NCBI GenBank assembly: GCA_006503475.1
Contig: RSEH01000164.1
Location: 1 to 64,000, forward strand
Length of the DNA stretch: 64,000 bases
From: Stentor roeselii
Lineage: Eukaryota > Ciliophora > Heterotrichea > Heterotrichida > Stentoridae
Reading direction: 5' to 3'
The number at the start of each line of letters is the position of its first letter. The first letter of the stretch is position 1. The translations under genes were made by a program, and so were the position numbers. Positions 1 to 64,000 of the stretch are shown here, one piece after another. The notes below the pieces were generated by a model. It searched no databases, had not been told where the DNA came from, and was given only the letters and a program-made list of their open reading frames with translations.

Positions 1-688
1 TCATCTTAAGAATATAAGATATCTAAGTCTAATACAACACAGAAATATTTTACAGTAACAAAGTGAAAAAATATCATCAAGCTCTATGATAATAACTTAA
101 AACCCTCAAAGAATATTATTCATTTTTCAAGGAACTCATAATGAATTTAATACTATTTGAGTAATAGTTACTCTTAGTGGAAAGTTTGTAATCATTAGAA
201 CAGCCATTTCAATTTTTCAAGGAAATTCAATCAAATATGGTTTTATTTAAAATTTCACTCTTTAATTATAAGATATTTTGAAATAACTTAAATTAAAATA
301 TATCTTAAAACACTCAAAATGGTGGGTTGTAAAGAAAATCTATTTAAACCAAACTTACAAAAAGATGATGGAATAATATATCTTATCAGTTAATATTGCT
401 CAAATTACTATTAAAAGCAGTAGAAAAAAACAAAATTTTGATTTTCTTGAATATGTGATAAAAAATCAATGCTAATTTAAGATTCTGATAATTCAATATT
501 CATAATAAAGTTATACTATCAAGATTTAATCCTAAATGGAATACGCTGATAGGGAAATTTTAAGATAATTTCTGAATAGATGATTATTTTATACTTATGT
601 ATATCATTTTTTTCTTTCAGGGATAACTTATTTATTAAACTTATAATGAAATTTAATAAACCTAAATATATTTACTTAATGAAAATTC
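1..688. other. AT-rich flank without a recognised gene
   Basis: This stretch lies downstream of the minus-strand WD40 gene. I see no long reading frame, RNA-gene signature or coding-like stretch. A 13-base motif ending in caaggaa occurs twice, near 122 and 212, and is probably chance in DNA this AT-rich. Confidence 0.5.
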
Positions 689-2716
689 CTAAAATAAATA
701 GCCTAGTTCATATTCTAATTCATAATTCGATTCTATCCAATTTTTTGATTCGCTCAGATTTGTAAAATTAAATTCTTGTCGCCTTTCATTTATATTCCAA
801 ACTGATAAATTTCCATACAAATTTGCAGATACAAAATGATGATCATTATTATTAAATATTTTCGATATGGTTTGATTTCCTTGTAGAATCGCAAACAGTT
901 CTTTATTCTTAACATCCCAAACTCTTAGAATGCAATCATTTCCCCCTGTTGCCAGATAATTTGCATTCCTCGTAAACTTAACAGAAATAACTTCATCTTT
1001 AAGCCCTTTTAAAACAAAAATTTGAGTTTGATTCTCAAGATTCCACAATATAATTTCTCTCCCAGCAGATGCACCTAATTTTTCATCATCAGAAATATCA
1101 ACACATAATACAATATATAAATTACTTAAGAGAATTTTTGAAATTCCACCCATTGAAAGATTCCAAAATATTAAATTATTGGATAGTCCTTCTGAGGAAC
1201 TCAATAAATATTTTGAATTAGAAGAGATGCAAGTTGAATTAACATCAGACACATGAGATTTTAATATAGTGAAGTAGTTATCTTCTTCTAAATCATGAAT
1301 CACCACATCATTAGAGCTTCCAAAGCAAATAAATTTATTGTTCATACTTACAGATAACCTTGAAAATTGATGCAGGGTTATAAATGAATCAAATGAATTC
1401 GATTCGAGGTTTATGATTCCTATTTTTGATTTATTTTTTAAGGCTGAAAACAGAAAATTTTCAGATGCAACAATGCCAATAGCTATCGAATCAAAAAATT
1501 TAAATATATGTATTAATTTTTTTGAATTAATGCACCATACTCTGATCACTTTATCACTAGAGCTTGAAATTATTGATTTATCGTCAGGTGTTACACAGGA
1601 TGCAATAATCTTATCATTGTGCCCAGTTAGTGTTTTATAAAGTTGACCTGTATTAAACATCCATATTCTTAATAATTTATCATCTGAGCATGTTATTATA
1701 TATATGTTATTCTTCGTTAATGATATTGAATTTATATTCTTTTCATGGGCCTTAATCGAATAAATAGTACCGAAATATTTTAAATCCCAGATTTCTAAAT
1801 ACTTCCCCATGCTTAAACACATCAAATTTTGATTAGATATTAAGCAGGATCCTATATCTTCATTGATAACTATTTTTCTGATAATATTGTCATTCTTAGT
1901 TTTTTTTATAATAATTTCTCTTGAATTTATCCCAGAAATGATAAACTGAGAATCTGCACTTATAGCAACTAAAATAACTGGCCCACTGTAATCTCTGTAA
2001 ATAAATTCCAAGCATTTTTTTTCTAAATTCCATGAATGAACAGTTCTGTCATTTGATCCAGAGATGCAAAATGAATCATCCTTAGAGACTGCCAAGCAGT
2101 TTACATATGATAAATGTTTTGCAAAGCATGATATTTGAAATTTATTTTTTACATCCCATAACCTAACACAAAAATCATTTGATCCTGTAATAATTGTGGT
2201 CCTGTCATTAGTTATTGATATGCATTTCACATATCCCATGTGATTTTTTAGAATATTATAAAATCTAGTTTTTTTATCGTTACTTTTAACTTTTTTAATG
2301 TCAAGAGTCAAATTCCTCTTTATTACTTCTTCAATTGGTTTGAAAAAGATTGGCACTATAGTCATTTCTGAATTTTTTAACAATCTTATTTCTTGAATAT
2401 ATTCATAATCAATTCTTTTGATTCTAATTAGTTTATAATACTGGTTTATAATAGAATTCAGCTCTAAAATTATCGATTTTGTCATTTCTTGTGTAAATTT
2501 TATTAAATTAGCTACATTCTTTATGATTTCTTTTCTAAATGCTTTCAGAGTAGATATTCTATTTAAAATTTCTTCATTTTCTGATTCTAATTCAATATTT
2601 TCGAAGTTGTGCTTGTCTTTTGGGTTTAAGTGTTGAACTATGTGAATATTGCATAGAAAAACATTAGCACAGTGACAATAAAAGGAAGGGTTACTTGTAC
2701 AATCTAAGCACTCCAT
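689..2716 (-). CDS. B-box-like zinc finger / WD40 repeat protein
   Basis: Predicted 675-residue scaffold protein. Residues 1-45 carry a Cys/His cluster (CLDC, CHC, CNIH, then further His) typical of a B-box zinc finger. A helical, probably coiled-coil stretch covers about 50-115. From about residue 155 to the end there are roughly twelve WD40-type repeats with the usual GH...(F/W)D ends (for example RLWDVK, RIWMFN, RVWDVK), enough for two seven-bladed-type propellers if some blades are degenerate. The family usually acts as a protein-interaction platform; the partner cannot be read from sequence. The start is the first ATG, just before the zinc cluster, and the stop is TAG. The gene stands alone, with AT-rich flanks on both sides. 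Confidence 0.8.
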   Translation of the reverse strand: MECLDCTSNPSFYCHCANVFLCNIHIVQHLNPKDKHNFENIELESENEEILNRISTLKAFRKEIIKNVANLIKFTQEMTKSIILELNSIINQYYKLIRIKRIDYEYIQEIRLLKNSEMTIVPIFFKPIEEVIKRNLTLDIKKVKSNDKKTRFYNILKNHMGYVKCISITNDRTTIITGSNDFCVRLWDVKNKFQISCFAKHLSYVNCLAVSKDDSFCISGSNDRTVHSWNLEKKCLEFIYRDYSGPVILVAISADSQFIISGINSREIIIKKTKNDNIIRKIVINEDIGSCLISNQNLMCLSMGKYLEIWDLKYFGTIYSIKAHEKNINSISLTKNNIYIITCSDDKLLRIWMFNTGQLYKTLTGHNDKIIASCVTPDDKSIISSSSDKVIRVWCINSKKLIHIFKFFDSIAIGIVASENFLFSALKNKSKIGIINLESNSFDSFITLHQFSRLSVSMNNKFICFGSSNDVVIHDLEEDNYFTILKSHVSDVNSTCISSNSKYLLSSSEGLSNNLIFWNLSMGGISKILLSNLYIVLCVDISDDEKLGASAGREIILWNLENQTQIFVLKGLKDEVISVKFTRNANYLATGGNDCILRVWDVKNKELFAILQGNQTISKIFNNNDHHFVSANLYGNLSVWNINERRQEFNFTNLSESKNWIESNYELEYELGYLF

Positions 2717-3811
2717 TTTTATAAGTACTGTCTATATTTTATACTGTATAAACATTATCTAAATTGTTCAGAAGGTATAAATTTAATTAACTTCTAATAT
2801 TGATAAGTAAACTAATGATGAATAAGAATAATTACCTAATAAAATTCAGTTTTAGATAAATATTGCATCAAATATTAAATCTAATTAACTAGAGATACAA
2901 CTTGTTTAGACTTTTAGCCATGATTAATAGATATTCTCAATTACTTTATTTGTAATCGTTATATTCATCACTGATTATGATTTAACTTTCCAAACCTCAA
3001 ACTTTGAAGTATAGTCTGAATCATATTTATACCTGTAGGATTCCTCATATATTTGTTTTAGGCTATAATTATTTATCTTTAAGCTACTTTGAGTTAGATG
3101 GCTCTTTATTAGTATCATATAACTACAAAATACTAAATTATAAGGTATATGTTGCACTCATCTAAACTTAATGAATTGATGTAACCTTGAAACTTAAAAA
3201 TTTAAGCAAAAGCATCATCAAAGAGCTGATTTAGAGTTTTTTGGTATAGCAGACACTTAAAGAATTATTATAAACCAGAAAGACATGATTAAAAGACTGA
3301 TGACTAGTGAAATTTCACATGTCTTGAGAGGTAAAGTGAAACTTAAATTAGATGGAAAATTGTTGAATGAAAGACCAGTTTGGATAACAGTACAATCCTT
3401 CAGAAATATATCAATTGCGGTTTTTAAATTATAGATTATAATGTACTTTTGAAGACTACTCTAAAATAATCTGAACTTAATAACAGATAACTTTGATTCA
3501 ATTTTAAGTATTTCAAGCTATAAATTGATTAATTTAATTTTAAAAATTCAAATCTGAAAAATAAGAGATTGAAATTGAATATAATCCAATAGAAAATTTT
3601 CTTCATAAGCTTCATAAAAGATGATAGACCCAATTAAAGATTTTCATTAGTATTCGAAAATAAATTTTCCTCAATTATAATTCATCTTACGAATATTAAT
3701 TTATTTGTATCAATGCTTCTTTACTTACATTTTAAACCCCTAATATTAAATATTATTCAACCCATTAATATTTTAAAGCTCTATATATGCAAAAATTCTT
3801 TAAATTCATAT
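2717..3811. other. Intergenic region of about 1.1 kb
   Basis: AT-rich DNA between two minus-strand genes. It holds one coding-like but broken stretch on the plus strand (about 3185-3434, listed separately). The 60-codon minus-strand frame near 2975-3157 has no recognisable composition or motif and is not called. No other structure is seen. Confidence 0.5.
3185..3434 (+). pseudogene. Possible decayed coding fragment, perhaps transposase-like
   Basis: An ATG at 3285 opens a 49-codon frame ending in TAG at 3432-3434. The same frame continues upstream for about 30 codons of protein-like sequence interrupted by two stop codons. The order (helical stretch, short linker, then a KLKLDG motif followed by a tryptophan) loosely recalls the first catalytic strand of hAT-type transposases, but the match is weak and made by eye. 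It could equally be an unrelated dead gene or chance. No terminal repeats or target-site duplication were seen. Confidence 0.2.
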
Positions 3812-4927
3812 TTATCTTTTAATAGGATCGTCTGGTGTTCCATCAAGAGTATTACATTTATCACCAAATGGGCCTTTGGCTTTATAATGAGAGTAATGCT
3901 GACTTTCAACTAATGGCAAACCACATAAATAACAAAAAGCATTTTTACCTTTACAAAGAGGTGAAAAGCATCTCATAAATTTGCAGCCTGATATCTTTTC
4001 ACACATAGATTTACAATGAGGGCATCTTTTAAATCCTAATGCCTTCATAGCTTCTTCTAATATTCTTTCATCCTCTTCAATAACCCTCTGTTTATTCTTT
4101 AATTCAATTGACCGAAATTCTAAACAAGTAGAGCAGTCATCCCTAAGACATCCTCCACATTCCCCAAAATATTCAAGATTAGCTATTTCAAGTTCATCAG
4201 TATCTTTGATTGGCTGAAGCATAAAAAACAAAGGACTCTCAAAATTTTTTAAAATTTTCTTCAAAAGGACTCTTTTGAATTTTTTATATATTTTCTTTTC
4301 AATTAGATATTTAATAATTACTTCATTTATTTCAACGTTGCATTGAGGACAAACTATTTCATTTTTTAAAACTTTATGGTCAAGGACTAGTTGTTCAATA
4401 TATTCTTTAATACTTGTCTTACAAAAGGTATGTCCACAGTCTAATTTTAGTTCTTCTTCTATTTTAATATCTTGTAAGCATAAACTACAATTAAAAGTTG
4501 AATTTATAGGAATTTTAGGTTCAGATAGAAGTGAACTAAAAGATCTAGAACCTCCAAATGCAAGTATAATAAATGATTCATTTATAATTGATGAGCATTC
4601 TAAACATTTTGTGTTTTCTAGGTCTAATAATGAAGGACTTGAAATTCTGGTTAGCTTCTGCAGACAGATAGGACTGCAAACTTTATGAGAGCATGATAAA
4701 ATTATACTTTGTTTATTAGAGGTATCATCAATGCAAGTCCCACATTGGTCACACTCTTTCAGACTAAGGATTTGATCGCTTGTTTTCCCTGATCTCTTAT
4801 AATTTAAAAAATAAAAAATTGACATTATAATTTCTATTGATTTTAAAATTGTTGCATCTTCTGGACTGGTTTCTAGACTTTGATCAAGCAAGTTCAATTG
4901 AGACTCTAAGCACTCCACTATATTCAT
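3812..4927 (-). CDS. RBR-like E3 ubiquitin ligase, copy 1
   Basis: A 371-residue Cys-rich protein. Residues 59-111 form a RING-like C-x2-C...C-x-H-x2-C-x2-C...C-x2-C cluster. Residues 147-196 form a second RING in which the sixth ligand is Ser172 instead of Cys. A short Cys cluster at 257-268 may be a reduced IBR. Residues 302-335 match the RING2/Rcat module: CPHC, then SGC-x2-M-x-C, with Cys315 at the position of the catalytic cysteine that carries ubiquitin in RBR ligases. The next gene upstream, 5312-6424, is a tandem paralogue of the same length and order. Ligase activity is inferred from the family; the missing zinc ligand in RING1 makes E2 binding uncertain. Confidence 0.75.
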   Translation of the reverse strand: MNIVECLESQLNLLDQSLETSPEDATILKSIEIIMSIFYFLNYKRSGKTSDQILSLKECDQCGTCIDDTSNKQSIILSCSHKVCSPICLQKLTRISSPSLLDLENTKCLECSSIINESFIILAFGGSRSFSSLLSEPKIPINSTFNCSLCLQDIKIEEELKLDCGHTFCKTSIKEYIEQLVLDHKVLKNEIVCPQCNVEINEVIIKYLIEKKIYKKFKRVLLKKILKNFESPLFFMLQPIKDTDELEIANLEYFGECGGCLRDDCSTCLEFRSIELKNKQRVIEEDERILEEAMKALGFKRCPHCKSMCEKISGCKFMRCFSPLCKGKNAFCYLCGLPLVESQHYSHYKAKGPFGDKCNTLDGTPDDPIKR

Positions 4928-5311
4928 AATTATAATTAAGTTCGTAATTTAAAAAATTTGTAGGCTTGATCTATATTTGAAAAGTAGATTCTCTCAAAGT
5001 AGACTTATAAATAAATGTTTTAAAAAAAAATGGTTTATCGAATTTCTACATTCGCTTACTTTTCCAAGAAATTCACAAGAAGATGCATAATAACTAATGA
5101 AACAAACATTTGTATATCAACTATTATTCAAGAGACGGAAATTCAATATTGATAATTACTATAATCATCATATTGAATGCTATAAATTTTTTATAAACTT
5201 TTTTAAATCTAAGAAAAGTTTAACAAAGAACTCAACTCATTCTTTTTGTCTTTTTAATTAAAGATCTACCTTAACATAAAAACATTTTTTAGTAAAATAA
5301 TTTATTTCTAA
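4928..5311. other. Intergenic region between tandem RBR-like genes
   Basis: AT-rich spacer holding the 5' flank of the downstream paralogue. The only structure noted is the 33-base block at 4972-5004, which is shared with the 5' flank of the other copy and listed separately. Confidence 0.5.
4972..5004 (-). promoter_or_regulatory. Upstream block shared by the RBR-like paralogues (copy 1)
   Basis: A 33-base block about 45-77 bases upstream of the ATG at 4927 closely matches 6440-6472, which lies at nearly the same distance from the ATG of the paralogue. Both contain two AGTAGA/ATAGA units spaced about 16 bases apart. It may be a promoter element or merely sequence left from the duplication. 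Genic and spacer sequence nearer the ATG is less alike, which favours selection. Confidence 0.35.
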
Positions 5312-6424
5312 TTAATCTTCTTTATCAGGATTCAAATTATTACAAATCTTACCGTATGTTCCTTGAATCGTAAAATGTTCATAGTACCGAGATTCTTCTA
5401 AACAATCTCCACATAAATAACAAAAGAAAGTCTTCATTCTACAAATATTCGATGGGCAACTCATAAAATTACACCCTGAAACTTTTTCGCACATAGCAAA
5501 ACATTTCGGGCATCTTTTATATCCAAGATTCTTCGCATATTCTAAAAACATTTCATCATCTTTTTCACTTAATTTCTTTAAAAATAACTGTTCATTATAA
5601 TCAATCTGTCCTGCTAAAATATTTCTACAACTTTCACAAGTTTCATATAATCGACATCCTCCACAATTTCCAAAAGCTTCATAATTCCCTACTTCGAATT
5701 CATCATAGAAACTGAAAGACTGTCTATAAAAAAATAAAGGTCTTTCATCATTTCCAAGGATTTTCTTAAGCTGGACTCTTTTAAATTTTTTAAAGTTTTC
5801 CTTATCGGTCAAGGTTTTTATAATGAGTTCATTTATCGGAGCATTACAAGCAGGACAAATCATTTGATTACTGAGGACTTGTTGATTGAGAATCAGGTCT
5901 TCTATAATGGCTTTTAAGCAAGTCCTGTCATAGATATGTCCACATTCCAATTTGATTACTTCTTCAGTTGGGTGTTCGATGTAACATATTTCGCAAATAT
6001 TGACTGAAAGGCTGTTTTTAAGAGGTGATATTAATGATTTAGGTCCTCCCAAGGCGTTAGTGATTAGTGATTTGTTTATTACGGTCTGACATTCAAGGCA
6101 TCTGGTTTTTTCGAGTTGTAAAAGTGAAGGACTTGAAATCTTGGCAAGTTTCTCGAGACATGAGGAACTGCAAATTTTATGGGAACATGATAATTTTATT
6201 ACTCCTGGATTTAGATCAACTTCAATCACTGAGCCGCATTGGTTACACTCTTCAAGATTTGGATTTTTCGTATTTGATCTACCAGATCTCTTGTATCGTA
6301 AATATGTAAATATTTCGTTTATGTTTTGAATTGATTTCATACATATTGAATCGTCTGGCTTTATTTGAATCATTTCTTCAAGCAAGTTCAGATGAGATTC
6401 TAAAGCACTAACTAAATTAATCAT
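5312..6424 (-). CDS. RBR-like E3 ubiquitin ligase, copy 2
   Basis: A 370-residue tandem paralogue of the gene at 3812-4927, same strand, same domain order: RING-like cluster at 60-112, second RING at 144-193, short Cys cluster around 254-266, and RING2/Rcat-like module at 305-338 with SGC-x2-M-x-C giving Cys318 as the likely catalytic cysteine. In this copy the second RING has Asp166 at the fifth zinc-ligand position and keeps Cys169 at the sixth, the reverse of copy 1, which keeps the fifth and has lost the sixth. Asp can bind zinc in some RINGs, so this copy may have the better preserved RING1. Function as a ubiquitin ligase is a family inference. Confidence 0.75.
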   Translation of the reverse strand: MINLVSALESHLNLLEEMIQIKPDDSICMKSIQNINEIFTYLRYKRSGRSNTKNPNLEECNQCGSVIEVDLNPGVIKLSCSHKICSSSCLEKLAKISSPSLLQLEKTRCLECQTVINKSLITNALGGPKSLISPLKNSLSVNICEICYIEHPTEEVIKLECGHIYDRTCLKAIIEDLILNQQVLSNQMICPACNAPINELIIKTLTDKENFKKFKRVQLKKILGNDERPLFFYRQSFSFYDEFEVGNYEAFGNCGGCRLYETCESCRNILAGQIDYNEQLFLKKLSEKDDEMFLEYAKNLGYKRCPKCFAMCEKVSGCNFMSCPSNICRMKTFFCYLCGDCLEESRYYEHFTIQGTYGKICNNLNPDKED

Positions 6425-6744
6425 TTATAATCGATATTCTATATTTTAAAAGTAGATTGCTTTGAAATAGACAGTTTCTACAGTTGACTGTAAATGGTTA
6501 AATTGAAAAGTAGACATTTTTTTATATTATGAAAATTTTAAGTCTCTTGCAAGGAATAATCTAAATGTGTGAAATTAGTAAATCGATTTAACTTCAACAA
6601 GATAATAATAAACATCGATGATATTATATAATAAAAAATTCTTAAGATCTATTCATTTCTCTCTATTAATCACAAACAGCTAAATTAATTTCAATTCTCA
6701 TCCAAACACCCTAAATACCAAAAGACCTATCTTAATATTAATCT
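6425..6744. other. Intergenic region of about 320 bases
   Basis: AT-rich spacer upstream of the RBR-like copy 2. It contains the shared 33-base block (6440-6472) and a further gaaaagtagac-like unit near 6504. Nothing else is seen. Confidence 0.5.
6440..6472 (-). promoter_or_regulatory. Upstream block shared by the RBR-like paralogues (copy 2)
   Basis: This is the partner of 4972-5004, starting about 16 bases from the ATG at 6424. A third, shorter match to its AAAAGTAGA core follows near 6504. Promoter function is inferred only from conservation between the two paralogues. Confidence 0.35.
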
Positions 6745-8364
6745 CTAATTCCTCTTCCTTTTGCTATTAAAACAATCCTTAACAACCACAGTTTTCGCTC
6801 TCAGATTTTTAGTCTTATGACAAGAATCACAGATCTTAGAATTCTGATTATTAAAAGTGCAATATTCACATTTCCAGTGTCCTCTCTGGTTACATCCTTT
6901 GCAAATCTTCTCATTCGAATTTTTTCCACAAATTTCACAAGTTGGTTCAACTTTATTCATAAATTTTTTTTTTTCACATTCAAAACAAAGTTCATATTCA
7001 GAAAATCCTCCACAGTTCCGACAAACTTGGGCAAAATTACAATTTAAACAATAATCGACTCCAATCTCTACTTGTGCAGCGCATTTTTTACAAAAATTAC
7101 TTTTTTTAGATAAACAACTGCGACATAGTTGCTGAATCGAAAACTCTCCACATGATCTACAAACAGAGGGTGTTAATATCTGTGATTTTTTTAGATTTTC
7201 ATTGAAAAAACCACAGAAACATTGAAAAGAATTTAATTCTAATAAATTTCCACATTTTAAGCATTTCCATTGTTTAATCATTTGTAAACTGGGTGTTTTA
7301 ATCACTTGTGAAAGTGTCGGGAATACTTCAAAATCTGTTTTTTTGTCTTGTTGTTGAAATTCAAAACCTGTCTTATAAAAAGTTGGATTTTGTGGTAAAA
7401 AATCCTGAGTTGATGAAAAAATCTTTTTTTCTTGATGATCGATTTCAAAATTTATCGGGGAATTATTTTCTTGAAAAACTTTAGTAATGAGTTTTGGTAA
7501 AAACTTTAAAAGATTCAAGTCTTTTGTGAATTGAAAATTCGAGTTATTCGGAATAAGCAGGAATGAGTCAGGGATAAGACTTTCTTCGACTATCATCAAA
7601 AGGGCTTCTGAGATGTCATCAATTCTGAGTCGTTTTCGATATCCTTTCGCGATGAAAAGATGATTATCGTTATTTCTGTATAAACAAGAAATACAGTCAT
7701 TTTTTCTGAGAATCATTCCACGAAATGTGATTTTTTGACTTAGGCAAAGAATACTCATCAAATTTTCATAGCAGTGATGGTTAAATGTGAAAGAGTTGAT
7801 TTTTATGAAGTAGTGATTTTGAATGAGTTCTTCAAGATGAGGGAAGTTTTTTACTATATTAAAGTCGAGATTTATAATCATTTCTTTTTTTGTTAAGGTC
7901 TCGATGAATAACTTGCTGTTGATTATTGGATCTAATTGAAGAAAGGATTTTAACTTTGTCTCGATGGTTGAGGAATTTATGGATTGAAGCTGTAATTGTA
8001 ATTTAGGGTCAATTAAATGAGGGTCGTTTTTACTGCATAATGATTACAAAAGTTCCAGGTAAACTAGTCTTGAATTCAAAGACTCATCATAAAACCTATT
8101 TCCTTGAACCTCATTAAGTAATTTTTCAATTTCATTCGATTTTTCAACATACCGACCTTGATTTAGATTCTGATTATCAATAAAAGGCACCTCGAATATC
8201 GGAGTACTTTTCTTTAAATCATCAAATAATTTTACACTTGGTTTCTTATTGTTATCCACGACAGGGACTTTAGAGATAACAGTACGAGAACGATTCGATA
8301 CATTCGTTTGACGAATATTGTAATTTTTATTTGATTTGTTGAAATTATTCGTAGTTCTACTCAT
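6745..8364 (-). CDS. RanBP2-type zinc-finger, Cys-rich protein (one 15-base intron)
   Basis: Two minus-strand frames (8364-8048 and 8032-6745) are joined by removing the intron 8033-8047, giving about 534 residues. The ATG at 8364 is preferred because farther upstream the frame runs almost into the stop of the next gene. The first third is Asn/Lys/Ser-rich and probably disordered. The middle is predicted globular and unrecognised. The last ~190 residues are packed with CxxC pairs forming repeated zinc ribbons, ending in a classic RanBP2 finger (W-x-C-x2-C-x3-N-x6-C-x2-C). Such fingers bind ubiquitin or single-stranded RNA; which applies here cannot be told. Without the intron the second exon would lack about 50 plausible codons before its first ATG. 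Confidence 0.75.
8033..8047 (-). other. 15-base intron in the RanBP2-type zinc-finger gene
   Basis: Coding-strand sequence GTAATCATTATGCAG, with A at position 10. If retained it gives an immediate in-frame TAA. Removal joins two protein-like frames. Confidence 0.8.
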
Positions 8365-8439
8365 ATTATAACAATTAAACTTGAAAATAATACTTAAAAC
8401 AATCACAGAATAGTCTATAATTTGAAAATCCTTATTCAA

Positions 8440-9018
8440 TTAAATTATCGGATTAGTAAAAATCAACTTCGGTGAATTTTTCGTGTAAACCTGTGAACGA
8501 AAAACCGGCTTAAACATATTTTCCTCTAAAATTCGATTCGTGTTTCTATCAGTTGGAATGAACTTCGAAGGAACATTCAAGTCCGCCTTTGAATATGAAA
8601 TACTTTCCAAGAACTTCTCAGGAGAAACTTTTCGAATGGCAGGTGGAGGGAATCTTGGAGGCACATTCAAAATTTTATCTTCTTTTTTCATCTCAACGAT
8701 TTTTAAGTTCATTTTTTTTCTGATCTGATCAAGTTTAACTAGGCGACTTTCAATCATTTCCTTGTTAAAAATCGAGTCATTTTTAGGAGTGATAATAGAA
8801 TTCTTTGACTTTTTTGGACTAGAGAAAGGAAGAGGCGAGTTTCTCAAACTTCTGGGTTCATCAATTTCGAATCTTTGCGAAAAGGGCAAATCAGCCAAGC
8901 GGTTCAAAGAGAACTCTTTCGAATTTCTATTTTTAAACCCATTAAACTGTTTTTTTCCAAAACAATCAGTTCCCAAATTAGGATTTTCGACCTTGAAACT
9001 AAGAATTCTTCCCTTCAT
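8440..9018 (-). CDS. Unrecognised 192-residue Lys/Ser/Pro-rich protein
   Basis: I do not recognise this protein. It is basic and rich in Ser, Lys, Pro and Asn, with several SP motifs that could be phosphorylated and one predicted helix around residues 88-115. No signal peptide, membrane segment or zinc cluster is seen. The start codon lies 15 bases after the stop of the upstream gene (9034-9522), and the stop lies 75 bases before the next start, so it sits in a dense run of minus-strand genes. The spacer to the upstream gene contains no GT, so a missed intron joining the two is excluded. Confidence 0.6.
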   Translation of the reverse strand: MKGRILSFKVENPNLGTDCFGKKQFNGFKNRNSKEFSLNRLADLPFSQRFEIDEPRSLRNSPLPFSSPKKSKNSIITPKNDSIFNKEMIESRLVKLDQIRKKMNLKIVEMKKEDKILNVPPRFPPPAIRKVSPEKFLESISYSKADLNVPSKFIPTDRNTNRILEENMFKPVFRSQVYTKNSPKLIFTNPII

Positions 9019-9033
9019 TAATTATTTATCGAT

Positions 9034-9522
9034 TTAATGTCGAGGACTACCGTCAGTTTTACTGTATCCTATCAAAGAGCTTTTCCGAACTGAATCAACG
9101 AGATTAACTGAAACAGGTGAAAAGTTACTTGAGTAGGTTCTTTCTCTTTTGCAAAGAGGAAAAGAACTTGGTGTGGAAAGTTCGGAATTCGCGATTTCTT
9201 CAGTATTTTTATGAGAACCAACGTTTTTACATTGTACGGTTAGACTACCTTCGCCTGAAATCGAGAAAAGTCGTCGAACTGGGCTTTTTAAATGAGAACC
9301 TTTTAAAGCTTTTTGAAGACCTTCTGAACTTTTGTAAAGACGATTCGAACGTGACTTGATCGGACTTTCAAAAACTGTGATTTCGTCGTTTATGTCTGAT
9401 CGGTCTTCGAAATAACGCATGTCTTTCACACGGATGTGACAGGAGGACTCGAAGTCTTCTACTGTCATCACCCGGCTACCACAGTCGACACATGAAAAGG
9501 TACTTGGAATGTTGGATCCCAT
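9034..9522 (-). CDS. Unrecognised 162-residue Ser-rich protein with N-terminal Cys pair
   Basis: I do not recognise this protein. Residues 10-30 contain CVDCG and a later CH pair that might bind one metal ion. The rest is Ser/Arg-rich and probably disordered. The start is the first ATG after an AT-rich flank. It precedes the unrecognised gene at 8440-9018 on the same strand by 15 bases. Confidence 0.55.
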   Translation of the reverse strand: MGSNIPSTFSCVDCGSRVMTVEDFESSCHIRVKDMRYFEDRSDINDEITVFESPIKSRSNRLYKSSEGLQKALKGSHLKSPVRRLFSISGEGSLTVQCKNVGSHKNTEEIANSELSTPSSFPLCKRERTYSSNFSPVSVNLVDSVRKSSLIGYSKTDGSPRH

Positions 9523-9765
9523 TTCTTTATTATTGATATTTAGAGGAATTTTTTAGAGGATTTTTTTAGTGAAGATATTTTTTATGGAGCTTTTTGATGA
9601 AAGGTTGAATTTGGAGAGTTTAGAAGAATTTTTGAATTTATGAGAAAATTTTTTTGGGTTTGAAGGTTTTTTAGAGTTTTGGTAAATTTTAGAGATTATT
9701 TGAAATTTTTCTCTTATTATTTAACTATTCATTAGTATTAGTCTATCATCATCTACCAATCTATC

Positions 9766-10344
9766 CTACACATGATTAACAGAACTATCCTTGGGTTTCC
9801 TTAAAAACAGTGGAACATACCCTCCTGATTTTACTTTACTTTCCATTTTTTCAGCTTTTTTCCTTCCAGTTAAGCTAAAATCTTTATATTCAACCGCTTT
9901 CAACTTTTGTATTTCCTCAATTTGACTAATAACCATTTCCTTCAGTTTTGCATTTTTTTCTTCAGTCTGAACAAGTTTCTGCTCAATTTCGCTGTGAACA
10001 ACGAATTCAGTTTGAGTAAATTTATCTTCCGATTCGACCAGTTGTTTGAAATCTTTAGCCATGGAAAGCATGGAAATTATTTGTTTATCCTTCTCTTCAT
10101 TCTTGATGATCAAGTCTTTGACTTTCCTTTCAAGTGCAAAAACTTCAGAATTCTTTGCTTGACAGAGACTCATCAATTCTTTGACTTTATTTTCATTGGT
10201 TTCGAATAAGGAAAGTTTTTCTTCATAGTCTTTTATTTTAAACAAGGCACTTTCGAGTTCTTCTTTAAGACGTTGAACGAGATCTGAACACTCTTCTGGC
10301 ATCATTTCTTCGATTTCTTCTTGAATCACGGTCAAAGAGGTCAT
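9766..10344 (-). CDS. Coiled-coil protein, 192 residues
   Basis: An acidic to neutral, Lys/Glu/Leu-rich protein with heptad-like spacing from about residue 10 to 160, predicted to be a continuous coiled coil. The tail is basic and probably disordered. No family is recognised. It is divergently arranged with the dsRBD-DZF gene: the two start codons (10344 and 10391) are 46 bases apart, so the promoters must be shared or very small. Confidence 0.6.
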   Translation of the reverse strand: MTSLTVIQEEIEEMMPEECSDLVQRLKEELESALFKIKDYEEKLSLFETNENKVKELMSLCQAKNSEVFALERKVKDLIIKNEEKDKQIISMLSMAKDFKQLVESEDKFTQTEFVVHSEIEQKLVQTEEKNAKLKEMVISQIEEIQKLKAVEYKDFSLTGRKKAEKMESKVKSGGYVPLFLRKPKDSSVNHV

Positions 10345-10390
10345 TTATTAAGTTGCACAATGGAAGATCTGAATGTTTTATTATATTTAA

Positions 10391-11707
10391 ATGAACAGCC
10401 CCTTGAGTATTCTTGGAGATACGTTGAACAAAAACCCGATTTGTGTATTGAATGAGTTTTCATTGAAGACTTCTTCGAAGATTTCTTTTGAGTATCGAAC
10501 TGAGGAAAATGAATTCTTGGCACTTGTTATTTACAATAATCAGATCATTGGCTCTGGAAAAGATAAAAAAAAACAAGTCGCTAAAACTAAGGCTGCGGAT
10601 AATGCTGTTAATTATTTGACTTGTAAGAGTAAAGAAAATCCCCAGGAAGACTTCGACGATCTTTTAAAAAAATTCGGAAAAAAGGGTACCTTCAAGCTTT
10701 CCTTCCAAGACCCAATCTTCATTTACGAGTATTTCTTATCAGGTAGTTTAATCTCTGAAGGTCGTGACCAAAGCGAGTCCCAAGCAAAAGAAAAATGCGT
10801 AAAAAACCTAAACGAAAAATTAACAATACTCGAAGAAAAAACCCTAAAAAAGCCTTCAACCCAAATTCGGCCAGATCTTCTCCAGCCCCTAAAAAAGAAG
10901 CCAAAGCATTCAGACCTTGACTCATCAAACTTTCCATCAAGTCCTTCCGAAAATTCCTCTTTTTTCGAAGACTTACTTTTAACCGAGGCTCTTTCAAACG
11001 AAGACCATCTACAACTATCCGAATTAGAAGCAAATATAAAAAGTCTTTCAAAAGCTTTAGACCTTAATCTTATTCCTGTTGGAAGTTACGCTTTAGGACA
11101 ATTAAGAAAAAGCAGATTAATTCTTGACTTTTGCTTAGTTGTTGAGTCAAAAAATTTAATCCCTAATATTTTTGAGTCACTTGAAAAAGCGAGAATGGTT
11201 TACTTGAAGTTCAAAGAATGTGAGTCCGTTGCTGATGTTTTCGCTCTTTCTTATTCACCGAGACTTGTAAAAAAAAATGAAAATTTTTTTATTTTGTTTG
11301 AAAATGATGGAAAATTTTCTTTTCGCTTTTTTTTCACTGATGACCCTGAAGATACTTTTTTGAAGTTTTATGCTTTGAAAGGAAAAAGAAAGGAAAAAGT
11401 AGAAAAAGCTTCAAAAATTTTAAAACATTGGAGATGTGTCAAGGGTTTAAATGTTAAAAGTGAAATTTTAGAGGTTTTGGTTAGAGAAATTGTTGATGAT
11501 AGAGATCTTGCTTTGGGTGTTAGAGGGGTTGTTGAGGTCATCGCTGCTGGGGCTCTTGTTGATGGAAGTTCTTTTAGGGTTAAGGATGACTTTTTCAGGG
11601 AATTTGGGAAAATGTGTAGTTTGGATGAGATTAGGTCGTTGATGATTGAAGCAGTTGAGTTTTTAATGGCATTTCATCAGAGGAACTTTAAGGAGTATTT
11701 TGGGTAA
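10391..11707 (+). CDS. dsRBD-DZF RNA-binding protein (NF45/NF90-like)
   Basis: 438 residues. Residues 15-77 fit a double-stranded-RNA-binding domain (LNEFSLKT near the start, GSGKDKKKQVAKTKAA at the end), and about 85-145 fit a second, more diverged one. Residues 210-435 resemble the DZF domain, an inactive nucleotidyltransferase fold of NF45/NF90/ZFR: GSYALGQLRKS followed by a hydrophobic strand, then a helical half with a KHWR motif. In animal NF90 the DZF precedes the dsRBDs; here the order is reversed. The likely role is binding structured RNA in a nucleoprotein complex. An ATG at 10361 opens another frame that stops after 32 codons; 10391 gives the dsRBD frame and is used. Confidence 0.65.
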   Translation: MNSPLSILGDTLNKNPICVLNEFSLKTSSKISFEYRTEENEFLALVIYNNQIIGSGKDKKKQVAKTKAADNAVNYLTCKSKENPQEDFDDLLKKFGKKGTFKLSFQDPIFIYEYFLSGSLISEGRDQSESQAKEKCVKNLNEKLTILEEKTLKKPSTQIRPDLLQPLKKKPKHSDLDSSNFPSSPSENSSFFEDLLLTEALSNEDHLQLSELEANIKSLSKALDLNLIPVGSYALGQLRKSRLILDFCLVVESKNLIPNIFESLEKARMVYLKFKECESVADVFALSYSPRLVKKNENFFILFENDGKFSFRFFFTDDPEDTFLKFYALKGKRKEKVEKASKILKHWRCVKGLNVKSEILEVLVREIVDDRDLALGVRGVVEVIAAGALVDGSSFRVKDDFFREFGKMCSLDEIRSLMIEAVEFLMAFHQRNFKEYFG

Positions 11708-12244
11708 TTAGAGAATAGATAGGATTTATTTTATTGGGATTTAGGAGAAGGGGTTTTAGGGTTTTTTGGAGAATTTGGAGAATTTTGGATTGATGAGGAA
11801 TTGAGGAAGTTTTATTTATTTTCTTTTGGATTTATAGAGATTTGGGAGAAGTTTAATGAGATTTATTTAGCTTTTTTATAATATAGAGAATTTTTTCATT
11901 AAGAGTTTCTTTTTAATGATCTATAGATCTGCTTGATAAGGGAAATCATGACGTTATACATTAAAATTTACTCTTGTCATATAGTAGTAAGTTTAAAATG
12001 TTTGATAATGGAGGATTCAATTATTTTACTACCTTTTTTCCATCCTGCATTTTTCAAGTCTTCTAATTGAAAATACTCTGACTTCAAAAAAAATAATCTG
12101 ATTCGATATTAATTTCGATATGCTCTCAAATTCATTATTCAACATGTTTCTCTGTCTAGAGTTAACCTTGAATTACTCAAGAAAATTTATTTGATATTAT
12201 TAATTACATATTACTTTAAATTTACTTATAATGTCTCTAATTCA
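11708..12244. other. Intergenic, G/T-rich then AT-rich
   Basis: The first 150 bases after the DZF gene are strongly G/T-rich on the plus strand. The remainder is AT-rich. No gene is recognised before the decayed transporter copy begins. Confidence 0.45.
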
Positions 12245-12994
12245 AGGGTTTTAATTATCATAACTGCAGTATCTGCATCGGCAGTATTAAACAACAGAGG
12301 CCATTAAATAAAGTCTGCTTTGAGACCTCCTATAAACTGTTATTGTTAACTTTTCTTTACAATTTCAATTCAACCAAAAATATTTAAAAAACCTTTATAA
12401 CTACTCTAAACTATTTTCTAAGATTTTTTTTTCCGTGGTTTTTAGATTCAGTGGGCATTCATTTTTTTAATGTTCAAGCCCTTTATGATGACAGCTTCAA
12501 CTTAATATTGACTACTTCAGTACAAAAAAGTAAAAAAATTGAAATGATCATCATTTTCATCGATAAAAAAGTCCGAAAGGATTGACTTTCATAGGCAATA
12601 TGATAGCTTTTATCGGTTTAGTGAATGGATTCCATTTTTAAATATCTGAAAATTTGATGAGCGATGGATGCTTTTCTATCTTTTTCTTATTATTTAGCCA
12701 CTACTTTGACCTTTTAAGCTTTAGTCTCGTTATCCATCTTGTTTTTTAGTAATTATCCAGACTTTTGCATGGCTTTTACTAGACTTAATGCAATTGATTT
12801 AGGTGTTTTGTTGGATTCATTGAAATAGATGTTTTTATTATATTTTGAAGTGTACATCTCCAGTGAGGTTATTATCTTCATTTTCTCTTTAATTATCTCT
12901 GTTCTATTTTCGTTTAGTGCTTCGGGTATCACGCAGAATCTAATGCAAATACCACTATAGACGGGGCTATTATTTTGATTGAAAGCTTATTTCT
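12245..12994 (+). pseudogene. Decayed third copy of the EamA/DMT transporter
   Basis: Stretches throughout this region match the intact transporter gene at 13089-14072 in the same order and orientation. Examples are an identical 19-base run (ataaactgttattgtt followed by a short gap and cttttctttaca) near 12330, a shared run around the RxxKPVQKS region near 12520, and a shared run around SFGYQAE near 12920. Many substitutions, short deletions and in-frame stops break the frame, and no start codon or long frame survives. It is the most upstream of three tandem copies and is a pseudogene by sequence. Confidence 0.85.
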
Positions 12995-13088
12995 CTGAGT
13001 TTTTGAAACTTAAATGATAATAAGCAACAAAACTTATTCTAACTGATTCTTTATTTGTATAGAGTTATTGAATAATTTAAATCTTATA

Positions 13089-14072
13089 ATGCCTAAAAGA
13101 GCAGCGTTCGTCTGGCTAGCAGCTCTTACAGGGGCTTTATTCATCAGCACTGCAGCAACCGCATTCGCAGCAATAAAAAACATAGACCCTTACATGAAGT
13201 CAGCCTGGCGACTTCAAATAAACTGTTATTGTTTTTTCTTCACTTTTCTTTACTATTTCAAGTCAACTAAGCAAAAATATTCAGAATTTCGTAAAAATTA
13301 CTTGAAACGAACAATTTTTTCAGGAGTTTCTCTTGGAGTTCATTTTTCAGCATGGGTTCTTAGTCTTGACTTGACGTCAGTGGCGCATTCCTTGCTTTTT
13401 TTATGTTCAACTCCTTTATGGATGACTATTTACTACTTTATCAGGCGGAAACCAGTACAAAAAAGTGAAATTATAGGAGTCGTTGTTGGATGCATAGGAA
13501 TGATTATTATTTGCATTGAAAAAAACAGCCCAGAAGGAGCGACTTTTATTGGAGATATGGTCGCTTTGATTGGCTCAGCAGCCATTGGGATACATTATGA
13601 AATTTCTGAAAACCTGGTGGACAAAGGAGGCTTTTATTATCTTTTCATAATTCATGCAGTTGCTACTTTGACCTGTATGATCTTTAGTCTTGTTTTTCAT
13701 CTAGTTATTGAGGGCCTCAGTGGGTTCTGGGTACTTAGCCAGACTTTTCAATGGCTTTATACAATTGAAGGACTATATGCGATTTATTTAGGTGCTTTTG
13801 TTGGATTCATTGGAAATGGGTGTTTTTATTATATGTTGAAGTATACATCTCCACTAGTAGTTGTTATCGTTATTTTCACTGAGCCTATCACTGGATCTAT
13901 CTTCGCTTGGTGCTTCGGGTATCAGGCAGAACCAAGTGCATATACTTGGATAGGTGGGTTGATTATTTTGATTGGAAACTTTATTGTAGGAGTTTTCGCA
14001 AAACTTAAAAACTTGCAAAATCATAAAGTAGAAAAAGTTCAGGAAGATTTGATTGAATCAAGTAATTTTTAG
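13089..14072 (+). CDS. EamA/DMT-superfamily membrane transporter, copy A
   Basis: 327 residues from ATG at 13089; a longer frame begins at TTG, but the paralogue supports this ATG. About ten hydrophobic helices in two halves fit the drug/metabolite-transporter fold, with EamA-type features: an Ala-rich first helix, a basic loop after helix 4 (RRKPVQKSE) and a second half ending FTEPITGSIFAWCFGYQ followed by IGGLIILIGNFIVG. Family members move metabolites across membranes; the substrate is not predictable. It is followed 68 bases later by a close paralogue and preceded by a decayed copy, showing local tandem duplication. Confidence 0.85.
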   Translation: MPKRAAFVWLAALTGALFISTAATAFAAIKNIDPYMKSAWRLQINCYCFFFTFLYYFKSTKQKYSEFRKNYLKRTIFSGVSLGVHFSAWVLSLDLTSVAHSLLFLCSTPLWMTIYYFIRRKPVQKSEIIGVVVGCIGMIIICIEKNSPEGATFIGDMVALIGSAAIGIHYEISENLVDKGGFYYLFIIHAVATLTCMIFSLVFHLVIEGLSGFWVLSQTFQWLYTIEGLYAIYLGAFVGFIGNGCFYYMLKYTSPLVVVIVIFTEPITGSIFAWCFGYQAEPSAYTWIGGLIILIGNFIVGVFAKLKNLQNHKVEKVQEDLIESSNF

Positions 14073-14114
14073 ATATTTAGAGTAATTGACTTTTAGATAT
14101 TTAGAGTAATTGAC
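14067..14114 (+). repeat. 24-base tandem direct repeat, two copies
   Basis: Bases 14067-14090 and 14091-14114 are identical 24-base units. The first overlaps the stop codon of transporter copy A, so the duplication extended its 3' flank. It lies in the 68-base spacer before transporter copy B. Confidence 0.9.
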
Positions 14115-14140
14115 TATGATTTGTAGATGATGATTATACT

Positions 14141-15118
14141 ATGTCCAAAACAGCTATTCTTGTATGGCTCGCAGCTCTTACCGGGACGATCTTCATAAGC
14201 ACAGCAGCAACAGCCTTCGCAGCAATAAAACATGTAGACCCATACATAAAATCAGCCTGGCGAACTCAAGTAACATCTTACTGTTACTTTTTCGCAATTC
14301 TTTTCACTTTGAAGTCATCCAAGCAAAAATACCAAGATTTTCGAAAAATTTACATGACCCGAGCAATTTTATCAGGAGTTTCTGTCGGAGTTCATTATTG
14401 TACCTGGGTGTTAAGTTTGACTCTAACATCAGTGGCTCATTCCTTGCTTTTCGTATGTTCGACTCCTTTATTGATGGTGATTTATTACTTGATCAGGCGT
14501 AAACCAGTACAAAAAAGTGAAATAATCGGAGTAGTTGTTGGCTTTACTGGAATGATCGTCATTTGCATTGAAAAAAACAGCCCAGAAGGAGCGACTTTCT
14601 TGGGAGACATGGTCGCCTTGGTCGGGTCAGTAGCGATTGGCATTCATCTTCAACTTTCTGAAGACTTGGTTAACAAAGGAGGCTTTTTCTATCTTTTTGT
14701 TGTTCATGGAGTCGCTGCTTTGACCTGCGTTGTTGTTAGTCTTGTTTTTCATTTAGCTGCTGAAGGGGCTGCGGGATTTGCTGTACTTGGAGAAGTCTTT
14801 GCCGTGTTTTATACTTTTGAAGGAATTTATGGGATTTACTTAGGGGTTTGTGTTGGGTTTGTTGGAAATGGAGCATTTTATTTCATGCTTCAGTATACAT
14901 CTCCTCTTGTTGTCCTTATTGTTATTTTCTTTGAACCTATCACTGGGTCGATTTTTGCTTGGTGCTTAGGATATCAGTCTGAGCCTAGTGCTTTTACTTG
15001 GGTCGGCGGACTCATAATTTTGATAGGAAATTTCATAGTAGGAGTTTTTGCGAAGTTTAAGACTTCTGACTCAGAAAAAGTCGAAAATCTCGACGAAGAC
15101 CTGATAGATTCTAAGTAA
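14141..15118 (+). CDS. EamA/DMT-superfamily membrane transporter, copy B
   Basis: 325 residues, a close paralogue of copy A, aligned almost without gaps over the full length, with the same predicted ten-helix topology and the same RRKPVQKSEIIGVVVG and FEPITGSIFAWCLGYQ landmarks. The C-terminal tails differ most. Long stretches are nearly identical in DNA, for example around KNSPEGATF, suggesting recent duplication or gene conversion. Both copies are intact, unlike the decayed copy at 12245-12994. Likely an integral membrane transporter of unknown substrate. Confidence 0.85.
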   Translation: MSKTAILVWLAALTGTIFISTAATAFAAIKHVDPYIKSAWRTQVTSYCYFFAILFTLKSSKQKYQDFRKIYMTRAILSGVSVGVHYCTWVLSLTLTSVAHSLLFVCSTPLLMVIYYLIRRKPVQKSEIIGVVVGFTGMIVICIEKNSPEGATFLGDMVALVGSVAIGIHLQLSEDLVNKGGFFYLFVVHGVAALTCVVVSLVFHLAAEGAAGFAVLGEVFAVFYTFEGIYGIYLGVCVGFVGNGAFYFMLQYTSPLVVLIVIFFEPITGSIFAWCLGYQSEPSAFTWVGGLIILIGNFIVGVFAKFKTSDSEKVENLDEDLIDSK

Positions 15119-15208
15119 ATTCAGATAAAATAATTTAGAAATTTCAATAATTCCTAAAGACAGTTAAATCAAAACAACTAAAGATGTTAAGTCTAAAAAG
15201 TTAATATT

Positions 15209-16237
15209 TCACAATTTATTATTTAAATAGTTTCTAAAAGAAACAACCCTACTATAAGCTGGAGATGATGGAAAAGAGTTGATATCATAAGTAATCGAAA
15301 ACTCTTTCGGACTTTGAACAACCATCGAGGCCTTTTGCTGTTTAATCCCTTCAGAGTTTTTATAAACCTCGCTCATCGAGACTAGATTTTTCGGTGATGA
15401 GACTCCAAGTTCATTTCCTTTCCGATCCAAAGACATAAATCTCGAACTTTGAGAGATCTTCGGCGAAACATTCGAGCTTTTTTCACTCTGCTTTTTTAAA
15501 TAAGACTCAGCTTTCGTGAGGATCAAAGGACCAGCCCTGATTTCATTTTTCACATTTGAAGATTTTCTATGAAAGCCGTTTTCCTTGACCTCAAATCTCC
15601 CATTTTTCACTTTTTCAGAAAAGTTTCTAAGACCTTTAGCCTTGTTTTTTTCAATCCCTTTTTCTTTTTGCACTTTTTTAACAGTTCTCACAGGTTCAAC
15701 AAAATCTTCCCTGGTGAAGATTTCACCTTTTTTCGAAAAGTTCTCAAAATGGTTTAGTTGTTTTTCACTAAATGACTTGAAAAAGTCTTTATTTTCAGGT
15801 GTCTCAAAAAGAACTTTGTTTTCTTGAAAGACTTTTTCTTTCTTTTTTGTTTTTTTTTCTTTTATTGAGTTTCTTTCAAGTGCTGCTTTTTGAGTGAGGA
15901 CTTCATAAGAAAGTTTTACTTTTTCGTCACTTTCTTGGATAAGGTCTAAGTATTTCGTGATCGTCTGCTCTTCGTTCCAGACCTTTGGGGATGACTTTGA
16001 GTATTTCGTAAGCATCATGAATTGACTCTGGAAGTTTTCGCAGTGTGATGGAGATGCTTTTGATAAGGATGGATCTGCTAGACTTCCTGTTTTCTTGGTT
16101 TTTAATCGCTTTTTACAGGAGGTTGGTAATGGGTTAGGAGAGTTTTTTAACTTGTATGATGGTCCTTGGGACTTTTCTTTGACTTCGTGATTATCTAATT
16201 GTTTAAGATCAGGGAAAAACGTTTTGCTGGATTTCAT
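15209..16237 (-). CDS. Lys/Ser-rich protein of unknown function, 342 residues
   Basis: I do not recognise this protein. It is strongly basic and rich in Ser, Lys, Phe and Asn. A helical Lys/Glu stretch around 105-140 and another near 180-215 may form short coiled coils. Repeated SPK/SPS motifs (for example at about 32, 63, 257 and 276) look like kinase sites. The composition fits a disordered cytoskeletal or microtubule-associated protein, but that is only an inference. It is convergent with transporter copy B, with about 90 bases between the stops. Confidence 0.6.
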   Translation of the reverse strand: MKSSKTFFPDLKQLDNHEVKEKSQGPSYKLKNSPNPLPTSCKKRLKTKKTGSLADPSLSKASPSHCENFQSQFMMLTKYSKSSPKVWNEEQTITKYLDLIQESDEKVKLSYEVLTQKAALERNSIKEKKTKKKEKVFQENKVLFETPENKDFFKSFSEKQLNHFENFSKKGEIFTREDFVEPVRTVKKVQKEKGIEKNKAKGLRNFSEKVKNGRFEVKENGFHRKSSNVKNEIRAGPLILTKAESYLKKQSEKSSNVSPKISQSSRFMSLDRKGNELGVSSPKNLVSMSEVYKNSEGIKQQKASMVVQSPKEFSITYDINSFPSSPAYSRVVSFRNYLNNKL

Positions 16238-16286
16238 ATATGTTAAGAATTACTAGGATGATAAAGATTATGATATGGTTTTAAGA

Positions 16287-16420
16287 GGTTTTTCATGAAA
16301 ATTATAAAAAAAATCAAGGTTTTTCATGAAGATTATAAAAAAATCAAGGATTTAAGTGAAAAATTTAAAAAAATCAAGGTTTTCAAGAAGATTATAAAAA
16401 AATCAAGGATTTAAGAGAAA
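16287..16420 (+). repeat. Tandem repeats of about 30 bases, degenerate
   Basis: About four head-to-tail units carry the pattern caaggTTTTTCATGAAGATTATAAAAAAAT, alternating between a version with ATTATAAAAA and one with GATTTAAGTGAAAAA. They fill the spacer between the divergent genes at 15209-16237 and 16535-17053 and so sit in the shared upstream region. Confidence 0.75.
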
Positions 16421-16534
16421 TTTTTATGAAAGTTGAAATTTAAGTTGAGGTACCAATAAAGTTTAGTAATATTTTGATATGATTGATAATCAGTCTCCTG
16501 AATCGAGATATTATAATAATAGGAGATATAAATA

Positions 16535-17053
16535 ATGGATATCCTATCATGCAAAATATGTTCCAATCTAATATGCCGTCCAGTTTCAACTCACTGTGGA
16601 CACAACTTCTGCTTATTTTGCATGCAAGAGCATTTAAAAACCTTCATAGACTCAACACCTCGTTGTTTCTGCTGCAACTCAAAAATTCCTAGAAAATACG
16701 AAATCAACAAGCAAATCGAAAATTCTCTCTGCCAACTTTACTCCTCTGAATACGAATCCCGTTTAAAAGCAAATCGAATAAAGTTATCAATATCAAATTT
16801 CCAGTTATGGAAGTCCTCAATTCTAAAAACGACTCGAGTAGTCCTAATCCTGATTCTTCCTTTCATCACATTTGCAGTTCTCAGTAAAAACATCTCAAAA
16901 ATCCCGAGATTTTTACTGAAACTGATAAAATTAACGATGAAATTCGGTACATATCGAAGCACGTCAATCCTCTGGCAGCTGATCTGGGCAGCGATGCACG
17001 TGATAGTAAAGTACATCGAAGCCACAAGTGTTTTATACAACATCGCCAATTAA
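16535..17053 (+). CDS. Membrane-anchored RING-finger E3 ligase candidate
   Basis: 172 residues. Residues 6-49 form a C3HC4 RING: CKIC, CGHNFCLFC and CFCC with correct spacing. A short basic linker follows, then hydrophobic stretches at about 97-116 and 144-165 that could span a membrane. Family members recruit an E2 enzyme to transfer ubiquitin; membrane anchoring suggests action on organelle or membrane proteins. No intron is needed. The stop codon lies 11 bases from the convergent stop of the next gene at 17065. Confidence 0.75.
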   Translation: MDILSCKICSNLICRPVSTHCGHNFCLFCMQEHLKTFIDSTPRCFCCNSKIPRKYEINKQIENSLCQLYSSEYESRLKANRIKLSISNFQLWKSSILKTTRVVLILILPFITFAVLSKNISKIPRFLLKLIKLTMKFGTYRSTSILWQLIWAAMHVIVKYIEATSVLYNIAN

Positions 17054-17064
17054 TTATATTTAAA

Positions 17065-17577
17065 CTAAAGACAAGTATCGATCACGAAGTACTTCTTCGA
17101 GTTGATCTTGACTGTTTGCTTTAAAAATGAAAATCTTGTCGGGAAAGACCCTGAAATCCGGCATTGGTCGGGTAAGACATTCTGAATGATCAGATGTTTT
17201 TTTTTAAAGATTTCTTCGGTTTTTGTCGAGGTGTTAAAGACCTTAAAAGACTTTTCTATTTTTTCCTTTCTTTTCTGGCTGACAGGATGAGTAAAAAATT
17301 CAGAATCTTGAAAAACTTTAAAACTTTTCATTTTCGTCGAATTCTGTCGATAACTTAAATGAGGAAAAGTTGGTAATTTTTTATAGTCCTGAACAATCTT
17401 CTTGAAACCTGGAGTTTTCGTCCTTTTCATCTTTTGACTGGGAAATTTATTAAAAGCAAGGAAGTTATTCTGAGAATCATCCCATCCAAACACATCCAAA
17501 TCAGGAGACCTTGACTTTCCAGTCCTTTCACTTTGACTTCTCAATTCATCAAGGCACTTATTTTCTTCGATTTCCAT
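17065..17577 (-). CDS. Basic protein of unknown function, 170 residues
   Basis: I do not recognise this protein. It is basic, rich in Lys, Ser and Phe, and probably mostly disordered. The internal ATG at 17577 is chosen over the one at 17658 because the longer form would run into the coding region of the divergent neighbour, and the sequence from MEIEEN onwards looks like a real N-terminus. With this choice the two start codons (17577 and 17590) are 12 bases apart. Confidence 0.55.
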   Translation of the reverse strand: MEIEENKCLDELRSQSERTGKSRSPDLDVFGWDDSQNNFLAFNKFPSQKMKRTKTPGFKKIVQDYKKLPTFPHLSYRQNSTKMKSFKVFQDSEFFTHPVSQKRKEKIEKSFKVFNTSTKTEEIFKKKHLIIQNVLPDQCRISGSFPTRFSFLKQTVKINSKKYFVIDTCL

Positions 17578-17589
17578 ATTTCTATTAAA

Positions 17590-18984
17590 ATGTCTAAAAA
17601 GTTCAGCAAAGGCTTGGAAATCTTGAACATAACAGTCGACGTTGGAGGCGGGAAACAAGATAAAATAATTGTCTATGAAAACGACGAAGCTAACATCGTT
17701 GCTCGTGACTTCGCCTTAAAGCATTCTTTATCACAAAAGCTAGAAATAGCCTTAAGTCGCAATATAAGCGACTTATTACGAGACATCACCCAACAACACC
17801 TTAGCCTTACTCAAACTTTCACATCGAAAACGCCTTCCGAATGCAGAAACTACGGAGAAAAACTCTACGTCAAAGGACTTCGACATAAGGAACAAGCAGA
17901 GGCAAACAAGCAACTTCTTAAAATTCAACTTGAAAAAAAAACTGCAGGACTTAACACGTTTCATCCTGTTATCTCTTCTAAGTCAAAACAACTCGCAAAG
18001 GACCTGAAGACCCGAAGTGAAAGCGAACTGAGAAGAGGGAATCATTCAAGCCAAACCTCAGAAGCTGAATACACCTTTGCCCCGAAGCTTAATGAAAAAA
18101 GTTTGAAACTTGCTGAAAAAAATCCTTCTTCAAATCGCATTCAAGAGCTTTATGATGACGGAAAATTGAAAAAACAAAGAATTTTAGAATTGAATCTTCA
18201 GGCTCGAAAAAATGAATTTCCGTTTAAACCGAATGGGTTTAAAAGTCAGTTTGTTGATACTCGACAGGTCGTTGAAAGACTGGCAAGTTCGAAAAAAGAT
18301 GAGGAAATTGAAGAACTTCGAAAAAAATATGAAGTCACTCGAGACCCGAATACTGGGCAGGTCTTTTTTCAGCCGAATATTGGAAAAAGTTACAGGTTTG
18401 AAAGAATGACTGAAAATATCTGGGAGTCTCTTTATCGACAACAGAAAAAAACTCCTGATCAGGTCCAAGAGTTTCCTTATAACCCGATAAGACTTGACTC
18501 TAGATTGACTACTGAGAAGATTTTAATGAAGGTGAAAATTGACAGGTTTTTAGAGATTTTTAATCAACTTAGACCTGATGAAAATGGATTTATTGTATAT
18601 GAAAATATTGTTTTTAATGAAGTTGAACCAAGGATTTTAAAGGTCATCATGCCTTTGCTTGATGAACTACAGGCTCTTGCTCAACCTTTGAACTTTGAAG
18701 AATTCGCTGATAGTATGGAAAGACTTTTAAGGACTTTAAATCAACCTGATAAGGACTTGTTTTTACTCAAACCTAAAAGAAAAAGTGAGATTCAAGAAGG
18801 AAGTTTAAAGAAATCTTTTAGTCATGGAGATTGTACTGGACTTTATCAGAGATGTGTTGAGAAAAAATGTAAAGTTGATGAAAAAATGCAGATTGAAAGG
18901 GAAAAATTGAAAATTGTTGAATTGCAAGGATGTACTTTTCAACCCAGGACTATAAAATTTCCTGCTAAGATTTTTAATAAATAA
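17590..18984 (+). CDS. Ubiquitin-like/PB1-like N-terminal domain protein, 464 residues
   Basis: The start at 17590 is chosen because the protein-like sequence begins there; the frame extends farther to 17533 only over the neighbouring gene. Residues 7-60 (LNITVDVGGGKQDKIIVY, then a helical stretch) resemble a small ubiquitin-like or PB1-like domain found at the start of various protist proteins. I recognise it only by pattern. The remainder is charged, Lys/Arg/Glu-rich and largely helical, with a more hydrophobic, possibly globular section at about 315-395. No enzyme motif is seen. Possible cytoskeletal or axonemal scaffold, by composition only. Confidence 0.6.
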   Translation: MSKKFSKGLEILNITVDVGGGKQDKIIVYENDEANIVARDFALKHSLSQKLEIALSRNISDLLRDITQQHLSLTQTFTSKTPSECRNYGEKLYVKGLRHKEQAEANKQLLKIQLEKKTAGLNTFHPVISSKSKQLAKDLKTRSESELRRGNHSSQTSEAEYTFAPKLNEKSLKLAEKNPSSNRIQELYDDGKLKKQRILELNLQARKNEFPFKPNGFKSQFVDTRQVVERLASSKKDEEIEELRKKYEVTRDPNTGQVFFQPNIGKSYRFERMTENIWESLYRQQKKTPDQVQEFPYNPIRLDSRLTTEKILMKVKIDRFLEIFNQLRPDENGFIVYENIVFNEVEPRILKVIMPLLDELQALAQPLNFEEFADSMERLLRTLNQPDKDLFLLKPKRKSEIQEGSLKKSFSHGDCTGLYQRCVEKKCKVDEKMQIEREKLKIVELQGCTFQPRTIKFPAKIFNK

Positions 18985-19395
18985 CTTTCTGGGTTTTATA
19001 TACGTGGAATTAGGGTAGATTCGATAATAATCTTAAGAAATGGTAAATCACAATACCAAATTTTTGATGATTTTTAGAAAAAAGTAAGATTTTGATGATT
19101 TTTTTATTTTTGATTACAGAAAAGTGCCTTTGAAGCCTTTATAAATATTTTAAAAGAAGGGTAGTAAAAATATTTCATCCTTTTTAAATTTTTTTTGGTT
19201 TTCTGGTTTTTATGATCTGATAAAAAATGATTCAGAGATTGATTCAAGTAACTTTGTTCAAATTCCTATTAATTAACTTTGAAATCGTTTCATATTTTCC
19301 ATTAGTCTTCCATGTCTTTAAAAAATTTTCTAGAAGGATTAATGATACCAACTAGTAAAAATACGATAGTCAATAATGGACTTAAATAAATATAA
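18985..19395. other. Intergenic region of about 410 bases
   Basis: T-rich on the plus strand, with no recognised gene, repeat or RNA element. Confidence 0.45.
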
Positions 19396-19896
19396 ATGAG
19401 ACAACTAAGCAACCCAGAAGAGAAGATAGAAGAACTTTACAAACATCTCAAAGAGCCATCATTCAAGTCTTTTATCATCTGGAAAGGTGAATTGTGCACA
19501 ATAAAGAATTTTTCCCTTTTCAAGTCAATTGTCTTAGCATCTCTGGACCCTGACTACAAATTCCAAGACTTGCTTCAAGATTTGAGGTCTTTTAAACTCC
19601 GCTTCAGGGCGCGAGAGTCTTTTTTTCAGATTATTTTTCCTTCGAATTTCCAAAATCTTCGAGAACAGTCTAGAAGCATTCGAAATCTTTTTGATAAACT
19701 TGACCAGATTGAAGGTAAACAATTTGACCTGTTAGAAGCAGTCGGAAGAGCAAATGAAAAACTTAGAAGAGCCGCTGTGATTAATTTGAAAATAAAGGAA
19801 GAACTGAGAAAATCTAGAGAAAAGCAGATTCAGATGCTGGAAGAAATTGGAATCAGCTTCAAAGATACAAAAATGAAAGATGCTTGTATTAATTAA
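19396..19896 (+). CDS. Coiled-coil protein, 166 residues
   Basis: Mostly helical. Residues 20-75 are mixed hydrophobic/charged and could be globular; residues 85-155 have strong heptad character, predicting a coiled coil. No conserved family is recognised and no Cys/His cluster or membrane segment is seen. The ATG at 19396 is preceded by an AT-rich leader typical of starts here. Confidence 0.55.
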   Translation: MRQLSNPEEKIEELYKHLKEPSFKSFIIWKGELCTIKNFSLFKSIVLASLDPDYKFQDLLQDLRSFKLRFRARESFFQIIFPSNFQNLREQSRSIRNLFDKLDQIEGKQFDLLEAVGRANEKLRRAAVINLKIKEELRKSREKQIQMLEEIGISFKDTKMKDACIN

Positions 19897-20251
19897 AGTA
19901 CTTTGAATGGATCTCAAACATTTATTCGAAGTGCTTTGAAAAAAAAATTTAGATATTAAGAGGATTTTTTACTTTGGTTTAATAAAGTCGGTTTCTTTAG
20001 AAAGGTTTAAATGATTGTTTTTTTTTGAGCGGGATTGGAGGAAAGTATTAGGATTTTATTATTGTTTCTAAAAGTTGTTTGGACTGCTTGAATACTTTAG
20101 ACTATAAGAAGATTTATTCGATGATGGTATAGTCAATTCTCTCATCTAAATGAAAAAAGCTTATTTTTAAAGAATTTTCATCAAAAACATCAAAAATTTG
20201 AAGAAATATCATTCCTCAAATTTAAGTAATAAAAATTCATAACAAATAATA
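19897..20251. other. Intergenic region of about 355 bases
   Basis: AT-rich, no recognised feature. Confidence 0.45.
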
Positions 20252-20608
20252 ATGGAACAGATTTATGGAAGATATGGCGATCAGACCTTCTGGGGTAGAA
20301 TTCTTGACCAGATTTACAATAAACTAACATCCCACAATGAACTGCAACATTTTTTCGAAGGAAAAGACATCAACCACATCAAATCCATGCATGTGATGCT
20401 ATTATCAACAGCGCTTCAAACCCAAGAAGGTCATTTTCCAGTTTCCATTCAAAGAGTCCACAAATCTCTTCACATATCTTCTCATATCTTTTCTCTCTAC
20501 GAGTCAATCTACGAAAGAGTTTTAAAAGAAAACGGGATTTCAAAGCAAGACAGAAAATTAATAATGAGCATCATCCATTCTTTTAAATGTGACTTAGTCG
20601 AGTCTTAG
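20252..20608 (+). CDS. Truncated-haemoglobin-like protein, copy A
   Basis: 118 residues, the usual size of group-1 truncated haemoglobins. An IYGRYGDQTFW start, an FFEG turn (Phe34/35, the CD1 region), a helix with SMH (E region) and RVHKSLHISSHIFSLY match the family pattern, with His70 at the haem-binding F8 position and Tyr22 at B10. Truncated globins bind O2, CO or NO and are known in ciliates. A paralogue of identical length lies at 35076-35432. The stop codon is 5 bases from the convergent stop of the coiled-coil gene at 20614. Haem binding is inferred. Confidence 0.7.
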   Translation: MEQIYGRYGDQTFWGRILDQIYNKLTSHNELQHFFEGKDINHIKSMHVMLLSTALQTQEGHFPVSIQRVHKSLHISSHIFSLYESIYERVLKENGISKQDRKLIMSIIHSFKCDLVES

Positions 20609-20613
20609 TTAAA

Positions 20614-22161
20614 TTAAATTATCAAACTTACAGTCTTCTCCAGTCTTTCAATAGCAAGGGCAGCCTTGTCCTGCCCAGCAACTTTTTTCAAATAATTAAT
20701 ATCTTCCCTTATCTTCCCTTTCCACATCGAAACCTTCTCCTGTATCTCTTTAGTCTTTTTCTTCCATCTTTTCTCGAAACTTAATTTAAAAGCAGCGAAT
20801 TCCTGTTCTTTTCTCTCTAAAATCATCTGAAAAGCTTCTTTATCATGTTCAGGTCTCAAGTTTCTTTCATTTAAAAATGAGTTCCTAGGGTCAAAAGACT
20901 CAGAAGTTTCAAACCTCGAGATTTTATTTTCATATAAAGGCGACTTGGCCCCTTCATTTCGAATCTGAAGGTTTTTGATGAGATTTTTCAAGTTGTTTTT
21001 ATCCTGCTCGAGTAAAGACTTTTCTTCATCTTTGTACATCAGCAGCTGGGAGTAGTGGGTCTTTAATTTTGAATTCTCGTCGTGAAGGTTCTGGATTTCT
21101 TGAAGAAGGTCTTGCTCGTAAGGCTGGAATTTTAAAAGGATTTCTTGTTCTTTTTTTGAGATTTCTAAACGGAAACATTCTTTTAGGCTCTCGATTCCAC
21201 TTTTTAGAAACTCGAGTTCTTTTGATGATGACTGCTCGATTGAATGGATTTTTTCTTTTAACATCTGGATTATTTCGCTTTTTTTTAAAAAGTCGTCGCT
21301 TCGCTCGTCTTTTATTAGATCTTTGAAGGCTTGTTGGCTTAGGCTTAGGTTTTGGGTTTTCTGGGATTTTAGTTTTTCGGATTTTTTTTCGTTTTCGAGC
21401 TTTAGACGGCAGAGTTCTTTTTGAGATTTTTTTAGTTCTTCATCGAGTTTTGACTCGTAAACCTTCTTATTCTCTTCAATCTTCTCATTCAATTCAAAAA
21501 TCTTCGAATTCAAAGAATTTTTTTCCTTAATCAAAAAAGCATTCTGTTTCTTATCCTGTTCAATAATTTTAATAATTTCCTCAAAAGAAGTACCACCCTC
21601 AGCCTGCAAAACAAGACAAATCTTCGCCCTGACCCCTTCAAAAGCATCTAAATAATGTTTTCCATCAAGAACCTTTTTTGAATTTTCATTCGTTAATTCC
21701 TGGACATACCTCTGAGTAGTATTCAGCTGATCCTTCAAATTCTGATTTTCGACAGAAAGTTTTAAAATTTTTTCCTCAATCTCAGAAACGGCTTCATTCC
21801 ATTCAATGAGAACATCTTGTTTAGACTTAAGTTCTTCTTGAAGGTCAGAAATGAATTCTGAGTACTTTTGGGCTTCTTGTTCTAGTCTTTCAGCCTTTTC
21901 TTGCTCGTTTTCAAGTAAATATTCGAGTTTTGATATGTAATCTTGCATGTCTGACTCTTTTTCTTGGTACTTGGATTGAAAGGTCAGGTATAGTTCTTTT
22001 AAGTTGTTCAATTCTTTTAGGATTTTTTGGTTTTCGATTTCGGATTGCTGGGATTTTGTTTTTTCTGAGAGGATCTCGGATTCCATTTGTTTTATTGTGT
22101 CGCGGCATTTTATTAGGAGCAGGTCTTTTGAGTCGGGTGTGAAGTCTTCGCTTTTTTCCAT
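20614..22161 (-). CDS. Long coiled-coil protein, 515 residues
   Basis: Nearly the whole length is Glu/Lys/Gln/Leu-rich with heptad spacing, predicting an extended coiled coil, broken near residue 410-430 by a short Ser/Arg/Asn-rich linker. Family not recognised; many centrosomal, basal-body and vesicle-tethering proteins have this appearance, but a function cannot be assigned. Coding-strand base use changes abruptly inside the gene (C-versus-G asymmetry switches near 21445), without any effect on the protein character. Confidence 0.65.
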   Translation of the reverse strand: MEKSEDFTPDSKDLLLIKCRDTIKQMESEILSEKTKSQQSEIENQKILKELNNLKELYLTFQSKYQEKESDMQDYISKLEYLLENEQEKAERLEQEAQKYSEFISDLQEELKSKQDVLIEWNEAVSEIEEKILKLSVENQNLKDQLNTTQRYVQELTNENSKKVLDGKHYLDAFEGVRAKICLVLQAEGGTSFEEIIKIIEQDKKQNAFLIKEKNSLNSKIFELNEKIEENKKVYESKLDEELKKSQKELCRLKLENEKKSEKLKSQKTQNLSLSQQAFKDLIKDERSDDFLKKSEIIQMLKEKIHSIEQSSSKELEFLKSGIESLKECFRLEISKKEQEILLKFQPYEQDLLQEIQNLHDENSKLKTHYSQLLMYKDEEKSLLEQDKNNLKNLIKNLQIRNEGAKSPLYENKISRFETSESFDPRNSFLNERNLRPEHDKEAFQMILERKEQEFAAFKLSFEKRWKKKTKEIQEKVSMWKGKIREDINYLKKVAGQDKAALAIERLEKTVSLII

Positions 22162-22419
22162 TTAACGTTAATATTTTAATTTTGATGTTTTTTTTAAAGT
22201 ACTATATTTTTAAACGAGATAATAATTATTATGGGGATTAGAGGAGTGGCTGATATAATTTAAGTAATGTTGTTAAGCTATAATAATTTTTACTAGTTAA
22301 TCTTGGAAGTTCTCCAAATATTTAAACTAATGTCAAAAGATTATCATTTTAATGAAATATTTAAGCTAATCAAGATTTATTACAATAAATTTCTAAAGGT
22401 ATCATTAACCTTAATTACC

Positions 22420-24165
22420 TCAACTAACCTTTGAAAAATTATCATAGCACTGGTCACAAACCCTAACCGGATGTTTAGTATACCCAAAAGCAGGAATCAA
22501 AACCTTCTTCGAGCTACACTTATCACAAAAAATCTTTCCACATCCCCTACAATGATGTTTCCTCAAAAAAACCCTAAACCGTTCCCTACAAACAAGACAT
22601 TCATTCGTACTTTCATCAGGTTCCCACTTCGGCATTTTCCCCATCAAGCTTTCGACTTTTTCATTTTCCTTAATCTTCTCAGTTTCCGTCTTAAGTCGAT
22701 AATGAAGAGTGAGCATAGTAGAATCCCACATATCAATTTCAACACCTTTTAAAGTCATATACGAAGAAAGGACTTTTCCCTTACAAATAATATCAATTCC
22801 GCTTCCAACAGGCAAAGATATTTTTTTACAAACATAATGCGCGACCCTTTGAATAGTAAGAGAACTTCGAGTCCTCAAGATATTATTAGTGATCGAGTTG
22901 AGGTCAGTGTCATGACTCGGAAGGAGCTGAAACCGAAAGATATCATCTCTGAGTTCCACATGAATTCCTTTAAAAATCCCAGCATCATCAGCAGCTAGCA
23001 AGCGACATCCATGAAGTATCAAAATTTTCACATCTAAACAGTTATTCCTTATAGAAAGCAGTCCTTCTCGACTCACATAAGTTCCTGACAAGTTCAACTT
23101 CCTGAACTTCCTCGACTTAGACACTAGATTCTGAATACCTTCATCAGTGATTGAATAACACCCTAGAATATTAATTTCTTCCAAGTTCTTCAACTTCCTC
23201 AAATACCCCAACCCTGTATTTTGAATAGCGCGACATTCAGCAAGTGAAAGTTTTTTCAGTCCAAAAGCTCCTCCCTTGAGTTGCCAGGTCATTTTTCTAA
23301 CTTCTTCAAAAGTAGCACAAAGTGAAATCAAAGACACATCTTCGATATTTTCACAACCATCAAGATAAAGTTCTTCCAAGTATTCCGGGTTGCAGTTCTG
23401 AGAAATAGCGTGCATTGCTTCAGAGTTGATGAACTGACAGTACCTTAAATCAATTTGGCGAAGTTTATGAGCTTTAAAGCAAAGTTTCTCGAAAATGCAG
23501 TGCTCGATTTTTATCTTGCTTTGGAAAAGGTTGATAGTTGTCCAGAGAATCGGCTGCTCGGTGTTGTCTCGAAACCTTTTGTTGACCAGGGTCAGGTTGA
23601 AGAGGTCTTTGATGTTCAGGTATCGTGAAAGGTAAATTAAAAGCTCGTTGGGCAAGTCTTGAAGGTTCGAAGTGTACCCAAGTTGTTTTAGTTCTAATTG
23701 ACGTGCTCGACGATGGGCTAATTTTTTTTTGTAGAGTTGGAAAGCGTTTTGGATAAATCTTGCTGAGACCTGCTGCTTTTTCTCTACGAGGTCTAAGGAG
23801 AGGAACTTTCGGATCATCTGGATCCAAGGGTAGGATGGGTTGAAACTGTGCTTGTTGTAAAGGGTGCATATTCCTTGGAAGTATTTTGATACTTCTTCTT
23901 TACGCTTGTTTATTGATGAGTCGGTTAAGGTTATTAGACTCGGCTGGGGCAGTGGAAGACGTGGGAGAAGGGTGACTAGCTGTTGAGTGGGCGAGTAAAA
24001 AGAATGAGCGAAGTAGCATAATCTATTCTGAAACACTAAAATATCATTAAACCTCTTAATCAGCACAGTCCTAGAGTACTCCGTGCGCAATTCAATCCCA
24101 AATAAAATAAAAGGTTCAGTATCAGGCATGACGACATGAAGTTTGACGTCCGATTCAAGGTGCAT
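22420..24165 (-). CDS. PX / IQ / F-box / LRR / ubiquitin-like / FYVE protein
   Basis: 581 residues. Residues 8-125 fit a PX phosphoinositide-binding domain. A short IQ-like motif (FIQNAFQLYKKK) at about 133-155 could bind calmodulin. An F-box (LPNELLIYLSRYLNIKDLFN) at about 170-215 suggests SCF ubiquitin-ligase recruitment, followed by leucine-rich repeats at about 220-395. Residues 415-490 resemble a RAWUL-type ubiquitin-like fold. Residues 515-578 form a FYVE zinc finger with the signature RKHHCRGCG, which binds PI3P on endosomes. The protein may target an endosomal or autophagic membrane cargo for ubiquitination. This combination of domains is unusual. The start lies 15 bases after the stop of the upstream gene. 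Confidence 0.8.
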   Translation of the reverse strand: MHLESDVKLHVVMPDTEPFILFGIELRTEYSRTVLIKRFNDILVFQNRLCYFAHSFYSPTQQLVTLLPRLPLPQPSLITLTDSSINKRKEEVSKYFQGICTLYNKHSFNPSYPWIQMIRKFLSLDLVEKKQQVSARFIQNAFQLYKKKLAHRRARQLELKQLGYTSNLQDLPNELLIYLSRYLNIKDLFNLTLVNKRFRDNTEQPILWTTINLFQSKIKIEHCIFEKLCFKAHKLRQIDLRYCQFINSEAMHAISQNCNPEYLEELYLDGCENIEDVSLISLCATFEEVRKMTWQLKGGAFGLKKLSLAECRAIQNTGLGYLRKLKNLEEINILGCYSITDEGIQNLVSKSRKFRKLNLSGTYVSREGLLSIRNNCLDVKILILHGCRLLAADDAGIFKGIHVELRDDIFRFQLLPSHDTDLNSITNNILRTRSSLTIQRVAHYVCKKISLPVGSGIDIICKGKVLSSYMTLKGVEIDMWDSTMLTLHYRLKTETEKIKENEKVESLMGKMPKWEPDESTNECLVCRERFRVFLRKHHCRGCGKIFCDKCSSKKVLIPAFGYTKHPVRVCDQCYDNFSKVS

Positions 24166-24180
24166 TATTAGATTATTAAC

Positions 24181-25290
24181 TTACCCTTTTTCAGTACTTT
24201 CCCTTCTTCTTCTACTGACAAGTACAGTACCTTGAGGATACGGTACACCATTGCAAGTTTCAGTGATCAAGTTTGCAATCAAATGTTCAATCGGAGTCCA
24301 TTTCCTGGGGTACTCCACTGAGTCCTTCACAGGAACATCAGGGTTCACATGAATCTGCATCTTACAAGATGCGCTAATCGCCTGACATGCGAGTGGGTAC
24401 CTTGCATGACATTCCAAATGATACTCACAAATAAAAAAAGCCCCTTGATTACTACAAGGGTTACTTCCAAATACCATTTCTTGCAAATTCACTTCAAAGT
24501 CCAGTCCAACAGCAGCTTCAGTCTCCAATTCAAATTCTCCTGTCTTCGGAAATGTACTTGCTGACAAAACAGACCTCGAAAGGACTTTTCTAATAAAAAA
24601 CTCTTGTGAACCTGGAACTTGCACAGTTAATTCAAAGACCACCTGGCCTAAAGCACCTTCTAGTCGATGGCTTTCAGGACTTTGGACTGTCACTCTAAAT
24701 GTTTTACGACCTCCACAGGCAGCGTGGTCTGAATTCACAGAAATGAAGGAAATTTCAATGAAACCTCGAGACAGGCAGCAGGTGGACAGTGGCGTTGATT
24801 GACTTGTTTTGCTTGGAAGGATCTGACGTGATGAACGGTTTAAGATGTAAAGAGGTTTTAATTTTTTTTTGTGAGTTTCGGAATCAGAGAGTAAAATTGC
24901 TTCGATTGTGTAAGATACGCAAATTTCTAAGGATGCACCTTCGGGACTTTCCCCGGAAAAGTGAAAGGTTGACGGGGAGTAGGCTGGAATTTTGAAGGAA
25001 AAAGGATGAACTGATTGATGTTTTCCTTTATTTGAAATTTCGCTTAGAATCGTGTTTAGGGTGTAGATTGGAACTGAATTTTCGTGGATTTGACCTGATT
25101 TTGAATGGATTTTCACGGATTCTACACCTGTGGACTTTAGGATTATTTTTAGAGCATCTTCGTTGTTTAGAAGGTGGAGAAGAACTTCTCCTGAGACTCT
25201 TTCTCCTGCGATGAATCTGCCGGAATCTAGGGAGATATCGAGCCACTCTTCTTGAAGGGTTAGAGACTGGTTTAGTGAGTCGCCGATCAT
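24181..25290 (-). CDS. Arrestin-fold protein
   Basis: 369 residues. Residues 15-160 match the arrestin N-terminal pattern: an initial strand with GRFIAGERVSGEVLLHL, then ILKSTGVESVKI, and HPFSFKIPAYSPSTF followed by a YTIEAILL strand. Residues 175-320 are a second beta-rich half, fitting the arrestin C domain. Arrestin-fold proteins (alpha-arrestins, VPS26-like) act as adaptors for membrane-protein trafficking. No PPxY ubiquitin-ligase motif was seen. Placed directly upstream, on the same strand, of the PX/FYVE gene. Confidence 0.7.
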   Translation of the reverse strand: MIGDSLNQSLTLQEEWLDISLDSGRFIAGERVSGEVLLHLLNNEDALKIILKSTGVESVKIHSKSGQIHENSVPIYTLNTILSEISNKGKHQSVHPFSFKIPAYSPSTFHFSGESPEGASLEICVSYTIEAILLSDSETHKKKLKPLYILNRSSRQILPSKTSQSTPLSTCCLSRGFIEISFISVNSDHAACGGRKTFRVTVQSPESHRLEGALGQVVFELTVQVPGSQEFFIRKVLSRSVLSASTFPKTGEFELETEAAVGLDFEVNLQEMVFGSNPCSNQGAFFICEYHLECHARYPLACQAISASCKMQIHVNPDVPVKDSVEYPRKWTPIEHLIANLITETCNGVPYPQGTVLVSRRRRESTEKG

Positions 25291-25336
25291 GATTAATAAA
25301 AAGGGACTTTATAATCTATTCACAATGAGAGCAGTC

Positions 25337-25979
25337 ATGAATTAGTCAATTTTTCTAATAAAAATATATAAACCACAATAAAAACCTCAATAGTTCAGCA
25401 GTAATTCTATGAATTAGTCAATTTTTCTAATAAAAATATATAAACCACAATAAAAACCTCAATAGTTCAGCAGTAATTCTATGAATTAGTCAATTTTTCT
25501 AATAAAAATATATAAACCACAATAAAAACCTCAATAGTTCAGCAATAATTCTATGAATTAGTCAATTTTTCTAATTAATCCAAATAAACTACAATCAAAC
25601 CTCAATACTTAAACGATAATCCTATGAATTATTCAATTTTTCCACTTAATCCATATAAACTACAATGAAATCTCATACTTAAACTATAATCCTATGAATC
25701 ATTCAATTTTCCCAATAAATCCATATAAACTAATTAAAAACTCAATACTTAAACGATAATCCTATGAATTAGTAAATTTTTCCACTAAATCCATATAAAC
25801 CACAGTAAATACCTCAATACTTAAACAATAATTTTATGAATTATTCAATTTCTCCACTTAATCCATATAAACCACAATGAAATCCTCCCTACTCAACCAA
25901 TAATCTTATGAATAATTCAATATCCCCACTAAATCCATATAAACCAAATTAAAAACCTCCATACTCAAACGATAATCCT
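25337..25979 (+). repeat. Minisatellite of 70-72 bases, nine copies
   Basis: Nine head-to-tail copies of a unit begin at 25337, 25409, 25481, 25553, 25624, 25694, 25764, 25836 and 25908. The first three (72 bases each) are almost identical; the later ones are diverged, with units of 70-72 bases. Each unit contains ATGAATTA, AT-rich runs with AAACCACAAT and a tail ending TTCTATG. The array lies between the arrestin-fold gene start (25290) and the PP2C stop (26007). Recent expansion at one end and decay at the other is visible. No coding frame persists through it. Confidence 0.95.
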
Positions 25980-26006
25980 ATATAATATCGATTTTCTTCA
26001 AAACCC

Positions 26007-27272
26007 TTACCTCATCTTTCTCTTCTTCAAAAACAAGACAATAACAGTGATATCATCAACAACATCTCCTTCATTCCTGACCCACTCATCCCAAGCTTTC
26101 TTCGCCAAAGCTTCCGCAGCGCTTTTCGGTTCCTCAAATTTTGCAACCTCTTCAACCGCATCACCACTAGAAATAAATTCCCAGACGCCATCACTACAAA
26201 CAACGACAAACTCATCCTCATCAGTCAAATCAATTTCCATAACATCCGGAATATGCGAGACTCCAACAGTCTGAGCAATCAAGTCTCCAATAGCTCGACT
26301 CATGGCGATTCCAGGGAAATTCTTTCCTTTTTTAAACACCCTGCTAGGAATATCTCCTTCAAGTTTCTTAACTTCTCCACCCGAGTCTAAAATTCTTTGT
26401 TTTTCGCCTTCAAGTTCAGGTTTATGGTCAGTTGTCAAGTCGACTGAAAAGAGTTTTCCCGAAGAAAGCCTTCGACCCAAGACAGCTCTGGAGTCGCCGA
26501 CATGCCCGACGAAGAGTTTAGAACTACGAAGAGTGATTAAAGTTCCAGTGCAGCCTGAAAGTGTGCAGTCAAATGTGACGGCTTCTTGATTGCAGTGAGC
26601 GATTAGGTCTTTGTGGACTTGGGAAAAGCATTCCAAGTAACCTGCCAACGGGTTGGAGTGGAAGAAAGAAGACTGAAGGAAGAGACGCGGAAGGTTCTCA
26701 TGCACGTAGTCTGATATGTGGTGACCGTGAGACCCGTGACCGTCGAAGACTCCTAAAATCACGCTGCTTGATTCGACTACTACGGCGAAGTCGTCTTGGT
26801 TTGGCATTTCTGGCTTCATTCCTTTCTTGCAACATACCCAAAGACCCTGGTCAAGTAAAAATTCGCGTTTTATGTTGTCTCCTTCGATTAATGTCACTTT
26901 TTCTTCGAAATTTGTTTGCTTCTCGTTACTTGGCTGACCTCGGATTAGGATTGGCTCTTGTAATACGTAGATACTGCCTTGCTCAGCTTTTTCGTCGTTT
27001 TGGGGAATACGGATTGACTTTTCCATTGACATCTCTGGTGGAAGCTCGAAATCGTCGTGGTTTGTTGTTAAAACTGTTAGGTTTTTACGTTGACGTCTTC
27101 CGGTTGTTAGAGACTTTAGCATGGATTCTGCTTGGAGATTTGCGTCTGGATGGACTTTAGCAGTTTCAGCAGATTCAGTTTTAGCAATATTAGACCCAAC
27201 CCCAACGGAAACAATTCTAGTTTTAATCGGTCCACCCTGATCCCTGGTGGCCCTATTCGAGCAAGATCCCAT
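26007..27272 (-). CDS. PP2C-type protein phosphatase, probably lipidated
   Basis: 421 residues. Residues about 145-418 form a PP2C domain with DGHG (metal-binding), SGCTGTLI, VGDSRAVL, TDHKP, MSRAIGD and CSDGVWEF in the usual order. The phosphatase removes phosphate from Ser/Thr using Mn2+ or Mg2+. The N-terminus MGSCSN fits N-myristoylation at Gly2 with a nearby Cys4 for palmitoylation, so the enzyme is probably membrane-attached. A roughly 130-residue Ser/Thr-rich leader follows. Divergent from the gene at 27298, with 25 bases between start codons. Substrate unknown. Confidence 0.9.
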   Translation of the reverse strand: MGSCSNRATRDQGGPIKTRIVSVGVGSNIAKTESAETAKVHPDANLQAESMLKSLTTGRRQRKNLTVLTTNHDDFELPPEMSMEKSIRIPQNDEKAEQGSIYVLQEPILIRGQPSNEKQTNFEEKVTLIEGDNIKREFLLDQGLWVCCKKGMKPEMPNQDDFAVVVESSSVILGVFDGHGSHGHHISDYVHENLPRLFLQSSFFHSNPLAGYLECFSQVHKDLIAHCNQEAVTFDCTLSGCTGTLITLRSSKLFVGHVGDSRAVLGRRLSSGKLFSVDLTTDHKPELEGEKQRILDSGGEVKKLEGDIPSRVFKKGKNFPGIAMSRAIGDLIAQTVGVSHIPDVMEIDLTDEDEFVVVCSDGVWEFISSGDAVEEVAKFEEPKSAAEALAKKAWDEWVRNEGDVVDDITVIVLFLKKRKMR

Positions 27273-27297
27273 TATAGTTAACCAAATTCCTTAGAAT

Positions 27298-28473
27298 ATG
27301 GAAGAGTCAGAAACCTTAATATCCGAGAGAGAAATCCCAAGACTTCTCGCCGAATACCAAATGATAGCAGTATCAAGTATCCTAAACAACCAACTTTCCC
27401 AAGGTTTAGAAATTCTCGCAAGAAGCCAAGAATTAATCGAAGCAGCTCTGAGCCAAGAAGCTCTAGTTTCGCCAGAGTTGATAATTCTAGTCGAGCACAC
27501 CTTTTGCCTTTACTATCACCAGTAACACCTAGTAAGAACCAACGAGACCGACAAGGAGCTAACAGCTTTAAAAAGAACAGCATCGTTATTTAAAAACTAC
27601 ATCAAATCTTTAACTAACACCCTGGTCTCCAAGCCAAGTCATCGAATTTTCAAAGCAAGAATTCTGCTGAAATTGCATTTACAGCTACTGGCTGCTCATT
27701 GCAAAGCGGAGAATTATGAAGATGCTCTTAGTCAGGCCCGGTCTGCGATGAGAAGGTCGACGAGCATTATTCATAATACTTTAAGGGCTTGTCAGGAGCA
27801 TATTTATAGACATAAGATGATGAGTCAGAACTCTGTAAGTGTTAAATAGACAAAAAATCAGAATCAACAGTATATCTTGTTGGAAAGTCCTCATTATCAA
27901 CTTTTTCATTCTTTAGTTGCTAAGGCTATGCCGGTTTTACTGTTTTTAGATGAAAAAACTCAAATTGCCCCGAAGAGTCCTTTTTTGATTCCTAGTGTTT
28001 TGTTTGAAGATATCACCAGAATGCAGCCTTGGAATTTTGAAACTTTAGTAAAGGGACCTGAAATTATGGAGGAACTTGAAACTGAATTGATGATGGAAAA
28101 AGTTGTCGTTCATATTGCTTGTCATTACTTTTTAGCGAATTTGTTGAAGAAACTTAGAAATGATGAATTACTGATTGAGTCAAGTATTATGATGAAAAGA
28201 GCTTGGAGAATCTGCAACCAATTCTTACCGAATGACCATCCTTTCTATGTTACTATTGGAAAAGTATTCAAAAAACATAAAAGTCCTATTTCTAGAGTTA
28301 GAAGTAGCTCTAGGATGAAAACACCTGTTAAAATACTTAGAAGTGAACCTAGAAGTTTCAGTACTAATAAAATTAAAGCCTCTCCATTGAGAAAGTTGAA
28401 TGAAAGTTGTAGAGACTTGTCAGCGAAAAGTGAAAGTAAAAGATCTAGTTCTAAGAGGAGAAAGGGTAGATAA
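27298..28473 (+). CDS. Helical, TPR-like protein with two 15-base introns
   Basis: Three exons (27298-27521, 27537-27834, 27850-28473) give about 381 residues. The protein is almost all-helical in the first 270 residues, with paired helices of the TPR sort (LLAEYQMIAVSSILNNQLSQGLEILARSQELI, LLKLHLQLLAAHCKAENYEDALSQARSAM, split here by a short gap), but no diagnostic family. The C-terminal 110 residues are basic and Ser/Lys/Arg-rich, probably disordered. Both splice sites keep the frame exactly (224 + 298 + 624 bases) and restore a continuous protein. Function unknown. Confidence 0.7.
27522..27536 (+). other. 15-base intron 1 of the TPR-like gene
   Basis: Sequence GTAACACCTAGTAAG, with A at position 10. 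Retention gives an in-frame TAA right after the CAG codon. Confidence 0.85.
27835..27849 (+). other. 15-base intron 2 of the TPR-like gene
   Basis: Sequence GTAAGTGTTAAATAG, with A at position 10. If retained, its last codon TAG would stop translation. Confidence 0.85.
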
Positions 28474-28700
28474 TGGTATTTATGATTAATGATTAAAATT
28501 ATTCAATGAAAATTTCTATTTAATATCTTTTGAGAAAAAACTTTAAAATCTAATAAATCTATTTAAAGTGAAGGTTTTTTGAATAATTTTCTTGAAATCA
28601 TCTGAAGGTAAATTTAAACTTAAACTACTCAAATTGAAGGTCTAAAATTATTGAGAAAAATGGAAGAAATCCACAGTACTGGCTGATTTCTTTATAATAA

Positions 28701-29603
28701 ATGACTTCATCTACTGATCGATGGTTTAAAATAATAGGAGCAGCTACACGTTTAGGTCAGCCTCGTCCAGGAGTGGAGCTTTCGCCATCAATCCTTCAAT
28801 CAGAAAAGATCGAGTCACTAATCCATCCAAAAAGAGCGTTATGGTCATCAATAGTAAAAGAAGACCCATTCATTCCAGAAGTCCTTCGTCGAAGTCCAAT
28901 CCGTAACCTCGAAGATCTGGGTATCTACAACCGAAAGCTTTACAATTCAATAACATCAAACATCACTTCCAAAGACTTCCTTCTAACAATAGGTGGAAAC
29001 CACTCAATAGCAAGTCCAACAATAAGCGCCCTGTTAAAAATCCACAAAAAAAACCTTGCAGTGATTTGGATAGACGCTCACGGTGACTGCAACTCTCCAA
29101 CAACGTCTCCATCAGGAAACTATCACGGAATGCCTTTGGCTCACCTTTTAGGACTTTTCAGGTCAAACTTGTTGAACTGGGGACAAGACGAGCTCCAAGT
29201 GAATCAAGTTGCAATGATTGGCATCAGAGACCTGGACATTGAAGAAAAGGTTCAAATGGACCGAATAGGTTTGCTTTATTTCACCGCTCAACAAGTAAAG
29301 CGAATGGGAATGAAAACTGTTATGGACCAGGCCATGCAGCACGTTGATCCTTTAGCCAGTCGAAATATTCATCTTAGTCTAGACGTTGATGGCTTCGATC
29401 CAAAGATCATCCCTGGCACTGGGACTAGTTTTCCGCAAGGAATTTCTTTGTTTGATTTTGAAGTTGTGGGGAAAAGACTTCAAATGTGTGGAAATCGGTT
29501 CTCGTCGATGGACTTGGTTGAAATTAACTTTGAAATAGAAAAAGAAGTGACTATTCAGAATGTTAAAGAAATCTTGAGATTGACTTTTGGGAATAATTAT
29601 TAG
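28701..29603 (+). CDS. ARG: Arginase
   Basis: 300 residues. Hydrolyses L-arginine to ornithine and urea with a two-manganese centre. Metal ligands are in place: His101 in GGNHSIA, Asp125/His127/Asp129 in the WIDAHGDCN motif, and the paired Asp in LSLDVDGFDP. The loop SPSGNYHGM gives His142, and MDLVEIN near the end is usual. The common GGDHS is GGNHS here, so the residue before the ligand His is Asn instead of Asp; the ligands themselves are intact. Length and motif order fit arginase better than agmatinase, which usually has different loop residues. No intron is needed. Confidence 0.9.
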   Translation: MTSSTDRWFKIIGAATRLGQPRPGVELSPSILQSEKIESLIHPKRALWSSIVKEDPFIPEVLRRSPIRNLEDLGIYNRKLYNSITSNITSKDFLLTIGGNHSIASPTISALLKIHKKNLAVIWIDAHGDCNSPTTSPSGNYHGMPLAHLLGLFRSNLLNWGQDELQVNQVAMIGIRDLDIEEKVQMDRIGLLYFTAQQVKRMGMKTVMDQAMQHVDPLASRNIHLSLDVDGFDPKIIPGTGTSFPQGISLFDFEVVGKRLQMCGNRFSSMDLVEINFEIEKEVTIQNVKEILRLTFGNNY

Positions 29604-29660
29604 AGTTGGTAACAGTCTATTAAAGATTATTCTTTAGTTTGTATTAGTTGATTAGGTAAA

Positions 29661-32600
29661 TTATGTACTCTCTGATAGTTTGGATGAACGGAAGACTTTG
29701 AATTTCTTTTCTGAAACTTCTGAGAATTTCTGGAAAAGACTGTTTTTGTCGTAACATATGAAGTTTTCCTCGCCTTCGATTAAAGAGTGATGTGAGTAAA
29801 AACGAGAGTTTATTAAGAAATCCTCGCCTTCTGGAATGTAAAACATTTTTTGTGAGTTCTCGACCATGCCGTATTTGGTGTTTTGGTAGTAAAATAAACC
29901 TGTTACTAGTTCTGAAAGACTGAGATCGCTTGATCTTATGTAGGCTTCTATTCTGCTGAGTAAGGATTTTATATCTTCAAGTACATGCAAGGCAGAAGGT
30001 GTACTCAAAAAGCTTTTTCTATACTTCTGCGCATTTTTAACACCCAATTCATTTAACTTCTCATAAGGACTCTCCACATAAGTGATACTAACAATCCTAT
30101 ACTTCGGGTTCCAATGAAACCTGAAAATCTGCGACTGAGGTGCGACTCCCAAAACTTCAACCAAATACATTTCTTCATTCAATCGACTTTTCGCAAATCT
30201 AGAGTGAAGAGCAGCAGTTTTATTAGCAAAGTCATCTGAAGTAAGAGCTTGAAGTGACTTCGCCGCGAAATTCACAAGTTTATCAAAAGTAAAAAAAACG
30301 TAACTGTCATTTCCCAAAATATTTCTGCATTTTTCTTCAAATTTCGAAGAATCGACAAGACCTCGAAGTGCCTGGCAGACAGTTTTCAAGAACAAAAGAT
30401 ATTCAGATTCAACACGATTATCAAATTCGTATTCACCGTATTCAAGTTTTTTTGATTCTTCTTCTTTTCCTGACTGACTTAAAATGAGTTTCACTTTTAA
30501 GAGTCTTTCATAGATGTCATAGAAAAATCGAATGAAAGTGTAAACTGAACTTGGACCGTACATAAGTTGGTTGTCTTTTAAAAGTGGAAGGAAACTCACG
30601 AAACTTTGATCTTTTTTTAACGACATTGGATCTTGAACATTTTCCGACAAACAACTGCCTCCAACATCACTATCAGTATAATTCGCAGAAGTAATCCACT
30701 TATCAATAATTTTTTTCGCAGTGTCCATTTTACAATCATTTCCAGTACTTCCCCCAGAGACTCCCCTGCATTTCCCATCATCCGCTTCAAAAAACTCATC
30801 AAATCTATAACCCAAGACATCATCAGGCAGCCTGATTCCCAAGAATTCCTGAAAAATAGATCCAAGCCATCTATCAATTTTCATTCTTTCAGGTTGTGAA
30901 GTCCTTTCAAGGGCATATAAAATAATTCGAACAGAGTCGAATAATGTGTCTTCACAAGTAAAAAGCAGTCGAAAATGAGGCAAAGTCGCATATTCCTGCG
31001 AGTTAGCATAAAAAGTCTTCTTCTCAATTGAGTCAAGGACCTGAAACTCTTCAATGACATCATCTTTAAACTGCGGGTGAACCTTATGAATCACTCCTGA
31101 AGAAAGGCCTGAAAAGCTGTTGAAAAAAAGAGTATTTCTCGAACCTCCCAAGAATTCAAAGCTGTGCTGAGTGAGTTCTTTTTTTAAATACTTCCTTAAC
31201 ATCGACTTGCTGTCTTCACGACTCATATAACGAGATTTCGCATCTGAGAGGAAAGACTTCGGGTTCGTCATTTTTTTCTCGTTTTGTTTGAAGTAAAAAC
31301 TTCGATGATCAAGACTTTTGTAGAAGTTTCTCTCAATTGTTTCTTTCCAGACCCTTTCAGAATCGAATTTACTTGTTTTTTTCCAGCTGTCGATTTTTGC
31401 TTTGAGTCTTGAAATCACCACTGGAAGCGCTTTAAGTGGACTAGTTTTAAGCATTTCGAGGATTTTAGAAGAATGTTCAGAGTAAATGTTAAAAATCGGT
31501 TTAAGTCTGAATTTGGTTAAAAGACTACTCTGCAACTTGTAGTTCTTCTGACTTTCTGAAGACATCAAATTCGCTTCATCAAGTGCTTTTTCAAGTAACT
31601 TTAAAGTAAAAAGTGCACTTTCAGTAGCCATGTCCTGTTCAAACCTTTCATCTTCACATTTGAAAAGAGCGTCTTCAAAGCCATTTTTTCTGAAATTTCT
31701 AAAAGAAACATCTTCAGACCCATAAGGCACAGAGACCCACTGTCCGTTGATTTCTTGATTAGGATGTTGCCTTACCACCCTAGGTCTTTGAATTTCCAAA
31801 TAAGAATGTCCATGTCTTTTACTTTTAGTTGTGTCGAAATCACTGAGAGGTCTGAAGAACCAGCCGTACTTTCTTCGGGTATTTTCTCGGGAAGCAGCGA
31901 TTACCTTCAACATTTCAAACATTTCTAAAAGTTGACCTTGGACGTAACTTGACATTTCTCGGTTCTCCTCTTTCAGCAGCCTGCGACTCGCAGGTGAAGA
32001 CGGGTTTAAAAAATTTGCGAAGTTTGTTACTCGAAATAAAGGCTCTACCATTGATGCGAGCTCCGTCTTTGTTATTACTGAGTCGCTGTAGAGCTCGAAG
32101 CATTTTACTAGTTCGATGAAGTAGTCGGTGCCTGGAAGACTGTTTAGGTCCATCACTTTTTTTATTCTTTTAAAAAATGTGATCTCGTTTTTACTTACTG
32201 GGTCGGTGATGACGTCGACAAGTGCCTTATCAAAAGTCAGATTATACCCAGTGGTCTTTTTTTTCATTGGTTTCACAGGAACAGGTTCAAAATCATCATC
32301 TTCCTCCGAGCTTGAGTTTTCATTTGAATTCGGTATAAAATTCTTGAAGTTGTCAACAAGTGTCGGATAGTCAGCCAGAAGTACTTTGACTGAAGTGGTG
32401 ATTTGGTCAATAGTCATAGACTTGTACTGATATTTTTTAAGCATTTGAATGAACTCTGTGTAGAGTCCAGGAGAGTTTTTAGTCTCGTCCTTCACTCTTT
32501 TCATGTAGTCTAAGGCTTCTTGGTAATGAGGACGAGACTCGACCTGTATGCGGTGCTTTGGAGGTATCAACTTGTTGAACTCAGTCAGCAGATTTTTCTG

Positions 32601-32783
32601 CCCTTTGAACAAATCTTGCACTTTTTTACAAACGGATTCCGTGTCCAGTCTAAGTTTTTAATACCTTTGCTCTTTAAATGCCTTCATTATCACCAAGAAC
32701 TCTTCAAATTTACTTGGCTGGTCTCTGCATTTCTTTCTGACTAAAGACAAATATTTTCTCGCGCATTCTACTCTTCTTTCCAT
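29661..32783 (-). CDS. SIN3: SIN3-family corepressor with one 15-base intron
   Basis: Two exons (32783-32665 and 32649-29661) give about 1035 residues. Three paired-amphipathic-helix (PAH) regions lie near residues 1-70, 80-145 and 180-250. PAH1 is complete only after splicing. Next comes the Sin3 HDAC-interaction region, with the hallmark GQWVSVPYGSEDVSF, then ALFKCEDERFE, at about 340-385. The rest corresponds to the Sin3 C-terminal region. In other eukaryotes SIN3 scaffolds histone deacetylase complexes that repress transcription. The protein is shorter than animal SIN3A. The splice removes bases that would end translation at TAA and restores PAH1. Confidence 0.9.
32650..32664 (-). other. 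15-base intron in SIN3
   Basis: Coding-strand sequence GTATTAAAAACTTAG, with A at position 10. It lies inside PAH1. Retention gives an in-frame TAA after one Tyr codon. Confidence 0.9.
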
Positions 32784-32983
32784 TTATCGGTTTATATTTG
32801 CCTCGAAATTTTAGGAAGAAGGGGCTTTTGAAGGATGAGTATGAAGAACAGAGAAAAGTTTGAAAAGATTGAAAAGATTGTTTTTAAGATGTTGCTAGAA
32901 GGATAAGTCTTGAGGCATTCGACTTCTACCCAAGAAATTATGCGAAACAAGAAAAGACTTGAAATTCTTCTAATATTTAAAAG

Positions 32984-34447
32984 TTACTCTATGCTAGGTC
33001 TGAACTGACTCATATCAAATCTGTTCGTTTCTTCTAAAACTACGTCATCCCTGGCGATTTCGACTTCTTCACATTCTTCAATGCTCTGGTTGTCTTCCCC
33101 TTCAAAAGAACTATTAGCTCCAAGTTGATTATGTTCATAAAGCAAGTTGCGATGATTGTGGTACTTTTCCTTTGCCCTGACAGGAGCTCCAACAAAAGTC
33201 AAGAGTTTATTTGGGTCATTAACACTGAGTGGTATTCCTGTATTAAAAGGCAAGACAGGAATATTACGACTCGTGATATTTCCTTCAATGATTCCAGGAT
33301 TCGTTCTAAAACAAGAAGGAATAATCGACCATGGCAAATTCAAGCTATAGCTAATCAACGACCTACCAGACTGCATTTTGATTTCCCTTTTCTCTTCAAA
33401 CAACACAGGTCTTTTCACCTGCACAAGAGTCCCAAATTTGCTTCCAGTGTCTTCCAAATAAAAATTTTCTCCGAAAAAATTGAGTTTCGCGTGATTCCTC
33501 GAGACTGAAATGTCAGTGATTCTTAACTCACAGTCCTGAGCCCTTCCTATTTTAATCGAGTTTTTATTACCCATGTGGATCAAGTGAAGTCCTTTCTGCG
33601 AGTTTTTATCTTTACAGAGGACTTCCAGGATCATATACTGTCCAGGTGGTTTCGGAATTTCCAGTAATTCCACGATTTTATTTTTAAGGCTAAGTCGGTA
33701 AGGGTAAGTTTTTTTGCATAAGTCGCATCCAAGTTTTTTCCATGAAAAGCTTAAAACACAGTCAGAGGACTTTGAAGTCAATTTTGATTTTAAACAGTTC
33801 TGAAGGCACTTCAAGTGAATATACTTCATAGTCCCTCCGCAGTTACATGGAGAGATTAAAGGGTTCTCATCTGGGTTCACCTCGCTTAAACAAATTCGAC
33901 AAGGCAACTTGAAACGCGTGGTTTCCGTGTTTTCCTCGCTTTCCTCACTTTCCTCTTCCCCACCAGAGAGCATATCGACGAGACTGAAGCCTTCAACTAC
34001 TGGGCCGGCTTCTTTTTTGAGTTCTTTCACGCGGAACTTGCATCGGCCGACGCGAAGAACGTCGCCTTCAGATAAAAGATACCCGTTGTTGCCTGAACTG
34101 AGCTTTAAAGACTTAACAACGAGCCAAAGCTTTTCGTATTGTTCTCGCTGAAGCTCCTGCTCGAATAGAGACGTCACTGGACTGATGATGAAATTGTCTG
34201 ATTAAAAGTTACTCTCGTGTGATTGGAAACGCGCGAGGATCTTCACTCGGCTTAAGTCTTCTCGTGAAAGGTTTTCACTGAATAGAGGAATTGAATCTAG
34301 ACGGTATAGGTAACCTGAAGACTTTAGCTTTATAATCGTTTTTGTTATTTCGGTTGTATCGTAGTCTAATAGTTCGAAGGAGTCTCGCGACCATGTCTCG
34401 ATTTTTAGAGTTAACCTGTTTTTGATTTACGTTGATCTTGCGGACAT
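32984..34447 (-). CDS. RING-CH / FHA protein with two 15-base introns
   Basis: Three exons (34447-34431, 34415-34213, 34197-32984) give about 477 residues. The 6-codon first exon and the second exon have no family match. From about residue 175, CRIC...CNCGG...H-x2-C...CDLC forms a C4HC3 RING-CH (MARCH-like) domain. From about 265 comes an FHA domain with GR, SRNHAKL and DTGSKFGT. RING-CH proteins are ubiquitin ligases; FHA binds phosphothreonine, so the protein probably couples ubiquitination to phosphorylated partners. Splicing is inferred: both introns keep the frame and carry in-frame stops, and the main frame otherwise begins with GTG, not ATG. Confidence 0.75.
34198..34212 (-). other. 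15-base intron 2 of the RING-CH/FHA gene
   Basis: Coding-strand sequence GTAACTTTTAATCAG, with A at position 10 and an in-frame TAA when retained. Confidence 0.8.
34416..34430 (-). other. 15-base intron 1 of the RING-CH/FHA gene
   Basis: Coding-strand sequence GTAAATCAAAAACAG, with A at position 10. It follows a first exon of only 17 bases; retention gives an in-frame TAA. Confidence 0.75.
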
Positions 34448-35075
34448 TTTGATTATTTTAGGAATTTAGAGATTTGATTGGGTTTGAAGGATTTTTTTTG
34501 GGGTGGGTTGTTTTTGGGTTTGGTAAATTTTGAGGATTTAGTAGAGGTTATGGAGATGAGGTTTTTGATTTGATTTTAAAGTTCAAAATGATTTATTGTG
34601 GTATTTTTGCAGTTTTATTTTAAGGTAGTAGAAGAGACTATAGGATTGTTTCTGGAATAGGATATAGTTAAACTTGGTTTAAAATGTACTACTTAAAACC
34701 TCCCTCAATCTCATAGACTTACTAATTTTCTACAGCTGAACAATACTAAGATTTGTTAAATGATTCTAATTAGACATTCTTCATATCTCCAGATTAATAT
34801 TTTATAATTTCTTCTCTAAAATTTAAGCTACTTTCTATGATCCTAACAAGTAATCCAAGCTCTATTAATAAATTTTCAACTATTTCACAAAATATTCAAT
34901 AATATGAAAACTTATAGAAATAAGTAGATTTTATATGATAAACTTAGAATAATTTTCTGTTTTTGAAGAATATTTTAGAGTCTCTAACGAAATTCCAAGC
35001 AACTCTTCTTGAATTCTGTTACATCTACTCAGTAAGGCATAATATTTGATTTCCTACTTTAATCATGACTAATAA
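34448..35075. other. Intergenic region of about 630 bases
   Basis: The part next to the RING-CH/FHA start is very G/T-rich on the plus strand, the remainder AT-rich. No gene is recognised. Confidence 0.45.
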
Positions 35076-35432
35076 ATGGAACTAATCTACGAGAAATATG
35101 GAAGTCAGCCCTTCTGGCAGAAGGTTATCGATCAAGTTCATGATGATTTGACCACAGACGAAGAAATGAAAGAATTCTTTGAAGACAGAGATATTGTCAG
35201 GATTAAATCGATGCATCATTCTTTACTTTACATAGCTTTGCAACAAGAAGGAGGCCACTTCCCTGTTTCAGTTTCTAGAGTTCACAAATGCCTACAAATC
35301 ACAAACAGAGCATTCGATAAGTACCTTTTTATATATGAAAAAGCTTTGAAACTTAATAAGATTCAAGACTCTGACATAGAAATCATCACTAATGTCATCG
35401 GTTCATATAGGCAGGACTTGGTCAATGAGTAG
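35076..35432 (+). CDS. Truncated-haemoglobin-like protein, copy B
   Basis: 118 residues, aligned without gaps to the copy at 20252-20608 about 15 kb away. It keeps FFED (CD1 region), SMH and RVHKCLQITNRAF with His70 at the F8 position. The B10 position is His22 where copy A has Tyr22. In truncated globins B10 Tyr usually stabilises the bound gas, so this copy may bind ligands differently. Haem binding is inferred from the family. Surrounded by long AT-rich spacers. Confidence 0.65.
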   Translation: MELIYEKYGSQPFWQKVIDQVHDDLTTDEEMKEFFEDRDIVRIKSMHHSLLYIALQQEGGHFPVSVSRVHKCLQITNRAFDKYLFIYEKALKLNKIQDSDIEIITNVIGSYRQDLVNE

Positions 35433-36572
35433 TTTTATCTATAGCTTAAATTATTAAATAGAAATCGAATTATTTAGTTATTGGGAATACTTTAATATGA
35501 TGGGCTGAAAGGATTCATGAAAAAATAATAATAATTTTAAGTAATAAAATTTTATTTGAATTTGTGATTGAAGGATTTTCAGTTAATTATTTTGAAGTGT
35601 TCAATATGAGCTTGTCCTGAAGAAATGATCTATGATAATCTATCTAACATTCCTGGAGATCAAATCTAAAATACAAGATTTTAAAATCTCAGTTTAAAAG
35701 ATGCCACCCTATCTGCTTTTAAATACAGGGATGATAACAGAGTTCATATATAAATACTTAATGCAAATAATTTCACTATTTTGAATTAAAAATGTAGCAG
35801 GCGATAAATTTCATTGAAATCCTCATCTTACTGATTTCAATTCACATGCATCAGAGGCCTGCCTAGATGATCTGGCTTTCGACTGAGAAGAGTAAACAAT
35901 AATAATATGATTTAATCTTTCTTGAAATTCTCATTGTTTCATATTGAAAATTCAAAGAAAATTCCTTAGTTTACTTGCCTAGTTTGATCATCGTGATTTG
36001 CTTGATCATGACGATTTACATATAAATACTTCTATAGTTATACTGGCAAGCCCACTTTGATTGAAGTTCATGAACTCAAAATTATCAAAATGAGTTTGAG
36101 TTGACTGTGATAACCATAAACATGGATAGTTACATTATCTGAACCACTTGTTTCAAGTAAGGTGGCAATATAAATCAATTATATTTGTTTGTTAGTACCT
36201 CTTTAAAGGTTTTTGCGATATTAATGAAAATTAACAGCAGTTAAATATGTTTCACATAATAATATTAATGGAGTTGACTTTGGAATGTATTATTAAATTA
36301 TTTCATTTGACTAAAGGTTGCATTTCGATTAAATCAGTTGGGTAGGAGGGAAAAAAGATTTATTGATGAGTTTATTATAAAAAGAAGATAGTATTGATTG
36401 GGCTGAGCTCGCTCATTGAAGATTTTAGATGAATGATATTCAAGTGATAAAAATAAAAAAACCTTAACAAAAAAATAAAAAACTTTCACCTCCACTTCCA
36501 TCACCACCTCAAACCAAACCCCATCCTATTTAACCCTCTAACTTAACGAAAAAATTCAAAATTACTTACCTG
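35433..36572. other. Intergenic region of about 1.1 kb
   Basis: AT-rich, without a long reading frame. Around 35985-36030 a GATCATCGTGAT / GATCATGACGAT pair forms an imperfect inverted repeat, and TACATATAAATACTT-like runs occur near 35745 and 36020. These may be remnants of dead sequence. No tRNA or other RNA gene was recognised. Confidence 0.45.
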
Positions 36573-38714
36573 TCATCTACTCTTTCCTCTAAAATAATCT
36601 CCAGTTTCATAAATCATCCGATAAATGGGACTAGAACAAGTAATGCAATCACAAAAATGACTTTTCTTCAAATTATAAGCAGCAACATGAAAAATTTCCG
36701 TGATTTTCAAGATATCCGAGCTAGACGAGACATTATTCAAAGGATTGAGTGGGTCAACAACAACAAGTCTCATAAAATCAAAAAAATTCTCACTTTTCAA
36801 ATGAGTCTCACCAGCCGGGTCCTTCGTAACAATAGGTGCAAAATAAACCTCCTGATTCAAATAAAACTCAAAAAATCCTTTCAAAGTTTCAAACAAATCA
36901 CTCTTAACTTCAAAATCATTCCTTTTCTGCACAAAACTAGCGACCATTAAAAACAAAGAATAACTTCCAAGTCCTCCAGTATAAGGTTCTTTGCAATCGC
37001 AAACTGAAAACAAATGTTTTAAAACCAGAAAAACAGGCCGAATCAATCGCGACTGATCCAAAAGTCTTGAAACAAGTTCCAAACACCTGAGGCCCGCATG
37101 ATTCGAGTCGTTGACAGTGATGTCGATTTGGACATGTGCGCCGTTCAGCTCTGCCTTGGCCTTGATGACAGGAATGAAAGCTGTGTTAATGAAAATAGAA
37201 GAGACTATAAACGGCTGGTCTTTCAGTAATTTTTCAATCATTCGAAGAGTCTCGCGTTTTTCACATTCGGACTCTTTTATCACCATGTCGATGTCGCTTG
37301 AAGGGAGATGAAGACGAGTTGCGAAGCTTCCGTATATTTCAACAGTGCAACTGGGGAATCGAGTTTTTATCAGCGATTTTATTACATTTGTTATTTCGGA
37401 GTATGAAGGAAAAACGTCTTCTTGCCATTTGTCGAGTTCTTGAAGGAAGACTGAGATTTCGTCACGAGATGAACACCCTGAAGATGTTTGAACTGGTTTA
37501 AGATATGATAGTTTTAAAGGCTTTTTTCGGGAAATATCGGGTTTTGACCTTTCTTCCAGACGGTGACGGAGGGTTTCACAGTCGTTTCTATATCTTTTGT
37601 TATCGTTTTTAGAATTTACCAGCTGTTCTTTCAAACTTTCTACTTCTTTCAGCGCTTCTTCAAGACGGAAGATTAAAGCAGAGGATTCTGTTTGTTTTTT
37701 TTTTAACTTTTCCTTGTTTTCCTTGTCAATTTTCGCTAATTCTATCTCTTTTTTTCTGATTTCAGCATCTTTTTCAACTAAGATTTTTTTGCACTGTTGA
37801 AGGTTTTCAGTTAATTCTCGATTTTTTTTATTAATTTCTTGATTCGTTATTTTCAATTCTTGAATTTCTTTCGCATAGTCTTCAATAGTTTTTCGATTTT
37901 CAACAACAACATCTCTATTATAAGCAAGGTTAAACTCATAACAAGGTTTACAAATCCCAACAACAAGTATCTTTTTACAGATCTTACACAACGAAGAGTT
38001 TTCCAAATTTTCATGCAAAAAAACCGCAACATTTTCAGGTGCTTCAAAAAGTTCTTTCAAAGAGTCAGGTGCAAGATCAACCGGATTTTTTCCATCCACA
38101 TTAATTAACTTGCAATTCGCTTTTTTTTTAACAAGAAGTTCAATTCCAGCTTCAAACTTATTTTTCGCAGCGATATGCAAAGGTGTATTTTTTTCCTTAT
38201 TTTCCGCATTAACAAGTGCGCCGTATTCAATAAGTACTTCAATTGAATTAAGGTATCCCATTTCTGCTGCTTTATGAAGAGCGGTGTTGCCTTGCGAGTC
38301 ACTCACGTTGACTTTGGCTTTCTTTTCCAGTAAAAACTTGACCACGTCGACGTTGTCGCCATATCCGCTCTCAACAGCGTACATCAAAGCTGTTCGGCAG
38401 TCCTTGTCACGGTCGTCGACTGATGAGCCACAACTCACGAGAAGCTCTGCAAGTTGGATCTGGCCGAGTCTCGCTGCTGTCATCAAAAGACTCGTTCCTG
38501 AAGGGTCTTTGAAGTTCGGGTTACCTGAATGACGCAAAAGGTACTCGATACAGCGAAGATGGTCTGAAGTGCTTTGGGACTTTTTCACTGCTGAGGATAA
38601 ACTTTGGTTTATACTGGAAGAGTCGAACTGGTATAAAGATATCAACTCGCAAACGTCTTCGAAATCACCCTCGCTTGCAGCACGATTCAATAATGTGCTG
38701 GGCTCTGGATTCAT
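36573..38714 (-). CDS. Ankyrin-repeat / non-canonical poly(A) polymerase-like fusion
   Basis: 713 residues. Residues about 1-210 contain five to six ankyrin repeats (typical GNTALHKAAEMGY and NTPLHIAAKNK). A small Cys cluster follows (CKICKK, GICKPC at about 243-260), then a charged coiled coil at about 275-390. Residues 430-640 match Trf4/TUTase-type nucleotidyltransferases: GSFATRLHLPSSDIDMV with both catalytic Asp, a third Asp in VQIDITV, and GGLGSYSLFLMVASF. Such enzymes add A or U to RNA 3' ends. The active site looks intact. The stop is TGA. The divergent neighbour, 171 bases away, is the deadenylase CAF1. Confidence 0.8.
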   Translation of the reverse strand: MNPEPSTLLNRAASEGDFEDVCELISLYQFDSSSINQSLSSAVKKSQSTSDHLRCIEYLLRHSGNPNFKDPSGTSLLMTAARLGQIQLAELLVSCGSSVDDRDKDCRTALMYAVESGYGDNVDVVKFLLEKKAKVNVSDSQGNTALHKAAEMGYLNSIEVLIEYGALVNAENKEKNTPLHIAAKNKFEAGIELLVKKKANCKLINVDGKNPVDLAPDSLKELFEAPENVAVFLHENLENSSLCKICKKILVVGICKPCYEFNLAYNRDVVVENRKTIEDYAKEIQELKITNQEINKKNRELTENLQQCKKILVEKDAEIRKKEIELAKIDKENKEKLKKKQTESSALIFRLEEALKEVESLKEQLVNSKNDNKRYRNDCETLRHRLEERSKPDISRKKPLKLSYLKPVQTSSGCSSRDEISVFLQELDKWQEDVFPSYSEITNVIKSLIKTRFPSCTVEIYGSFATRLHLPSSDIDMVIKESECEKRETLRMIEKLLKDQPFIVSSIFINTAFIPVIKAKAELNGAHVQIDITVNDSNHAGLRCLELVSRLLDQSRLIRPVFLVLKHLFSVCDCKEPYTGGLGSYSLFLMVASFVQKRNDFEVKSDLFETLKGFFEFYLNQEVYFAPIVTKDPAGETHLKSENFFDFMRLVVVDPLNPLNNVSSSSDILKITEIFHVAAYNLKKSHFCDCITCSSPIYRMIYETGDYFRGKSR

Positions 38715-38885
38715 TTTTATGAGGTCTGGATTTTAGAGGGTTTGGACATGGAAGTTTTTTTGGGTTTGGGAGGGAGGAATGGATTATGTTTGTTTTGTTT
38801 TCTGCATAAAGTTATATTTTTCAATCTCTAGCTGAAGGACTCAAGGTTAAGTACAATCCCACCGGCAAGATTCAAACCGATAAAA

Positions 38886-39737
38886 ATGTCAATGCTGAAC
38901 CCGAGCACACCGGCATTTGAGCCATGGGCCAAATTTTCACCTTCTCCTCAACTATCTTATGAAACAGTGATAAAAAACGTTTGGAAGCATAACTTTAAAG
39001 ACGAAATCTTGAAAATTTCCCAGCTCCTTGAAAAGTACCCTTATGTGGCAATGGATACTGAATTTCCTGGTATCATTGTTCGTGCTCAAGGCGACATGCG
39101 AGATCCTCAATACCAGACAATCCGAAGCAACGTTGACCGTTTGAAGTTGATCCAAGTAGGAATAACCTTATCCGATTCAAATGGTAACTTTCCCCCAGAC
39201 ACTTCAACCTGGCAGTTCAACTTGAAGTTCGACCTCCAAAAAGACACTTACTCCGAAGACTCAATCCAACTATTAAAAAACTCAGGAATCGACTTCGACA
39301 TGCACTTCCGAGACGGTATCGAGCCACTCGAATTCGCAGAAATCTTCACAGTGTCAGGCCTGGTGTTAAACGAGGACATCACTTACATCACATTCCACAG
39401 CGGATACGATTTCGCTTATTTACTAAAAAGTCTCACATGTCAGAAGTTACCAGAGACCCAGAATGGTTTTTATAATCTGCTAAAATTTTACTTTCCAGTC
39501 TTTTACGACGTGAAATATATCGTCAGAGGACTTGAGCAGTTCAGAGGAGGTCTTAATAGAATAGCTGAAGAACTTAGAATACAAAGAATTGGAAGAACTC
39601 ATCAAGGTGGAAGTGACAGTCTCGTGACTTTAGAAGCTTTTGTTAAAATTAAAAACGAACATTTTCCAGGAGGGTCTATTGAAAGCCACTTGAATATCAT
39701 TTGTGGACTGACTGACTCTGCCACGGAATATGCTTGA
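38886..39737 (+). CDS. CAF1: CAF1/CNOT7 deadenylase subunit of CCR4-NOT
   Basis: 283 residues, close to human CNOT7 in length. A DEDD-family 3' exonuclease that shortens mRNA poly(A) tails. Motifs: MDTEFPG (Asp and Glu), FHSGYDFAYLL (Asp), and QGGSDSLVT (Asp). The NVWKHNFKDEILKI start and KLIQVGITL strand are characteristic. ATG 38886 gives the usual N-terminus. The stop is TGA. Divergent from the poly(A)-polymerase-like gene, so tail removal and tail addition enzymes lie back to back. Confidence 0.95.
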   Translation: MSMLNPSTPAFEPWAKFSPSPQLSYETVIKNVWKHNFKDEILKISQLLEKYPYVAMDTEFPGIIVRAQGDMRDPQYQTIRSNVDRLKLIQVGITLSDSNGNFPPDTSTWQFNLKFDLQKDTYSEDSIQLLKNSGIDFDMHFRDGIEPLEFAEIFTVSGLVLNEDITYITFHSGYDFAYLLKSLTCQKLPETQNGFYNLLKFYFPVFYDVKYIVRGLEQFRGGLNRIAEELRIQRIGRTHQGGSDSLVTLEAFVKIKNEHFPGGSIESHLNIICGLTDSATEYA

Positions 39738-39770
39738 TATAGTTAATTTAGAGAAATTTTAGTTAGATGG

Positions 39771-42305
39771 TTACTTTTTTTGTTGGGAACTTAAGGATGA
39801 CGCTTCTTTGGCCTCTGAGATTTTGACTGGAGCGATTTCTGATTTTATTTCTTTTGATATTACATTTCGGGTTATTTTGGTTAAAATCGTTTTGCGACTT
39901 GGTCTTCGATAAGGCATGTAGTTCATCATCATCAGGCTTAAATTCGCATATTTTGGTAAATATTTACTTTCTTCTTCAGTCACTTTAAATGATATCCTTT
40001 TTCCTAGAGTCATTTTCAGGTATTTGTGAAGATTTGTACATCTTGATAGAAGTTTTTCGTTGATTTTTCGGTCTTTTTCTTCGAAAAGAACTGAAAAAAT
40101 CAGTCGGCCTAGCATGAAAATTTCAGAAGAATCTGGAGTTGACTGGGTTTTAAGAAGTTTTATTACTTGAGAGTTGAGAATGTTCTCAGAGAATCCTTTG
40201 GCTTCTTCGAAGTCGTGATGATATTTTTCGATTAGATGAGAGGCTCGAGCTTGGATTGTATAAAAGTCTAAAGGCTCGGAGCCATGACCTGAAGTCTTGA
40301 TTAATGAATGAGAAGATGATGAATCAAAAGATGAATCAGCAGAAAATGACTTATGGTCTGATAAGTGACTAGTTTTAAAAGCGTAATTCTCGTCGATTAC
40401 TTGGTTGAACTTGTTTTGTATTTTATCAGTGATAGTTGTTAATTGTTCTTTATAACGTGATTCAAGTTGATCGTAAAAAGAGGTATAATGAAGATCTTGT
40501 GATATGTCTATCGTTGATGACTGTGATAAATGAGATTTTACTTTTTTGTTTGATACATTTAAGCGCAGATTGTTCATAGTTTGAGAAAAATTTGAAATAC
40601 TGTGGTGTTTTGAAGAATCTTCATTTTCTAAATCTTGAATAAACTTTACTAAATTAGAATCTTTGGAAAATTCGATTATTTTTTTTAATTGTTTCAATAC
40701 TGAGTATTTCAAAATAATTGAGAAAAAATTATGTTTTTGGTTAAATCTCGAATGATGCTTGTGATCTATTTTTTCCTCTAACTTCTTCATGAAAGAATTC
40801 AATAAATTATTGATTTCGATAATTTTCTTCTTGTCCTTCTCACCGAAAACCTCTTGAGTCATTTTTCTTAAATTTTTTGAGTAATAATCTCCATTTTTAA
40901 AATGCAAAGCTAGTGCATTTCCCAGAAGTTTTAAGTTCAATTTTCCATAATAGTGGTCATCCTGCACGTAGTAAATAATATCTAGGAAAGCTTCACAAAA
41001 TTCCTGATTTTTCGATAATACAATCATTAAAAGATCTTCAGGTGGATAAGTTGAAAAGTCTTTAATTGTTTGAATACTTGGAAATATTTTCAGTTTAAAG
41101 TCCAAAAAACTGATTTTTGAATGATTTATCAAAAACATGTCTTTTCCTGGTTTGTCTTGAATCCACTCTACAAAATCTAGTATTTTCACTAATATCTGAG
41201 AGAAAGTCTTTAGTTGGGTTGAGTTTAAAATTCCATTAAAATATTCAGCCAAGTTACCAGGACAATTTTTTTCAAAGACAGCAAAAATGCTTAACCCATC
41301 AGTGTATATCCCATAAAAATCGACAATCAAGTCATTTTTAAAAACTTTCATTTCCTTATAAACAGTCATCAGCCTTCCTTCCATTTTTTTTTCTATTTTA
41401 ACAACAGTGAAAATATCCGGATTCTGCAGAAGTTTTAAGTCGACAAAAGATTCAACCTTACTCATTATAGATGTTTTTTCCTTCAATGACTGAAGATTCA
41501 TGAGTTTCGCATTTTTCGTGTGAAATAATTGAGAAATGCTAACATGTGGCACGATGAAGACTTTGCCATCAAGAAAATAAGCACAAGACCTGAGTCTTTT
41601 GAAGTCTTTTGCCACAAAGCCTGAGTTTTGAAGTCGGTCTATCACCTTTAAAAGCTCGTTTAAATAGCCTTGACTCATAAGTGACAGGTTCATGAAAGGT
41701 AAAGCTTGTTGATGGCGTGGTAAGTAAAATTTGATGCATCTGTAAGGCCTGATAATCGACCCTTGAGGGATAATCAAGTGGCTCACATCTGCTTGGATTA
41801 GTCTTAAAATAATTCTTATGTCTTCTTCAAATTCATCTTTTTTATCTGAATCGTATTCAACGATTGACACGTATTTTTCTTTTATCAGTTTTGCAAGATT
41901 TGAAGAAATTTGAAGCGCTTTGGATTTTTGGGTGTTGAAATACTTGAAAACATTTAGATATTTTTTTAAAGTTTTCACGAATTTCTGAATGTGGTTCATG
42001 AGAATCATTCTTGAATTTTTACTTGATTGAACTTTAAAAAAACTATCTATGAAAATAATTTGGTTGTTTTTCGATGTAAAAAAACCGAAGTCTAGGGTGT
42101 TATTGATAGTTTTGACTGCTTCTTCAATGTTATCAGGTGCAGGATATAGATTAATTCGAGCAGTAATTGATTCTTCTGTGATACAGTAAGATATATCAGT
42201 ATTCATGAACATCTCATCAAATTCCAAAGACTTGGCACCAGTCATATTAATCTGCTTTTCTTTACTCAAAAAAACAAGCCAAGCAGCCTCACGAACAATT
42301 TCCAT
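39771..42305 (-). CDS. Large protein with possible degenerate kinase-like fold
   Basis: 844 residues, continuous. I do not recognise a firm family. Residues 300-455 read like a protein-kinase N- and mid-region: YKEMKVFKNDLIVDFYGIY, then FAVFEKNCPGNLAEYF, then ISFLDFKLKI before PPEDLL; but there is no clear Lys/HRD/DFG set. After a 270-residue Ser-rich insertion the end (about 735-820) reads like a kinase C-lobe tail with PYRRPSRKTIL. A pseudokinase split by an insertion is the best guess; a wholly different fold is possible. Confidence 0.45.
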   Translation of the reverse strand: MEIVREAAWLVFLSKEKQINMTGAKSLEFDEMFMNTDISYCITEESITARINLYPAPDNIEEAVKTINNTLDFGFFTSKNNQIIFIDSFFKVQSSKNSRMILMNHIQKFVKTLKKYLNVFKYFNTQKSKALQISSNLAKLIKEKYVSIVEYDSDKKDEFEEDIRIILRLIQADVSHLIIPQGSIIRPYRCIKFYLPRHQQALPFMNLSLMSQGYLNELLKVIDRLQNSGFVAKDFKRLRSCAYFLDGKVFIVPHVSISQLFHTKNAKLMNLQSLKEKTSIMSKVESFVDLKLLQNPDIFTVVKIEKKMEGRLMTVYKEMKVFKNDLIVDFYGIYTDGLSIFAVFEKNCPGNLAEYFNGILNSTQLKTFSQILVKILDFVEWIQDKPGKDMFLINHSKISFLDFKLKIFPSIQTIKDFSTYPPEDLLMIVLSKNQEFCEAFLDIIYYVQDDHYYGKLNLKLLGNALALHFKNGDYYSKNLRKMTQEVFGEKDKKKIIEINNLLNSFMKKLEEKIDHKHHSRFNQKHNFFSIILKYSVLKQLKKIIEFSKDSNLVKFIQDLENEDSSKHHSISNFSQTMNNLRLNVSNKKVKSHLSQSSTIDISQDLHYTSFYDQLESRYKEQLTTITDKIQNKFNQVIDENYAFKTSHLSDHKSFSADSSFDSSSSHSLIKTSGHGSEPLDFYTIQARASHLIEKYHHDFEEAKGFSENILNSQVIKLLKTQSTPDSSEIFMLGRLIFSVLFEEKDRKINEKLLSRCTNLHKYLKMTLGKRISFKVTEEESKYLPKYANLSLMMMNYMPYRRPSRKTILTKITRNVISKEIKSEIAPVKISEAKEASSLSSQQKK

Positions 42306-42394
42306 TAAATATTCTAGTCTACAAAGTCCAAAAAATCCCTTCAGTTAAATCCTGGTGGTGAAAACTTTTGAATTATTATAAACCACAAAGAAAC

Positions 42395-44302
42395 CTACCT
42401 TTCACCACCCTGGGGCCTGAGTATATTAAAATAAGACCCGACTTGATTGATGCAATTTTTCGCTTCTTGCTGGTTCCTCAGGGTGTAGCTAAAAATGAAC
42501 TCACTTGTATTCTTAAAGTAAAAAGTCAATGTGCTTGGGGAGCTTCTCTTCGAAGTGATCTTAAGCAAGTCCTTTATTTTTGCATGTTCAATCAAAATGC
42601 TGACAGGAGTATCATCGCTAGCTCCAGGCTTATCATCAAAAGGTGTAGAAAGCAGAACTTCCAGCTTGGTGACGATGATGACGTATTCTTCAGGGTAACT
42701 GTACGAAAGTTCCCTATCGAATTTCTTGCCAATATAAAAAGAAACACTGTTATCACGTTTCCATAAGTCCAGCTCTTTTTTATATAACAAGTTCGAACGA
42801 AGCACCTTGGAAGGCGCGATTGGTTCATGACTTTCTAGCTGCTCTTCATTTGTGAAGTTTATTGCGCGAAAGGCGCTTCCTGCGTAGGAAAGGGCTGACT
42901 TGACCTTTCCCATGAAACTCCGCCTTAAACTGTTTAGACGTCTTTTGAGGACATATGAAACACGTGGACCTTCTGGGTTGCAAACTAAGCAGTATTCCGG
43001 GTTGTGAGAGTCGAAATCTAGCTTGGCTTTAAATGCGAGTTCGTGACATTGGGCGTAACCTCCTTCGACGATGCTTATGAAGGGAAATGCTTTTCTGAAA
43101 AATGCTTTTAATAGACCTTCGACCATGTTTTGGACCACGTCGGTTTCACCGTCTTCTAGTCGGCCTTCCTTGAAGGCCTTGGAACCTAGCAAGGTTATGT
43201 GAAATGTTCCTTTTAGGTCTTGGTACTGGTCTGGGATTGAGATTAGGGCGTCGACATCCTGATACGCACGAGGATCCAGCTGAAGAGTATTCGGAATCAT
43301 TCCAGCTTCCCTTTCCACTTCAGTCCTACAATCAATAATGATCAAAGGTACAGGGTGCATAGACATAGAGCACCAAATACAAGTAGTTTTATTATATTTA
43401 CTCGAGCAAGCCGCACAATTAGCCAGATTGGGGAAGCACCTCTGAATGATTTCACGAGGTTGAATACTAAGACAAGGGTAACTATCAAACCTTTCTATCT
43501 CTTCATCGATTTTCTGAATACTAAAATCCGTAACATACAAGTTGATATAAAGACTATAAGGCAGATGTCGTTTCAAGTCATTAGCCCGTGAAAGTACATC
43601 TTTCAATTCCTCCTGTGTAGAAATCGTGAGTTCCGAGATAGTCTGTGCAATCGAAGAAGACTCAGCCTTCAATATTTTCTCTCGATTTTTAAGTAAAAAG
43701 GCAGAAGCAATGAACATGATATAAAGTTTATCATTTTCCTCCATATAACTTTCCCACAACAAATAAACGATTTCCAAGTCCTGTATCTTGCTGCCTGTCA
43801 ATTACCTAGCCAATAACGTTAAAAACCACGGCATGCAGTACAATTCCGGCTCGATATTATTAGCCGCTAAAAAAACACTAACCTCAGAGTCAAAGTACCG
43901 AATTAACAGGCGAAATAATAAGAACTGTGCTTGAAGTGCTTTGAATTCTTTATCCACGAACATGCTGGGAAGGTAGTTTTTGATGAACTGCTTGAAGTAA
44001 AGGTAAACGTTGCACATGCTGACCCCGTCGCGCATGAAGAGCATGAACGGAGCTAAGACTTCGTTCAGGCCTTGTTTGTAGTAAATGTTTTCTTGTTTGC
44101 AGTAAAAAGTGAGGAGTAATTCAAGAATGCCTTTTTCTGACTTGCTTAGTTGCTTGTTCCTCGTGCGCTCTGCGTCAGTTCGAATAACTCGCTGATTTAC
44201 CATGTCCATTGTGCAGGTGATGGGAAAGTCCACGATGTCCTCGGGCAGCAGAAAATGTTTCCACTTTTGTAAGCGGTATGGTTTTTGATCCTGTCTTCTC
44301 AT
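42395..44302 (-). CDS. TBC1D23: TBC1D23-like TBC/rhodanese protein with one 15-base intron
   Basis: Two exons (44302-43806 and 43790-42395) give about 630 residues. The TBC domain covers about 1-205, interrupted by the intron. Next come a CxxC pair region, a rhodanese-like domain (IIIDCRTEVEREAG, then FISIVEGGY) at about 265-400, and a C-terminal region resembling the PH-like domain of TBC1D23. In animals TBC1D23 captures endosome-derived vesicles at the trans-Golgi through golgins and the WASH complex. Unlike the animal protein, whose TBC is considered catalytically dead, this one has both finger motifs: IRTDAERT with Arg46 and YYKQG with Gln77. Whether it is an active Rab GAP is unknown. 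Confidence 0.85.
43791..43805 (-). other. 15-base intron in TBC1D23
   Basis: Coding-strand sequence GTAATTGACAGGCAG, with A at position 10. It divides the TBC domain; retention gives an in-frame TAA. Confidence 0.9.
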
Positions 44303-44316
44303 AAAATTTTATCAAG

Positions 44317-45219
44317 TTAATTAAACAGGCTTAACACTGATGGAATGTCTTTGAATCGGATCTCTTGACGGCTTAGAAGTGATTGAAGACTGCTTGGAAG
44401 AAGGTAACCTGTGTCACAAACTTCGCAAGTTTTAAACAAAAAGTCCTCGAAACGTTCTTGAAGCTCCTCAGGACTACCTTCCCAGTTGATCGGAATATCA
44501 GAACACCCCAACAGAGTCTCTGACAGATTTCCTGTGATTTTCACTGTTTTTTTTCTTCCACGTGGCTGTTTTCTCCGTTTTCTCCTTTTTTTCAAATCTT
44601 TTTGAGCAGGTACAGGCTGAAGATTTTCTTTTTCCTCTTGTTTTAACTGTTTCCGTCTTCTCTTCGTCGGGTGTTGAAAATGTTCTTGACATGCGACAAG
44701 TCCTTCAAAATTCCTCAGTCCAGCGACCACTCCACAATAAGGATGGAAAATTTTAAGACATTTCCCGCAGTTGAGGAAAAGACCATCACTTTTAAGGCAA
44801 AAGGAACACTTCGAGTCTGAATAATTCTCATAAGTCGGCCAAGAGAGGCACAAGACATGCATCCAGCCTTGAGGATAGAGTCTCATGGCTCCTGTGGTTT
44901 GTTTACACGCGAGACATTCCGCTTTTTCAGTTGAGTATTGCTCGAGGAGGCACTTTTGGCACTGCCAAGGGTCTTGAAAGGTTTCGATTTGGTAACAGCT
45001 GCTGTGGACTTCTAGTGAACATGTCATGCATTTCAGAAGGAAAAGACGGTTTGGAGAAAAACAGATTGAACAGAGAGATGGAGATCGTGGGGATCGAGGG
45101 GGTGATGGACATGATGGGGATGATGGGGATGAGAGGAATCGCGGGTTGATGAACAGCTTCACTGGGTATATGCTGCATAAGGATGGTGAGGAACTTGTGA
45201 AATAAGTTGACTCGCTCAT
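44317..45219 (-). CDS. PHD / extended-PHD (PZP-like) chromatin reader
   Basis: 300 residues. An N-terminal Ser/Pro-rich low-complexity part (residues 30-48, encoded by a simple repeat) is followed by a PHD finger at about 50-95 (CSIC, CMTC, HSSC, CQKC). A zinc knuckle and extended PHD follow at about 102-190 (CLAC, WMHVLC, CSFC, CGKC, HPYC). This PHD-knuckle-ePHD order is that of the BRPF/JADE family that binds histone H3 and directs acetyltransferases. A basic stretch (KKRRKRRKQPRGRKK) at about 220 fits a nuclear localisation signal. The stop lies 14 bases before the TBC1D23 start. Confidence 0.85.
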   Translation of the reverse strand: MSESTYFTSSSPSLCSIYPVKLFINPRFLSSPSSPSCPSPPRSPRSPSLCSICFSPNRLFLLKCMTCSLEVHSSCYQIETFQDPWQCQKCLLEQYSTEKAECLACKQTTGAMRLYPQGWMHVLCLSWPTYENYSDSKCSFCLKSDGLFLNCGKCLKIFHPYCGVVAGLRNFEGLVACQEHFQHPTKRRRKQLKQEEKENLQPVPAQKDLKKRRKRRKQPRGRKKTVKITGNLSETLLGCSDIPINWEGSPEELQERFEDFLFKTCEVCDTGYLLPSSLQSLLSRQEIRFKDIPSVLSLFN

Positions 45220-46024
45220 ATGGGGGGTTTATTTAGCTTTGACTGTGCATTTGACATTATTGGCTTGTTGATGAAATATCGATTATCGAGTCTTAGATCT
45301 AATGATTGTTGACGATTGGGTCATCAGATTTGACCTTTGTAACATCTTTTAAGGATTATCATGTGTAAGGTAAGGTTCTGTTGTTTGATTTGAATTTTGG
45401 ATAGGATTAGGAACAACGGAATTTTATTCTAAGTGATTTTTATGGGGAATCTTGGATTTTTTAATTAAATTAGCTATCTTCGATAACAATAAAATAATAT
45501 GTTACTGATAGAAAGTATTATGCTTATTATTTCAAATATCAAATAGTTTTTGGACAGGAATCAATTTACAATTGTTCAATATATACTTTACTTGACGCGA
45601 ATAAACTCTTTCAATAATAACTAATAAAACACATTCAGAGATATCTATATATAAGAGATGGAGTGAGATCTTTTAGTTGAATCAGTTATCTATAAGTTGT
45701 TAAAAATCGAAAACTATTATTCTTTAGCTAAAAGACAGTCATATAGACAAATCAGACAACTCAAGAAAAAGCTTCAACAAGTCTCTCTATCAAAATGACT
45801 CAAATTAGATTTGTTCAGTCAATATTTCATTAGACACTCTCAAAACAAAATATTCATCCATTTATCAAGACTTACACATAAAACCATTCCGAATTTCTTC
45901 CAAATCATCTAAATGGTGATGCCCAACCCTCAAATCATCCTTTCTTTATATAAAAAACCATTTTTAATAAATTCTCCTGGTACCCTTCCAATAAGTAATC
46001 TAAAAGCATAATTTACCTATAAAA
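45220..46024. other. Intergenic region of about 800 bases
   Basis: AT-rich, no recognised reading frame, repeat or RNA gene. It forms the shared upstream region of the divergent PHD and MYB genes. Confidence 0.45.
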
Positions 46025-46711
46025 ATGAACATTCGAAAAGGATGGACTCAGTATGTATCAGTTATTTAGGAAGACGAGAGTCTTGCCGAGGTCATAGATC
46101 AAATCGGAACTGACAACTGGACAGCAGTTGCCGATTTGATGATATCTAAATACGATATCAAAGACCGTAGTGGAAAAAAATGTAGAGAGAGATGGATCAA
46201 TCATTTGAAGCCCGAAGTAATCAAATCGCCGTGGTCACCTGAAGAAATGAAAATTTTGTTCAGATGTCAAGCGTTTTACGGCAACCAGTGGACTGAAATC
46301 GCAAAGTTCTTACCAGGAAGAACTGATAATTCAGTGAAGAATTACTTTTATATGACTCTTCGAAAAAGGTTAAGACTCTTCAATAAACATGTCTCACCTG
46401 CTGAACGCATCGAAATGCCTATAAACGACCTTTCTTTAAATAGTGAACTGACTCAGAAGGTCTTGAATGTTGATTCTCAGAAAAGTGAGAAAAGAACTGA
46501 AAACAGGTAAAATCCACTTAGAAGAAGATCTGCCAGGTTACAGGAAAACGGAAAAACGCATGATTTTAAAGGATTACCGAAAGTTGAACATGGGATAAGG
46601 GGTTTCTGTGTGATTGAAGAACTTGATACTTTCACTTCGCTTTATGATGATGGCGTTTCATTCGATTTCGCAAAGTATGAACTGGATAAGAGGCTTGATC
46701 AGGGTATTTAG
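46025..46711 (+). CDS. Two-repeat MYB DNA-binding protein with two 15-base introns
   Basis: Three exons (46025-46054, 46070-46506, 46522-46711) give about 218 residues. Two MYB repeats lie at about 5-57 and 63-108: KGWTQYEDE...NWTAVADLM...RERWINHL and SPWSPEEMK...NQWTEIAKFLPGRTDNSVKNYFY. The Trp spacing is that of R2R3-type MYB, implying sequence-specific DNA binding in the nucleus. The first exon encodes 10 residues, including the first Trp of repeat 1, so the frame starting at 46136 would lack most of repeat 1. The third exon has an acidic end of unknown role. Both introns are in frame and carry stops if retained. Confidence 0.85.
46055..46069 (+). other. 15-base intron 1 of the MYB gene
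   Basis: Sequence GTATCAGTTATTTAG, with A at position 10. It lies within MYB repeat 1; retention ends in TAG. Confidence 0.85.
46507..46521 (+). other. 15-base intron 2 of the MYB gene
   Basis: Sequence GTAAAATCCACTTAG, with A at position 10. Retention gives an in-frame TAA. Confidence 0.8.
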
Positions 46712-47029
46712 GATAAATTTATTTAAATATGAATATGAAAGGTAAAAAGAAGTTTGACAGCGATTTTTCGATTTTCACTTGAAAAACTGAAATTCACTTC
46801 CTCTGGTTGAAAAATCGCGAATCCAGTAAAAGAGGGACAAACTTCATAAAGATCTATTCAAAAGATGTCCTTATCAATAAATTCCTGGAATTTAATTACC
46901 TAAAAATGCTTCAAACCTTAAATATCTTACCCAATTCTTTTCAAACCCTAAACCTCATCCTCCAAAATTCTAACATTATTTCAAAGCTTCAAGTAACACC
47001 TAATATGCCATTCCATTCTTTTCAATTAA
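46712..47029. other. Intergenic region with partly coding-like frame
   Basis: Between the MYB gene and the Ser-rich gene. A frame in phase with 46807 runs through it but has a TGA near 46780 and no ATG until well inside. No 15- or 16-base intron joins it to the next gene. Probably non-coding or a dead remnant. Confidence 0.4.
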
Positions 47030-47494
47030 ATGAACAAAAGTCTCTCAAAAAGTTCTTCCAAACCCTCCACAATGAAGAAACTTCCTCTTTCTCCCCGACA
47101 TTTCAAAGGTTCTCTCATAAAAAATCCATCAAGTCCAAAAATGATCCAAAGGCATCCTTTCGGAGCTTCTTCAGTCCTCTCTTCAATGAGCCCAAAATTG
47201 AAAAAAACCAAAAAAGGTCCTTCATCAATCCAGTCCCCTGACTCCAGAAAAGTCAGTTTGACTCTGAGTAAAGACGTGCAGACTTCAGATGATGACAGTT
47301 CTTTCGGGCAAGTACTCTACCCTTCATCCAAGCTTCTCTCATTAAAAAAATCTTTGCAATTCAAACTTGAAGTCAAGTCTTCGAAATGTTTTGACTCGAA
47401 AGCGATTCCGAGTCTTCATGATTCAAGTTTACAAAAAGAGCATCTTTCTCGTTACTTCAAAACACAAAAAAAACTAGGTCAGAATAAGCAATAA
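47030..47494 (+). CDS. Ser/Lys-rich protein of unknown function, 154 residues
   Basis: Basic and rich in Ser, Lys, Pro and Leu, probably disordered with several SP motifs; not recognised. The frame was chosen over the overlapping one (46807-47241) because it has an ATG start in an AT-rich leader and carries on to a stop 250 bases farther, with more varied residues (VQTSDDDSSFGQVLYP). The two frames look similar in composition for about 200 bases, so this start is less certain than most. Confidence 0.5.
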   Translation: MNKSLSKSSSKPSTMKKLPLSPRHFKGSLIKNPSSPKMIQRHPFGASSVLSSMSPKLKKTKKGPSSIQSPDSRKVSLTLSKDVQTSDDDSSFGQVLYPSSKLLSLKKSLQFKLEVKSSKCFDSKAIPSLHDSSLQKEHLSRYFKTQKKLGQNKQ

Positions 47495-47653
47495 TTAAAG
47501 AATGATTTAACTGGTTTTAGAGTTTTTCCTGAAAATTTTACAATTTTGTATTTTAACGTTGAATTTTAAGTGTTCTTAAAAATCTCTGAAAAGATTGAAA
47601 AAGAATACAAGGCTTAATAACTAAATTTTCAGTCATATCAGCTGGTTAATTAA

Positions 47654-48259
47654 ATGGAACCTGCACCGATACACGAGCCAGTCCACATCAAGCATCCAGA
47701 ACTGATCGAAAGTGAAGCTCATCGCCTTGTCCCTGCCTCAGAACACGTCTCAGATCACGTCTCTTCCAGCACTTCCAACCCTTCTCATGAAAAGCAGGAC
47801 CCTCTTCCAAAGTGGATAAAAAAAATCGAAGAACTTCAACAGAAATCCCAGAAGTGGACTGTAAAACAAGATGAAATCAAGAAAAAAGCAGAAAAAGCTA
47901 TCATCCAAGCTGAAATCTACCAAAAACTCTATGAAGAAGCTAAGAAACGTCTGGAAGACTCTCAAAAACGCGCTGAAAATTTAAGCAAAAAAAACGAAGA
48001 CATCTCCAAAAAAATCAGTTTTTTCAATGCGAAGACAGAGCAAATCGCTTTAAAAATCGAAAACATTCGAGAAAAACAAGAAGAAAAACATTCAAAAAAA
48101 CATGAACTTCTAGCTCGCAAGGAAGAACTAAAAAAGCGCAAAGAAGAACTTCTTCACAAAAAAGAAGAAAACAAAAAGCGAAAAGAAGAAAAGTTGAAAA
48201 CTCAGAAAGGCAAGAAAAAGACTATTGACTCTCATAATGAAGAGAAGAAAACAGAGTAG
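47654..48259 (+). CDS. Lys/Glu-rich coiled-coil protein, 201 residues
   Basis: An N-terminal Pro/His/Ser-rich segment of about 50 residues is followed by a continuous highly charged helix (KKEELKKRKEE type repeats) that probably forms a long coiled coil or single alpha-helix. Family not recognised. The stop is 11 bases before the IP3-receptor start on the same strand; this does not imply an operon in this lineage. Confidence 0.6.
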   Translation: MEPAPIHEPVHIKHPELIESEAHRLVPASEHVSDHVSSSTSNPSHEKQDPLPKWIKKIEELQQKSQKWTVKQDEIKKKAEKAIIQAEIYQKLYEEAKKRLEDSQKRAENLSKKNEDISKKISFFNAKTEQIALKIENIREKQEEKHSKKHELLARKEELKKRKEELLHKKEENKKRKEEKLKTQKGKKKTIDSHNEEKKTE

Positions 48260-48270
48260 TTAGTTAATAA

Positions 48271-51200
48271 ATGTCTAGTCCTGACAATACCCGTGATTCT
48301 TTTTTGCAGTACGGCTGCCTGGTAACTTTAAGCTTCAAACAAAACCATTTCGCTCATTCTGACGGGTTCATTGATGATTCATTGTACTCAACCCATTCAG
48401 ACCACATTCAAGATTTTTCTCAAGCGGTCTTCCGAATTCTTCCTCAATGCGCACATACAACTCAGGATAAGTTAATAAAAGCAAGTATAAAACCTGAACT
48501 TAAACCCGACTCTAACTTTTCTACCTTTTCAGATATTTTCTCTTCAAGCGAAACAGCACTTCGAGATGAACTTAAAGAAAATCTTGAAAACTACGAAAAG
48601 AACAAAGGTGTATGTTTAAAGTTTGGAAGCATTGTTTATTTGCAACATGTCCAAAGTCACAGATTTTTGACAGTTATTCCGAATGAAGTCAGTTCTGCTG
48701 ATAAGGACAGTTTAAAGGTGTGTCTTGCGAACTTTCCCAATGATCAGTCCTACATCAGACTAGAGTCAAGTTACAACTTTCAGAAGGAGGGGGAAGGACT
48801 GATAAGAAAAGTCGATATGGTCATTCTTGAAGTGCTTTTGACGACAAAAACAGTGAGTATCTCAGCAAGTGAAAATAAAACTCTTGTACACTCAGATCTA
48901 ACAGAAACTCGAGAAGTGATCGGATGTCTTGACAGGCGGTCAAAATGGCAGATTAACCTTTATTTCCCAGTGAATCTGGAGGACAGTAAACTCATCAGCT
49001 GCGGGGAGTATATTAAGATGAGTCACTCTGAAGGCAAAGCAATTCTTGTCGGGTCTCAGAAAGGGTCACATGTTTATTTTCATACAAATCTTGATAATAA
49101 CAACGGAATCTGGGAAGTTGAAAGTGAAGATTTCACTACTGGAGGTTTTGTATTTTCAGAGAAAACTTATAGAATCAAACATCTTTCTAGTAGTCTTTAT
49201 TTGACTCTTGAGGTTAGCAAGTCTGGGGATTTTTTTGGAAGACTTGCAGAAAAAAATGATGAAAATAGCCTCTGGCGTTTCGAGCAGGTCCATAGCAAAA
49301 AGGTGAACTCGAAGATATACAGCGAGCAGTTCTACAGCCTTGTGAATGACAGATTAAATGTTAAAGTCCAAGCTTTAGAAAATATTGAAGTCAGCAATGT
49401 GATCATGCTCGGGTTTAAAGATGACTCAAGTGAAAGTTCTTATTTGAAAATTTTTAGAGTTGATTCGAATACTTTGTGGGAAGCACAGTTTACTAAAGGA
49501 TGCATTCCTCTTCTTAGCTCTTTGAATCATTTTATTTCGATATTCAGGAAGAATAAGAACCAGTTCGACTTTGCTAAGGTCAAGAAATTCAAAAGGAAAA
49601 TGGACATCACTGAGAAGTGCTTGAAAGATGTGAATGATTTCATTGAGAATAAAATGCAGAATAGGATCAGTGTTGGAAAACATTATGGAATTATTGATAA
49701 GGCAAGGCAGATGTCTATCAGGGAATTAGGTATTTTGGATATTTTAACTGAAGTACTTCAAAATACTTTCGTTGATGAGTTTTCTCTTGATAAACTTCAG
49801 GCGTTAACAAGCAGTGGTGATAGTTCTTCGAATAGAGAAGTAGAAAACAATGAGCAGGGAGATTCTTTCAAGGACTTTCAGATTAGTTTGTTTTTAATGC
49901 TGAAAAATATGACAAATTGCATTTATCTGGTCATTTCAGCTGCTTGTGTCGATAACTTGGAGAACCAAACTTATGTCTTTAAGTTCTTTAAAACCTTTCA
50001 AAAACATGCAGGGTACCATTTAGGAGCAACTAGATGTCTCACTGTTCTTCTCTCGAACAATGAAAATTTACTTTATAGACTTCATCGAAGTTTCAGTTTG
50101 AATCAATCGGAGAAGAACACGACAGTCATTGACTTTTATATTTCTTTGTTGAAGGTAACAGCTTTTTAGAAGTTTCATAAAGAACGAAAACCTCAGCTGG
50201 TTGAATTTTTAAGAGTTGTCTGTGAGTGTAATGAAATTGGAATTGCAGCTAGTCAAGAAAAAGTTCATGAAAATATGTTTTATATACCTGATTCTTATGA
50301 TAAGATTATTATTCCTACGAGTATTGATCCTGATAAAAAGACACTTAAGGTTTTATTACAACATGAGACAGGGGTTGGCGAAGCTTATTATGATTTCAAT
50401 AGTCTTTTTGAAGACGGTCAATTAAAAGATCACAAATCCGAACTAAACTACTTCTCTAAAACAATCGGCGTATTCTCATCACTATGCAAAGGCCGAAACT
50501 ACATCTGCAAGACCAGTATCAGCAACTGGTTCCCTCTCGAGCTGCTAATAACAAGTATCTGGAACAAAGAGCTAACTCTAGAAATCCGTGCGAATTTCTT
50601 AGAACTTTTGATATCAATGCACATCGATTTCATGCCAAGGTACTTTATCCAGAAGCCTGACCTTATCAGAACCCTCGAAATGCAAGGAGACTCGATATAT
50701 ATATCAAACTTCAGAGCAAGGCACAAGTTCAACGACAACGAGTCAGGATTCGAAATGCTCAGAAAGCTAAAAACCGATATCTGTGATCGAAGATACTCAA
50801 TCAGCAGCAATGCTTCAAAGAGAAACACGAGCAGGTCAGGGGAATTTATTTTGATAACAAATGATGAGATGGTCATGTTTGAACTCAAATGTGCTTTAAT
50901 AGAGCAGGTAAACAACGGTGAAGAGAGAAAGTTTGACGAATTTTATCTTCAGCTGCTTAAACTTTCACGTCTTTTCATACAGTTTGAAGTGATTACCATG
51001 GAAGTTAGTAGTTTAGGGGAAAGAAAGTGTTTTCTTTATAAAAGTGAAAATTTCAAAAATGATCTTATTGATATTTATAGACTTTTAAGAGGTATTCAAA
51101 CAATGTTTTTTGGGAATCAAATTGAAAAGATCTCTGGGAAGACTTTAGTTATGAAAAATCAAACACTTATCACGGAAAAAAGCCAAGCGACTGTCAGGAA

Positions 51201-54200
51201 GTCGAATCAAAAACTTCAGTTTGATATCTCAGAAGAGCCTTTTGCGAATTACTTGGAAGGTATTCAAAACTACCTTCAATACAAGGCACATATGAATGTA
51301 AAGTCAGAAGACGGAAATTCAGTTGAAATCAGGTGCAAATTGGAATACTGTAAAATAATCAACCTGCTTATCAACATGCGACAAGAGACAGTTTTAACAA
51401 ATCTTATAGAATCTAAGAATCAATTAAGCACTGATGATGAAATAGTGAGCTGGATGAATGCCAACATCAAAATCCCTAAAAAAAATGATAAAAACGACAG
51501 ACAAAGACAAGCAAGTAATAAAAATGGACCTATTTTTGACCCTTTTTCGAATTTATATGAGGACTCGGGAAGGGACTGGATTGAAGACTTGCTGAGAATG
51601 TTCAACTCGACAATAAACTATAAACTTAAAAGCGAGATCATTGGAATCATTTTAAGAATCTTCAGCCAAACACGAGATTTCATAAAAAACATAAAAAAAC
51701 TAAAAATAATGGAATCCCCGAATGACTCTGACCTGGTCCTTTGGTGCAAAGTCAGCATTTTAAACTTCAAAATCTTATCAGAGCAAAGTGAAATCATTTG
51801 TAAATACTGGATACAGAATTCAAGTATTTCAGCTAGAAACCTTGAAAAACTAGGAAATTTAATGGAACTTTTGGATAATTTCATCATGGTTATGAGAGAA
51901 GACTGCGAGTTAAAAGAGGGAGAATTGATCAGTTACAAAAATAAGATTCAACCTGCCAGGCAGATTATGTTGAAAAACTTGAAGTTCCATGTGTATGTAA
52001 CGAATATCATTAAGGACTGCATGTATATCCTTGAAGATATCTTTGATTATCAGAAAACTTTAAAAGAAAAAAAGGCAAAATCTCTTCTAGTTGATTTATT
52101 TAAGAAGTGTTATAAATGTCTACAGAAGTTTACATATGCCAACCCTGCCAATCAGCGGACTTTGTTTCCTTATCTCAATGTTTTCACTTCATATTTGAGG
52201 ATTCAACTAGGACAAATCGACTTACTTTGTGATATGTTCAGGGATAATGCTGATCTTTGCACTTTGCTCACTGAGAATACTTTACAACTGTTTATAAATT
52301 TAATTTTATCTGAAGGTAGACAAGGCGATTTCCTGAACTTCTTTAAAGTCGTCACAAAGGTCAAAGGTGTCGGAATCCAGCATATTCAGAGAATAATTCT
52401 GATGCTTCTTACCAATTCAGAACAAGAGAACCACCTTTGTTACAAAGGAAAAGATGGAAAATTCGAGTTTTCACAGAACCTTAACTATAACTCTACAAAC
52501 CCGTCATATATCGACCAACCAAATATTTATCACGCTAAACTCATCAGTGTACTCACGAAATGTGGAACTTCAGAAACAACTTTTTACTTCAACGCGAAAT
52601 GTCAAAAAATCATCCCCTTGTCAAACCTCATCGAAACCCTTTCAAAGCCTTTAGATTCAAGTGTCGAGGTTAAACTTCTTGATTTCTTAATTCAAATTTA
52701 CTTGAAATCGAATTCTAAAAGTGAAGAAAGTGAAATTTATTCTTTAAACCTCAGCAGAATTTTAGTTCTTAAAACTAATCAATTAAATCAAGCCTTGAAA
52801 AAAACAATCAGTCTTAAGTGTCTTAAAAAGTGGGTGGAAATTTTATTTCTTTATAAAAATAACAAGGTACTTAAAAAGGGTGACTATCATTCACAGAATA
52901 CTCTCACTGCCGATACCATTTCCTATCTCACTGCTCTTATCAACTACTTGAATCGTGAAAAAATCTTGAAAATTTCACATGAATTTCATCATCATTTAAA
53001 TGAACTTTGCACCCACTTTAACATCCAAAAACCTGAAAATATTGAAGTTGAAGAAGTATCTGAAGAGCCTTTAGTTTCCAGTTCTCAGGAAAGTACAGAG
53101 TGGGAAAAATTTCTGGAGAGATTGTTGAAAATTGATATGAAAAAGAAAATTAAAGAGGAAAGAAGAGAGTTTTTGAAGGCTATTCAACTTTGGACTGGCA
53201 CTGAGGGTGAGGGAGAAGGTGAAAATAAACAACTTATTGAAAGTTTTATTGAATTTTTGAGCAAAGCTAAGGTTTTGAAACCACCGATTCCAGTTCTTTA
53301 TCAGGTCATTAAGTTCCTATCTGAGTATATCTCTGAAAGTGATAAAAAGAAGAATAATCAGGATGGCTCTGAAATTGATACAAAAAAGGCGAATCAGGAT
53401 CATTTTAGAACATGCAGAATCATCCAGATTGTACTTGACTTGATGTGTGATAAAGAAGTTGATAGAAGGATTTTTTCAGTTCTTGTGAAATTTTGTGTGG
53501 CTTTATTGGATGGGGGAAATAATGACATGCAGCATGATTTTTACAGTTATTTTTCAATTTTCGCCTCGTCTGAGCATTTCTTTTCAGCTTTGCATTCAAT
53601 AATTGTTGATCATATTTCATTATTTACTTTACACAAGGAGATAAGGACATTGAATTATAAACTGAAAAAATCAAACAAACTTGTCAATGAAATAATAAAA
53701 CTTCTCCAGCTGTTCTGTGAAAATCATTTTGAACTACTTCAGAATTATATCAGAGTACAGGATAAGTCTCATAATAATCATGATTTGGTTGTTACTGTTA
53801 TAAGTCTTCTTCAAGAATTGATGAGAATGAAGAGGTATGATGACTTTTTAATTATGAGCCACTGCTTTGAGATGTTGACTGAATGCATACAGGGACCCTG
53901 TAGAAATAACCAAAAAGCGATAATTGAGAGCAAGTTTTTAGATATTGCAAGTGATCTTCTTTCGATTGATGAGAAATCAGAGAAACTTTATCCTTATGCT
54001 ACAATCAAAGACTCAAGTAAAGAAAATGAACCAATAAAATCCCCAGTCCAGCCAATCGAATTTCCAAAATCATTAAAATCCCCAGCTAAACAACCCGAGT
54101 CAATAAAACTCTTAGAATTATCAATGATCTCTCGACTAAAGTACAAATGCATGATAACCCTAATAGCCCTTCTAGAAGGTCAAACCGACAATTACATTCT

Positions 54201-56055
54201 AGTCAGAATGGCCAGAACATTCAACCTCCAAATTTTCCGTCAAAATCTGATAACCACTTACACATCTCATTCAGAAAACTTAAAATATAAAAAAGAGCTT
54301 TTCTACGATTTCACCAAAAAAAAGAACTCAGACCCCGGAAACGGAAAACTTTTAATTGAAGTCGGATTTTTTATCTACTTTTTACTGAAATATTTCTTCA
54401 ACATCAAAGACAAAGAAGTCGATAAACTTCTAGAAAATGACATTCCAGAATTTGTAGAACTTAGTGAAAAATTAAAAGAAGAATATTCAAAACCTCAGAC
54501 TACTACCAAGGTAAAATTAATGGACTTCGACCTGGAATCTGAAGGAAAAGATGTTTGCTTGATGAAAGCTTTGAAATTTTTCGAGGACAATACCGCGAAT
54601 GTCGAGGTAGTTTTTCAAGAAGTTCTTTGTGTTGCTTATTTCTGGTTACCTCCTGTTTGTCATCATTTGACTTATGAAACAATTCAAGACTTTCATAACC
54701 GGGTTGATAGGTCATCGGATAAGAAGAAAGTCGAGTATTTGGTGAGTCAAGCTGGGGAAATCATTGAGGACATGAGATATGAAGAGAAACTCAGCAATGC
54801 TTATGGATATAAACTGATAGGACAACATGTGAGAAAAGTCAAGTTTGTCGCCTTTTTGCTTAGCATTGTACTGAACATGTTGATTCTTTTGTCTTATAAC
54901 AGCTTTCAGGGAGACAGGTTCAATAAACCTTCACTCGGCATGTATGAATCAAACGACAGTGAAGAATTAAATAATGTGGAGACTGAAAATTTGATTCTCG
55001 GTCTTGGAGTCATTCAAGCGATTTTATCTGGACTTATTTTTTTCTTCTTTATCATCAAAACAGCACCTATGTTAGTCCTGCGACTTTGGAAGCAACAAGA
55101 GCAGAAAGACTCAGAAAGCCAGGCAGTTGACTCATCTTCAAAGTTCCACAAAATCATTCAGACGATTCTTTACACTTTGCTTAACTTTGACGTGGTTTAC
55201 CATTTTTTTTACTTCAGTTTTTCAATCCTTGCAATAACCCTTCACCCTTTTTACTACTCCGCACATCTACTTGACATTATGTATCGTTTTCCAAGTCTTC
55301 AAGGAGTGGTTAAATCAGTTGTAGATCCTTGGCGTCAGCTTTTACTAACTCTCGTATTTATCATAGTCATTGTTTATCTTTTTAGTGTCTGGGCTTATTT
55401 TCGACTACAAGATGATTTTATTTCTTTTGATTATCCGGAATATAAGGAACTCTGCAGTTCTTTGTTTTTTTGCTTTATTAATGTTTTTGATAAAGGAATA
55501 AAAAATTATGGAGGGGTCGGACTTTGGCTTGATTATATGAGCGCGCCTGTGCCAGGGACTGTTGATAAGGAAAGGTTTATTTTTGATAATATTTTCGTGG
55601 TTATTATTTGGTTTATTATGCTGAATATCGTTCAAGGCATCATTTATGTCACTTTTGCGAATATCAGGGAGCAGGATAAGAAAAATGAAGATGATTTGAA
55701 TAATAAATGTTTTATTTGTGGGAAGGAAAGGGAAATCGTTGAGAGAATCACTGAACAAACCTTTGCTTATCATCGGCTGATGGAGCATAATGAATGGAAC
55801 TATATACATTTCATTGCTTATTTAACTTTTAAAGAACCTACTGAGCACTCTGGCATTGAATCTCATGTTAACGCTTTGATTAAAAGCAAAAAAATCGACT
55901 GGATTCCACAACAACAGTGCCTCAGTTTCTCGGAGAAGGAAAAAAAAGAAGAAAATTTGGTGCAACTTCAAATCAATTATGCACAAGAAATGCTTTCAAA
56001 GTACCAGAGGGTGCTAAAGAGGATAAGAAAATCACTGGAAGGACAGAATAAATAG
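48271..56055 (+). CDS. ITPR: Inositol 1,4,5-trisphosphate receptor Ca2+ channel
   Basis: Exons 48271-50154 and 50170-56055 give about 2589 residues, close to animal IP3 receptors. The N-terminal ligand-binding beta-trefoil/MIR region (GEYIKMSHSEGKAILVG near 240) is followed by RIH-type helical repeats in the central part. The last 450 residues have about six membrane helices, a pore loop with YGGVG, and a final zinc-finger-like linker (CFICG...H...H) that is characteristic of the family. It releases Ca2+ from internal stores upon binding IP3. The usual GGGVGD filter is YGGVGL here. One intron joins the two halves; retention would stop after 632 codons. Confidence 0.95.
50155..50169 (+). other. 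15-base intron in the IP3 receptor
   Basis: Sequence GTAACAGCTTTTTAG. Position 10 is T, the only exception among the ten introns. Retention ends in TAG. Confidence 0.85.
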
Positions 56056-56091
56056 ATAGTTAATATTAGATTGCATAACTAACAACTTATT

Positions 56092-57180
56092 TTATTTTCT
56101 ATCTGGAACTTTGCATTTATGCCAAAAACTATCTTTTTTCAGGCAATTTCTACAGACTTTGTATTCTTTACAACAAATTCGAATTAGATTTTTTTTGCCG
56201 GCTTCTTGCCACATTGCTAGATTATTGCATTCCAAACAAAATTTTTGATTTTTTAAGATACATTCTTTGCACATGTAGTTTAACTTCTGAACAGAGAAAT
56301 CATTCATACATTCAATGCAGCAGGAATGTTCACAGAATAATTTAAAGCAATTTTTTTGTTTAGAACAAAAAGAGCAATTATCATAAAAATTGTTGTTATC
56401 CCTTTTTGTGTTCAAGATACAACTGAAGCATATTAGATTTTTACTTATACAACTAGTGCATCCATAATGTGCGCATTTCATTATCTCATTTTTTTCATGT
56501 TCTCCACAATTCTTACAGTAAAATTCATAAATTCTTTTAAAATGAGTTTCTTCACATTCATTACACAGTTTTTTATTTCTAATCTTTTTCAGATTTTCTT
56601 TCTTATGATTGCAAAAATCGCATTTTTCTAAAATTTTAACACCTTGTTTAGACCTGAAATTTTGACTATATGAATGGGTCAAGCACTCGCTACAAGGGGC
56701 ATCAAGGCATTCAACACAAAAATAATGTTTGCAATTCCCTTTAAAAGTTTCTCCAATAACTGAACATCTATCACAAACAGCTTCATTTTCTCGATTTTCT
56801 AGTTGTTTTGGTCTTTGAAGCGATATACTCCCTGAACCATTTTTCTTTTTACTTTCTTCTAATTGGCATCTTTTGCATTTTTTTGAAGAGTCGGGGATAC
56901 AATTAGGACAGCATTGAGTTGAACATGATTTACAGTGACTAGAACAAGACTCACAAATAGCCAGTCCACATCGGCATCTGTTTGATACTTTCCTAGTCTT
57001 ACAATTGTTGCAAATGAAGAAGTCTTCGAAGATAAAAACTTCTGATTTACAGAAAATGCAGGAAATTTCAGGGGCTTCGCCTGTGGCATGGTCAAGGCAG
57101 ACTTTGTGAAATCCGGAAAAGTTTATGTCGAAAATCCCCGGCTTTTCACATACAAGACACTTAGATTCACAGGAAGACAT
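56092..57180 (-). CDS. Cys-rich multi-zinc-cluster protein, 362 residues
   Basis: About 50 cysteines, mostly as CxxC pairs with interspersed His, arranged in successive zinc-binding modules from residue 8 to the end (for example CLVC, CIFC, CNNC, CRCG, CESC, CKSC, CNCIP, CERC, HYFC, CDFC, CKNC and later clusters). Some modules resemble RING or B-box halves, but none can be named confidently. Such proteins are often ubiquitin-pathway or scaffold factors. The gene is convergent with the IP3-receptor gene. Confidence 0.6.
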   Translation of the reverse strand: MSSCESKCLVCEKPGIFDINFSGFHKVCLDHATGEAPEISCIFCKSEVFIFEDFFICNNCKTRKVSNRCRCGLAICESCSSHCKSCSTQCCPNCIPDSSKKCKRCQLEESKKKNGSGSISLQRPKQLENRENEAVCDRCSVIGETFKGNCKHYFCVECLDAPCSECLTHSYSQNFRSKQGVKILEKCDFCNHKKENLKKIRNKKLCNECEETHFKRIYEFYCKNCGEHEKNEIMKCAHYGCTSCISKNLICFSCILNTKRDNNNFYDNCSFCSKQKNCFKLFCEHSCCIECMNDFSVQKLNYMCKECILKNQKFCLECNNLAMWQEAGKKNLIRICCKEYKVCRNCLKKDSFWHKCKVPDRK

Positions 57181-57507
57181 AATTATAAAACTTTATAGTT
57201 CTTAAGCTCTTGAAATAACTAGAGCTGAAAAAATTTCTATAAAATAACAGGCATATGGAATTATTAGTTATTTTTCCATTACTTTACCAAATATAACTAA
57301 TTAGTCCAATCAAAAATGCATAGAAAAAACTTAATTATCCTACATTTTGACCCCAGAGACCTTTCAAAATCTAAAAATTTTTGAACCTTTTCCAGATCTT
57401 GCAAGTGCCGACCAGTCTTTTAAACCAAATCCAATTTTTTCCAAAAAAAATTAAAATTAATCCTACAAATTTCTTCCTAAAGTACTTAAAATTATCCAAA
57501 AGGCCAT
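57181..57507. other. Intergenic region of about 330 bases
   Basis: AT-rich with no recognised gene or repeat. Confidence 0.45.
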
Positions 57508-57771
57508 CTAAAAAAGGAGTCTCCGATAAATCCAATGATAATCCCCAGTAACTGTTATAAATTCAAATATATTAACCATTTTTCCTACAAATATTTCCTC
57601 AATCAGGCCGACCTGCTTTTTTTTCCCAGCTGAATCAATTCGAATGATGTTGAACAAACCGAAAATCCACAAAAAAAACTTGAAACAATAAAGATCCAAA
57701 AAAAAATCATGAAGAGTCTTCGAGTCAGGTCTAGAAATTCGGAAGTAGTTATCAACAGATGTTTTTTCCAT
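57508..57771 (-). CDS. Small protein with a hydrophobic segment, 87 residues
   Basis: Not recognised. A hydrophobic stretch at about residues 24-47 could cross a membrane, after a polar start and before a mixed C-terminal part. The start lies 30 bases from the divergent gene at 57802. The short length and lack of a family leave the call tentative. Confidence 0.4.
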   Translation of the reverse strand: MEKTSVDNYFRISRPDSKTLHDFFLDLYCFKFFLWIFGLFNIIRIDSAGKKKQVGLIEEIFVGKMVNIFEFITVTGDYHWIYRRLLF

Positions 57772-57801
57772 TATAACCTCCGAGTTTGAACATAAAACAA
57801 T

Positions 57802-58275
57802 ATGAATGATTTACAACCAAGTCCAAAGTTCTCAAGTTTGTTTCAAAGAAAAGTTGAAGGTCTTCCATCAAGTGTCAGATCGAACAAAATATTAGACGAT
57901 TTCGTGATTCCAGCTGCTTGTTTTCAACTATCTCATTCAAATTTATTTGCAAGGAAGAAGATTCGAGTCAATCTTCGCATTTTTGTAATGGTTGTCCTTG
58001 AATTGGCTTTAAGGGAATCTCCATTCCAGGGGGTTTTAAGGGTCAGAGAGTACTTTTTAATGGATGGCAACATGAAATTTATCGACATCTTGGCTGAAAG
58101 AGTCAGATTGAATTCTGCTAATGATCAGTTCAAACTTTTTCAGATCACTGCGAGACCTAGAATAGCTAGTTCTGGGTATTTGGTCTGGGAAGACCTGGCT
58201 TCTTATCTTCAGTTCCACTTTTTGATCGACTTGGAAGTACTGGGAAGTTGGACTGAAGAACTGGATTTTATATGA
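57802..58275 (+). CDS. Unrecognised protein, 157 residues, globular-looking
   Basis: Not recognised. Mixed hydrophobic and charged composition suggests a folded domain, with helical stretches at about 45-70 and 95-115 and aromatic-rich beta-like sections towards the end. No Cys/His cluster, signal peptide or membrane segment is seen. The stop is TGA. Divergent from the small gene at 57508-57771 and convergent with the PKG-like gene, with stops about 30 bases apart. Confidence 0.5.
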   Translation: MNDLQPSPKFSSLFQRKVEGLPSSVRSNKILDDFVIPAACFQLSHSNLFARKKIRVNLRIFVMVVLELALRESPFQGVLRVREYFLMDGNMKFIDILAERVRLNSANDQFKLFQITARPRIASSGYLVWEDLASYLQFHFLIDLEVLGSWTEELDFI

Positions 58276-58306
58276 TTTGTAGATTTACTAGAAGATTAAT
58301 TTAAAA

Positions 58307-60919
58307 CTAAAGAAAATCGGAATCCCAGTCACATTCGTACTCGTTGCCTGTTGTTGCTAGTGGCTCGGCTTGGTCTTCTGAAAGAGACTCGAAGAATTTA
58401 CCTTCTGGGATGAACTCGGCGATCGAGTTTCGCCCGATTAGATCGTCCCAGTCTACTCCTAAAAACCATTCATGCCGTTTTATGTCGTCTGCAGTGCCTC
58501 TTTCAGTAGGGTCTTTACTCAGCAGTTTTTCAATAATACCTGAAGGTTTCTGAGACTCTTTGATAAAAATAGGGTATTTATGCGAATCATTCAGTATAAT
58601 CTGATAAATCTCATAAGGGTCTTCTTTTCCATATCCAAAAGGAACGACTCCAAAAAGCAGTTCAAAAATTGTGATACCCAAGCTCCAAAGGTCAGCTGAA
58701 AACGAGTACCCAAGGCCAATGATGACTTCAGGAGCGATATAAAAAGGATTTCCCAATATAGTAAAAGTGCGATTTTCTATCTTTTTCGCATTGGACAAGT
58801 CAGCCATTACAGGGTATCCAAAAGCATCAATAATGAAAGACTCTGGAGTGATTTCTCTATGAACGATGCTAGAATTATGTAAATATTCAAGACTCAGCAA
58901 AATCGCTGAGGCGAAAAACTTGGCTTGTTTCATGGTCAAAGCTGTTTTACTTTCAAGGTGATTGGAAAGTGAAGGTCCTTGAAGGTACTCACTGAGAAAG
59001 TAAACATTTTCCTTGTCTGTCAAAGTCTTTATCAAAGTGCTGATGAAAGGAAAGCTGCAGTCAAGGTGGATCTTTTTTTCTCTTTTTAACCTTTCGAGGA
59101 GGTCATATCGATCAATATCTTGTTTTTTGATAGCTTTCAAGGAATAGTTTAAATTGTTTTTCTGGTTCAAGACAATGAAAATCTCGGAAAAATTTCCTTC
59201 ACCGATTTTTTTTAATATTTTCAAGTCTTTTAATTCAGCATCTTTTTCTTGCATCGCGATTTTTTGTTTGAGGTAAAACAGAAACTTTTCATTGAGAAGA
59301 CTGAGAAAAACTTCTTTTTTAATCACCCAACACTCGCTTTTTTCTAAACTTTTCGCAGAAGCCGCTCGTTTTTCATTGAATAAAAAAGCTCGTTCTCCGA
59401 AGTAGTCATCTTTTTTTAATGAAGTTAAAGTCAAACCGTTTTTTTCTATTTGAATCGAGCCACTTTTAACGATATAAAAGTAGTCAGCATCGTTTCCTTC
59501 TTGAAAAACAAGTTCATTCTCTTCAAAGGTCCTGATTTCAACCATTCTAGAGAGTTCCTCCAGTTTATTTTCAGGAATGTAAGTTAAAAATAGAATTTTT
59601 GACATGTTTTTCAAGACTCTGTTACTTTCTAAGGTGTTTTGAAGAGGTGAAGCGAGTTCTTTTTCTAAGTCATTTCTTGAAATTTTGCATAAAATGCACT
59701 CAGAGCTATTCAAAGAAAGGTCATCATTTAAAAATTCTTGACTTTTGATAGTATCAAAAACTTTATAAATCACTGAAGAGTCCACTTCACTCACCTGTCC
59801 CCAAAGTACTAAATAAATGAACTTTGAAGGATAAATCTTGAATCTTCCTTCAAAGTTTTCAGTTGAAAACAAAGGTAGAAGGCGAGTGACCTGCAAGTTA
59901 GTAAGTTCTTTTAACACAGAGTCCCTAGCGAAGGCGATGCGAATAGCATTAAAATACAAAAATCCCTGAAGACGACTACCGAAGACCTTAATCAATGTAT
60001 TTTCAGTGAAACATAAAATTTTACATTTACTTGCTGCGAAGGCTGAGGCATTTCTAAGGACATTGTAAATCATTGAGATCTCTCCAAAGTACTCTCCTTT
60101 TCCCAGGGTGTTAATTTTTTCAGTACCTTTCATAATATTGACCTTTCCCGTTTTCACTATATACATAATCGAGTTCAAGTCTCCAGTCATAAAAATTCTC
60201 TCATTTTCTTCAAAAGACTCAGTAATCGCTGAGGCTAATAAAATCTCGAGCTTCGCTCTCGGAAGTGCTTTAAAAACTTCTAAACTCTGAAGAAATTCCT
60301 CGTTTTCTTTATATTTCAAACGAATTGATTCACTTATTGTTTCTTTAAACACATCTCGACCAAGTCCCCAAAGTCTTGTGCGATTCGCAGCTTTTGCAGT
60401 AGCCCTTCTTCCTGAGTTGTGAATCAAGGCAAGTTCTCCGAAGCAGTCTCCTCTTTCCATGAATTTGACGTGTTTCTGATTCACTATTATTTCGACTGAC
60501 CCACTCGCAATAATGAAAAAGTTAAACCCGGGGTCAGCCTGTTTGAATATAAATTCGTTTTTTTGAACAAGGTAGTAGTTCATTTGCATGATGATTTCTT
60601 TTAATGTAGTATCTTCTAGATCTTTGAAGAGAAAATGACTTCGAAGGGTTTGTTTTAATTCTGAGAGTTCTTCAGGGGATGGAGACTTTTTTAAGATTTC
60701 ACTTGTGAGGCAGTCTACGTCGCATTCGTGACGCTCGAAGGCATTTTGTTGTGGAAGAGTTGTGTGGGATAGACGAGCTTTTGCACCGATTGTCATTCCT
60801 TTCTTTAGCTCACTTAAAATACTCAAACGGATTTTTCGTTGGTCGTCTATGATTGCCAGAGATGAGGAAAAACCGTGGATTTTTACTTGTTTTTGCTTTT
60901 TTGATGGAATGCAGCCCAT
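58307..60919 (-). CDS. cGMP-dependent-kinase-like protein with degraded active site
   Basis: 870 residues. MGCIPSKK at the start fits N-myristoylation at Gly2 and palmitoylation at Cys3. Four cyclic-nucleotide-binding domains lie at about 95-205, 215-325, 335-430 (degenerate) and 445-555; A, B and D keep FGE and a following Arg (FGELALIHNSGRRATA, FGEISMIYN, FGERAFLFN). A kinase domain follows at about 566-830 with an intact Gly loop (GEGNFS) and Lys595. The catalytic loop reads HRE-I-T-P-E-S instead of HRD-L-K-P-E-N, with Glu689 for the catalytic Asp, and DFG is DLS. The fourfold cNBD layout with a dead third site is that of apicomplexan PKG. It is probably a pseudokinase or strongly impaired. 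Confidence 0.85.
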   Translation of the reverse strand: MGCIPSKKQKQVKIHGFSSSLAIIDDQRKIRLSILSELKKGMTIGAKARLSHTTLPQQNAFERHECDVDCLTSEILKKSPSPEELSELKQTLRSHFLFKDLEDTTLKEIIMQMNYYLVQKNEFIFKQADPGFNFFIIASGSVEIIVNQKHVKFMERGDCFGELALIHNSGRRATAKAANRTRLWGLGRDVFKETISESIRLKYKENEEFLQSLEVFKALPRAKLEILLASAITESFEENERIFMTGDLNSIMYIVKTGKVNIMKGTEKINTLGKGEYFGEISMIYNVLRNASAFAASKCKILCFTENTLIKVFGSRLQGFLYFNAIRIAFARDSVLKELTNLQVTRLLPLFSTENFEGRFKIYPSKFIYLVLWGQVSEVDSSVIYKVFDTIKSQEFLNDDLSLNSSECILCKISRNDLEKELASPLQNTLESNRVLKNMSKILFLTYIPENKLEELSRMVEIRTFEENELVFQEGNDADYFYIVKSGSIQIEKNGLTLTSLKKDDYFGERAFLFNEKRAASAKSLEKSECWVIKKEVFLSLLNEKFLFYLKQKIAMQEKDAELKDLKILKKIGEGNFSEIFIVLNQKNNLNYSLKAIKKQDIDRYDLLERLKREKKIHLDCSFPFISTLIKTLTDKENVYFLSEYLQGPSLSNHLESKTALTMKQAKFFASAILLSLEYLHNSSIVHREITPESFIIDAFGYPVMADLSNAKKIENRTFTILGNPFYIAPEVIIGLGYSFSADLWSLGITIFELLFGVVPFGYGKEDPYEIYQIILNDSHKYPIFIKESQKPSGIIEKLLSKDPTERGTADDIKRHEWFLGVDWDDLIGRNSIAEFIPEGKFFESLSEDQAEPLATTGNEYECDWDSDFL

Positions 60920-61119
60920 TTTATAACTGCGGGTATCTTTTTTGATCGTTTAATTAAGTTTTTGAATTAGTTGTTGATGAATCTGTTTTTATTGAGGAGT
61001 GTAAAGATTTCATATTGTTTTAATTCATGTTGGTCATGTACAGGGTCTTTAAATATTATTTTTAATGAGAAAATTTTAATTATAATCCTATTCTTTGTTA
61101 TTTAAGCAACTTACAAAAA

Positions 61120-63987
61120 TTACACCCACTTTGCTTTCAATTTTTTTACTTCTTTGACTTTATTCCTAAGAAACCTTTCAAATTTCGAGTCCCCAGCAGA
61201 ACTGCAGTATTTTTCAGCGATTTCAAAAACTTCTTCAATTTTCTGAACAGCTGTAAAAACTTGATCAGAGTTAACATCTTTCTGTTCAACAAGTCCTTGA
61301 ATGATTTTCTCATACCCAACGATAGTTTTTTCAATGAATTCCCTGCTTTTTTCAACAGTACCATGTTGAAAGTGAAGTAAAGCTAATTTTCCCGCAGTGG
61401 TAAGAGTAGCATGTGCATATTTTCCAAGTGAAGCTTCATAAACAAAGAATCCTTTTTCAATAGCATTAAGAGCATCAGGTATATTTCCCTGTTGTACATA
61501 AAGTGTTCCTAGTTCAATATAAACTTCTGCGGTATGAGGGTGGTTTGGTCCAAGTACTCTAAGACTACACATGAGCGAGTTCTTATAAAGTATAAGCGCG
61601 TCTTCGAAGTTGCCTTTATCCATATACAAATACGCCAAAATACTATAAAGTGTGCAGTGCAGTGGGTGGTAAGGCCCCCAATGGTACTCAAGAGCCGTCA
61701 ACGCATGGTCAAAGCACTGCAACGCCTCATCCTGCATCCCGCTTGCCATCATTGCACGGATCAAAATACACCAACTCTTCACTCCTTCCGCATGAAGAGG
61801 GTGAGTCTGCATCAAAGAGTCTTTCGCGTATTGGATCCCTGCCTCGTATTCCTTTCTTTCAACTAAGGCTTCACCGATCTGAGCAAGTAAAATCGTGTCT
61901 CCTAAGAATTCAGGATCTTGGTTGAGTAACTTGCTGATCTTCAATGAAAGTAAAGATGATTCTAATATTTGGTCTTTTTCTTCTGTTACTTGGAGAAGGT
62001 CTTGCATTAGTTTCGACTCGATACCTGAAAGTTTTAAATTTTTTGATTTTTCTTTTATTCTTTCAAGAGATTGGGATGTGAATGGGTTCTCGGTTTTTCC
62101 TAATAGAGTGTCTTTTGAAAAGTCTAGAGATAGGCCACTGTGGAAGCAGATTGAATGGAGAAGAGCGTGAAGGTTCACTTGAGATTTATCTAGTTTTTCT
62201 TCTGAGATTGAAAAGTGACTTGCAGCTTTTTTTATGAGGATTTCTTCCCAAAAGATCTCACTTTCCTCTCCAGCTCCAAAAACAAGGTTAAGATAATCAA
62301 TAACTCCATCTTTCAAAGACCCTTCCATTGTAAAATTTTGACTCGGTGCTTGACTTTCTTTAATTTTTTCTTTAATCTCTTTATACCCAGGCCACTTCAA
62401 CTGTAATTCAAACCTTTTCTCAAAAGCGAATTTTCTAAAAGCGACATTTGAGATATTTTCTCCAGCAAAGTCAAAAGTTTCAAGTTCCTGTTGAGGAAGT
62501 CTGAAGTAATTTCCTTCGATATCAGTGACATGAACATGACTAGATTCAAGATGAGACTCGAGGTCTTTTCTATTTTCTTCAATTTCGAATATGAGGTCGA
62601 CCAGTTGTTGAAAAAGAATTCTTTTACAAGTGCGTGCAATGATCTCGACATGGCAAAGGTCTTTAATATGAGGCAAGGCAGTCCTTTGAGCGATGAGTCC
62701 AATGTACCTGCAGTTTATTCCATTTGAATGAAGGGCATGTGTGAACGAGCGTGAGTCAATGGGCATGATGGTCAGAGAGTCAAGTAATTCAACGATTTCT
62801 GTGATTTTATCAGTCCTTACCTTTAAACTGGCTTCACAAAGCTCGTAGTCGTCTTCTTCCAAGGCCGGTTCAGTGAGATTGACGCATCCATTGGCAGTCA
62901 AAGGGTTTTGATACTCGCTGAAGAACTCAGGTCTCAGTCTTTTCGTGAAGTCCGAAGGAATCGTGTTGAAGTCCAGGTCTAAAGGCAGGATATCCGCGGT
63001 TTGAGTGATGTACAAAAATTTGTTCTCTTCAACATAACCTTCCAAATTTTCTATTTCGCAATACCCAAGACTTTCATGGATTTGACTGAAAACACTCAAG
63101 TGAGTCACTGGCACGATTCCTGAATCCCATTGAAAAACTTGCTCTTTTACATTAAGAAGCTGACTCAGTGAAGATAAACTCTCGAATAGTGAAGAATCTG
63201 ATAAAAAATAGTCAATTTCTTTTAAACCGTGAATTATTGTCAGACTTGTGTCGATTGGAACGATTGATACTGCTAAAATTCGGAAACCTTTAAAGTCAAT
63301 TAAAGCTGTCAGAGGAATTTTTAAAGGGAAGTCGTTTTCCTTGTTTAAAAAAAAAATCGCCTCGTTTAGCAGCTGAGTTGAACGGAACTCGTGGCCGAGG
63401 GTCTTGAAACGAACTGGAGGGTCTTGCTCCCAGGCAAGGTGGAGCAGAATGTTTTTATAAACAAATCGAAAATCACTTAATTTACTCACTTTTCGCTTTT
63501 TACTTGGCATTTGAAGGTCAGCCACTAGAATTTTCGCCGCTTGTACTGCAGCTTCATGGAAATTTCCAAGATGTTGAAAAACTTTCAAAGCAGAATCATT
63601 TTCGTCGAGGTTTTGAAGAAGGTTCTGCATTTTAACTTCCCAGAAAGCTTCTAAAAGTTGCTTATTTTTCTTGATTTTTGATTTTTCAGCTTTTTCTTGA
63701 TTTCTTCTTCTTTTTTCTTCTTCTTTTCTTTTTGCTTCGATTTCGATTTCAGTGATTTTTTTTAGTTCTTCTTGTTCTTTTCTCTTCTTTTCTGATCTTT
63801 GCCTTTCTAGTTCGAGGTTTTTTTTGAAATTTTCTTCTCGAAGTTGCTGTTCTTGAAGTTCTTTAGATTCAGATTCTTTTTCGATTTCGTGAGATGATTC
63901 TTCTGATTCTTCGTGAATTGCCAGGACTGGCGATCTGCTTTTTTCGAAGGCTTCCATCCATTGTTGGAGGACGTCTGAAGTGTTCAC
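61120..63987 (-). CDS. CLU: CLU/TIF31-family protein, 5' end at window edge
   Basis: 955 residues visible. The frame stays open to the window edge with no upstream ATG, so the true start is probably outside; 63957 is the first in-frame ATG. A Lys/Glu-rich N-terminal coiled stretch (about 35-130) precedes the CLU region: RLRPEFF, and the HSNGINCRYIG signature followed by LCHVEIIART near residues 360-460. TPR repeats of the kinesin-light-chain sort follow at about 700-900. CLU proteins bind mRNAs for mitochondrial proteins and control mitochondrial distribution. The protein is shorter than animal CLUH (about 1300 residues). Confidence 0.8.
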   Translation of the reverse strand: MNTSDVLQQWMEAFEKSRSPVLAIHEESEESSHEIEKESESKELQEQQLREENFKKNLELERQRSEKKRKEQEELKKITEIEIEAKRKEEEKRRRNQEKAEKSKIKKNKQLLEAFWEVKMQNLLQNLDENDSALKVFQHLGNFHEAAVQAAKILVADLQMPSKKRKVSKLSDFRFVYKNILLHLAWEQDPPVRFKTLGHEFRSTQLLNEAIFFLNKENDFPLKIPLTALIDFKGFRILAVSIVPIDTSLTIIHGLKEIDYFLSDSSLFESLSSLSQLLNVKEQVFQWDSGIVPVTHLSVFSQIHESLGYCEIENLEGYVEENKFLYITQTADILPLDLDFNTIPSDFTKRLRPEFFSEYQNPLTANGCVNLTEPALEEDDYELCEASLKVRTDKITEIVELLDSLTIMPIDSRSFTHALHSNGINCRYIGLIAQRTALPHIKDLCHVEIIARTCKRILFQQLVDLIFEIEENRKDLESHLESSHVHVTDIEGNYFRLPQQELETFDFAGENISNVAFRKFAFEKRFELQLKWPGYKEIKEKIKESQAPSQNFTMEGSLKDGVIDYLNLVFGAGEESEIFWEEILIKKAASHFSISEEKLDKSQVNLHALLHSICFHSGLSLDFSKDTLLGKTENPFTSQSLERIKEKSKNLKLSGIESKLMQDLLQVTEEKDQILESSLLSLKISKLLNQDPEFLGDTILLAQIGEALVERKEYEAGIQYAKDSLMQTHPLHAEGVKSWCILIRAMMASGMQDEALQCFDHALTALEYHWGPYHPLHCTLYSILAYLYMDKGNFEDALILYKNSLMCSLRVLGPNHPHTAEVYIELGTLYVQQGNIPDALNAIEKGFFVYEASLGKYAHATLTTAGKLALLHFQHGTVEKSREFIEKTIVGYEKIIQGLVEQKDVNSDQVFTAVQKIEEVFEIAEKYCSSAGDSKFERFLRNKVKEVKKLKAKWV

Positions 63988-64000
63988 TGCGAAAATCCAG

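Follow-up and report, generated by a model that had tools for sequence, protein, structure and literature searches.

The PKG-like gene and its surroundings

The window, by which we mean the whole 64-kb stretch of DNA that was analysed, carries a gene for a PKG-like protein with four cyclic-nucleotide domains (CNBs) and an altered kinase domain (Table 1). Inside its frame no intron of 15-16 nt of the searched pattern was found. A model of the window protein matched PfPKG over the full length in a structural comparison (5dyk). Pfam scoring on the 870-aa protein gave three CNB stretches only, CNB-C being the degenerate domain. The preliminary description had proposed exactly this layout, i. e. 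four CNBs with a degenerate third one as in apicomplexan PKGs, and both Pfam and the structural match agree with it. The C-terminus ends in a hydrophobic motif of the WxxxF type that has been described for PKGs (PMC6628679). Sequence, model, orthologues and tree all give good support to the assignment of the window protein to the PKG-III (apicomplexan-type) architecture.

Table 1. Features of the pseudo-PKG gene; positions refer to the window, residues to the encoded protein
Feature	Position	Strand	Remark
Pseudo-PKG gene, 870 aa	58307..60919	-	open frame
MGC start, putative N-myristoylation/palmitoylation site	60911..60919	-	predicted from sequence
KKGMTI, residues 39-44, clade-specific N-terminal motif [KR]G[ML]T[IL]	60788..60805	-	
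CNB-A, residues 80-205	60305..60682	-	Glu162 and Arg171 of cassette kept; Arg172 replaces PKG Thr/Ser
CNB-B, residues 206-325	59945..60304	-	Glu280 and Arg289 kept; Asn290 replaces PKG Thr/Ser
CNB-C, residues 326-430, degenerate	59630..59944	-	within structural alignment to 5dyk
CNB-D, residues 431-560	59240..59629	-	Glu509 and Arg518 kept; Ala519 replaces PKG Thr/Ser
Pseudokinase domain, AGC-type, residues 566-822	58454..59224	-	Pfam PF00069 at 568-819; PDB matches
Degenerate catalytic loop HREITPES, residues 687-694	58838..58861	-	
DLS replacing DFG, residues 707-709	58793..58801	-	
Distal C-lobe from the P+1 loop on, residues 723-822	58454..58753	-	part of the kinase domain most identical within the clade
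WDSDF, residues 865-869, WxxxF hydrophobic motif of PKGs	58313..58327	-	

Elsewhere in the window, two adjoining frames on the forward strand (48271-56055) jointly resemble one calcium channel of the IP3-receptor/ryanodine-receptor type; a small intron or a frame change may divide what is perhaps a single gene. A frame on the reverse strand (36573-38714) combines ankyrin repeats with a palm domain like that of poly(A)/uridylyl transferases. Another reverse-strand frame (56092-57180; 362 aa) is rich in cysteines with many CxxC pairs and has no Pfam match at E 0.001. The Sin3 homologue in the window shares 62% identity with that of Stentor coeruleus and 53% with that of Blepharisma stoltei. Rfam at gathering scores and ARAGORN gave nothing in the 64-kb window, and the 14 NCBIfam models that appeared were all far below their cut-offs. 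A scan of a viral collection returned one pattern match and no relative. Among 103 and the best 120 of 211 homologue matches, mostly nameless and from word-limited searches of a database that includes Stentor proteins, none was named as a Stentor coeruleus PKG.

Lost and kept residues of the kinase domain

In the catalytic loop, Glu689 stands in place of the HRD Asp, Thr691 in place of the loop Lys and Ser694 in place of the loop Asn. Leu708-Ser709 replace Phe-Gly of the DFG motif, Ser578 replaces the third Gly of the Gly loop and Asn724 the P+1 Thr. Kept are the other two Gly of the loop, Lys595, Glu614, Asp707, Glu731 and Asp743. All these positions were assigned through their equivalents in PKA. 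The preliminary description had reported Glu689 for the catalytic Asp, loss of the loop Asn and retention of Lys595, and these three points were confirmed. Its statements on the two remaining motifs have to be narrowed: of the DFG motif only Phe-Gly is gone and the Asp persists, and the Gly loop, which was said to be kept, is so at two Gly but not at the third.

A second database record of the gene (P0002) differs from the window protein at 4 residues and is identical at the altered catalytic sites. Five orthologues with 43-71% identity likewise do not have the HRD Asp. Hence a read error is ruled out as the cause of the loss; the preliminary description had pointed out that a single-base error at the Asp codon would leave the other changes unexplained. 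By the criterion that at least one of the VAIK Lys, HRD Asp and DFG Asp is absent, the window protein is a pseudokinase; this assignment, made on sequence, is well supported.

The PKG family of the genome

Four PKG-like protein searches, in each of which 45-53 candidates were scored, found at least 58 genes of the four-CNB type in the 44.4-Mb assembly of 522 contigs (loci L001 and L009-L063), a number that is a lower bound. Of the 58, 45 are intact at 12 key kinase positions, and the other 13 differ in at least one of them. The preliminary description had suggested looking for relatives with an intact HRD, and these turned out to be the rule, since 54 of the genes keep the HRD Asp. It is absent in four: the window gene (E), L009 (G), L047 (G) and L054 (Y). 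One of the sequences (L020_0) is incomplete at its N-terminus, and three of the genes lie in a row on contig C391.

Five PKG genes carry one 15-nt GTA...TAG intron each, with A at position 10 in all five; this is the pattern described for Stentor introns (PMC9505925). The stop codons of 52 PKG frames are TAA (28), TAG (16) and TGA (8), two of the TAG (L036, L051) being in fact intronic. Introns, stop codons and the Sin3 identities together make a Stentor-like heterotrich ciliate the most likely host. Also in the genome are 34 open frames, 1879-2290 aa long, each with two adenylate/guanylate cyclase family matches (on contigs C55, C72, C111 and C391 among others). By their sequence, these frames imply a large cyclic-nucleotide system in the genome.

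A clade without the catalytic Asp

Nine distinct proteins make up the clade of the window protein, namely the window protein itself, P0003-P0007, L009, P0105 and P0106 (P0002 is the window gene again); the window protein and L009 come from one genome. The clade was recovered in a quick tree of 72 rows, made up of the 58 genes of the genome and 14 homologous proteins (SH-aLRT 100). It was also recovered, with support of 100/100 when the catalytic columns were omitted, in a more careful tree of 34 of these rows, which were chosen by hand and did not include P0002.

The HRD Asp, the loop Lys and the P+1 Thr are missing in all nine members, one of which has Ser at P+1. Among the 58 genome paralogues, window gene and L009 included, these three residues are present in 54, 51 and 48, respectively. 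At the HRD Asp position six clade members have E, and A, G and K occur once each. HRE as a conserved state is thereby ruled out; because Glu is only one of four states, the trait common to these sequences is the loss of Asp and not the gain of Glu. The loop Asn is lost in six of the nine, the DFG Asp and the first Gly in five each, and the equivalent of Lys595 is kept throughout. The losses of first Gly and DFG Asp weaken the idea of nucleotide binding as the conserved function.

Loss of the HRD Asp requires at least four changes on the 34-row tree. Joining all twelve rows without this Asp (the window clade, L047, L054 and PKG_21 of Blepharisma stoltei) into one clade was rejected with p-AU 5e-9, for a grouping named post hoc after the first tree had been seen.

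Identity within the kinase domain

Conservation was compared between the nine clade rows and 48 intact rows (45 of the genome, P0008, P0107 and P0110); of the 1128 intact pairs, 60 lay outside the binned identity range and do not enter the counts. In the clade, all 36 pairs have a distal C-lobe (723-822) whose identity exceeds that of the catalytic C-lobe part (643-722), and in all 36 it also exceeds that of the N-lobe; of the 1068 intact pairs, 66 show the first excess and 315 the second. These all-pair counts are not independent, and what they compare is identity rather than dN/dS. With path-disjoint pairs picked by hand, the distal part exceeds the catalytic part in 4 of 4 clade pairs and 2 of 15 intact pairs (Mann-Whitney p 2.6e-4), and the comparison with the N-lobe gives p 1.0e-3 (Mann-Whitney). 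The shift is a post hoc observation: the domain borders were fixed when it was first noticed on 18 pairs, and then kept. Outside the clade, the degenerate pair L040/L054 has the same shift (+10); it is absent from L044/L050 (-8) and L048/L060 (-1), two pairs that are partly degenerate.

Relative to the CNBs, too, the distal C-lobe is the more identical part. In the identity bins, the values are 57.6 vs 38.3, 66.3 vs 45.9 and 83.5 vs 73.5% for the clade. For intact pairs they are 46.9 vs 34.9, 54.1 vs 42.9 and 69.7 vs 62.4%, so that the distal C-lobe exceeds the CNBs there as well, by a smaller gap. The GHI subdomain of kinases has been described as a docking site (PMC3415842), and in PfPKG CNB-A and CNB-B contact the C-lobe (PMC6628679). 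Such contacts, rather than an outside partner, could be what preserves the distal C-lobe; its conserved face may be internal, external or both.

Ligand pockets and N-terminus

The cassette Glu and Arg are present in all nine clade members in CNB-A and CNB-D; in CNB-B the Glu is present in nine and the Arg in eight. The residue after the cassette Arg, which is linked to cGMP binding, is reported to be Thr in mammalian and Plasmodium PKGs and Ala in PfPKA-R (PMC12422582). Thr or Ser is found at this place in 47 of 57 (CNB-A), 51 of 58 (CNB-B) and 51 of 58 (CNB-D) genome paralogues, window gene and L009 included. In the clade the respective numbers are 0, 3 and 2 of nine, and the window protein has Thr/Ser in none of its three usable CNBs. 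The change also occurs in some paralogues outside the clade. Capping residues of CNB-D in the window protein are Arg510, Gln557 and Glu558 (Asp in PfPKG), with the Arg and the Gln each kept in eight of nine clade members. In PfPKG the capping residues are described as mattering mainly for cGMP affinity (PMC4412288). Judged from these residues, the window protein is likely to bind some cyclic nucleotide. A preference for cGMP is not likely; with the PKG Thr exchanged in every usable CNB, the nucleotide bound could be another one than cGMP. The protein may also respond to the nucleotide that it binds.

The MGC start recurs in P0003, P0004 and P0007, and in P0005 as listed it is found 12 residues in. 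MG occurs within the first 120 residues in 52 of the 58 PKG ORFs of the genome, where it need not be the start in each. Attachment of the window protein to membranes through this start would be plausible. Behind it, about 40 residues before CNB-A, follows KKGMTI. The corresponding pattern [KR]G[ML]T[IL], composed after the sequences had been viewed, lies 40-42 residues before CNB-A in all eight distinct clade members that have the region (P0006 starts downstream of it). It is present in nine rows, i. e. these eight proteins and P0002, and in none of the 62 rows outside the clade. Within the first 130 residues of 219 collected proteins, many of them unrelated kinases, it was likewise found in clade members only. 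The position resembles that of the autoinhibitory segment of PKGs, which KKGMTI could represent; a site for phosphorylation or for a partner is just as conceivable.

Possible role of the window protein

We would put at even chances the interpretation that the window protein is a membrane-attached cyclic-nucleotide sensor derived from a type III PKG, which acts as a ligand-gated docking scaffold without phosphotransfer. N-acylation would keep it membrane-bound. CNB-D, -B and -A would bind cGMP or, as the PKG Thr/Ser is gone, perhaps cAMP, and binding would drive a helix relay as proposed for PfPKG. The relay would free the distal C-lobe, and perhaps also the KKGMTI segment, for binding of a partner, which might be one of the active PKG paralogues or a protein that PKGs phosphorylate. 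In favour of this interpretation are the loss of HRD Asp, loop Lys and P+1 Thr throughout a fully supported clade, the identity peak in the distal C-lobe together with the docking role described for the GHI subdomain, the largely kept cassettes, the N-terminal motif confined to the clade, and the full-length match of the model to PfPKG. A limit on the scaffold interpretation is set by Lys595, Glu614 and Asp707, with which ATP binding or residual activity is possible. Further points against it are the C-lobe contacts inside PfPKG, the post hoc nature of the identity shift and its absence from two partly degenerate pairs, and the Thr/Ser that some clade members retain in CNB-B and CNB-D. The preliminary description had pictured a membrane-anchored pseudokinase responsive to cyclic nucleotides; sequence, model, orthologues and tree back the pseudokinase, whereas anchor and responsiveness keep the status of suggestions. 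It is rather doubtful that heterotrich ciliates possess a dedicated class of such proteins, in which a PKG has become a cyclic-nucleotide-gated, non-enzymatic membrane docking scaffold whose ligand has changed to cAMP or is mixed.

The target could also be the PKGs themselves, if the window protein were a dominant-negative or allosteric partner that pairs or competes with intact PKGs and thereby tunes them. The presence in the genome of 58 or more paralogues that share an architecture would be in line with this, as would the conserved distal C-lobe. However, PfPKG is reported to occur chiefly as a monomer, and in trans an active truncated PfPKG was not inhibited by the AIS of a dead full-length one (PMC6628679). 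We regard such a role as improbable.

Still less probable seems a buffer or decoy, whose CNBs hold the nucleotide while the kinase domain is a structural brace. The kept phosphate cassettes and the large cyclic-nucleotide system suggested by the 34 double-cyclase frames would suit a buffer, as would the excess of distal C-lobe over CNB identity in intact pairs. Yet this excess is wider in the clade.

Lower again we rank an atypical or weak active kinase, in which Glu689 together with Lys595, Glu614 and Asp707 supports phosphotransfer or another transfer. The Lys595 equivalent in nine of nine members, the Asp707 equivalent in four and the two Gly left in the loop of the window protein could be read in this way. 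Against it stand the losses of the loop Lys in all nine, of the loop Asn in six, of the DFG Asp in five and of the first Gly in five, the exchange of the HRD Asp for A, G or K in three of nine, and the lesser conservation of the catalytic half. For an assembly error or a decaying gene nothing was found to speak, and neither hardly needs to be considered, given the open frame of 870 aa, the agreement of P0002 at the altered sites and orthologues at 43-71% identity.

If the dedicated heterotrich class considered above exists, a receptor with the shape of a PKG would let a cyclic nucleotide switch the docking of proteins at the membrane without phosphorylation. The clade is a natural experiment, in which a four-CNB PKG is deprived of its output but retains sensor sites and distal C-lobe, next to 45 sequence-intact paralogues in one genome. 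It makes testable whether the PKG relay drives docking without catalysis. Pseudokinases in general have been studied in depth. Among titles and abstract openings in the literature, preprints lying outside the search, no paper on a PKG-family pseudokinase was found. A preprint on the Stentor kinome (Reiff and Marshall), cited in PMC9371601, may list PKG pseudokinases.

Comparison with known systems

PbCBP-O of Plasmodium has degenerate and usable CNBs side by side as the window protein does; it combines PKA-like with PKG-like pockets and binds both cAMP and cGMP (PMC12422582). Unlike for the window protein, no kinase domain is mentioned for PbCBP-O in the available part of that source; the likeness covers the CNBs. 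Plasmodium PKG (PKG-III alpha; 5dyk, 5dzc), compared without its N-terminus, differs from the window protein in having intact YRDLKPEN and DFG motifs, and in CNB-D it has Thr after the cassette Arg where the window protein has Ala519.

Several other CNB-kinases have changed catalytic motifs. P0202, P0204, P0205, P0207, P0209 and P0210 have HRNIKPEN and GFS for HRD and DFG; P0202, the only HRNIKPEN protein that was placed, falls far from the window clade in the 72-row quick tree. PKG_21 of Blepharisma stoltei (P0009), whose Gly loop is broken and which has HRN for HRD and DYG for DFG, is separate from the window clade as well; it is another likely pseudo-PKG. CNBs joined to a kinase domain without the catalytic Asp are also found in L047 (YRG) and L054 (LRY), both separate from the window clade, and in L009 (HRG, EMH), which is a member of it.

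The intact paralogues of the genome have the same size and domain order as the window protein. Unlike it, they mostly have YRDLKPEN, DFG and GTPHY, and in most pairs of them identity is higher in the catalytic part of the C-lobe than in the distal part, opposite to the clade.
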